A DNA stretch of 33,654 nucleotides from Oscillospiraceae bacterium. Its GTDB lineage: Bacteria > Bacillota > Clostridia > Oscillospirales > Oscillospiraceae. Location: NCBI GenBank assembly GCA_017435615.1, contig JAFSET010000096.1:1-33654 (forward strand), in the 5' to 3' direction. Below, piece by piece: positions 1 through 33,654 of the stretch. A program made the translations under genes and the position numbers. Within the stretch, counting starts at the first letter, position 1. Every line of letters begins with the position of its first letter. Under the pieces are notes generated by a model. It made no database searches. It saw only the letters and a program-made list of their open reading frames with translations, and was not told where the DNA came from.

Positions 1-3000
1 GGTTGCCGCCAGCGTGATCAGGCTGCTGTAGTCCTGGGGATTGATATCCGCAACCTCCACATAGTACATACCGTCCTTCGCAACCGGCTCCCAGTCACCA
101 AAGCTGACGCCGTCCACAGAGCCGGTGAAATAGAACCGCACCGCGAGCTTGTTCTTGAACACCAGGGACGCGCCGTAGAACTGCAGGTCACTGACCGTAC
201 CGCCGACAGACATTTGCGCATGCTCTGCAGGCAGCACTGCATCCTCCAGCTCATAGCCCGCGTTGGCCAGATCGTCGGTATTGACGTTAAAGTAAAGCTG
301 TGCCTTTGCGCCATAGTGCAGCATAGCCTGCACCAAATTCTTGGTTTTTTCCGGATACTCCCCGGTCAGAAGCTGCTCCGCATAGCCGCGGACAGAATAG
401 GTGTTTTCCAGCACCACAGTATCACCGCTGACAAACTGCAGCTCGATTTCCTCAGTCATCTGGGCTGCCGCCAAATCCACGGAAACGGTATACTTGCCGT
501 TTTCATCGGCAGTCAGCTCACTCAAGTCATACTCAGTGGTTTCGCCGTTGAAGCTTACACGGACCTTGGTAGCCGGGTCAGCCTCCACCACAAAATTCAT
601 AGCCAGGTCGTCACCCAGGCAGACCTGCTGGGAAATAACCGGTTCTTTCTTCTGCGCCGGCAGTGTGAATGTAAACTGGTTGGCCTTATTCATATATTTA
701 CCCATATGCGTAGAATAATAGGTGAATTCTACATCTTGACCGTCGTTGCTGAAATTCATCATTCCTACAAGGCCCAAACCGCCAAGATCACCGTCGATCA
801 ACTGTGCATCGATCAGGAATTGTTTGACCTCATTGCCATGATCTCCAATATCGGTACGCCACACCACATCGTCGCTTGCCAAAATGTGGCCAGAGAATAC
901 CATAATGATATTTTCATGCTTTCTGATAAACTTATCCCATATCTGATCCGCATTATTGGCAGGCTCTGCCTCTCCCTTGGTAAATCCGTAACCGGAAGGG
1001 ACGTGGGCATCCGCGCCATCCAGCCAGGTGCCATCGTGGTTCATATAGCCGTGGGTAATAATAATGGCCTGGTGATCAGGGTGCGCCGCGACGATCTCAT
1101 TTGCCCACTCCAGCACAGAATCACGGGGGCCGAATTCCAGAGCGATCACCAGGTATTTATTGCCCTGGATCTCAAATTTCTGCCAGGAACTGCCGGAATC
1201 GTCCTGTGCGCCTATGGACTCCGAATAAGCACCGCCATAGGTATCCATTTCCCGGAACAGACTCAGTGGGAAGTATTGATTCATATTGGTCAGATCACGA
1301 TAGGTCTGTGCGGTATTATAATCATGATTACCGGGCACGCAGATATACGGCACTTTTCCGTCAATGATATCGTAAGCTTCCCGGGCACGCTCCCAATGGA
1401 GTATGCTGTTATCATCTGTAATATCACCCACATTGAGGACCATCTGAACATTTTCCGGTTCGATCTGATCTGCGATCCACTGGTACATATTATTTAACTT
1501 TTCAGGATAATAGTGGGTTAGAATCTGCTGATCCGGGATAATGACGATGGAATAGTCGGAGGGCTGCTTCTCCACATCGATCCACTCCACGACCCGCTGG
1601 TAAACCTCAACCGCATTGTTATTGGCAGACAGGTCCCTAAGTGTTTCAGCATTCTGGTCTTCGTCCAGAGGCAGATCCAGCAGCAAACCCTCCGCCTGAT
1701 TCATTTGTGCGGTTTTCATGCTGTATTGCACCTGCTCTGCAGACAGCGGCTTATTCCACACACGGACATCCGCCACCTGTCCCACAAAGGGATACTGCCA
1801 ACCGGAACGGTTATCCCGTCCCACATACAGGGTCGATACATTCACCAGTTTGTCAATGGTATCATTGGTATATACCGCTTCTCCATTGATATAACAGGTG
1901 ACGGTGCAGGCCGCACTGTCACATACCCACGCAATATGCGTCCATTCACCGGTGCGCACATCAACATTGGCAACATAGTTGGTCCCCACACCGGAGGCAT
2001 TGGCATAATACAGACGCGGTCTGCCTTTGGTATAAATATCCATATGGAACGAAGCATCCGGATAAGCGGAAATGACCGTTAATCTCTTATCATCTTCGGT
2101 TGCCTTGGGTACCTTGACCCACGCTTCAACAGAGGAAACTCCGGCACCGACAGTTTTGGTGGTCTTCCATTTTGCGCCGGCCGAGAAATTATAACCCTCA
2201 TTGGAATACGCGGACTCCTCCGGCAGATCGATCTTCTTAGACCAATAGACTGTTGGCATCATATGGTTCTGCGCCGCAGTACTGTCCTGAATGAGTACTC
2301 CATCACGGGCATCCAGTTTCCAGTAATGCACCAATCCATCCTCGTTGCCTTCCAGAATACTGTCCTTGTTGTTCGCGATCTCTTCCGCGGATCTGGTTAC
2401 GCTCCAAATGCGGACGTCTTTGATGGCACCCTTCAAATAGCTGGTATTGCCGGTATGGGTATCAAAGATGCCGTAACCCAAAATAGGTGCTGTATACGAC
2501 GGCGTACTTTGCTCAAAAACAGAATACGCAACTGTGGCATCCAACTGCCCGTCCACATAGAATTTCACACTGCCCTCTTCCCTTGTAACCGCCAAATGGA
2601 CCCACTGATCCTTGGCAATTACGCTTGTGCTGAAGAGCTGCCCGGATTTTCCCGCGCCGGTCATATCCGCCCAACGCAGTTTTCCGCCTTTGATATCCAA
2701 CTGCCAGTCGCCGGCTATCGCAACCTGGGTCTTTGCGTTATAGGCATTGATCAGCGCACTGATGTTTGCCTCGGAGTCACTGTCCAGCTTTACCCACATC
2801 TCCACAGTTTTGGGTATCTGACCAACAGACTGCTGCGCAACCACCAACGGTTGATTGACACCGGAGAACTGTAATCCCGTTTCGCCGATCCAGGAAGTGG
2901 AATTGCCTGTAATACTGCCGCTGTTTTCGCCCGCAGAATCCGCAATCACCGCACCCTGGGACTCATCCAGCTTCCAATAATGCATCAGTCCCGCTTCCTG

Positions 3001-4998
3001 TCCGGTCAGGGTCTTATTCATATCCGCGGCGATCTGTTCACCGGTTCTGTCCACATCCCACAGGCGAATATCCTTTAGTGCTCCATCCAGGTAGTTGGAA
3101 TAGCTAAGGGTATTATAAACACAGTAGCCCAAGGTAGGACAGGTGGCAGATTGTGTTTTTTCTTTATCCAGAGTAATATACTTCACACCGGAAGCCTTTG
3201 TAACGGTATCCTCTACACCGTTGATATAGAACTTGATATCACCCTCGCTGCGCACCACCGCAACATGGGTCCATTTGCCTGTCCGAATGTTTGTTTTACC
3301 GTTCATTTGCCCGGACTGGCCGTTGGCATTTTTTTCGACCCAGCGCAGGTAGCCCGCGGCTGTCGTTCCCAAATACCAATCTCCGGATACCGCAGCCGCC
3401 TGCGTTTTCCCGCTGTAAGCCGCGATCAGGGTCTCCTGGTCGGCCTGCGTATCCGTATCGATCTTTACCCAAAACTCAATCGCCTGAGGAATATGATCTA
3501 CAGGCTTCTGCATGGTAACAACCGCCTCATTAACACCGGAAAATGCCAATCCGGGCTCCTTTTCGAAGGAAACATTGGGCGTGATCGTACCGTTCAGGCC
3601 ATTCGTTACAGAATCGTAAAAGGCTGTACCTGTCTGCTCATCCAGTTTCCAATAGTGCATCAGCCCTTGCTGCTGCGGATCGATATCCGCATACATGTCC
3701 GCGCAAATCTGTTCCTGGGTACGGGTGCTGCTCCATAGACGGACATCACCGATCGAACCGTTCAGATTATTTTTTGCTTTGGCGGTGGTAATGCTGCTGT
3801 AGCCAAACGTAACCGGATTTGCAGGCTGCGCATCGTAGCCAATAACACTGTTCTGCCAGGTGTAGACCAATTCCCCGTTGATATACAGGATCAGCTCCCC
3901 TTCCTGTCGCGTAATAGCAACGTGCATCCATTCACCGGTCCAATGGTTTTGGGAACTGATCATTTTCATCTCATAGCTGCTGGTTTGACTGACCGTGTCG
4001 GAAACGGTTTGCTCTGTCACCTCATACCACCACAGCGCACCGCCGGCATTGGTGAACAGCGCAAAATCACCCACAGTCGAAGACGCCGAACCTGCGGGAG
4101 CGACACTGCTGATCAGCGGCTGGCGGTATTCCAGCGTGTCACTGTTGATGCGTGGGTTCATTTTCACCCACATTTCAATCGTATTTGGAATCTGCGCGAT
4201 CGTGCCGTCAGTCTGCGCCACGCAGGAATCCGTACCTGTAAAGGAAAGTCCCTGCTTCAGGCTCTCCTCCGGCTGCCGGTCCAGCTTGATCTGCAAATTG
4301 TCAAAGGCTACATCACTGTAATGCGCACGCAGACCGACCTGACCCATTATTTGCTCAGCATCGCAATCATAAACAGTTTGTGTGCGTTTGGTTGGATCCT
4401 CCACCAGGCTAAGTGTGGCCGTAATACTATCCGCATCGAAATCCAGCCGCAATGTGACCGGTTTTTTGATGCCGTTTTTATAAAGGGCATTTCCTCTTCC
4501 TGTTTCGGAAAGCACACGCATATGCTCCTGCCATGGAGAAAAGCTGCCTGTTACAATATCAATGCGGTTCCCGGCATCCGGCCAGCCGGCGCTCATAGAC
4601 TCTACCAAAAATGCCAACGCGTCAATTTCTCCGGCTCCATTTCCTACACCGGAAGCGCCCAAATACACGGCAGAGTTTACCACGGTATTCATCGGGATAA
4701 TATCCACAGACAGATATTCAATATCCTTGAATTGCGCATTTACCATGGCCTTCATTTCACCGTCATCACCGCTTGGCATAAGGATGCCACCGTTTACAGT
4801 GAAGCCACTGCTTCCGGACTGATATAAAGTAAAATCCTCCAAATCAGACGCATCAGAAAAATCCCAACACATAACACCACTGATGGGATCCGGCTCAACC
4901 GTTTCTGCCGCGCCGGCGGAAGTCAGCGGTACCGCCATGGGCAAGACCATAACCAAAGCCATCAGCAGTGCCAGTAATCTACTCAAATTTGTTTTCAT
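1..4998 (-). CDS. Giant secreted LamG / metallophosphoesterase protein, C-terminus cut by window edge
   Basis: The frame is open without a stop for 1,666 codons and runs off the left edge. I checked every codon of the frame. The ATG at 4998 follows an AGGAGG site. Residues 1-28 are a signal peptide ending near TSAGAAE. Residues 30-245 form a jelly-roll-like domain. Four LamG-like (concanavalin A fold) domains follow at about 249-465, 479-695, 706-908 and 925-1123; the first three end in a repeated 'GLMHYWKLDE'-type motif. A calcineurin-like phosphoesterase domain spans about 1145-1435, with D1156/Q1158 (PDQQ), D1192 (NVGD), N1224-H1225-D1226 (GNHD), H1316 (ITHG) and H1371 (SGHI). The first motif is DxQ rather than DxH. 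The last carries one His where GHxH is usual. Residues 1450-1666 form a beta-sandwich plus a C-terminal module ('LHYGAKAQLYF') that I know from Clostridia surface proteins but cannot name. The likely role is extracellular binding of glycan or another polymer plus phosphoester hydrolysis; the substrate is unknown. Whether there is a surface anchor lies outside the window. Confidence 0.88.
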   Translation of the reverse strand, partial: MKTNLSRLLALLMALVMVLPMAVPLTSAGAAETVEPDPISGVMCWDFSDASDLEDFTLYQSGSSGFTVNGGILMPSGDDGEMKAMVNAQFKDIEYLSVDIIPMNTVVNSAVYLGASGVGNGAGEIDALAFLVESMSAGWPDAGNRIDIVTGSFSPWQEHMRVLSETGRGNALYKNGIKKPVTLRLDFDADSITATLSLVEDPTKRTQTVYDCDAEQIMGQVGLRAHYSDVAFDNLQIKLDRQPEESLKQGLSFTGTDSCVAQTDGTIAQIPNTIEMWVKMNPRINSDTLEYRQPLISSVAPAGSASSTVGDFALFTNAGGALWWYEVTEQTVSDTVSQTSSYEMKMISSQNHWTGEWMHVAITRQEGELILYINGELVYTWQNSVIGYDAQPANPVTFGYSSITTAKAKNNLNGSIGDVRLWSSTRTQEQICADMYADIDPQQQGLMHYWKLDEQTGTAFYDSVTNGLNGTITPNVSFEKEPGLAFSGVNEAVVTMQKPVDHIPQAIEFWVKIDTDTQADQETLIAAYSGKTQAAAVSGDWYLGTTAAGYLRWVEKNANGQSGQMNGKTNIRTGKWTHVAVVRSEGDIKFYINGVEDTVTKASGVKYITLDKEKTQSATCPTLGYCVYNTLSYSNYLDGALKDIRLWDVDRTGEQIAADMNKTLTGQEAGLMHYWKLDESQGAVIADSAGENSGSITGNSTSWIGETGLQFSGVNQPLVVAQQSVGQIPKTVEMWVKLDSDSEANISALINAYNAKTQVAIAGDWQLDIKGGKLRWADMTGAGKSGQLFSTSVIAKDQWVHLAVTREEGSVKFYVDGQLDATVAYSVFEQSTPSYTAPILGYGIFDTHTGNTSYLKGAIKDVRIWSVTRSAEEIANNKDSILEGNEDGLVHYWKLDARDGVLIQDSTAAQNHMMPTVYWSKKIDLPEESAYSNEGYNFSAGAKWKTTKTVGAGVSSVEAWVKVPKATEDDKRLTVISAYPDASFHMDIYTKGRPRLYYANASGVGTNYVANVDVRTGEWTHIAWVCDSAACTVTCYINGEAVYTNDTIDKLVNVSTLYVGRDNRSGWQYPFVGQVADVRVWNKPLSAEQVQYSMKTAQMNQAEGLLLDLPLDEDQNAETLRDLSANNNAVEVYQRVVEWIDVEKQPSDYSIVIIPDQQILTHYYPEKLNNMYQWIADQIEPENVQMVLNVGDITDDNSILHWERAREAYDIIDGKVPYICVPGNHDYNTAQTYRDLTNMNQYFPLSLFREMDTYGGAYSESIGAQDDSGSSWQKFEIQGNKYLVIALEFGPRDSVLEWANEIVAAHPDHQAIIITHGYMNHDGTWLDGADAHVPSGYGFTKGEAEPANNADQIWDKFIRKHENIIMVFSGHILASDDVVWRTDIGDHGNEVKQFLIDAQLIDGDLGGLGLVGMMNFSNDGQDVEFTYYSTHMGKYMNKANQFTFTLPAQKKEPVISQQVCLGDDLAMNFVVEADPATKVRVSFNGETTEYDLSELTADENGKYTVSVDLAAAQMTEEIELQFVSGDTVVLENTYSVRGYAEQLLTGEYPEKTKNLVQAMLHYGAKAQLYFNVNTDDLANAGYELEDAVLPAEHAQMSVGGTVSDLQFYGASLVFKNKLAVRFYFTGSVDGVSFGDWEPVAKDGMYYVEVADINPQDYSSLITLAAT

Positions 4999-5022
4999 GC
5001 GTGTATACCTCCTGTTGTACTT

Positions 5023-5113
5023 GCGTGGGCTTCTTCCACGCAGCTATTAAAAAACGCCTTTATTACAATCAGAGTTGTAACGCGCCAGTGCGCCTTTACA
5101 ACTTTGATTGTAA
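5023..5113 (-). promoter_or_regulatory. Structured 5' UTR with two TTACAA-N6-TTGTAA dyads
   Basis: The sequence shows two 18-bp dyads of the form TTACAA-N6-TTGTAA at 5063-5080 and 5096-5113. Their starts are 33 bp apart, about three helical turns. The two dyads are also complementary to each other with one mismatch, so RNA could fold an 18-bp stem around a 15-nt loop. A second small hairpin (GCGTGG/CCACGC) lies at 5023-5041, just before the ribosome binding site. This could be a pair of repressor sites downstream of the start point or an RNA control element. I do not recognise the regulator. Confidence 0.55.
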
Positions 5114-5147
5114 GTATTGCACAAAATATACTGCGTTTTCTGTTGTT

Positions 5148-5176
5148 TTTATATCATGTTTGTACAAATTTGTCAA
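5148..5176 (-). promoter_or_regulatory. Promoter of the LamG/phosphoesterase gene
   Basis: On the minus strand there is TTGACA, a 17-base spacer and TATAAA, which is close to sigma-A consensus. The start point would be near 5141, giving a 5' UTR of about 140 nt. That UTR holds the structured dyads at 5063-5113. Confidence 0.75.
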
Positions 5177-5212
5177 GAGATACTCTTCCATCTTACTGGA
5201 TATCGGCTTTGT

Positions 5213-5330
5213 AAGGGGACCGCGGGACGGGAAACCCGTCCCCTATATTCATGATAATAGAACTTCCAGGGCGCACGCAGAGGGACGGCTCCTTGTGTAC
5301 AGAACGCAAGGAGCCGTCCCCTATGTTCAC
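5213..5330. repeat. Two GGGACGG hairpins (dispersed-repeat type)
   Basis: Hairpin 1 pairs GGGACGGG (5224-5231) with CCCGTCCC (5235-5242) around an AAA loop. Hairpin 2 pairs 14 bases (5282-5295) with 5307-5320. Both are followed by a similar 'CCTATRTTCA' tail, so they look like two members of one small family. No T-run follows on the yerC strand, so an intrinsic terminator is not well supported. The stretch 5177-5345 holds no gene. Confidence 0.6.
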
Positions 5331-5345
5331 CGTGTGCAACATCCT

Positions 5346-5612
5346 TTATTTTTCCAGCAGGCGGCTGTAGCCGTTGCCGTACTGCACGCACTGGGATACC
5401 CGGCTGAGGGTGGCAGAGGATATATCCGCCTGGGACATCACCTGATTATAGGTATTGCCCTTCATCAAAAGCTCCGCGGCATACAGCCGCTCAGCCATAT
5501 TGGAGATCTCCTTTTTGGTACAAAGGTCTTCAAACAGGTATTCTATATCCCGGGCATTATCAATTTTTGCCAGCATTTCAAACAGCTTCAGCCGTTTCTC
5601 CAGATTACTCAT
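5346..5612 (-). CDS. yerC: YerC/YecD family TrpR-like DNA-binding protein
   Basis: This is an 88-residue helical protein of the TrpR-like YerC/YecD family, cytoplasmic and of unclear physiological role in Firmicutes. The sequence has the family layout: 'EKRLKLFEMLAKI' at the N-terminus, 'RDIEYLFEDLCTKKEI', 'MAERLYAAELLMKG' and then the helix-turn-helix region 'TYNQVMSQADISSATLSRVSQ'. The ATG at 5612 is chosen because AGGAG sits just upstream and homology begins there. The longer open frame up to 5723 only translates repeat DNA. Its length matches the family. It stands alone: the ABC transporter genes on the same strand end 170 bp upstream and repeats separate them. Confidence 0.85.
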   Translation of the reverse strand: MSNLEKRLKLFEMLAKIDNARDIEYLFEDLCTKKEISNMAERLYAAELLMKGNTYNQVMSQADISSATLSRVSQCVQYGNGYSRLLEK

Positions 5613-5645
5613 ATTATTTTCTCCTATTACAGTTTTCAAATAGGT

Positions 5646-5745
5646 ATTACGGATTGCCACACCAGTGTGAGCAATGGTTCGCAATGACATGGGGGAACGG
5701 ATTGCCACACCACTTAAGCGCACTGGCTCGCAATGACACCGCTTT
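5646..5745. repeat. Two tandem copies of the ATTGC...GCAAT palindromic repeat
   Basis: Copies lie at 5653-5685 and 5701-5734. Each starts ATTGCCACACCA and ends TTCGCAAT or CTCGCAAT, followed by GACA. The first keeps an upper stem with one mismatch; the second is degenerate. They belong to the family also present at 11821, 18356, 18508 and 33530, and lie immediately upstream of yerC. Confidence 0.8.
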
Positions 5746-5782
5746 TGGTTTTTTGTGCATCTACAGCAGTGACACGGTTAGC

Positions 5783-6520
5783 CTAATTACTTTGCCTTAA
5801 GAAGGACCGGGTTTTTTCGCTTTTGGGAGCGTCAAAGATCTCCTGGGGTGTGCCCATTTCCTCGATGACTCCGTCTGCCATATATATTACCAGATCCGCT
5901 ACCGATTTTGCAAATGCCATTTCGTGGGTCACCACCACCATAGTCCGCCCCTGGTCACGCAAGGCCCGGATGGCAGCCAGCACCTCCCCGGTCAGCTCCG
6001 GATCCAGGGCAGAGGTCGGCTCGTCAAAGCAAAGGATCTCCGGACTTAATGCCAACGCCCGGGCAATCGCCACCCGTTGCTGCTGGCCGCCGGAAAGCTG
6101 ACAGGGATAGCTGTTCGCCTTTTCGGAAAGTCCCACCGTCCGCAGCAGCTCCATGGCACGGCTTTTCAGTTCCTGCTTTGTCCCCTGCTTTTGCAGCATA
6201 GGAGAAAGCATCACATTTTCCAAAGCCGTATACTGGGGAAACAAATTAAAATTCTGAAAGACCAGTCCAAAGCTGCGTCTTGCCTGCCGAAGCTGTTCCT
6301 GGGTCTGCCCGGCAGACAGCAGGCTTTTGCCATCGACATAGAGCCGACCTTCATCCGGGGTCTCCAAAAAATTCAGGCAACGCAACAGCGTAGTCTTTCC
6401 GCTGCCGGAGGACCCAATGATCGCCAGCACCTGTCCACGCTCCAGGCTGAAGGATACGCCCTTCAGGACCTGGGTGCTTCCAAAGCTTTTTTTGAAATTA
6501 TCTACCTGCAGCAAAGCCAT
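5783..6520 (-). CDS. Polar amino acid ABC transporter ATP-binding protein
   Basis: This is the 245-residue cytoplasmic ATPase that drives amino acid import, of the GlnQ/HisP class. Motifs in order are Walker A GSSGSGKT (36-43), a Q-loop in 'LVFQNFNLFP', the signature LSGGQ (142-146), Walker B ILCFDEP (162-168), the D-loop ALDPE and the H-loop His199 in VVTHE. Length and every motif are those of a working importer ATPase. It starts 4 bp after the permease stop, so it is the last gene of the minus-strand operon that begins with the binding protein at 8181. The amino acid transported cannot be told from the ATPase. No convincing terminator was seen downstream; the operon runs into the repeats at 5646-5745. 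Confidence 0.93.
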   Translation of the reverse strand: MALLQVDNFKKSFGSTQVLKGVSFSLERGQVLAIIGSSGSGKTTLLRCLNFLETPDEGRLYVDGKSLLSAGQTQEQLRQARRSFGLVFQNFNLFPQYTALENVMLSPMLQKQGTKQELKSRAMELLRTVGLSEKANSYPCQLSGGQQQRVAIARALALSPEILCFDEPTSALDPELTGEVLAAIRALRDQGRTMVVVTHEMAFAKSVADLVIYMADGVIEEMGTPQEIFDAPKSEKTRSFLRQSN

Positions 6521-6524
6521 AGAC

Positions 6525-7166
6525 TCAACTCCTGAAATAGCTCAATTTCTTTTCCAGCTTGCCAAACAGCACGGTCAGCAGGCCATTGAACAGCAAATAA
6601 AACACGCCGGTGTAAAACAGCGGCCACAACAGACCTTTTTTAATAAAGGACTGGCCCATATAGGTGACCTCATATATGGCTATGACCCGGGCTAAGGCCG
6701 TATCCTTCACCAGGGTGATGCACTCATTGCTCATAGGGGCCATAATCCGCTTAACCACCTGCAGCAGGACCACCTTGAAGAAGATCTGAGGCTTGGTCAT
6801 GCCCAGCACCTGTCCTGCCTCCCACTGCCCTGCCGGGATGGACTGGATGCCGCCCCGGTAGATCTCGGAGAAGTAACAGGCGTAATTGATGGAAAAGGCC
6901 ACGATCACTGCCGCAAATCGGTCCAGTGAGGGCAGATCAAACAGAAGACCGGGCCCATAGAAAATGATAATCAGCTGCAGCATCAGGGGCGTGCCACGGA
7001 TCACCCAAACAAAGCCCCGTGTCAGTTTTTGCAAGGGTGCAAACCGGCTCATAGAGCCAAAGCAGACCACAAACCCCAGGGGCAGCGCAAACAGGAGGGT
7101 CAGTGCAAATATTTTAATGGTTTCCCAAAAACCTGTTAAAAGCTCCATCGTTACCGGGATGAACAT
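6525..7166 (-). CDS. Polar amino acid ABC transporter permease
   Basis: This is a 213-residue inner-membrane permease of the HisM/GlnP class that forms the import channel with the ATPase encoded downstream. An N-terminal hydrophobic helix is followed by 'VWVIRGTPLMLQL', which is the family hallmark. The ATPase-contact loop 'YRGGIQSIPAGQWEAGQVLGM' appears around residues 102-122. Several further hydrophobic segments lead to 'FYTGVFYLLFNGLL' near the C-terminus. The ATG at 7166 follows an AGGAGG-type site. That site directly abuts the tip of the compound repeat at 7184-7396, which separates this gene from the binding-protein gene. Only one permease gene is present, so the channel is presumably a homodimer. 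Confidence 0.92.
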   Translation of the reverse strand: MFIPVTMELLTGFWETIKIFALTLLFALPLGFVVCFGSMSRFAPLQKLTRGFVWVIRGTPLMLQLIIIFYGPGLLFDLPSLDRFAAVIVAFSINYACYFSEIYRGGIQSIPAGQWEAGQVLGMTKPQIFFKVVLLQVVKRIMAPMSNECITLVKDTALARVIAIYEVTYMGQSFIKKGLLWPLFYTGVFYLLFNGLLTVLFGKLEKKLSYFRS

Positions 7167-7183
7167 GCAAAGGCCCTCCTTTC

Positions 7184-7396
7184 TTCAAATTCCAATTTAT
7201 CGGGTTGTTTATCAAAACTCGTAGGGACACCCCTCCTGGGGTGTCCGCAAAGATTTTGGAGCTCGATGCGCCAAAATCTTTCTTATTCGTTTATGCGCAG
7301 GAACAAAATCGGTCCATCGAGGACCAATTTTGTTTCGGACACCCCAGGAGGGGTGTCCCTACGAAAAAATCCGCAACTGCTCTAAAAATAAGAATT
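7184..7396. repeat. Compound palindromic element inside the ABC transporter operon
   Basis: Four hairpins lie in a row. H1 is at 7225-7246 (GGACACCCC, loop TCCT, GGGGTGTCC). H2 pairs 7249-7259 with 7271-7281. H3 pairs 7303-7315 with 7321-7333; its one mismatch becomes a G-U pair if the minus strand is transcribed. H4 is at 7338-7359 and repeats H1. H1 and H4 lie inside arms (7219-7247 and 7336-7364) that form a perfect 29-bp inverted repeat, so a long outer stem is the alternative fold. The ends (7184-7204 and 7381-7396) resemble the tips of the elements at 18301 and 18597. It separates the binding-protein gene from the permease gene and may set their expression ratio by protecting or attenuating the mRNA. 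Confidence 0.8.
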
Positions 7397-8181
7397 TAAT
7401 CCTTCACCAGGGTCAGTTGGTATTTTTGGGCCAGGGCATCCAAGGTGCCGTCAGCCATCAGCTTATCCATAAATTCATTGAATACCTTTGTGACATCGGA
7501 GTCCTGACGGAAGCCGACACCGTACTGCTCCTGGGTCAGAGCAACACCTTGTGCCAGGTCCGGATAGCCGGTACCCTCGCCGATCATAGCACCGGCCATG
7601 GTGATATCGATCACGCAGGCATCCGCCGTTCCGGAGGAAACCTCCAACAGAGCCATAGCCATATCCTGCAGCTTCAAATAGTCGGTAATGCCCATGCCGT
7701 CGAGAACCTCTTCGGCTACGGAGCCATCCTCTACCGCAAACTGCAGATCCTTTACGCTTTCCGCATCCGGATAATCCGCAACCCGGTCCGCCTTCATTAC
7801 GATCACCTGGGCATTGACCACATAAGGATCGGAGCAGCTTGTGTTGGCACGCACATCATCAGAAATAGTCATACCGTTCCAAATGGCATCGATGTTCTTA
7901 TCCTTCAGCTCATTAAACTTCTGTCCCCAATCGGCCAGGAGGAAAAACTCACATTCCACACCCAGCTCCTGGGCAAACAGCCGGGAAAGCTCCGCGTCAA
8001 AACCGGTCCACTGGCCGTTTTCGTCCTTATAGTCCATAGGCTCATACTCTGTAATGCCCACAACGAATTTTCCCTTATCCTTAATATACTGCAGATCGGA
8101 ACCATCCTTCGCTCCACCGCAGCCGGCAAAACACATCATCACCATCAAAGAGGCCATCACCAATGCAAACAGTTTTTTCAT
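7396..8181 (-). CDS. Amino acid ABC transporter substrate-binding lipoprotein
   Basis: This is a 261-residue extracellular binding protein (SBP_bac_3 class) that captures an amino acid and delivers it to the permease. A lipoprotein signal ends at FAGC, with the lipid-modified Cys at residue 21, followed by GG and a flexible linker. The mature part has the family motifs 'VVGITEYEPMDYKDENGQWTGFD' (split here by function: ligand pocket entry), 'DAIWNGMTISDD', 'VEDGSVAEEVL' and 'YGVGFRQDSD'. The ATG at 8181 is preferred over the GTG one codon earlier because of its spacing to AAAGGATGG. It is the first gene of the operon, controlled by the promoter/operator at 8235-8263. The dipeptide 'YGVGFRQ' near the C-terminus is typical of polar amino acid binders, but the ligand is not determined. 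Confidence 0.92.
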   Translation of the reverse strand: MKKLFALVMASLMVMMCFAGCGGAKDGSDLQYIKDKGKFVVGITEYEPMDYKDENGQWTGFDAELSRLFAQELGVECEFFLLADWGQKFNELKDKNIDAIWNGMTISDDVRANTSCSDPYVVNAQVIVMKADRVADYPDAESVKDLQFAVEDGSVAEEVLDGMGITDYLKLQDMAMALLEVSSGTADACVIDITMAGAMIGEGTGYPDLAQGVALTQEQYGVGFRQDSDVTKVFNEFMDKLMADGTLDALAQKYQLTLVKD

Positions 8182-8234
8182 CACAATCCATCCTTTCGCT
8201 CCCAGTTTTGTACCGGGGTGTTGTTGATAATGGA

Positions 8235-8263
8235 AGTATACTTTACTTCGTTAAAGTTGTAAA
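8235..8263 (-). promoter_or_regulatory. Transporter operon promoter with an operator filling the spacer
   Basis: The minus strand has TTTACA, 17 bases, then TATACT. The dyad ACTTTA-N6-TAAAGT (8240-8257) occupies exactly the spacer and first base of the -10 box. A bound protein would either block polymerase or, as with MerR-type factors, remodel the promoter. The spacing of 17 is already optimal, which favours simple repression. Confidence 0.65.
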
Positions 8264-8324
8264 GTGTTTTTTTCCTGTTTTTGCATATTTTATCAGGATG
8301 CACAAAACCCGCATACTCTTTACC

Positions 8325-8342
8325 ACTTTAGTTTGGTAAAGT
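8325..8342. promoter_or_regulatory. Second copy of the ACTTTA-N6-TAAAGT dyad
   Basis: The outer half-sites are identical to those at 8240-8257 and only the six central bases differ. The offset is 85 bp, about eight helical turns, so proteins at the two sites could contact each other by looping. It lies between the LRR gene terminator and the transporter promoter. Confidence 0.55.
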
Positions 8343-8360
8343 TTTACAGCTATTCCATAT

Positions 8361-8400
8361 AAAAATGCATCCGGGATGGCCCACAGGGTCATCCCGGATG
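8361..8400 (-). terminator. Intrinsic terminator of the LRR/Ig gene
   Basis: An 11-bp stem pairs 8368-8378 with 8390-8400 (CATCCGGGATG / CATCCCGGATG). On the minus strand it is followed by CATTTTTAT. It lies 10 bp after the stop codon. Confidence 0.85.
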
Positions 8401-8409
8401 ATCAACTGC

Positions 8410-10875
8410 TTATTCAACTGTCAGGGTCACCACATTGGAATAGATCACATTTCCGTAGCTGTCTGTGATCACGCAGCGGTACTGATTGCCGTCACGGGTC
8501 TTGGTCGCAGGCACGCTCAGCGTAGCGGTCTGATTTCCGCTGGCCGGGGAGTTTTTCCACTGGCCGTCAGCAGAAGCGCGGTACTGCCACTGGAAGGTTA
8601 CGCCGGTGCCCTTGGCGGTTACCGCAAAGCTGGCTGTGCCGCCTGCTTTCAGCACAGCGTCCTTGGGCTGCGCGGTGACCTTCAGGGTCACAATATTCAA
8701 GGTTGCTTCCGTGGAACAGACAACATTGCCGTAGCCATCCGTAATCACACAGCGGTATTGGTAGCCGTCACGGGTCTTGGTCGCAGGCACGCTCAGCGTG
8801 GCAGTCTGATTACCGCTGGCCGGAGAGTTTTTCCACTGGCCGTCGGCAGCGGTGCGGAACTGCCACTGATACTGCAAAGCTGTCCCCTGGGCCTTTACGG
8901 TGAATTTGGCTGTGGAACCTGCGATCAAATTCTGAGCCGCAGGCTGGGCGGTCAGTTTCAGGATCACCACATTCAATGTGGCTTCGTTGGAAGCAATCAC
9001 ATTGCCGTAGCTGTCGGTAATCACACAGCGGTACTGATAACCGTTACGGCTTGCGGTAACCGGAACCGTCAGCTCCGCTGTGGCATTGCCGGTAGCCGGA
9101 GACTTTTTCCACTGGCCGTCAGCAGAGGTGCGGTACTGCCACTGATACTGCAGCTCTGTGCCCTCACAGGTCACGGCAAATTTTGCTGTGGAGCCTGCGA
9201 TCAGATTCTGTGCTGCAGGCTGGGCGGTGATCTTCAAGGTTATGATATGCAATGAGGCTTCATTGGAATAGATCACATTGCCATAGCTGTCGGTGATCAT
9301 ACAGCGGTACTGGTAGCCATCACGGCTTGCGGTAACCGGAACCGTCAGCTCCGCTGTGGCATTGCCGGTGGCCGGTGAATTCTTCCACTGGCCCTCTGCC
9401 GTAGTGCGGAACTGCCACTGATATTGCAGATCCGTTCCTTCACAGGTCACGGCAAACTTGGTCGTACCGCCTGCCAGCCGCCATATGTCCGACGGCTGCT
9501 GAGTGATCACGCCACGGCCATACTCCAAAGTAAGCTGTGCGTTTTGCAGATCTCCGTTATTGGTTCCGAATTCAATTTGATCCCACTGCTCCTGAGAGCC
9601 TTTGTAGCCAACAGTCTGCAGGCTCTGGCACATAGAGAACGCGTAATTGCCGATGGTCGTTACGCTGCTGGGGATCACGATCTCCGTCAGGCCGGCACAG
9701 CGGCAGAACGCCTCCACACCGATGGAGGTCACCCCATCAGCAACGCTGTAGCTGCCGCTGATGGTGCCGGGAGCCTGGATCAGCGCAGTCTTATCCTTAT
9801 TATAGAGAACACCAACGGTGTCCGAGCAGTAATGAACGTTGGCTTCATCCACCCATATACCGGTCAGATTGGTACACTCGGCAAAAGCGTAATTACCAAT
9901 TTTTTCCACATTGACACCAACACTGACAGACGTCAGACCGTTGCAGGAGGAAAAGGCATATTCGGAAATAGCGGTCACGCTGCCGCTGATCTCATAGCTG
10001 CCGGAAAACGCACCGGGTGCCTGGATCAGCTTTGTCCGGTCCTTGCTGTAAAGCACACCGCTGTCACTGCAAAAATGGGCATTATTCTCATCGACGGAGA
10101 TGGCGGTGAGATTGGAGCAAAAGTTAAATACATACTGACCGATGGAGGTTACGCTGGCAGGAACGGTCACTTCCGTCAGGCTCTTGCAGGAATTAAAGGC
10201 CATACTGCCAATGCTTTTTACACCGTCAGCAATATGATAGCTGCCGCAGATGCCACCGGGGGCCTGGATCAGGCTCGTTTGGGCTTTGTTCAGCAGAACG
10301 CCGCTGCTGTCACTGCTGTAGGCGGAATTTTCCCCGTCCACAGTAAAGCCTGTCAGGCTGGGGCAGAAGGTAAAGGCATAGCTGCCGATGGAGGTCACGC
10401 TGGCAGGAATGGTCACTTCTGTCAATTTCGCACAATAGGTAAAGGCATAGTTTCCGATGGTCGTGACCTGGTCCGGAATGGTCAGCTCCGTCAAGTTGCC
10501 GCAGGACCAAAAGCTGTATCTTCCCAAAGTCTTTGCTGACTGGGGTATGGACACGGTTCTTAAGCCGGAGCAGTAGCTGAAGGCATAGTTGCCAATAGCG
10601 GTCACACCCTCCGGAATGACCACCGAGGTCAGTCCCGGACACTGATAGAACGCATAATTGCCAATGGCAGTCACCGGGTAACCCTCAATGTTATCCGGGA
10701 TGACCAATTCCCCGGCCACAGAAGGGTCGCAGTCCAAAATAGTCACCTGCTCCTCTGCTACGGTATATTTCAGGCTTTCGTACACAGCCGCCTTTGCGCT
10801 GTCCGGCAGAACAACGGCACACAGCACCACTGTCAATACCAACGCAAGCGTGCCAAGCCTTGTCATTGCTTTCAT
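8410..10875 (-). CDS. Secreted BspA-type leucine-rich-repeat protein with four Ig-like domains
   Basis: The protein has 821 residues. A signal peptide covers residues 1-30 (cleavage near DSAKAA). Residues 55-450 are LRR_5/BspA repeats of the form 'SIGNYAFxxCxxLTEVTIPxSVT'. They are interrupted three times by a module ending in 'GVLxNKxxTxLIQAPG', which is usual in this family. Residues 455-821 are four Ig-like domains of about 92 residues, each with 'LQYQWQFRT' (or 'FQWQYRA'), 'DGQWKNSP' and 'YQYRCVITDSYGNV'. No LPxTG motif or C-terminal membrane helix is seen, so surface retention would need another route. BspA proteins usually bind host or microbial surfaces; the target here is unknown. The ATG at 10875 is chosen over a frame 15 codons longer, because GGGGA and the signal peptide fit it. 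Confidence 0.9.
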   Translation of the reverse strand: MKAMTRLGTLALVLTVVLCAVVLPDSAKAAVYESLKYTVAEEQVTILDCDPSVAGELVIPDNIEGYPVTAIGNYAFYQCPGLTSVVIPEGVTAIGNYAFSYCSGLRTVSIPQSAKTLGRYSFWSCGNLTELTIPDQVTTIGNYAFTYCAKLTEVTIPASVTSIGSYAFTFCPSLTGFTVDGENSAYSSDSSGVLLNKAQTSLIQAPGGICGSYHIADGVKSIGSMAFNSCKSLTEVTVPASVTSIGQYVFNFCSNLTAISVDENNAHFCSDSGVLYSKDRTKLIQAPGAFSGSYEISGSVTAISEYAFSSCNGLTSVSVGVNVEKIGNYAFAECTNLTGIWVDEANVHYCSDTVGVLYNKDKTALIQAPGTISGSYSVADGVTSIGVEAFCRCAGLTEIVIPSSVTTIGNYAFSMCQSLQTVGYKGSQEQWDQIEFGTNNGDLQNAQLTLEYGRGVITQQPSDIWRLAGGTTKFAVTCEGTDLQYQWQFRTTAEGQWKNSPATGNATAELTVPVTASRDGYQYRCMITDSYGNVIYSNEASLHIITLKITAQPAAQNLIAGSTAKFAVTCEGTELQYQWQYRTSADGQWKKSPATGNATAELTVPVTASRNGYQYRCVITDSYGNVIASNEATLNVVILKLTAQPAAQNLIAGSTAKFTVKAQGTALQYQWQFRTAADGQWKNSPASGNQTATLSVPATKTRDGYQYRCVITDGYGNVVCSTEATLNIVTLKVTAQPKDAVLKAGGTASFAVTAKGTGVTFQWQYRASADGQWKNSPASGNQTATLSVPATKTRDGNQYRCVITDSYGNVIYSNVVTLTVE
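8426..9520. repeat. Four tandem ~276-bp DNA repeats encoding the Ig-like domains
   Basis: Equivalent positions recur at about 8452, 8728, 9005 and 9281, for example the segment 'CAGCGGTACTG' and its variants. The nucleotide sequence is conserved along with the protein. This points to recent duplication or gene conversion, and to a likely site of copy-number change. Confidence 0.8.
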
Positions 10876-10910
10876 AAATACATTCCCCTTCCAGTTTGTA
10901 TACTGTATAT

Positions 10911-10938
10911 ATTGTATCACATTTTTTTACTGTGTCAA
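10911..10938 (-). promoter_or_regulatory. Promoter of the LRR/Ig gene
   Basis: The minus strand has TTGACA, 16 bases, then TACAAT. A small palindrome TATAC-A-GTATA lies at the predicted start point and could be an operator. This is weaker evidence than the promoter itself. Confidence 0.75.
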
Positions 10939-10974
10939 ACAAAACCACGGTCTTGCTTCTTCCCCATCGTTGAT

Positions 10975-11003
10975 TTGACTTTTCCGCACAATTGCCGTAT
11001 AGT
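10975..11003 (+). promoter_or_regulatory. Promoter of the TraX-family gene
   Basis: TTGACT, a 17-base spacer and TATAGT lie 33 bp before the start codon. The promoter is divergent from that of the LRR gene. Confidence 0.75.
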
Positions 11004-11036
11004 AAAAGTCATCTATGAAAAAGAAGGTATTCGGCT

Positions 11037-11738
11037 ATGGAAACAAGACTTGGATGGCTCAGGCTCAACGGCAATCAGCTAAAGCTCCTGGCACTGCTGT
11101 TTATGACCGTTGATCATATAGGTGCCTATCTGCTGCCCCAGTATTTTGGCCTGCGGATGATTGGACGGCTGGCTATGCCCATTTTCGCCTGGATGATCGC
11201 AGAGGGCTGCCGATACACCCGGAATAAGTCTAAATATCTGCTGACCATGGCCGCCTTTGCCGCCATTTGTCAGGTGGTCTATCTTATATTCAAAACCTCC
11301 CTGTACCAGTGTATTCTGGTGACCTTCAGCATGTCCATCCTGCTGATCTACACCGTGGACTACGCATCTAAGAAAAAAACGCCCCTCAGCCTTGTGCTGC
11401 TGGGCGCGCTGGTTGGTGCCGTTTGCTATATCTGTGTATTCCTGCCGGGGGATCTTCCCGGGACGGATTTCCGGGTGGATTACGGCTTTTTCGGCGTTTT
11501 ACTGCCGGTGATGATCTATTTGGGCCGGAGCAAGCAGGAAAAGCTGCTTTTGGCCGCCGTGGGATTGGTTGCACTTGGCCGGGAATACGGCTATCCCCAG
11601 TGGCTGGCTCTACTGGCTTTGCCGCTGCTTTCTGTGTACGACGGCACCCGGGGAAAGCTTCCTATGAAATATCTGTTCTACATTTATTATCCGTTGCATT
11701 TGGTGGTGATCTACGCCATTGCCATGCTTATCAGGTAG
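11037..11738 (+). CDS. TraX family multi-spanning membrane protein
   Basis: This is a 233-residue polytopic membrane protein with the TraX family layout: 'LNGNQLKLLALLFMTVDHIG' at the N-terminus, 'RLAMPIFAWMIAEGCRYT' next, and 'KYLFYIYYPLHLVVIYAI' at the C-terminus. About seven to eight hydrophobic segments fill the space between. F-plasmid TraX acetylates pilin, but chromosomal homologues in Clostridia are common and resemble the wider membrane acyltransferase group. No conjugation gene is nearby, so a conjugative role is unlikely. The start follows an AGAAGG site. The gene has its own promoter and no co-directional partner. The actual acceptor substrate is unknown. Confidence 0.87.
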   Translation: METRLGWLRLNGNQLKLLALLFMTVDHIGAYLLPQYFGLRMIGRLAMPIFAWMIAEGCRYTRNKSKYLLTMAAFAAICQVVYLIFKTSLYQCILVTFSMSILLIYTVDYASKKKTPLSLVLLGALVGAVCYICVFLPGDLPGTDFRVDYGFFGVLLPVMIYLGRSKQEKLLLAAVGLVALGREYGYPQWLALLALPLLSVYDGTRGKLPMKYLFYIYYPLHLVVIYAIAMLIR

Positions 11739-11769
11739 GATATACACCACCGGAAGCAATGAAGCTTTT

Positions 11770-11920
11770 CATTCTTATTTTTCGAGCTGTTTGAACTTTG
11801 CGGAAACCTACCGTTTTGTCATTGCGAGCCAGTGCGCACACTGGCGTGGCAATCCGTTTCCTCGGCATTTGAAAAATGCCATTGCCCGTCAGGGCAATCT
11901 GCTCGATAAACTAAAATTTT
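11770..11920. repeat. Palindromic MITE-like element, copy 3
   Basis: The left tip (ATTCTTATTTTTCGAGC) and the right tip (GCTCGATAAACT) resemble the tips of the elements at 18301-18597 and 33463. Inside is the core hairpin 11821-11853 with a perfect GCCAGTG/CACTGGC upper stem. After it come GGCATT/AATGCC and ATTGCCC/GGGCAAT hairpins, which recur in inverted order at 33483-33520. It lies between the convergent traX-like and mgtC-like genes. Confidence 0.75.
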
Positions 11921-11953
11921 CAGGGGAGACTGCAAATACCGCAGTCTCCCCTG
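11921..11953. terminator. Bidirectional hairpin between convergent genes
   Basis: A perfect 13-bp stem (CAGGGGAGACTGC / GCAGTCTCCCCTG) with a 7-nt loop. The flanking T-tracts are short in both directions. It starts 6 bp past the mgtC-like stop and is likely shared with the plus-strand traX-like gene. Confidence 0.65.
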
Positions 11954-11958
11954 TTTGA

Positions 11959-12633
11959 TTATAATGCTTCGGCGTAGATCACACCTTCGGCCTGCATAAA
12001 CTCTTCCAGCAGGTCCTCCTGCAGTCTGCGCTTTTTTACTTTGATGGTGGCCGTATATGCCCGGACGCCGTCATCCAGGTCCATATAAGGCTCCTTTTGG
12101 ATGTCCGCGATCTCAAAGCTGTTGTTGTGCACATACCGCAGCAGATCACCCAGCGGTACATTGCTGGACATTTCAAAATAGATATCTAAAGATCTGCTCT
12201 TGCGATGCATCTTGCTGTCCATATGCTGCATCAAGGTCATGACGATCAGCACAGTGATCGCACCGACTACAGCACCCTCATAGAAGCCAATGCCCAGTGC
12301 CAAACCCACACCTGCATCCGCCCACAGGCCGGCAGCCGTGGTCAAGCCCTTGATCTGATGACGCCGGGTAACGATAATGGTACCGGCACCCAAGAAACCA
12401 ATGCCGCTGACGACCTGGGCACCCATACGCACCGGATCACCTGTACCAAAGCTTTGGTAGATAAACTGGTTGGTCAGCATGATCAGGCAGGAGCCCACAC
12501 ACACCAGCATATAAGTCCGCAGACCGGCAGCACGGTTCTTAAGGCCACGCTCCCATCCCATAAGACCGCCCAGCAGTGCAGCGGCAAATACACGCAGTGC
12601 CACAGCCAAATATGTAATCTCTCGAATCGCCAT
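11959..12633 (-). CDS. MgtC/SapB family membrane protein
   Basis: The protein has 224 residues. The N-terminal part is the MgtC membrane domain, with four to five hydrophobic segments. It carries the family signatures 'LLGGLMGWERGLKNRAAGLRT', 'VGSCLIML' and 'GIGFLGAGTIIV' and, after the loop, 'GLTTAAGLWADAGVGLALG'. The C-terminal ~80 residues are soluble and ACT-like in pattern. MgtC proteins help cells cope with low magnesium and modulate the F-ATPase in enterobacteria; the role in Firmicutes is less clear. The ATG at 12633 is preferred over a GTG three codons upstream because it lies 8 nt after AGGAG. It has its own promoter and is not in an operon. Confidence 0.9.
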   Translation of the reverse strand: MAIREITYLAVALRVFAAALLGGLMGWERGLKNRAAGLRTYMLVCVGSCLIMLTNQFIYQSFGTGDPVRMGAQVVSGIGFLGAGTIIVTRRHQIKGLTTAAGLWADAGVGLALGIGFYEGAVVGAITVLIVMTLMQHMDSKMHRKSRSLDIYFEMSSNVPLGDLLRYVHNNSFEIADIQKEPYMDLDDGVRAYTATIKVKKRRLQEDLLEEFMQAEGVIYAEAL

Positions 12634-12653
12634 ACAATCCACTCCTTTTGATC

Positions 12654-12682
12654 ATATTACCATACTATGTATATAAATGCAA
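12654..12682 (-). promoter_or_regulatory. Promoter of the MgtC-family gene
   Basis: TTGCAT, 17 bases, TAATAT on the minus strand. The predicted start point is only about 14 nt before the ATG, so the mRNA leader is little more than its ribosome binding site. A magnesium riboswitch is therefore excluded if this promoter is the one used. Confidence 0.6.
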
Positions 12683-12749
12683 CAAGATCACTTAAAATCA
12701 GCGTTTTTTTCTACATATTTGCCTGATATTTTAACCTTTTTTGCGTTTT

Positions 12750-13124
12750 TCAGTCTTTACTCTCCGCGATAGCCTCGATTTCGCAAAGCACGCCCTTAGG
12801 CAATGCCTTCACAGCTACGCAGCTTCTTGCAGGCTTGGAACAGAAATACTGCTCATAAACCCCGTTAAAAGCGGCAAAATCCGCCATATCCGCCAAAAAA
12901 CAGGTAGTTTTAATTACCTTATCAAAGCTGCTGCCGGCTGCTTGCAGCACGGCACCAACATTCTGGCAGCTCCGGTGGGCCTGGGCCTCAATGCCCTCCG
13001 GCACAGTACCGGTGGCAGGATCCACAGGGATCTGACCGGAGGTAAAAACCAGCCCTAAGGCACACATTCCCTGGCTATAGGGGCCAATGGCTGCAGGGGC
13101 GTTGGATGTTTCAATGGAATTCAT
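12750..13124 (-). CDS. ridA: RidA family enamine/imine deaminase
   Basis: This is a 124-residue cytoplasmic RidA/YjgF/UK114 protein. The family hydrolyses reactive enamines and imines, such as 2-aminoacrylate made by PLP enzymes, and works as a trimer. 'SNAPAAIGPYSQG' opens the protein and 'FTSGQIPVDPATG' follows. The C-terminal signature 'RSCVAVKALPKGVLCEIEAIA' contains Arg100 (the substrate-carboxylate Arg) and Glu115/Glu117. The start codon overlaps the stop of the preceding ATPase gene by 4 bp (ATGA), so it is translationally coupled and last in the five-gene minus-strand run. No clear terminator was found downstream. Confidence 0.93.
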   Translation of the reverse strand: MNSIETSNAPAAIGPYSQGMCALGLVFTSGQIPVDPATGTVPEGIEAQAHRSCQNVGAVLQAAGSSFDKVIKTTCFLADMADFAAFNGVYEQYFCSKPARSCVAVKALPKGVLCEIEAIAESKD

Positions 13125-15292
13125 ATTGTATTCTCCTTTTCGATCAAAGTTTTCTCCCGGCTTTGGCAGGTAAACAGTAAGATCTGCTTCTGCTGTGCCG
13201 CCTGACGGAGCAGCGCAAGAGCAGCCTGCAGCCGGGTGTCATCAAAGCGGACCAGGGCATCGTCCAGCACAAGGGGGGCATCCGGGGTCAGCTCCTCTGC
13301 CACCGCCAGCCGCAGTGCCAAATATAACTGATCCACGGTGCCGTCGGAACGCCACTGGGGCGGAAGCGTCTCGTTTTCATCCTGGGCAGAGGTGCGCAGG
13401 CTCAGGTCACTTTCCATGGTAATGCGCTGATAGCGGCCACCGGTGAGCAGCTTAAAATATTCCTGCGCCTTGCTGCTGATCCGGGGCGCAAACCGACGCT
13501 GCAGCGTAGTGGTAGCCTGATGAAGCTGTTCCAGGGCCAGTTCCAATGCCCGGTAGTAGTCTTCCAGGCGGCCGATGCGGCGGTTAACCGCTTCAACCTG
13601 GGCATCCAATGCCTCCTCCGGCTCAAAGCTCTCCGCTTGTCCCATACACTGACCCAGGTCGATGTGGGTCTGACGCAGTTCAAAATTGGTCTGTGCCAAC
13701 ATCCGTTCCGTTTCCTGCGCACTGTACGTCAGCTCGTCCTGGAATTGAGGAGCCGGCGCGTCGGTGGCAACACTTTGGATTGCCTGGGCGTGCTCCTGGG
13801 CATTCAGCAGTTTTCTTGTCAAGGCACTAAGCTGCTGGTGATGCTGCAGAACGCCCTCCCAGTATGCCATTTTTTCAGGTAAGGTGCCATCGGTAGCAAA
13901 GGAGCTGACCTCCTGCTGCAGCAGTGCCTGCTGACGGTCCTGCTCTGTATGCGCCAGGCTGTACTGTTCCTGTTCCAGCAAGTACCGGGTCTGAGCCTGC
14001 TGATACTGCTGCGCAAGGGAAAGCCATCCATCCGGACTGATTCCGGGATATTTGGCATACACTTCTTCTATTTTCCGCTGACGACCCTTGGCCCGGCTTG
14101 CCATCACGGCCAGCAGCACCACTGCTGCCACAGCCACCACGCCACCGCCCACGGCGATCAAAGGAAAGCTTATCTGCAAAGTGCTTTGCAGGATCACACA
14201 CAGAAGCAGCAAAGCCGCCGCGGCGATACCGTATATGACAGGCAGCTTTGCCTGCTTTTTCTTCTCCTGCTCCAGCAGCTTTATGGCTGCCGTATCGGCT
14301 CTGGCCCGCTCCAAAGCCTGCTCCGGTGTACACCCGGCAAAGGGCACAGGAACCTCCGGCTGCACCGGCTGTTTGGGAAGCTGCTGTCGGCGCACTTCCT
14401 GCTGCTGCACCCGTTGCTGCAGCGCCAATCCCTTTTGGCGTGCTGCCTCGGCCTGCTGAATATCCGGGAGGGTGTCGCAAAGCTCCTGCTGCTGCCGCAG
14501 CTCCTGCTGGGCCTGTTCCAAAGCATTTTGGGCATTTTTCACTGCCTGAGCACCCTGCTGAGCTGCCTGATAACGCAAAGCATCAGCGTGGTTTTCCAGC
14601 AACTTTTGCTGCTGCTCCAATTGGGCCTGGCGTTCTGTCAGTTTCCGGATCTGCTCCTGAATTTGCTGCTGACGGATCAGCTGCTCCGTCAATCTTTGTT
14701 TTTCCGCCTCCGCCTCAGGCAGCAGGCCTGTACGGTTGTGGCGGCACTTGTTTTTCAGGTCCTTGAGCTGCTTGCCCAGAGCATCACCGGCACCGGATTC
14801 ATCACCGGTGGTCACCAAGTTATTCAGCCGCCGGCGCAATGCGTCATTTTGAGTCACCGGCAGATCCTGCAATCGGATAAAGCCTGCCCGGGTAAACACA
14901 TCCCGTTCCACACCCAAAAGCTGTTGGCCGCAATTGGCGGCAGTCAGCTCCGGGACCTCCAGGCCGGAGTCGGTCTCATAGGCCCGGAACTCACCCATAG
15001 GAATACGGCCTCTTGTGGACCGCTCTATGGTAATGCGTCTGTCATTCCAGGTCAGCTCCATCCTGCCGGACATAAGCTCACCGGACCAGGGATCATAGCG
15101 CTGCTTATCCGCAAGGGCGGTGGTCGTGGTGCGCTGACGGGTCTCGATGCCGTAGAGCATGGCGATCAAAAACGCACACCAGGTGCTTTTTCCCCACTCA
15201 TTGGGTGCCTGCAGCAAATTCATTCCCGGCTTTAATTCCAGGGTTTCATGCCGCAGCTTTCCGAACGTGGCGGTCATAGAATGAATGATCAC
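13121..15292 (-). CDS. SbcC/YhaN-like AAA ATPase with coiled coil and central membrane segment
   Basis: This 723-residue protein is of the Rad50/SbcC-like YhaN type. Residues 1-150 contain the N-lobe, with the Walker A variant APNEWGKST at 29-37 (Ala in place of the usual first Gly). Residues about 190-340 and 420-560 are Gln/Glu/Arg-rich coiled coil. Two adjacent hydrophobic stretches at about 353-400 predict membrane insertion between the coils. The C-lobe holds Walker B 'PLVLDDALVRFDD' around 672-684. It starts with GTG at 15292, overlapping the upstream nuclease gene by 4 bp (GTGA). In B. subtilis the yhaO-yhaN pair has this arrangement. The likely role is DNA end processing together with the nuclease, perhaps membrane-associated; the substrate is not shown. 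Confidence 0.85.
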   Translation of the reverse strand: MIIHSMTATFGKLRHETLELKPGMNLLQAPNEWGKSTWCAFLIAMLYGIETRQRTTTTALADKQRYDPWSGELMSGRMELTWNDRRITIERSTRGRIPMGEFRAYETDSGLEVPELTAANCGQQLLGVERDVFTRAGFIRLQDLPVTQNDALRRRLNNLVTTGDESGAGDALGKQLKDLKNKCRHNRTGLLPEAEAEKQRLTEQLIRQQQIQEQIRKLTERQAQLEQQQKLLENHADALRYQAAQQGAQAVKNAQNALEQAQQELRQQQELCDTLPDIQQAEAARQKGLALQQRVQQQEVRRQQLPKQPVQPEVPVPFAGCTPEQALERARADTAAIKLLEQEKKKQAKLPVIYGIAAAALLLLCVILQSTLQISFPLIAVGGGVVAVAAVVLLAVMASRAKGRQRKIEEVYAKYPGISPDGWLSLAQQYQQAQTRYLLEQEQYSLAHTEQDRQQALLQQEVSSFATDGTLPEKMAYWEGVLQHHQQLSALTRKLLNAQEHAQAIQSVATDAPAPQFQDELTYSAQETERMLAQTNFELRQTHIDLGQCMGQAESFEPEEALDAQVEAVNRRIGRLEDYYRALELALEQLHQATTTLQRRFAPRISSKAQEYFKLLTGGRYQRITMESDLSLRTSAQDENETLPPQWRSDGTVDQLYLALRLAVAEELTPDAPLVLDDALVRFDDTRLQAALALLRQAAQQKQILLFTCQSREKTLIEKENTI

Positions 15293-16362
15293 GGCAGCTT
15301 CACCTCCTGTCCGTCCAAAAGCTGACGGCAGATCCGGGCCGCCAGCTGTGCCTTTTTGCTGAGCACCTGGCTTTCCGACTGGCTGCCCTGCTGCAGCAGC
15401 TTAAAAAGCACCCCTTCCAAGGAATCCTCTCCCACGCTGCTCCACAGATCCGGCTCCGGACGGGTCTCATCCCGGACGGTCAAATTGGGAACATTGGGGA
15501 ACGCCTTTTGAAGCTGGGCTGTATCCACACCGGCGCTGTAGCCGGTCAGGGTGATGCGGTAATGGTCCTGAGTGGGAAGCTGAGGCAGTATCCCGGCCAC
15601 TGCTTCCAAGGGATCGTCGCCTGCATCCGTATCCTCGTCATAAAACCGGGGGGTATCCAGGGGGCGGAAGGTCACGGCTGCTTCCTGATCCAAAGTAACG
15701 ATCAGCACGCCCTTGACACCCAGCTCGTCAAAGCCACGTCCCATAGGACAGCCGGGCCAGGCGCACAGGGTCTGCCCGGCACGCAGGGAGCTGCCCTTGT
15801 GGATATGGCCCAGGGCCAGATAGTCCAGGCCGCAAGCGCGAAGCTGGTCCCGGGTAATGGGACAGTACTCCGAGCCGGGGGCATCTACTTCTCCGTGCAA
15901 TACGCCCAAATGCCATTTTTCCGGGCCGCCGGCGTGAAAGCCCTTCAGAAGCGGTCCACAGTCCATGGCGGTATAGCCTGCGCCATACACCTGGCAGTCC
16001 AATTCCGGCAGAGAAACGCCCTGCATAGAAGGCTGTGTAAAAATGTGTACATTTTCCGGCCAATCCGTCCGGCTGTACGGGCTGGACGGACCCAGGTGGT
16101 CGTGGTTTCCGGGAGAGATAAATACCGGCACGCACATCTGTCCCAAATGCTTTTGCACCAGGCGCACTGTTTCCCCGGAAGGTACACCGTCAAACAGATC
16201 ACCGCTGAGCAGCACAAGATCGCACTGTTCTTTGGCGCACAGCTCCGCCAGCTTCTCCGGGATTTTGCTCAGCTCCTTGCGAAGCCGCTGGGCCTGCTCC
16301 GGACTGTGGCCGGACATAGGCGCATCCAAATGCCAGTCTGCGCTGTGAAGCACTTTAATCAT
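15289..16362 (-). CDS. SbcD/YhaO-like metallophosphoesterase (DNA exonuclease family)
   Basis: This is a 357-residue nuclease-type metallophosphoesterase, predicted to act with the ATPase encoded next to it in an Mre11-Rad50-like complex. All five metal motifs are visible: D9-x-H11 (SADWHLD), D55 (SGDLFDG), N87-H88 (PGNHD), H156 (LHGE) and H186/H188 (GHIH). The C-terminal ~100 residues, rich in Leu and Gln, likely form the ATPase-binding region. The ATG at 16362 is chosen over a frame 28 codons longer because homology begins at 'MIKVLHSADWH'. It overlaps the end of ymdB by 8 nt and its own end overlaps the ATPase start, so all three are co-translated. Confidence 0.88.
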   Translation of the reverse strand: MIKVLHSADWHLDAPMSGHSPEQAQRLRKELSKIPEKLAELCAKEQCDLVLLSGDLFDGVPSGETVRLVQKHLGQMCVPVFISPGNHDHLGPSSPYSRTDWPENVHIFTQPSMQGVSLPELDCQVYGAGYTAMDCGPLLKGFHAGGPEKWHLGVLHGEVDAPGSEYCPITRDQLRACGLDYLALGHIHKGSSLRAGQTLCAWPGCPMGRGFDELGVKGVLIVTLDQEAAVTFRPLDTPRFYDEDTDAGDDPLEAVAGILPQLPTQDHYRITLTGYSAGVDTAQLQKAFPNVPNLTVRDETRPEPDLWSSVGEDSLEGVLFKLLQQGSQSESQVLSKKAQLAARICRQLLDGQEVKLP

Positions 16363-17131
16363 ATACTTCCACCCTTTCCACGCCACGGCACAAGCCGGTT
16401 TGCGTATCGATCGTAAAGAGCACCGCTTCCAGCTTGGTAGGGCCATCCGCCCACTGATAGCGGCTGGTCAGATCTCCACGGAATTTGGCAATGGACTGCC
16501 TGGCCTGGACGCCAAGCACCGCGTTTTTCGGTCCGGTCATACCCAGGTCCGTCACATAGCCGGTGCCCCTGGGCAGGATCTGCGCATCCGCGGTAGGTAC
16601 ATGGGTATGGGTACCCCACAGGGCCGAGATCCGTCCGTCCAGCATATAGCCCATTGCCAGCTTTTCTGAGGTAGCCTCCGCGTGAAATTCCACAAAGATC
16701 AGCTTTGTATCAATACCTTTTAAAATCTTATCGATCAGCAAAAAAGGATTATCGGGCGTAAAATCCATATGGCAGCGTCCCACCAGGTCCACAACCGCCA
16801 CAGGACCGGCCACAGTCTCAAACACGCCAAAGCCACGGCCCGGTGCCTGGGGGGCATAGTTGGCCGGGCGCAAAACACGTGGCTCATCATCCAGGTAATC
16901 CACGATCTCCCGTTTGCCGAAGGTATGGTTGCCCATGGTGATTACATCCGCGCCGGCATCGAGAATTTGCTGTCCCTGCCAGGGGGTCATGCCGATCATA
17001 CTGGCGTTTTCTCCGCACACTGTGACAAAATCCGCTCCGGTCTGCTTTTTCAGTCGGCGCAGACTGCGGCAGATCCGGTCCATTCCCGGATTGCCCACCA
17101 CATCGCCGACAGCTAATACCTTAAAGTCCAT
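16355..17131 (-). CDS. ymdB: YmdB family metallophosphoesterase (2',3'-cyclic nucleotide phosphodiesterase)
   Basis: The protein has 258 residues and matches TIGR00282 YmdB in length and motif spacing. Predicted dinuclear-metal ligands are D10 (AVGDVVG), E41/N42 (GENAS), N68 (MGNHTF), H150 (EFHAEATSEK), and H175/H177 (GTHTHVPTAD). B. subtilis YmdB is a 2',3'-cAMP phosphodiesterase that affects RNA turnover, biofilm and motility decisions; that is family knowledge, not shown here. It starts 9 bp after the AraC-family gene stop with an AAGGAGCG site, so it is probably in the same transcript. Its end overlaps the nuclease gene by 8 nt. In B. subtilis ymdB lies next to rny, not yhaON, so the neighbourhood is unlike that model. 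Confidence 0.93.
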   Translation of the reverse strand: MDFKVLAVGDVVGNPGMDRICRSLRRLKKQTGADFVTVCGENASMIGMTPWQGQQILDAGADVITMGNHTFGKREIVDYLDDEPRVLRPANYAPQAPGRGFGVFETVAGPVAVVDLVGRCHMDFTPDNPFLLIDKILKGIDTKLIFVEFHAEATSEKLAMGYMLDGRISALWGTHTHVPTADAQILPRGTGYVTDLGMTGPKNAVLGVQARQSIAKFRGDLTSRYQWADGPTKLEAVLFTIDTQTGLCRGVERVEVYD

Positions 17132-17140
17132 AGGCGCTCC

Positions 17141-18286
17141 TTACTTGATGGATTTGGCGTACTGACTGGGGGTGATCCCAAATTTTTCCTTAAACTGCCG
17201 GGAGAAGTGATGGATGGTGGAGTATTGCAGAATTTGGGCGATCTCCGTAAAATTCATCGTTCCTTCCCGGATCATCTGCTTGCTCTCCTGCAGCTTGATC
17301 CGCCGGATATATTCGCCGGGGGATATCTGCAGGTGTTTATGAAACAACGCCGTCAAATAGCTGGTGCTCACATCGGTGTTTTGAGCCACCAGCGGTACCG
17401 ACAGCCGATTGCGCACGTTTGTGGTGATATACTGCTGCGCCCGGCGTATGATCTCGTTTTCGTTGCTCAGGCAGTGGGCGCTTTTCAGAGTATCCTCCGG
17501 CTCATTCATCCGCCGCAGCAAGCTAAGCAGGACCATAGACATCAGGCTCAGGATCATATCCGCAGAGTACCGGTCCATCCGCTCCTGCTCCCGGAGCATC
17601 TTCTGCAGCAAGTCTATGGCCTTTTGGGGAGATTTGAACTTACGGTTGTACAAGCCGGAAAGATCATAATCTCCCACATCGAAGGCCACGGTCATAAACC
17701 GGGGCGCCACATGAATATCCGCGTACTGCATATGCCACTGGTTGGGGCCGTAAAGCATTACATCCCCCTGTTCCAGCAAAATATCCTGGCCGTCCGCTAC
17801 AGAGTGGAGGCTGCCCTGATCTACATAAGTCAGCTCCACTACGGGATGGGACTCACCGGAAAACAAAAATCCCGGCTCTTTTTCCTGATAAAACAGGGTG
17901 TAGAGCTTTTCCACCTTGAGCTGCCGGCTCAGATGCAGTTCCTTTTTAGAGGGCAGGTCTTCCAGCTCCTGGGGGATCTTCGGAGAGGCAAAGCTGACGG
18001 AGGCGTATTCCCGGAAGGCGGTGACGCTGAAGTAAACGCCTGCATTGATCTTTACCATTTTATCCAAATAAAAGTCGTGATATATCACCCCGTCGCAGGA
18101 AAGGGTCAGCACAGCCATTCCCTCGTCACAGTTCAGCCACAGCTCGTCCGCGGCACGCCAGGCCGGTGCGCTGCGATCTGACAGCTCCACCGTATGCCAG
18201 GGCTGCTCCCAGGTCTTTACATTGGGCATATTGGGTAAGATCATACCAAAGGGCTGAAAGCTTAGTCGGTTCAAATTCTGAATCAT
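17141..18286 (-). CDS. AraC family transcriptional regulator with cupin domain
   Basis: The protein has 381 residues. The N-terminal ~140 residues resemble a beta-rich carbohydrate- or ligand-binding region (not named). Residues about 145-240 form a cupin ('VVELTYVDQGSLHSVADGQD', 'LLEQGDVMLYGPNQWH'). Two helix-turn-helix motifs fill 275-381, ending in the AraC signature 'IAQILQYSTIHHFSRQFKEKFGITPSQYAK'. These regulators usually sense a sugar or glycan fragment, but the ligand cannot be told. The ATG at 18286 fits the AGGGAG site better than a TTG two codons earlier. The site directly abuts the tip of the palindromic element at 18301-18597. It is the first gene of the ymdB-nuclease-ATPase-ridA run, an unusual partner for these housekeeping genes. 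Confidence 0.88.
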   Translation of the reverse strand: MIQNLNRLSFQPFGMILPNMPNVKTWEQPWHTVELSDRSAPAWRAADELWLNCDEGMAVLTLSCDGVIYHDFYLDKMVKINAGVYFSVTAFREYASVSFASPKIPQELEDLPSKKELHLSRQLKVEKLYTLFYQEKEPGFLFSGESHPVVELTYVDQGSLHSVADGQDILLEQGDVMLYGPNQWHMQYADIHVAPRFMTVAFDVGDYDLSGLYNRKFKSPQKAIDLLQKMLREQERMDRYSADMILSLMSMVLLSLLRRMNEPEDTLKSAHCLSNENEIIRRAQQYITTNVRNRLSVPLVAQNTDVSTSYLTALFHKHLQISPGEYIRRIKLQESKQMIREGTMNFTEIAQILQYSTIHHFSRQFKEKFGITPSQYAKSIK

Positions 18287-18300
18287 GGGCAAATTCTCCC

Positions 18301-18597
18301 TTCAAATTTCAGTTTATCGAGCTGTTTGAACTTTGTGAAAACCTCCCGATGTGTCATTGCGAGCCGCCGTAAACGGCGGCGTGGCAATCTCAAAGCGAAA
18401 GGGTGTACATTGGATACTCCAAAGGACCCGTGCCAGCCTAAAATTATTTATTCTTTAAGCTCTCAAATATCCTTTGGCAACCTAAACGAACAAAGTTTCC
18501 CTATGAGATTGCCACGCCAGTGTGATCACTGGCTCGCAATGACAAACGGGATGTTTCTGCAATGCCCAATCTGCTCGAAAAATAAGAATTTGCAAAT
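18301..18597. repeat. Large palindromic MITE-like element, copies 4 and 5
   Basis: Two inverted core hairpins lie at 18356-18388 (upper stem GCCGCCG/CGGCGGC) and 18508-18540 (GCCAGTG/CACTGGC). Outer segments such as GGCAATCTCA also pair, and CCAAAGGA pairs with TCCTTTGG, so the whole 297 bp is an imperfect palindrome. The left tip AAATTTCAGTTTATCGAG and right tip CTCGAAAAATAAGAATTTG recur in the other copies. It occupies most of the 421-bp gap between the AraC gene and the obg terminator. The rest of the gap holds nothing recognisable. Confidence 0.8.
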
Positions 18598-18599
18598 TG

Positions 18600-18639
18600 A
18601 TAAAAATAATGGAAGTGTATCAAAAACACTTCCATTATT
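18600..18639 (-). terminator. Intrinsic terminator of obg
   Basis: A 14-bp perfect stem (18605-18618 with 18626-18639) is followed on the minus strand by TTTTTATC. It lies about 70 bp past the obg stop. Confidence 0.85.
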
Positions 18640-18707
18640 ATACATTATGAAATTGAAAATGGCAAATAGTATTTGCGCAAACAAACGAATTTTGGTGTTT
18701 TTACGTC

Positions 18708-19988
18708 TTAGCGCTGATATTCAAATTCAATATCATAAATATCTACCACGTCGCCGTCCTGAATACCCATATCCTCCAGCCGCTTAAACAGGCCGCACTT
18801 GCGAAGCTGCTGGTCAAAATAGTTCCTCGATTCGTAGTCATCAAAATTGATGTTCAGAATCAGCCGTTCCAGCCATTTTCCGGTGATGACCCAGGTGCTG
18901 CCCAGATGCTCGATCTGAAGCTCCTCCGGCGTACCGGCCTCTTCGATCACTTCCACATATTCCGGCTCATAAACCGTCACAGGGGGCAATGTGCGCAGCT
19001 TTTCCGCCACTACACGCATCAAATTTTTCGTACCCTGGGTCGTACCGGCAGAGATCTCATAAAGCTGGCAGCCGGCTTCCTCCACATGCTTACGCAGACG
19101 CTCTAAATTATCGCTTTCCGGCATCAGCAGATCGCACTTGTTGGCTGCCACGATCATAGGCCGGTTGCTCAGGTCCACACTGTAGTTGGAAAGCTCCGCA
19201 CAGATGGCATCGAAATCCTCCACAGGATCCCGGCCCTCACTGCCGGAAACATCCACTACATGTACCAGCAGGCGGCAGCGGTCAATATGCCGCAGAAAAT
19301 CGTGACCCAGGCCTGCGCCCTCAGCCGCGCCTTCGATAATGCCGGGAATATCCGCCATAACAAAGGACACGCCCTCATCCACATAGATCACGCCCAAATT
19401 GGGAAACAGGGTGGTAAAATGGTAATTGGCGATTTTCGGACGGGCGTTGGAGGTAACCGACAGCAGCGTAGACTTGCCCACATTGGGGAACCCCACCAGG
19501 CCCACATCCGCCAGCAGCTTCAGCTCCAGCACGATATCCCGTTCCTGTCCGGGCAAGCCGGCCTTGGCAAAACGGGGGACCTGCCGGGTGGGGGTAGCAA
19601 AGTGGTTGTTGCCCCAGCCGCCACGGCCGCCTTTGGCGATCACGTGGTCCTCGCCAGTGGACATATCCACAATGATCTGGTTTGTTTCCGCATCCCGGAC
19701 CACTGTGCCCCGGGGGACCTGAATGATCAGATTTTCTCCACGCTTGCCGCTCATATTCCGGCCCTGTCCGCCGGCTCCTGCCTGAGCTGCGTATTTACGC
19801 TTGTAACGAAAATCCAGCAGAGTGGACAAATTGTCGTTGACATGCAGGATCACACTGCCGCCGTGACCGCCGTCACCGCCGTCCGGACCGCCGGAGGCCA
19901 CATATTTTTCCCGGTGAAAGGCAACGGCTCCGTCACCGCCCCGGCCTCCGCATACGGTAATGCGGACTTTATCCACAAATAGTTCCAT
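18708..19988 (-). CDS. obg: Obg (CgtA) GTPase
   Basis: This is a 426-residue essential cytoplasmic GTPase of large-subunit ribosome assembly and stress signalling. It has three domains: the glycine-rich Obg fold (1-158, with 'GGPDGGDGGHGG'), the G domain (159-335) and the OCT domain (about 345-420). In the G domain G1 is GFPNVGKS (166-173), G3 is DIPG (213-216), G4 is NKCD (283-286) and G5 is SAG (313-315). The ATG at 19988 follows GAGGAG. Homology starts there and not at the ORF 21 codons upstream. It follows rpmA in gene order, but a terminator at 20165-20199 separates the two, so it probably has its own promoter, which I could not identify with confidence. Confidence 0.97.
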   Translation of the reverse strand: MELFVDKVRITVCGGRGGDGAVAFHREKYVASGGPDGGDGGHGGSVILHVNDNLSTLLDFRYKRKYAAQAGAGGQGRNMSGKRGENLIIQVPRGTVVRDAETNQIIVDMSTGEDHVIAKGGRGGWGNNHFATPTRQVPRFAKAGLPGQERDIVLELKLLADVGLVGFPNVGKSTLLSVTSNARPKIANYHFTTLFPNLGVIYVDEGVSFVMADIPGIIEGAAEGAGLGHDFLRHIDRCRLLVHVVDVSGSEGRDPVEDFDAICAELSNYSVDLSNRPMIVAANKCDLLMPESDNLERLRKHVEEAGCQLYEISAGTTQGTKNLMRVVAEKLRTLPPVTVYEPEYVEVIEEAGTPEELQIEHLGSTWVITGKWLERLILNINFDDYESRNYFDQQLRKCGLFKRLEDMGIQDGDVVDIYDIEFEYQR

Positions 19989-20164
19989 AGAATACTCCTC
20001 AAGTAACCGATGATGAAATCGGCAAGAATTAGTAGCGAGAGATTTTGACACAAATTAAAGTTCAGAAATCGCAGGAATACTTTGTGTATTTCAAGGTTTT
20101 TGAACTGAAAAGTTGGGGCAAAAGATCCGCTAATAACCGCAGACGGTTTCATCAGCGGTTACTT

Positions 20165-20199
20165 AAAATAAAAGGCTGCTGCATTAGTTTGCAGCAGCC
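20165..20199 (-). terminator. Intrinsic terminator after rpmA
   Basis: GGCTGCTGC (20174-20182) pairs with GCAGCAGCC (20191-20199), followed on the minus strand by TTTTATTTT. It starts 27 bp past the rpmA stop. Confidence 0.87.
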
Positions 20200-20225
20200 C
20201 TTCCAAGCTTATTCGTTGTTCGTGA

Positions 20226-20510
20226 TTACTGCTCCTGAGCGTACACGGAGCACTGACGGCGATCCTTGCCCTTGCGCTCGAAACGGACAGTGCCGTCTAC
20301 CAGAGCAAACAGGGTGTCATCGCTGCCGATGCCCACATTGACACCGGGATGGATGTGGGTGCCTCTCTGGCGAACCAGAATGTTGCCGGCCAGAACGAAC
20401 TGACCGTCTGCACGCTTCACGCCCAGCCGCTTAGCCTCGGAATCACGACCGTTCTTGGTAGAACCGCCGCCCTTATGGTGAGCGAAGAACTGAATACCAA
20501 TCTTCAGCAT
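20226..20510 (-). CDS. rpmA: 50S ribosomal protein L27, with Prp-cleaved extension
   Basis: This is 94 residues of ribosomal protein bL27, at the peptidyl-transferase centre. '[24 protein letters not shown]' begins the conserved part (shown here as family-typical, first 20 decisive), and '[14 protein letters not shown]' follows. The N-terminal extension [10 protein letters not shown] ends at the Firmicutes cleavage motif 'FFA', so the mature protein would begin at HHKGGG. The protease Prp is encoded just upstream. The ATG at 20510 follows GGAGG that lies inside the end of prp, and the intergenic gap is 4 nt. A longer frame from 20564 translates prp in another frame and is rejected. Confidence 0.96.
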
Positions 20511-20514
20511 GGTG

Positions 20515-20838
20515 TTACACCTCCAAAACTTCGATAAAATCAGGATATTGATCCCGCAGATCAACGAGATACACCATCAGCCCGGCAAGAACTGCCTGGA
20601 CAGTGTCCTCCTCGTCGCAGGAAACCGGCAGGGTCAGGGTGACTCTTGCGTCTTCCTCTTTGACCCGAACTTTAGCTTTTGCGCCACACACATCATTGAT
20701 GGTGGCCTCAGCCATGGAAACAACGGCAGAAACGGCTGCGCACACGATGTCCGTGCCGGCTTCCGCATAGCCACTGTGTCCGGAAACGGAGAATCCGGTA
20801 ATTCTCTCGCCCTCTCTGAAAAACTCACACTTCGTCAT
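20515..20838 (-). CDS. prp: Prp cysteine protease that processes L27
   Basis: This is the 107-residue Prp (YsxB-like) ribosomal-processing protease, which removes the N-terminal extension of L27 in Firmicutes. The catalytic pair is visible as His21 (SGHSGY) and Cys33 (DIVCAAVSA). The rest alternates strands and helices typical of this small fold, ending '[15 protein letters not shown]'. It lies between rplU (2 bp spacing) and rpmA, which is the conserved order. The gene was left as a hypothetical protein in older annotations of Firmicutes. Confidence 0.95.
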
Positions 20839-20840
20839 TT

Positions 20841-21152
20841 TTACAGAGCGATCTTGGTGATCTCCACCTTGGTGTAAGGCTGACGGTGGCCGATCTTCTT
20901 CTTCTCGTTCTTCTTGGCCTTGTACTTGAAGACGGTGATCTTCTTAGCCTTGCCATTCTTGATGACCTTAGCCTCCACGCTGGCACCCTCCACAACGGGA
21001 GCACCGATCTTGGAGTTTTCGCCGTCCAGCACAGCCAGAACCTGGTCGAACTTCACAGTAGCTTCAGCCTCAGCCTCCAGCTTCTCGATGTACAGAACAT
21101 CACCCTCGGAGACAGTGTACTGCTTGCCACCGGTCACGATAACTGCTTTCAT
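20841..21152 (-). CDS. rplU: 50S ribosomal protein L21
   Basis: This is 103 residues of bL21, which binds 23S rRNA. The start '[19 protein letters not shown]', the middle '[20 protein letters not shown]' and the C-terminal signature '[19 protein letters not shown]' are all present. It is first in the rplU-prp-rpmA operon, downstream of an L21-type leader and a near-consensus promoter. The length is normal for the family. Confidence 0.97.
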
Positions 21153-21238
21153 TTCTTTTTCACCTACTTTATATTGTGTAGTCTCGCTTTTAAGGCGTGG
21201 ATCCCGGAAGGACCCAACTTAAGCCCATTCAATGCGGC
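21153..21238 (-). ncRNA. Candidate L21 leader (ribosomal protein leader RNA)
   Basis: The 86-nt mRNA leader can fold hairpins: AAGCC with GGGCTT, then GGGTCC-TTCC-GGGATCC with two wobble pairs, then CGC with GCG. Rfam describes an L21 leader in this position in Firmicutes, thought to bind L21 and feed back. I infer identity from position and folding, without running the covariance model. Confidence 0.5.
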
Positions 21239-21244
21239 TTGCAT

Positions 21245-21273
21245 ATTTTAGCACCCAAAAGGCCAAATGTCAA
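21245..21273 (-). promoter_or_regulatory. Promoter of rplU-prp-rpmA
   Basis: TTGACA, 17 bases, TAAAAT on the minus strand, close to the consensus as expected for a ribosomal operon. Confidence 0.85.
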
Positions 21274-21339
21274 GGACTTTTTGCATTTTTCATAGGGAAA
21301 CGCCGCAAAAATCATCGCGCTTTCCGGTTAAACGAGAAT

Positions 21340-21368
21340 TTGACTTTGCCGTCCATTCGTGCTACCAT
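21340..21368 (+). promoter_or_regulatory. Promoter of the tcdA-like operon
   Basis: TTGACT, 17 bases, TACCAT, 25 bp before the start codon. It is divergent from the rplU promoter, with about 65 bp between them. Confidence 0.65.
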
Positions 21369-21393
21369 AAGGAAAACCTTTCAGGAGGCCGTT

Positions 21394-22116
21394 ATGGGAC
21401 CTTATTCCAGAACTGAATTTCTCGTGGGCAAGTCGGCTTTGGAGCGGCTGAAAAATGCCCGGGTCGCCGTTTTTGGCCTGGGCGGTGTAGGCGGCTACTG
21501 CGTGGAGGCTCTGGCCCGCAGCGGTGTGGGCGCATTGGATCTGATCGACCACGACACCGTCAGCCTGACCAACCTGAACCGGCAGATCCTGGCCACCCGG
21601 CAGACAGTCGGCACCTCCAAGGCGCTGGCAGCAGCGGACCGGGTCCGCAGCATTGATCCGGATATTCAGGTCAATCCGGTGCAGACCTTTTTCGGACCGG
21701 CTACCATGGATCAGTTTTCTTTTGAAGACTATGATTATGTGGTGGATGCCATCGACACCGTCACCGGTAAGCTAGCCCTGGTCACCGCCGCAAGGGCCGC
21801 CGGTACGCCTATTATCTGCGCCATGGGCGCAGGCAACAAGCTGGATCCTACCGCCTTCCGTGTGGCAGATATTTATGAGACTTCTGTGTGTCCCCTGGCC
21901 CGGATCATGCGCAAGGAGTGCCGCAAGCGTGGCATTGACCGGCTGAAGGTGGTCTACTCCCAGGAGGACCCTATAACCTGCTCCCTGCCCCCGGACGATC
22001 CGGCCTGGGCAGAACTTCCGGAGGGACGCAATGCCCTGCCCGGCTCTGTAGCCTTTGTCCCGTCGGTCATGGGCCTGATCATCGCAGGCGAGGTCATCAA
22101 GGACCTTACAAAATAG
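21394..22116 (+). CDS. tcdA: TcdA-type tRNA threonylcarbamoyladenosine dehydratase (ThiF/MoeB fold)
   Basis: The protein has 240 residues. It adenylates the carboxyl of t6A37 in tRNA so that it cyclises to ct6A (family knowledge). The nucleotide-binding GLGGVGG loop is at 28-34, Asp52 lies at the end of the next strand (LIDHDTVSLTNLNRQ), and Arg63 follows. The TcdA-type stretch 'KLDPTAFRVADIYETSVCPLARIMRKE' separates it from MoeB and ThiF, and the zinc CxxC pairs of those are absent. The ATG at 21394 follows CAGGAGG; the longer frame upstream lies in the promoter. It is the first gene of a plus-strand run, 24 bp from the next gene, although its job has no clear link to theirs. Confidence 0.9.
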   Translation: MGPYSRTEFLVGKSALERLKNARVAVFGLGGVGGYCVEALARSGVGALDLIDHDTVSLTNLNRQILATRQTVGTSKALAAADRVRSIDPDIQVNPVQTFFGPATMDQFSFEDYDYVVDAIDTVTGKLALVTAARAAGTPIICAMGAGNKLDPTAFRVADIYETSVCPLARIMRKECRKRGIDRLKVVYSQEDPITCSLPPDDPAWAELPEGRNALPGSVAFVPSVMGLIIAGEVIKDLTK

Positions 22117-22140
22117 TATTTTATTATGGAGGTGCATCCT

Positions 22141-22947
22141 ATGGAATTTTCCGTCAACCATCCCATTTTGTTTTTGATGGCAGGCATCTTGGTAGCCGTG
22201 GTGCTGGGTCAGTCGGTGTTTTTCCTGATCAAAGCCCTGCGGCGCAGCAAGGAGCTGGGCATGGATCAGGTGAAGATCCGCAAGACCATCGGCACCGCCG
22301 CGGTATTTACCGTTGCGCCGGCTGTGGCCATTGTCATCAGCATCATCACCCTGAGCAAAAAGTTAGGTCTTCCCCTGCCCTGGCTGCGGCTGAGTGTTGT
22401 AGGCTCTATGAGCTACGAAACCGTGGCTGCCAACAACGCTTTAAGCGGTATGGGCCAGTCCCTGGGCTCTGCCGTCGGTCTCAATGCCCAGCAGTATCTC
22501 AATGTGCTGATCGTCATGACCGTCAGCATTATGATGGGCATTTGGCTGGTGCCGGTGATCGGCAAAAAGCTCCAAAGCGGTATGACCAAGCTGGGAAACC
22601 GGGACGCCAAATGGGCCGATGCCTTCTCCAACTCCCTGTTTATCGGTATGATCGCCGCCTTCCTGGGCTATGTGTTCTGTGATGTCTCCCGGCTGTGGGA
22701 CCCCAGCACCCGGTTTGTTACCCAAACCGTGATAGAAAACGGCGCAGAGGTGGAACAGCAGGTAGCCGTCAGTGCCAGCTCCGGTATGATCCCCGTGTGC
22801 ACCATGGCCGTTTCCGCTGTGGTCATGATCCTTTGCGGTCTTCTGATGCGCAAGCCGAAGCTGAAGTGGCTCAGCGAGTACGCGCTGCCTATCAGTCTGA
22901 TCGTGGGCATGGCTGCCGCCATTCCCCTGACCGCATGGCTGAGCTAA
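22141..22947 (+). CDS. DUF5058 family integral membrane protein
   Basis: The protein has 268 residues and about six hydrophobic helices. I recognise the DUF5058 pattern: 'HPILFLMAGILVAVVLGQSVFFLIKA' at the start, then 'VAPAVAIVISIITLSKKLGLPLPWLRLSVVGSMSYE' and 'MIPVCTMAVSAVVMILCGLL'. The function is unknown. It lies 12 bp from a second membrane protein and a membrane-anchored M20 peptidase, so the three plausibly form an import-and-cleavage unit for peptides or acylated amino acids. The ATG at 22141 follows GGAGG. Glycine and small residues in helices and paired Ser/Glu residues ('SYETVAANN') fit a transporter. Confidence 0.82.
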   Translation: MEFSVNHPILFLMAGILVAVVLGQSVFFLIKALRRSKELGMDQVKIRKTIGTAAVFTVAPAVAIVISIITLSKKLGLPLPWLRLSVVGSMSYETVAANNALSGMGQSLGSAVGLNAQQYLNVLIVMTVSIMMGIWLVPVIGKKLQSGMTKLGNRDAKWADAFSNSLFIGMIAAFLGYVFCDVSRLWDPSTRFVTQTVIENGAEVEQQVAVSASSGMIPVCTMAVSAVVMILCGLLMRKPKLKWLSEYALPISLIVGMAAAIPLTAWLS

Positions 22948-22959
22948 GGAGGTATTGTG

Positions 22960-23625
22960 ATGAAAAAGAACCTGTCTTATATGGATTCCGTCCACCGGGA
23001 CGGACGAATTTGGAACATCGGCGTGATGATCCTGCTGCTTCTGTTCCCTGTGGCGGTTGCCCTGGCCTTCGGCGTGCTGCCGGACTGGAACGCACTGGTC
23101 ATCGGTCTTTTGGCCACCGCCCCCATGTACTGGGCTGTGGGTGCCATTGAAACTGTGACCTTTGTACCTATGCTGGGCGCAGGCGGCTCCTACTTAAGCT
23201 TTGTTACCGGCAATATATCCAATCTGAAGCTGCCCTGTGCGCTGAATGCATTGGAGCAAAATCAGGTCAGCGCCAACTCTGAGGAGGGCGAGGTCATTTC
23301 CACCATCGCCATTGCCACCTCCAGCATCGTCACCACCCTGATCATCATTTTGGGCGTGATCCTGATCGTGCCTCTGACACCGATCTTGTCTGCACCGGTG
23401 CTGCAGCCTGCCTTTGAGCAGATCCTGCCCGCGCTGTTCGGCGGTCTGGGTGTGGCCTTTGTTTCCAAAAACTGGAAGATCGCTGTTGCACCGATTTGCC
23501 TGATGCTGATCCTGTTTGTCTTCGTGCCTGCCCTGGATGCCTCCACCGTAGGCATTATGGTGCCGGTCAGTGCGCTGTTTACCATTGCCGTGGCCCGGAT
23601 CTTGTACAAAAGGGGCGTGCTGTAA
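22960..23625 (+). CDS. Polytopic membrane protein, partner of the DUF5058 protein
   Basis: The protein has 221 residues and about six hydrophobic helices; I cannot name its family. Visible features are 'FVPMLGAGGSYLSFVTGNISNLKLPCALNALE', an acidic soluble loop around 105-115 ('SANSEEGEV') and 'IAIATSSIVTTLIIILGVIL'. It follows the DUF5058 gene by 12 bp and its stop overlaps the M20 start by one base (TAATG). Coupling at both ends suggests a stoichiometric complex. The ATG at 22960 is preferred to the GTG just before it, since it is better spaced to AGGAGG. It could be the second subunit of a heteromeric transporter; this is inference from context only. Confidence 0.8.
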   Translation: MKKNLSYMDSVHRDGRIWNIGVMILLLLFPVAVALAFGVLPDWNALVIGLLATAPMYWAVGAIETVTFVPMLGAGGSYLSFVTGNISNLKLPCALNALEQNQVSANSEEGEVISTIAIATSSIVTTLIIILGVILIVPLTPILSAPVLQPAFEQILPALFGGLGVAFVSKNWKIAVAPICLMLILFVFVPALDASTVGIMVPVSALFTIAVARILYKRGVL

Positions 23626-25061
23626 TGATCGTTCTGTATATCATATTGACCCTTTTGGCGCTGCTTCTGTCGGTGCTTCTGATCCGCACCTTTCTGTTTA
23701 GACCAAAGGCGCAAAAGCCTCTTTCCGACGAGACTGTCAGCTTTGATAAGGACGCTGCCGTCCAGGCACTGCAGCAGCTTGTGCAGTGCAAAACTATTTC
23801 TTATAACGACCACGCCCTGGAGGATGACGGGGAATTCAAAAAGCTCATCCGGCTTCTGCCCCAGCTCTACCCCCGGGTCTTTGATGTTTGTTCCATGCAG
23901 GAGCTGCCGGACCGGGCCTTGCTGCTGCGGTGGCCGGGCAAAACAGAAGCGGAGCCTACTGTGCTGATGGCCCATTACGATGTGGTGCCGGTGGACGAAG
24001 AAAAGTGGGACAAGCCCCCCTTTGCCGGTATTTTGGAGGATGGCATTCTGTGGGGCCGCGGCACACTGGACACCAAGGTGACCATGAACGGCGCCCTCAG
24101 TGCCGCAAACCACCTGATCGCCCAGGGCTTTACCCCGGAGCATGACATTTATTTCGCCTTTTCCGGCGGCGAAGAGGTCAACGGCTTAGGTGCGGTGCAC
24201 ATCGTAGACTACTTTATCAAGCACCACATCCAGCCTGCGCTGGTGGTGGATGAAGGCGGCGGCGTTGTGGAAAATGTGTTCCCCGGTGTCAAAGCCCCCT
24301 GCGGCCTGATCGGCATTGCGGAAAAGGGTATGATGAATGTGGAATACTCCGTCAAGTCCGGCGGCGGTCACGCCTCCGCACCTCCGGTAAAGACTCCCCT
24401 GACTACCCTGTCCCAGGCCTGCCTGTCCGTCATAAAGCACCCCTTCAAAATGCACCTGACCAAACCGGCGGCAGAGATGTTTGACACACTGGGCCGGCAC
24501 TCTACCTTCCTTTTCCGGCTGATCTTCGCCAATATGTGGCTGTTCAAGCCGGTTCTGGATATGATCTGCAAGTCCGGCGGCGGTGAAATGAACGCCCTGG
24601 TGCGTACCACCACAGCCTTCACCCAGGCCCAGGGCAGTGACGCCCGGAATGTGATCCCCACCCAGGCGACCCTGGTCAGCAATATGCGGCTGAACCCTGC
24701 AGAGTCCGTTGCTTCCGCCACCGCTTACCTGAAAAAGGTGGTCAATGACGAGTCCGTTTCCATCACGGTTCTGGAAAGTGCCGAGCCCAGCCCCATTTCC
24801 GAAACGGACTGCGCCGGATGGGATAAGGTCAGCGCCGCTGTGGCGGAAACCTGGCGTGGCTGCATCGTTGCGCCCTACCTGATGGTGCAATGCTCCGACT
24901 CCCGGCATTATGGCCGTCTGAGCAACCACGTCTACCGTTTCTCCGCAATGGATCTGACCGCCGAGGAACGGAAAACCATCCACGGCAACAACGAACGCAT
25001 CCGGCTGGATGCACTGTACCGCTGTGTGGAATTCTATATCCGCCTGATCAAAAAATGCTAA
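23625..25061 (+). CDS. Membrane-anchored M20 family metallopeptidase (CPS1-like)
   Basis: The protein has 478 residues. An N-terminal helix (1-26) anchors it. The catalytic region is the M20 / carboxypeptidase S type: H117 (MAHYDVV), D149 (GRGTLDTK) bridging two zincs, general base E183 with E184 (SGGEEVN), D209 (VDEGG), and H453 as the final metal ligand. H249 in 'GGGHASAPP' starts the lid/dimer domain (about 240-350). CPS1 and PM20D1 relatives cleave or condense N-acyl amino acids or dipeptides. The orientation relative to the membrane is unclear. Overlap with the upstream gene suggests it works on what the two membrane proteins carry. All metal residues are present, so it should be active. 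Confidence 0.9.
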   Translation: MIVLYIILTLLALLLSVLLIRTFLFRPKAQKPLSDETVSFDKDAAVQALQQLVQCKTISYNDHALEDDGEFKKLIRLLPQLYPRVFDVCSMQELPDRALLLRWPGKTEAEPTVLMAHYDVVPVDEEKWDKPPFAGILEDGILWGRGTLDTKVTMNGALSAANHLIAQGFTPEHDIYFAFSGGEEVNGLGAVHIVDYFIKHHIQPALVVDEGGGVVENVFPGVKAPCGLIGIAEKGMMNVEYSVKSGGGHASAPPVKTPLTTLSQACLSVIKHPFKMHLTKPAAEMFDTLGRHSTFLFRLIFANMWLFKPVLDMICKSGGGEMNALVRTTTAFTQAQGSDARNVIPTQATLVSNMRLNPAESVASATAYLKKVVNDESVSITVLESAEPSPISETDCAGWDKVSAAVAETWRGCIVAPYLMVQCSDSRHYGRLSNHVYRFSAMDLTAEERKTIHGNNERIRLDALYRCVEFYIRLIKKC

Positions 25062-25067
25062 GCACAT

Positions 25068-25096
25068 GAGGCGCACTTCCTTGCGGAGTGCGCCTC
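25068..25096 (+). terminator. Hairpin after the M20 gene
   Basis: GAGGCGCACT pairs with AGTGCGCCTC around a 9-nt loop, 7 bp past the stop. No strong T-run follows, so it may be weak or factor-assisted. Confidence 0.55.
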
Positions 25097-25117
25097 AACT
25101 AAGTTTACCCTTACAAG

Positions 25118-25179
25118 CAAGTGAAGTTTCGCCTTGCGGCGAAGTGAGCAAACTTTACTTCACTTGGTCTAAAAGACCA
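25118..25179. repeat. Nested hairpin cluster
   Basis: CAAGTGAAGT (25118-25127) pairs with ACTTCACTTG (25157-25166) and encloses the hairpin TTCGCC-TTGC-GGCGAA (25128-25143). A third hairpin, TGGTCT-AAA-AGACCA, follows at 25165-25179. This is a compact compound palindrome at the upstream edge of the AT-rich orphan genes. It does not match the ATTGC/GCAAT family. Confidence 0.65.
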
Positions 25180-25228
25180 AACTACACTGTGAACGAAGAG
25201 AGCAATCCCTCTTTTTAACATTTGCTCC

Positions 25229-25257
25229 TTGAAACGTTAAAAGAAATATGGTAAAGT
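25229..25257 (+). promoter_or_regulatory. Promoter of the zinc-ribbon gene
   Basis: TTGAAA, 17 bases, TAAAGT. A leader of about 65 nt separates it from the ATG at 25329. Confidence 0.6.
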
Positions 25258-25328
25258 ATCATTATTCCTAATGTAAATTGACGATTTTTATATTGTTTCA
25301 TAGATAAAAGCAGAAACGGGGTATATAA

Positions 25329-25904
25329 ATGGAACTGAAATCGCTACAATGTCCTAACTGCGGTGCTACTTTAGATATCGAGGATGGACTTGATACATTT
25401 TTCTGTAAGTACTGCGGTTACAAAATTTTGCTTGAAGGTCAAAGCAAAGCTGCTTACGAAGCCAAAGTGTGCGTCAAACACATGGAACACGAGGAAAGAC
25501 TGCAAGATAAACGAGATTCACATGAACGCTTCAAAATGGAGTTCGCTCAAAAAGATCAAAGGAACACTTTTTTGATTGTGTTTAGCATTTTCGGTGCCAT
25601 TATCGCACTATGCTTGATCATTTCATTGTTCGGCAATGCTGGCGCAAAAAGGCAAGAACGTGAATTGCAGGCTATTGTTGACCAAATCATGATAGACATT
25701 GAGAATGAAGATTTTGCTGAAGCATATGTAAAAGCAAATTCATTGTATTGGGATGACAGTTGGACATCTAAAGGCGAAGAGAAATGGCATGCTACCAGAA
25801 AAGAAGTCATTAAGCAGATAGAAGAAGCAGAGAAAAAAGTGACCGGAACGACGTCCAACTCAGCAGAAGATGATTCCGGTGAATTTTGGGATTGGTTTAA
25901 TTGA
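25329..25904 (+). CDS. Orphan membrane protein with N-terminal zinc ribbon
   Basis: The protein has 191 residues. Residues 1-33 are a zinc ribbon with C8-x2-C11 and C26-x2-C29 (LQCPNCG, FFCKYCG). A charged helical stretch runs to residue 78, then one hydrophobic segment (about 80-103) and a charged C-terminal coil with a Gly/Glu/Asp-rich tail ending DWFN. I do not recognise a named family beyond the common zinc-ribbon membrane proteins of Firmicutes. Base composition is visibly more AT-rich than the flanking genes, and codon use is also different (many AAA, GAA, ATT). The ribosome binding site (GGGG) is weak. It converges on the unrelated gene at 26042. It could be part of an acquired module; the function is unknown. 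Confidence 0.75.
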   Translation: MELKSLQCPNCGATLDIEDGLDTFFCKYCGYKILLEGQSKAAYEAKVCVKHMEHEERLQDKRDSHERFKMEFAQKDQRNTFLIVFSIFGAIIALCLIISLFGNAGAKRQERELQAIVDQIMIDIENEDFAEAYVKANSLYWDDSWTSKGEEKWHATRKEVIKQIEEAEKKVTGTTSNSAEDDSGEFWDWFN

Positions 25905-25970
25905 TATCCCTTAGCAGATATTTTTGCATTATCAGCTTGCATAGTTTATTTAAAGTTGGTCACCGTTTTC

Positions 25971-26010
25971 AAAACCGCCAGTTTCCATTATGAAAACTGG
26001 CGGTCTTTTC
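25971..26010. terminator. Bidirectional terminator between the two orphan genes
   Basis: ACCGCCAGTTT (25974-25984) pairs with AAACTGGCGGT (25994-26004). It is followed by CTTTT on the plus strand and TTTTG on the minus strand. Confidence 0.8.
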
Positions 26011-26041
26011 ATTGTTCATTTTGCTTTGCATTGATTCTTCT

Positions 26042-26722
26042 CTATTTTGAATCAAGTAAATTATCTGATGTTACAAGCAACATTCCGACACCTATAGATA
26101 ACAGAACCAACTGTTCTCTATATTCAGGATCATTGCATCCAATAATATACTCGCCCCATTTCACACCCAAATCAGAAGCAACTTTGTTAATCTGCATAAT
26201 CTTTTTTCTCTTACTAAATATTATGATTTCTTTGCCTGTATCATCACAATTCAAAGTAAACTCACTATTCGGCATTGAGAACTTCCGCTTATCGAAAGAA
26301 ACATTAGTACCTATTTCATATTGCCTACCTTGATTGCTAATTACGCAAGTTTGCCTTGATGAACTAAACAGTGCCTTTTTTATCTCTAATCTCGCCAATT
26401 CTCTTCCGGCTAATTCAATTACAGCACACTTTTGTTGGGAGGTTGAAGACAATGGTTTTGTTACGATAATTGGTTCATTTTCTGCGTTATATACTGCAAA
26501 GAAATTTTCATGCAAGTCATAATCCTGGGCAAATATCATATCATCCATCTTACGTTTCACTTCACGGACGATATACCTATACTTGTAAGGATATTTAGAA
26601 AGATACTCCAAATTCTTTTGTTGCTGCTTTAAAAATGCATCCTCAGTCTTCTTTCCAATTGCTTGCGCACCTGCGCCGATCAAGCTTGCCCCAGCACCAA
26701 TAACTTTTCCCAGTATGCCCAC
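26042..26722 (-). CDS. Orphan protein, possibly LURP-one/tubby-like fold
   Basis: The protein has 226 residues. A short glycine-rich amphipathic N-terminus ('GKVIGAGASLIGAGAQAIG') could touch the membrane. Residues 60-210 alternate strands in a pattern like LURP-one-related/YxjI proteins: 'FFAVYNAENEPI', 'ARLEIKKALFSSSRQT' and 'GKEIIIFSKRKKIMQI'. The assignment is by pattern and unproven. Start is GTG at 26722, with GGAGGGG upstream. The gene is AT-rich like its convergent neighbour and has a perfect-consensus promoter, which stands out in this window. No partner gene shares its strand. The function is unknown. Confidence 0.7.
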   Translation of the reverse strand: MGILGKVIGAGASLIGAGAQAIGKKTEDAFLKQQQKNLEYLSKYPYKYRYIVREVKRKMDDMIFAQDYDLHENFFAVYNAENEPIIVTKPLSSTSQQKCAVIELAGRELARLEIKKALFSSSRQTCVISNQGRQYEIGTNVSFDKRKFSMPNSEFTLNCDDTGKEIIIFSKRKKIMQINKVASDLGVKWGEYIIGCNDPEYREQLVLLSIGVGMLLVTSDNLLDSK

Positions 26723-26757
26723 ACAAACCCCTCCACTAATTCAGCATTGTGATGTTA

Positions 26758-26786
26758 ATTATATCAGTCTGAACAAATAATGTCAA
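26758..26786 (-). promoter_or_regulatory. Consensus promoter of the 26042 orphan gene
   Basis: TTGACA, 17 bases, TATAAT on the minus strand: both boxes perfect, at optimal spacing. It would give strong constitutive expression unless repressed. Confidence 0.85.
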
Positions 26787-26857
26787 ACTATAGTAAATAT
26801 AGGTAACAGGTGCCGTTTCTCGTGATCCTTTCAAATCATTTTGAGACAGCACCATTT

Positions 26858-28078
26858 TTATCGGTCAGTTTTATCCAAGCTGTAGACCCAGCGGTAGTCC
26901 TCTGTACGCAGGTAAGAGGATAAAATGTTGGCAATGGCACCCAGGGGCATGATCTGTTCGGAGGTATCGGAGATGCGCACTTCAAAATTCTCCGAAGTGA
27001 ACACTGTATTGCTTCGCATGGACCGTTCCAGTTCCTCCAGGAAGCAGGGTCCCAGCTCCAGCATAAAGCCGTAGAGCACGATCAGCCGGGGGTTTAGCAG
27101 GTTAATGGCGTTGGCAATGGCTCTGCCCAAATGGCCGGCAGCCTGAGCCACATAATGCCGGCACATCCGATCATTTTGATCCAGTGCCCAGCGCACATCC
27201 TGTACCGTCAGCGGCTTGTCCGCACGCTGCTGCAAACAAGAGATCACACCGCTTTCCAGTGCCCCCCGGAGCTGCTGCTGCAAGGCCGGCCACGCCGCAG
27301 CCGTCTCCACACAGTCCGGCTTTCCGCAGTAGCACATCCTTCCTGCTCCGCCCTCTGTCACCGTATGGCCCAGCTCACCGGCAGTGCCGTCCGCTCCACC
27401 GATGGCGTGACCGCCGGAAAAAATGGAGGTTCCAACGCCGTTGGACAGCTCCACCCATATAAAATCCTCCACATCTCTGGCCGCACCGAACCGATGCTCG
27501 GCCTGAGCAGGCAGGGTCACACTGCTGAATATTTCCGTCCGCAGATGGAAGGTCTGCTCCAAATAGGGCGCAAGAGTCTTCTCAAACCAGGTAGACCGGG
27601 GTCCTGTGTACACACTCCCCATGCTGCGGTAGCGCAGCGGATCTACCAAAGGCTTACAAATTCCGATTCCTGCAAAAAACCGGTCCTGATACTGCTGCAA
27701 AAGCGTCTGCAAGCCGGCTGTGATTTGCTCAGTCAGCGCATCCGGATGCTCCGCCCCGTAAGGCAGCTCCTGCTGCTGCAGGATGGTGCCGTCAAACTGA
27801 GACAGCACCAGGCACACCCGGTGGGCGGTGAAGGAAATACCGATGCCGCAGATGTGGCTTTTGTGGATCTCCAGCATAGTCCGCTTCCGTCCCTGACCGC
27901 TGGACCGAAAACCGGTTTCCACGATCAGCTCCTTTTCCAACAGCTCTCCGACGATGCTGCCCACGGTGGCAGGGCGGTAACCGGTCAACTCGATCAATGA
28001 GGTACGGCTCACCGGGCCCAAATGGTTGATCATATTCAAAATCAGTCTGTGTCGCTGAAAATGGTTATTTGGCTGCAT
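26858..28078 (-). CDS. ROK family transcriptional regulator (NagC/XylR type)
   Basis: This 406-residue repressor has an N-terminal winged helix-turn-helix (about 10-70, 'GPVSRTSLIELTGYRPATVGSIVGELLEKELI') and a C-terminal ROK sugar-binding domain. The domain carries 'GVGTSIFSGGHAIGGADGTAGELGH' and the zinc site 'CYCGKPDCVE'. The kinase-type 'ENDANAA' segment is 'SSVTLPAQAE', so the catalytic Asp is lost and it should regulate without phosphorylating. ROK repressors of this type bind an amino or neutral sugar (or its phosphate) and release DNA. It is divergent from the hydrolase/NagA/NagB-like operon, with a dyad between them. The gene follows AGAGGGG and its own promoter. No co-directional neighbour is near. 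Confidence 0.92.
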   Translation of the reverse strand: MQPNNHFQRHRLILNMINHLGPVSRTSLIELTGYRPATVGSIVGELLEKELIVETGFRSSGQGRKRTMLEIHKSHICGIGISFTAHRVCLVLSQFDGTILQQQELPYGAEHPDALTEQITAGLQTLLQQYQDRFFAGIGICKPLVDPLRYRSMGSVYTGPRSTWFEKTLAPYLEQTFHLRTEIFSSVTLPAQAEHRFGAARDVEDFIWVELSNGVGTSIFSGGHAIGGADGTAGELGHTVTEGGAGRMCYCGKPDCVETAAAWPALQQQLRGALESGVISCLQQRADKPLTVQDVRWALDQNDRMCRHYVAQAAGHLGRAIANAINLLNPRLIVLYGFMLELGPCFLEELERSMRSNTVFTSENFEVRISDTSEQIMPLGAIANILSSYLRTEDYRWVYSLDKTDR

Positions 28079-28108
28079 AGAACCCCTCTTTTCCTGTTAC
28101 TGATCCTT

Positions 28109-28137
28109 ACTATAACACACTTTTCCCTGTCAGGCAA
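28109..28137 (-). promoter_or_regulatory. Promoter of the ROK regulator
   Basis: TTGCCT, 17 bases, TATAGT on the minus strand, about 30 bp before the ATG. Confidence 0.65.
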
Positions 28138-28169
28138 TGAGATTTCGGAAATTTTTCGAAATATTTTCA

Positions 28170-28199
28170 CCACTTAGTTACGTTTTCGTAATTAAGTGG
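28170..28199. promoter_or_regulatory. Candidate ROK operator (long dyad)
   Basis: CCACTTAGTTACG and CGTAATTAAGTGG form a 13-bp inverted repeat with one mismatch around TTTT. The core TTAGTTAC...GTAATTAA resembles the TTAGTT...AACTAA operators known for XylR-type ROK repressors. It lies 33 bp from the regulator's -35 box, between the divergent promoters. A short T-run after the plus-strand arm makes a terminator the alternative reading. Confidence 0.6.
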
Positions 28200-28307
28200 C
28201 TTTTTCTCCGCCGAGAACCCTTCCATAGGGGTTTTGATGAAATGTACAAAATAGGGCCTGCTATTTTGACAGTTTTTCACAAGAAAACGCGGCTTTTCCT
28301 TTGGATA

Positions 28308-28337
28308 TTGACACTGGGATGAAAAAAGTGATAAAAT
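28308..28337 (+). promoter_or_regulatory. Promoter of the hydrolase/NagA/NagB-like operon
   Basis: TTGACA, 18 bases, TAAAAT. The start point would be near 28344, where a second half-site pair lies. Confidence 0.75.
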
Positions 28338-28338
28338 A

Positions 28339-28390
28339 CACTTGCGAAAGTAAGTGGAGTAAAAACCGCATCTATCTCCAGACCTTTCGC
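28339..28390 (+). promoter_or_regulatory. Operon start-point dyad and leader hairpin
   Basis: CACTT-N8-AAGTG (28339-28356) overlaps the predicted start point and shares the CACTT half-site with the 28170-28199 dyad. In RNA, GCGAAAG (28344-28350) pairs with CTTTCGC (28384-28390) around an inner GGAG/CTCC stem. Either DNA-level repression or an RNA leader is possible. The leader from 28391 to the ATG holds only the ribosome binding site. Confidence 0.45.
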
Positions 28391-28434
28391 GACGCAACAA
28401 ACAAATCTGTTATAAAGGTAAAGGAGAACACAGT

Positions 28435-29778
28435 ATGAACACACTGCAAGCCGGCTTTGGCCGGGTTAATGTCACCCCCATGCTGGGCATTGACATTGTT
28501 GGTTATTTCAAGGTTCGCAAGGCAGAAGCCGTTTTGGACGAGCTGGAGATCAACGCTTTGGCTCTGGCTTGCGGCAGCACCAAGGTGGTGCTGTTAAGTA
28601 TGGATCACCTGGGTATTCGGATGGAACTGGCTGACCGGTTCCGCCGCCACGTATCGCAGGTTACCGGCCTGCCCTATGAGGCAATTTTGATTCACTGCAC
28701 CCATACCCACACCGGTCCCAGCCTGATGCTTGACACCGGTGATGCGCTGATCGACCAATACATCTGCTTTGTTCAGCACAAAATGGCCGATGCCGCTGTG
28801 GCCGCACTGCAGGACCTGAAGCCTGCGAAAATGGGCTACGCCGTAGGCTCTGCCCCCAATATTGCCTTTATCCGCCGTTTCCGCATGAAGGACGGCTCCA
28901 TCAAGACCAATCCCGGTGTGAACAACCCGGATATCGTCGCACCCATTGGCGAGGTGGACGAACGGGTCAATGTTCTGCGCTTCGATCAGGAGGGCGGCAA
29001 GAGTCTTGTGCTGGTAAACTTCGGTGATCACCCGGATACCGTCGGCGGCTGCAAGCTCTCCTGCGACTGGCCCGGCTTTATGCGCCGCACCCTGGAGCAG
29101 GCCATTGACAACACCCGCTGTATTTTCTTCAACGGCGCTCAGGGTGATGTGAACCACGTCAATGTCCGGCCCACCGGCGGCTATCTCAACGACACCTTTC
29201 ATGATTTCGACGATGTTTCCCGTGGCTACGGTCACGCCCGGTTTATGGGCCGTGTAGTAGCAGGTGGCGTGATGCAGGTTTATGACAAAGTCTATTATCA
29301 GGATGTAGACTCCATCCGCTTTCTCCAAAAGACCCTGGAGGTTCCCTCCAACATGCCGGACCCGGCACAGATGCCGGAGGCTCACCGCATCAATGACCTG
29401 CACAACGCAGGCAAGGATGCCGAGCTGCCCTATGAGGGCATGATGCTGACCACCGTTGTGGCCGAGGCAGGACGAATGGTTCGCCTGGAGCACGGTCCTG
29501 CCAGCTTCCCCATGTACCTGACCGGCATTGCCATCGGCAGCATTGCCATTGCCGGTATCCCCGGCGAGCCCTTCACCGGCATCGGTAAAGCACTGAAGGA
29601 GGCATCCGGATGGGATCTGGTACTGCCTATGTGCCTGGTCAACGGCTCTCAGGGGTATTTCCCCATGAAGGAAGCCTACGACGAAGGCGGCTATGAAGCA
29701 AGAAGCTCCAATTTCAAAGCAGGCGTTGCTGAGCTGATCATCCAAGAGGGCACCGCACTGCTGGACAGTTTGAGGTAA
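28435..29778 (+). CDS. Neutral-ceramidase-fold hydrolase, Ser nucleophile position is Asn
   Basis: This 447-residue protein has the neutral/alkaline ceramidase N-terminal domain pattern: 'GFGRVNVTPMLGIDIVGYF', 'VVLLSMDHLGI' and the zinc motif H90-T-H92 in 'CTHTHTGPS'. A third ligand, H199, sits in 'NFGDHPD'. The expected 'GDVSPN'-type catalytic Ser segment reads 'GAQGDVNHVN' (about 234-243), with Asn240 in that place. There is no signal peptide, so it is cytoplasmic, unlike secreted ceramidases, and the C-terminal Ig-like domain of ceramidases (about 650 residues in total) is missing. It is first in an operon with NagA- and NagB-like genes. It probably hydrolyses an amide or ester of an amino-sugar-like compound; the substrate is not known. 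The ATG follows AAAGGAG. Confidence 0.82.
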   Translation: MNTLQAGFGRVNVTPMLGIDIVGYFKVRKAEAVLDELEINALALACGSTKVVLLSMDHLGIRMELADRFRRHVSQVTGLPYEAILIHCTHTHTGPSLMLDTGDALIDQYICFVQHKMADAAVAALQDLKPAKMGYAVGSAPNIAFIRRFRMKDGSIKTNPGVNNPDIVAPIGEVDERVNVLRFDQEGGKSLVLVNFGDHPDTVGGCKLSCDWPGFMRRTLEQAIDNTRCIFFNGAQGDVNHVNVRPTGGYLNDTFHDFDDVSRGYGHARFMGRVVAGGVMQVYDKVYYQDVDSIRFLQKTLEVPSNMPDPAQMPEAHRINDLHNAGKDAELPYEGMMLTTVVAEAGRMVRLEHGPASFPMYLTGIAIGSIAIAGIPGEPFTGIGKALKEASGWDLVLPMCLVNGSQGYFPMKEAYDEGGYEARSSNFKAGVAELIIQEGTALLDSLR

Positions 29779-29783
29779 CGGAT

Positions 29784-30926
29784 ATGACTGCCATCATCCA
29801 TGCAACACTGGTTATGCGTGACCACTACATTCCCGACGCTGTTCTGCTCATCGAGGACGGTCTGATCAAAGCCTTTGGTCCGGCCAAGAGCTTGCCTATT
29901 CCGGAAAGCTGTGATATCATCGATGCCAAGAGACTGTATGTGGGTCCCGGATTTGTGGATATCCACACCCACTCCGACGGCAAGGTCTTCTTCCAGGATG
30001 ACCCGGTCACAGCTTCTCAGCACCACTTAAAGCACGGCACCACTTCCCTGCTGCCTGCACTGTACACCAGTATGAACACCTACCAGTATGTACAGTCTGT
30101 GGCTGTGCTGCGGCAGGCAATGAACCGGCCGGAATGTGCCAACATCGCCGGGCTGTATATGGAAGGTCCCTATCTGAACCCCGGCTTTGGCTGCGACCGC
30201 ACCTCCAACCCCTGGGCAAACGGCGTGGTAAAATCCGCCTATCAGCCGGTGATCGAATCCGCCTGGGATCTGGCCAGGGTCTGGTGTATTGCGCCGGAAC
30301 GGGAAGATATTATGAACTTCGTCCGGGATGTGAAGGCTAAGAACCCCAACGCGGTCTTTGCGGTGGCTCACTCCGCCGCATCCCCCCAGGAAATTGAAGC
30401 ACTGATCCCCTACGGACTGAAGATCGGCACCCATCACACCAACGCCACCGGTGACCGTCCCAAGTATCCGGAATGTCGGGGCGTATGTGTCGATGAAGCG
30501 GTAAACTACAACCGGGAGATCTACGCGGAGCTGATCTGCGACTCTATGGGTATCCACGTCGATCCGTATATGCTCCGGCTGGTCCGGAAGATCAAGGGAG
30601 AAGACCGAATTATCCTGATCTCCGACGCCTATGCCTGTGATGGGCCTGTCCCCCCCGGCTATGACGGCGTGGACGACATCAACTTCGACTGGGAAGGCGA
30701 GATTGCAGGCTCCAAGATGACTTTGGATATTGCCTGCCGCAATATGATGAAGCACACCGGTGCTTCTGTGGTGGATGTGTTCCGCTACGCCTCCTACAAC
30801 CCCTCCAGAGCTGTGGGGCTTTTGGACCGTGGTGAAATTGCCGTAGGTTTACGTGCAGACCTGGTGATCTGTGATCATCAGATGAATATTCAATCTGTAA
30901 TTCTGAAAGGAGAATATGTGAAATGA
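29784..30926 (+). CDS. NagA-like amidohydrolase (N-acetylglucosamine-6-phosphate deacetylase family)
   Basis: This is a 380-residue cytoplasmic amidohydrolase of the NagA group. Metal and catalytic residues line up with NagA: H61/H63 (VDIHTHSD), E127 (MEGPYL), H196 (VAHSAAS), H217-H218 (THHTNATGD), H258 (SMGIHVD) and D281 (LISDAYACDG), the catalytic Asp. 'GDxP' in place of NagA 'NAMSP' follows H217. The C-terminal beta domain ends 'VGLRADLVICD'. It starts 5 bp after the hydrolase gene and its stop overlaps the NagB-like gene by 4 bp. In the NagA family it removes an acetyl (or other acyl) group from an amino sugar. Whether the substrate here carries a 6-phosphate is in doubt, because the neighbour lacks the phosphate motif. 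Confidence 0.88.
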   Translation: MTAIIHATLVMRDHYIPDAVLLIEDGLIKAFGPAKSLPIPESCDIIDAKRLYVGPGFVDIHTHSDGKVFFQDDPVTASQHHLKHGTTSLLPALYTSMNTYQYVQSVAVLRQAMNRPECANIAGLYMEGPYLNPGFGCDRTSNPWANGVVKSAYQPVIESAWDLARVWCIAPEREDIMNFVRDVKAKNPNAVFAVAHSAASPQEIEALIPYGLKIGTHHTNATGDRPKYPECRGVCVDEAVNYNREIYAELICDSMGIHVDPYMLRLVRKIKGEDRIILISDAYACDGPVPPGYDGVDDINFDWEGEIAGSKMTLDIACRNMMKHTGASVVDVFRYASYNPSRAVGLLDRGEIAVGLRADLVICDHQMNIQSVILKGEYVK

Positions 30927-31891
30927 GCAATATTTTTGAGCCTGTAACCAAGTTTAGCTTTGAGCCTGCTGATTTTGTACCCTTTAAGGACCGTGAGGTC
31001 TGTGAACGGGTGCGGAATATGAGCGGCAAGGAGCTGGAAAACCGGGAGCCCTGGTGGCATCCGGAATTCAATGTCAAGGTGATGATGAACCCCCATCCGG
31101 TGCTGATCGCCACCCTGTTCTCCCGCCTGAAGGCCGCTTCCGAGACCGGTAAGCCCTTCTCCATGATCCTGGGCAACCCGGAGCCTGACACCTACATTCC
31201 CCTGGCTCAGCTGATCAACTACTTCCAGGTGGACTGCTCCAAGGTCAGCATCTTTGCTGAGGACGAGTGGGCCGACCAGGACGGCAACATTGCCCCGGAG
31301 ACCTATGAGGCCGGCTTTGCCCATTCCATGCTGAAATATTTGGTCCACCAGATCGATCCCAAGCTGCGGATGCCCATGGAGAATGTGTACTACCCCACCA
31401 ACAAGAACATCAATGACTACTCCAATATCATCAACGATGTGACCGAGGGCGGCGCTGACATCATCTCCACCTCCCCCGGCTGGACCGGTCACGTGGCCTT
31501 TGTGGATCCCATCCCCGAGTTTATGGGTGACGGTGACATTGAGCAGTGGCTCAATCAGCCGGCACAGCTTGTGAAGCTGCACCCCATGACCATTATGCAG
31601 AACTCTCTGAACGGCACCTTCGGTCAGTCCGGTGACATTGCCAACGTGCCGCCTATGGCCGCAACCATCGGCCCCATCGATGTGATGCGCGCCAAGGAGC
31701 GTATCGAGGTCCACGCCCTTGCCACCAACGGCACCTTCTCCTCCTGGCAGAGAATGACCTCCCGTCTGGTGACCCACGGTCCTGTGACACCGCTGGTCCC
31801 CAGCTCCATGCTGCAGACCAAGAAGACCCAGGTCTACATCAGCGAAGAGCTGGCTGCTCCCTTCGAGTGCTGGGAAAAGGTCGGCTATTGA
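30923..31891 (+). CDS. Divergent NagB-like protein (glucosamine-6-phosphate isomerase/deaminase superfamily)
   Basis: The 322 residues match the NagB/6-phosphogluconolactonase fold in order: 'SMILGNPEPDTYIPLAQLI' (78-96) where NagB has its GLPTGGTP phosphate loop, 'SIFAEDEWADQD' (109-120) for the NMDEY motif, 'SPGWTGHVAFVDP' (184-196) for GxxxDGHIAFNEP, and 'AATIGPIDVMRAKE' (246-259) for the ALTVG segment. The TGxTP loop is lost. The DGH aspartate is Thr188, while His190 is kept and the NEP Glu is Asp195. NagB is about 50 residues shorter; the extra part is mainly an N-terminal extension. The gene overlaps the NagA-like gene by 4 bp. It likely isomerises, deaminates or cleaves an amino-sugar product, but the chemistry is open. 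Confidence 0.82.
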   Translation: MSNIFEPVTKFSFEPADFVPFKDREVCERVRNMSGKELENREPWWHPEFNVKVMMNPHPVLIATLFSRLKAASETGKPFSMILGNPEPDTYIPLAQLINYFQVDCSKVSIFAEDEWADQDGNIAPETYEAGFAHSMLKYLVHQIDPKLRMPMENVYYPTNKNINDYSNIINDVTEGGADIISTSPGWTGHVAFVDPIPEFMGDGDIEQWLNQPAQLVKLHPMTIMQNSLNGTFGQSGDIANVPPMAATIGPIDVMRAKERIEVHALATNGTFSSWQRMTSRLVTHGPVTPLVPSSMLQTKKTQVYISEELAAPFECWEKVGY

Positions 31892-31904
31892 TCCACTACA
31901 TACA

Positions 31905-31950
31905 ATCAGGGGCTGTTCAGTTTTGCGCTGAACAGCCCCTGATATTTTTT
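31905..31950 (+). terminator. Intrinsic terminator of the three-gene operon
   Basis: A perfect 16-bp stem (31905-31920 with 31928-31943) is followed by ATTTTTT. It lies 13 bp past the stop and also faces the convergent MATE gene, where the T-run is weak. Confidence 0.92.
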
Positions 31951-31953
31951 CAA

Positions 31954-33330
31954 TTATTTATCATTTTGCATTGTATTGCTTTTCATAGTTTTGCGCCACA
32001 GGTGCATAAAGCACAGCAGCATTGCACAGACCGTGATGACCCAGGACACCGGGTAAGACAAAAACAGGCAATGCAGCGTGGGAATGGCCTTAAATATGGT
32101 CATCACCCATACCACACGCAGCAGGCAGGCACCTACAATGGCCACGATCATAGGCACGATAGCCTGGCCCATGCCACGCATGGCACCGGACAGCACATCC
32201 ATCATGCCGCACAGAAAATACAACAGACAAACATACCGCATCCGGGTAATCCCGTAGCCAATGGCCTGCACATCGGTTTTCAGGTACAGCGGCAGAAGCT
32301 GCTCCGCGAACAGGAACGCACCGCCGCCCAGCACAATGCCAACCACTGCCGCGCAGCCAATGCACAGTCCTACGATCCGGCCCAGGTTTTGATATCGCCG
32401 GGCACCCATATTCTGCCCGGCAAACGTAGTGGCGGACTGCTGAAAGCCGTTCATGGACATATACACAAAGCCTTCAATATTGGAAGCGGCCGTACTGCCG
32501 GACAGCACCACCTCACCAAAGGAATTGATGGAAGACTGAATGGTCACATTGGAAACGGCAAACAACGTACCCTGAATACCGGCCGGCAGGCCCACCCGGA
32601 TGATCTTGCCTAATGTAGGCATATGGATCTTTAGCTTTTTCAAGTCCAGCCTGCAGCCGTCCTCACGCAGAGCAAGCTTCCGCAGCACCAAAAAGCAGGA
32701 AAGAACCTGGGACAAAGTGGTTGCCAGGGCAACGCCCTCTACGCTCATACCAAAGCCCAAAACAAAAACCAAATTCAGGCACACATTGACTGTACCTGCA
32801 ATCACCAGGTACACAAGCGGACTTTGGGAATCGCCGGCAGAGCGCAAAATAGCCGCACCGAAATTGTATAACAAGATCGGAATGATCCCTGCAAAATAGA
32901 TCTGCATATAAATCGTTGCGCCGTCGATGACCGCCGCAGGCGTGTCCATCAGTTCCAGAAAAAAGCGACAGAAGCAGATGCCCACAACTGTCAAAAACGC
33001 ACCGCAGATCGCAGCAGCCGGCAAAGCTGTGTGGACCGCCCGGCTCATACGGGCGTGGTCCCGGGCGCCTACCGCCTGGGCAACACACACGCCTACGCCA
33101 ATGGATAATCCCATAAACAGTCCCACGATCAAATTGATCAGAGAGCCGGTGGAGCCCACCGCACTGACCGCATTGGGTCCCCGGAATTGCCCCACCACCA
33201 CAAGGTCCGCGGCATTAAACAACAGCTGCAGCAGGCTGGTGGCAATAATCGGTAATGTATATAGGATGATCTTCTTTAAAAACGGGCCGGTACACAGGTC
33301 CATACCGTTTTTTTTGGCGCGGGCCGGCAT
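31954..33330 (-). CDS. MATE family multidrug/cation efflux transporter
   Basis: This is a 458-residue inner-membrane antiporter of the MATE family (DinF/NorM-like), with about twelve hydrophobic segments in two six-helix halves. The N-half carries 'LLQLLFNAADLVVVGQF' and 'GLFMGLSIGVGVCVAQAVGA', and the C-half the parallel 'MNGFQQSATTFAGQNMGARR', the usual repeat of the fold. It exchanges cations for drug-like organic cations or metabolites; the substrate cannot be told. The ATG at 33330 follows AGAAGG. It is a single gene convergent with the NagB-like operon and shares the terminator region. It has its own promoter. A role in export for that operon is possible but only by proximity. Confidence 0.95.
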   Translation of the reverse strand: MPARAKKNGMDLCTGPFLKKIILYTLPIIATSLLQLLFNAADLVVVGQFRGPNAVSAVGSTGSLINLIVGLFMGLSIGVGVCVAQAVGARDHARMSRAVHTALPAAAICGAFLTVVGICFCRFFLELMDTPAAVIDGATIYMQIYFAGIIPILLYNFGAAILRSAGDSQSPLVYLVIAGTVNVCLNLVFVLGFGMSVEGVALATTLSQVLSCFLVLRKLALREDGCRLDLKKLKIHMPTLGKIIRVGLPAGIQGTLFAVSNVTIQSSINSFGEVVLSGSTAASNIEGFVYMSMNGFQQSATTFAGQNMGARRYQNLGRIVGLCIGCAAVVGIVLGGGAFLFAEQLLPLYLKTDVQAIGYGITRMRYVCLLYFLCGMMDVLSGAMRGMGQAIVPMIVAIVGACLLRVVWVMTIFKAIPTLHCLFLSYPVSWVITVCAMLLCFMHLWRKTMKSNTMQNDK

Positions 33331-33368
33331 AAAAACCGCCTTCTTTCCTTTTGTCCTTATGGGCTTAT

Positions 33369-33396
33369 AATATAGCCATTTTCAACTATTTTTCAA
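33369..33396 (-). promoter_or_regulatory. Promoter of the MATE gene
   Basis: TTGAAA, 16 bases, TATATT on the minus strand, with an alternative TATTAT two bases later at a spacing of 18. About 35 bp before the ATG. Confidence 0.6.
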
Positions 33397-33462
33397 GAGG
33401 CATTGTTCACAAAAAGAAGACAATATTTTCCCCATTTTTCAACCGGTTTTGGACAGAAACAC

Positions 33463-33595
33463 AAATTCCAGTTTATCGAGCAGATTGCCCTGACGGGCAA
33501 TGGCATTTTTTCAAATGCCGGGGAAACGGATTGCCACGCCAGTGTGCGCACTGGCTCGCAATGACATATTGGTGGGTTTCCACTGTTTTGCTAAA
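33463..33595. repeat. Palindromic MITE-like element, copy 6
   Basis: It begins with the tip AAATTCCAGTTTATCGAG, then ATTGCCC/GGGCAAT and GGCATT/AATGCC hairpins (same as in copy 3 but inverted), then the core hairpin 33530-33562 with perfect GCCAGTG/CACTGGC arms. A GGAAACC-type segment follows near 33575, also shared with copies 3 and 4. The remaining DNA to the window end shows nothing recognisable. Confidence 0.75.
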
Positions 33596-33654
33596 CAGGA
33601 AAATCACTGATACGCAACATTTTTGCGTTATTTGCAGCAAAACCAAAAAACCTA

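Follow-up and report, generated by a model that had tools for sequence, protein, structure and literature searches.

What does an operon degrade that resembles N-acetylglucosamine catabolism in its gene set and departs from it at catalytic and phosphate-binding positions? Such an operon lies in the window, which here denotes the whole 33,654-nucleotide stretch of DNA analysed. On balance, we favour the reading that the operon breaks down an N-acylated amino sugar that carries no phosphate, under ROK control, with a ceramidase-fold hydrolase (CER), a NagA-like deacylase (NAGA), a NagB-fold enzyme (NAGB) and an FGGY kinase acting in this order ahead of central metabolism.

Gene layout of the operon

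The gene of the ROK-family regulator (26858-28078, minus strand, 406 aa) is transcribed divergently from the operon, which consists of the CER gene (28435-29778, plus strand, 447 aa), the gene of the NagA-like amidohydrolase NAGA (29784-30926, plus strand, 380 aa) and the NAGB gene (30923-31891, plus strand, 322 aa). The ORF coordinates reproduce the packing described in the initial annotation, with a 5-bp gap between CER and NAGA and a 4-bp overlap between NAGA and NAGB. The protein assignments made there also hold. The ROK domain scores well over its cut-off (PF00480, 134.9 against 22.9 bits), and the protein is NagC/Mlc-like, yet stays under the equivalog cut-offs. NAGA scores 161.3 bits with TIGR00221, although the cut-off of 225.65 is missed. 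The ceramidase and NagB folds are supported by profile searches and AlphaFold2 models, with weak support from single sequences.

PTS, sugar kinase and importer had been described as absent. A Pfam scan of positions 22126-33330 found none of them among the four operon proteins and six neighbours, two of which (22960-23622 and 26045-26722) match no family; the gene ending at 22116 lies outside the scan. The absence holds for these local neighbours and breaks down beyond them, where some relatives carry a kinase and an importer beside the set. Partner genes of the set are present elsewhere in the same genome. The window holds no RNA families or tRNAs.

Predicted fold and active site of NAGB

NAGB matches no Pfam family at E ≤ 0.001 and, as a single sequence, no PDB entry at that threshold. 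NagB models score it at 29.5 and 25.7 bits, the better value standing against a cut-off of 326, and TIGR00502 is absent among the models listed. The E-values of the profile search that supports the fold are flattered, because the alignment profile contains one canonical NagB. Residues were mapped on the canonical NagB of the same genome (locus L053), in which we take D72 and H143 to be the catalytic pair and S43, R172 and K208 to be the phosphate contacts. The catalytic pair is kept in the window protein as D114 and H190, and the phosphate contacts are gone: S43 is gapped, R172 is Leu and K208 is Gln.

In a scan of a genome collection described as covering 84,980 species, 291 NAGB relatives were confirmed; the best 80 loci, 81-94% identical, were analysed. 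Going by titles, gut samples of goat, sheep, deer, buffalo, yak or horse account for 53 of the 80; the remaining 27 titles name no host. Without L114, a short gene call, there are 79 close relatives (gene calls >250 aa, 76 distinct sequences), and all 79 keep the D72 and H143 equivalents and carry the gap at S43, Leu at R172 and Gln at K208. The order and phylum samples add 20 proteins (one split into two pieces) with the same losses, the R172 position being Leu, Val or Met and the K208 position, in one of them, Leu. The deviations claimed for this enzyme are real, and NAGB is, as judged from these residues, a NagB-fold enzyme without a phosphate site.

Two further positions bear on its chemistry. 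The D141 position is Ala (58) or Thr (21) and E148 is Asp in all 79 close relatives, so that deaminase chemistry is not assured. NAGB might be a lactonase-like or other hydrolase from the 6-phosphogluconolactonase side of the superfamily, in a module that degrades an acyl-amide-linked sugar acid with no deamination; we consider this quite unlikely. It is extremely unlikely, in our judgement, that the genes travel together without forming one pathway, with NAGB as a sugar sensor or partner that has no catalytic role, as both catalytic residues are kept in 79/79 and NAGB is better conserved than NAGA in 7/7 closer loci of the order-wide sample that hold both (L169, L170, L172-L175 and L182). In five more distant loci (L176-L180), NAGA (35-41%) and NAGB (39-40%) are conserved to about the same degree. 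Among the best 80 of 291 loci, 404 of 406 locus pairs show higher identity for NAGB than for NAGA and CER, a comparison that is biased because the loci were chosen by NAGB similarity.

The CER and NAGA front end

CER matches no Pfam family at E ≤ 0.001, PF04734 included, and its ceramidase match in a single-sequence search is weak (E 0.0025). The PF04734 gathering score is passed by a distant CER, that of L044, with 51.7 bits. Like neutral ceramidase (PF04734; 2zws, 4wgk), CER combines the predicted fold with His, Glu and Tyr residues that are conserved and align with the zinc region; His90, His92, His199, Glu378, Tyr408 and Tyr420 are invariant among CER relatives, and we assume zinc-region roles for them. 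In contrast, neutral ceramidase exceeds 600 aa, and its active-site serine, which we take to be PaCD Ser274, aligns with Asn240 of CER in the alignment with 2zws, a deviation that had been correctly noted before. Of the 25 rows in the CER alignment, at least 90% retain Asn240. The start of CER contains no obvious signal peptide, as judged by eye.

In NAGA, the metal and catalytic positions H61, H63, E127, H196, H217, H258 and D281 are identical in 21/21 aligned sequences, the canonical NagA of the same genome included. R232 is likewise kept in both, so the NAGA substrate may carry a phosphate. The kept metal ligands and R232, together with the NagC-like regulator, would suit a standard pathway for GlcNAc-6-P or GalNAc-6-P whose enzymes have diverged. 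We regard such a pathway as very improbable, since the NAGB phosphate contacts are gone in 79/79, no PTS occurs in the scanned recurrent neighbour families (many single neighbours lie outside that scan), and the genome encodes over-cut-off enzymes elsewhere, namely NagA on contig C4 (297.2 bits, cut-off 225.65) and NagB on C33 (TIGR00502, 276.1 bits, cut-off 236.9). The window module is a second route, not the sole amino-sugar route of this genome.

Because CER is present in only 29 of the 80 close NAGB loci, it is no obligatory step. It occurs in more than one copy in 9/80 loci, six of these with copies 58-71% identical, and NAGA does so in 6/80, five with copies 55-74% identical; many locus stretches end at contig ends, which limits these counts. 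A second NAGB is found in only 2/80 loci, both of a 27-28% identical, PIG-L-linked type. As CER and NAGA multiply while NAGB rarely does, the loci suggest a varied front end that feeds one common intermediate.

Conserved neighbours in relatives

The gene set is conserved in other genomes, so the lack of conservation that would have refuted the initial reading does not apply. Within the best 80 of 291 loci, NAGB is linked to NAGA in 65, CER in 29, TPI-like in 29, YjbQ in 28, SIS in 26, CBM9-like in 23, DeoR in 15 and TAL in 12; FGGY is linked in 22, an upper bound because its cluster seems, by context, to include rhamnulokinases. Neighbour genes were called with a simple codon-score caller, 52 of the 80 loci extend 6 kb or more to both sides, and the name of each partner family rests on one or two of its members. 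NAGA lies directly upstream of NAGB in 51/80 loci, with an overlap of 1, 4 or 8 bp in 28, and CER, NAGA and NAGB are consecutive in 17/80. ABC importer genes are located within the operon in L128 and L134 and downstream of it in L062.

From the gene numbers of the own genome (in 2.27 Mb, a pair each of TPI-like and YjbQ genes and a single close SIS gene), we estimate that chance alone would place each of these three families in some 1-2% of 17-kb stretches. Genes of these families might have a part in more than one pathway. One own TPI-like gene, on C5, adjoins an apparent rhamnose operon. In addition to the two TPI-like genes, C41 carries a strong match to TIM (308.8 bits). The best own-genome FGGY candidate lies on a different contig, C6.

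Some neighbours bear on the substrate. A route for aminocyclitols or 3-amino sugars that involves the neighbouring dehydrogenase and aminotransferase draws on the distant loci L046 and L047, where a DegT-type aminotransferase, a Gfo/Idh/MocA-cluster dehydrogenase, a PIG-L-cluster protein and ROK accompany NAGB and CER; Gfo/Idh/MocA is also found in L073 and L092. We hold this route to be unlikely, as the close loci contain the DegT cluster in 0/80, the PIG-L cluster in 2/80 and the Gfo/Idh/MocA cluster in 2/80 (a lower bound, as others may fall in other clusters). GH123 hexosaminidase genes occur near NagB-like genes in L043, L062 and L092 and, by cluster, also in L067; as a substrate clue they are weak, because the own genome has 11 GH123 hits. 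A GH20 in L073 passes the cut-off, and one in L062 fails it.

Regulator and control elements

The gap between the rok and CER genes contains an inverted repeat with 13-nt arms (28170-28199, no strand), a sequence pattern that encloses the proposed 22-bp ROK operator, the palindrome TTAGTTACGTTTTCGTAATTAA (28174-28195). Promoter-like sites, read as consensus matches, are present for rok (28109-28137, minus strand, 9/12) and for the operon (28308-28337, plus strand, TTGACA-18-TAAAAT, 11/12). A terminator-like hairpin with a 17-pair stem followed by a T run (31905-31943, plus strand) may close the operon; terminator-like sites in the region do not exceed those in shuffles (5 against 4.8), and this stem is the longest listed, the next having 13 pairs.

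ROK relatives with 47-53% identity (tblastn; L128 partial) are divergent from CER in L062, L063, L128 and L130. With one mismatch at most, the palindrome is found again in the ROK-CER gaps of L062, L063 and L128, bringing the loci that share it to four, the window included. As the pattern was read from these sites, their agreement is by construction, and absence elsewhere is the actual test. At up to one mismatch, it does not occur outside those gaps in 1.61 Mb of loci, and L130, the fourth close ROK locus, lacks it at up to three mismatches. A genome-wide ROK regulon is not supported, as the own genome has no second site at up to two mismatches and its counts at up to three equal those of a reversed-pattern control (4 and 2 in both). 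This absence suggests that ROK is probably a local regulator, which may repress the operon from the putative operator.

Related modules and probable horizontal spread

The own genome carries a second module, with NAGA'-FGGY'-TPI'-YjbQ' on C71 and NAGB' on C75; this paralogous module, which has no CER, is contiguous in L177 and L179. A third module type on C72 comprises a PIG-L deacetylase, a NagB-like protein, a PfkB kinase and a mannitol-dehydrogenase-like protein. In a phylum sample of 398 genomes, 40 (own included) have a NAGB match at E ≤ 0.001. Five other genomes are 39-43% identical in NAGB, all with a CER relative (26-32%) in the surrounding stretch, and most remaining matches are weak. 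G472 (L180) has the run FGGY, one unnamed ORF, CER, NAGA, CER, NAGB, SIS, TPI-like and YjbQ.

NAGB is matched at E ≤ 1e-30 in 17 of 394 genomes of an order sample (own included), and at this threshold in 0/4 sampled genus mates and none of 16 same-family genomes listed. It is 83-87% identical to its counterparts in G646, G578 and G670, whose Obg proteins are only 53-57% identical to the window Obg (PF01018). The window Obg is 78-87% identical to those of four genus mates and 53-57% identical to those of the eight tested same-order genomes with a NAGB match, on which ground mis-binning of the contig is rejected. Horizontal spread fits the NAGB and Obg identities best, and the module has probably moved in this way among gut Clostridia. 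A plasmid search gave only distant matches, in four records.

Proposed pathway

We postulate that an ABC transporter, encoded in some relatives, imports the substrate, and that CER, as a zinc-amidase-like hydrolase, would trim or free the imported compound. NAGA would then strip the N-acyl group, and NAGB, with its catalytic pair kept, may deaminate or isomerise the free amino sugar to a ketose and ammonia. The FGGY kinase would phosphorylate the ketose only after this step, and TPI-like, SIS and aldolase-type enzymes could pass the ketose phosphate into central metabolism. The sequences themselves show gene order, predicted folds, residue losses, conserved neighbours and a shared palindrome; each chemical step, the sequence of steps, repression by ROK and the substrate class are our inference. 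The main argument for phosphorylation after NAGB comes from the module types: all three combine a NagB-like protein without phosphate site, a de-N-acylase and a sugar kinase. The importer genes of relatives, and FGGY in at most 22/80 loci, make import and late phosphorylation likelier. That FGGY is no more frequent also counts against the proposed pathway. An erythritol-like tetrose route, by which we mean a TPI-like protein, an isomerase and a transaldolase, is considered solely for the lower half of the pathway. From the initial reading, the conserved set, the NAGB without phosphate site and a route avoiding hexosamine 6-phosphates as the best fit survive; the lack of kinase and importer is local.

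More tentatively, the modules may represent a general gut-bacterial route for amino sugars that are not, or cannot become, 6-phosphorylated (for example, 6-deoxy or uronic), in which a faster-diverging CER/NAGA front end, duplicated in several loci, leads to a single, strongly conserved free-sugar NagB-fold deaminase and on to FGGY and TPI-like/SIS/YjbQ. In that case, the orphan family YjbQ would gain a place in sugar-phosphate metabolism.

Comparison with known systems

The gene set is shared by gut bacteria, many of which come from grazing animals, and has probably been rebuilt to act on the sugar before phosphate is attached. With the NagA-NagB pathway for GlcNAc-6-phosphate it shares the sequence of a deacylase and a NagB-fold enzyme, a NagC-like ROK regulator, the NagA metal ligands and the NagB D72/H143 pair. 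In contrast to that pathway, NAGB has no phosphate site, NAGA and NAGB miss the equivalog cut-offs, CER is added, and the set is accompanied in some relatives by genes for a kinase and an ABC importer. PRK02122 (NF002557), presumably a NagB-PIG-L fusion family, combines a NagB domain with a PIG-L deacetylase, which on C72 are neighbouring genes; the C72 PIG-L protein shows a weak match (19.4 bits) to the C-terminal part of this family. Unlike there, the deacylase of the window operon is NagA-like. A literature search yielded no description that we recognised as this gene set.

Catabolism of GlcNAc, GalNAc, ManNAc and MurNAc is described in PMC9537276 as starting with phosphorylation. If our reading is true, a free-sugar NagB-fold deaminase would reverse this order through enzymes that annotation readily labels as ordinary NagA and NagB, and annotations in rumen and hindgut genomes would be corrected. 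CER-like proteins, and with them YjbQ, a family that is little understood, would be tied to a testable pathway. The same paper reports an experimentally established precedent, the ong pathway of a marine bacterium for the aldonic acid GlcNAc1A, an oxidised chitin monomer, which is deacetylated, deaminated and then phosphorylated by the D-aminoacylase OngB, the deaminase OngC and KdgK (PMC9537276). As described there, its step order is the one proposed here and the enzymes differ, CER, NAGA and NAGB belonging to families other than those of OngB, OngC and KdgK.

Genes in the window beside the operon

The strand-minus 226-amino-acid open reading frame at 26042-26722 of the window matched no family in a Pfam scan. 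A promoter-like site at 26786-26758 (TTGACA-17-TATAAT), a perfect match to the consensus, accompanies this frame. At 22126-25061, the Pfam scan assigned a DUF5058 protein, followed by two closely spaced genes, the second of which encodes an M20 peptidase.

Neighbours of related loci

At locus L062, a gene for LarA, the nickel-dependent lactate racemase (8960-10234), lies immediately 3' of the CER-NAGA-NAGB operon. Genes of 2-oxoacid-dehydrogenase type occur in the vicinity of NAGB at L056, L057, L071, L080, L102, L106, and L108, with E1 family-scanned in L057 and the remaining loci assigned from cluster membership or visual inspection. Six loci (L064-L068 and L102) contain genes of the lipoate-ligase cluster, of which the L067 member was scanned. 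TPI-like, SIS, and FGGY kinase genes, which recur beside NAGB, are also recurrent neighbours of YjbQ (UPF0047) in gut Clostridia (L180, L177, L179, L091, L100, and L109).

Paralogues within the same genome

The TPI-like gene of L166 (contig C5) shares 79% identity with the NAGB-linked TPI-like gene; upstream lies an apparent rhamnose operon, judged by eye, whose FGGY kinase was scanned. On contig C72, L043:4882-11309 comprises GH123, an AraC-family regulator on the opposite strand, a PIG-L deacetylase, a NagB-like protein, a PfkB kinase, and a mannitol-dehydrogenase-like protein, encoded one after another. Contig C75 carries a tandem pair of NagB-like paralogues, in which an intact copy (L042:8085-9017) adjoins a second one (L042:9020-10003, minus strand). 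Residue comparison with canonical NagB reveals that the latter has lost both catalytic positions, D72 being replaced by Y and H143 by G, and it is perhaps a non-catalytic partner.
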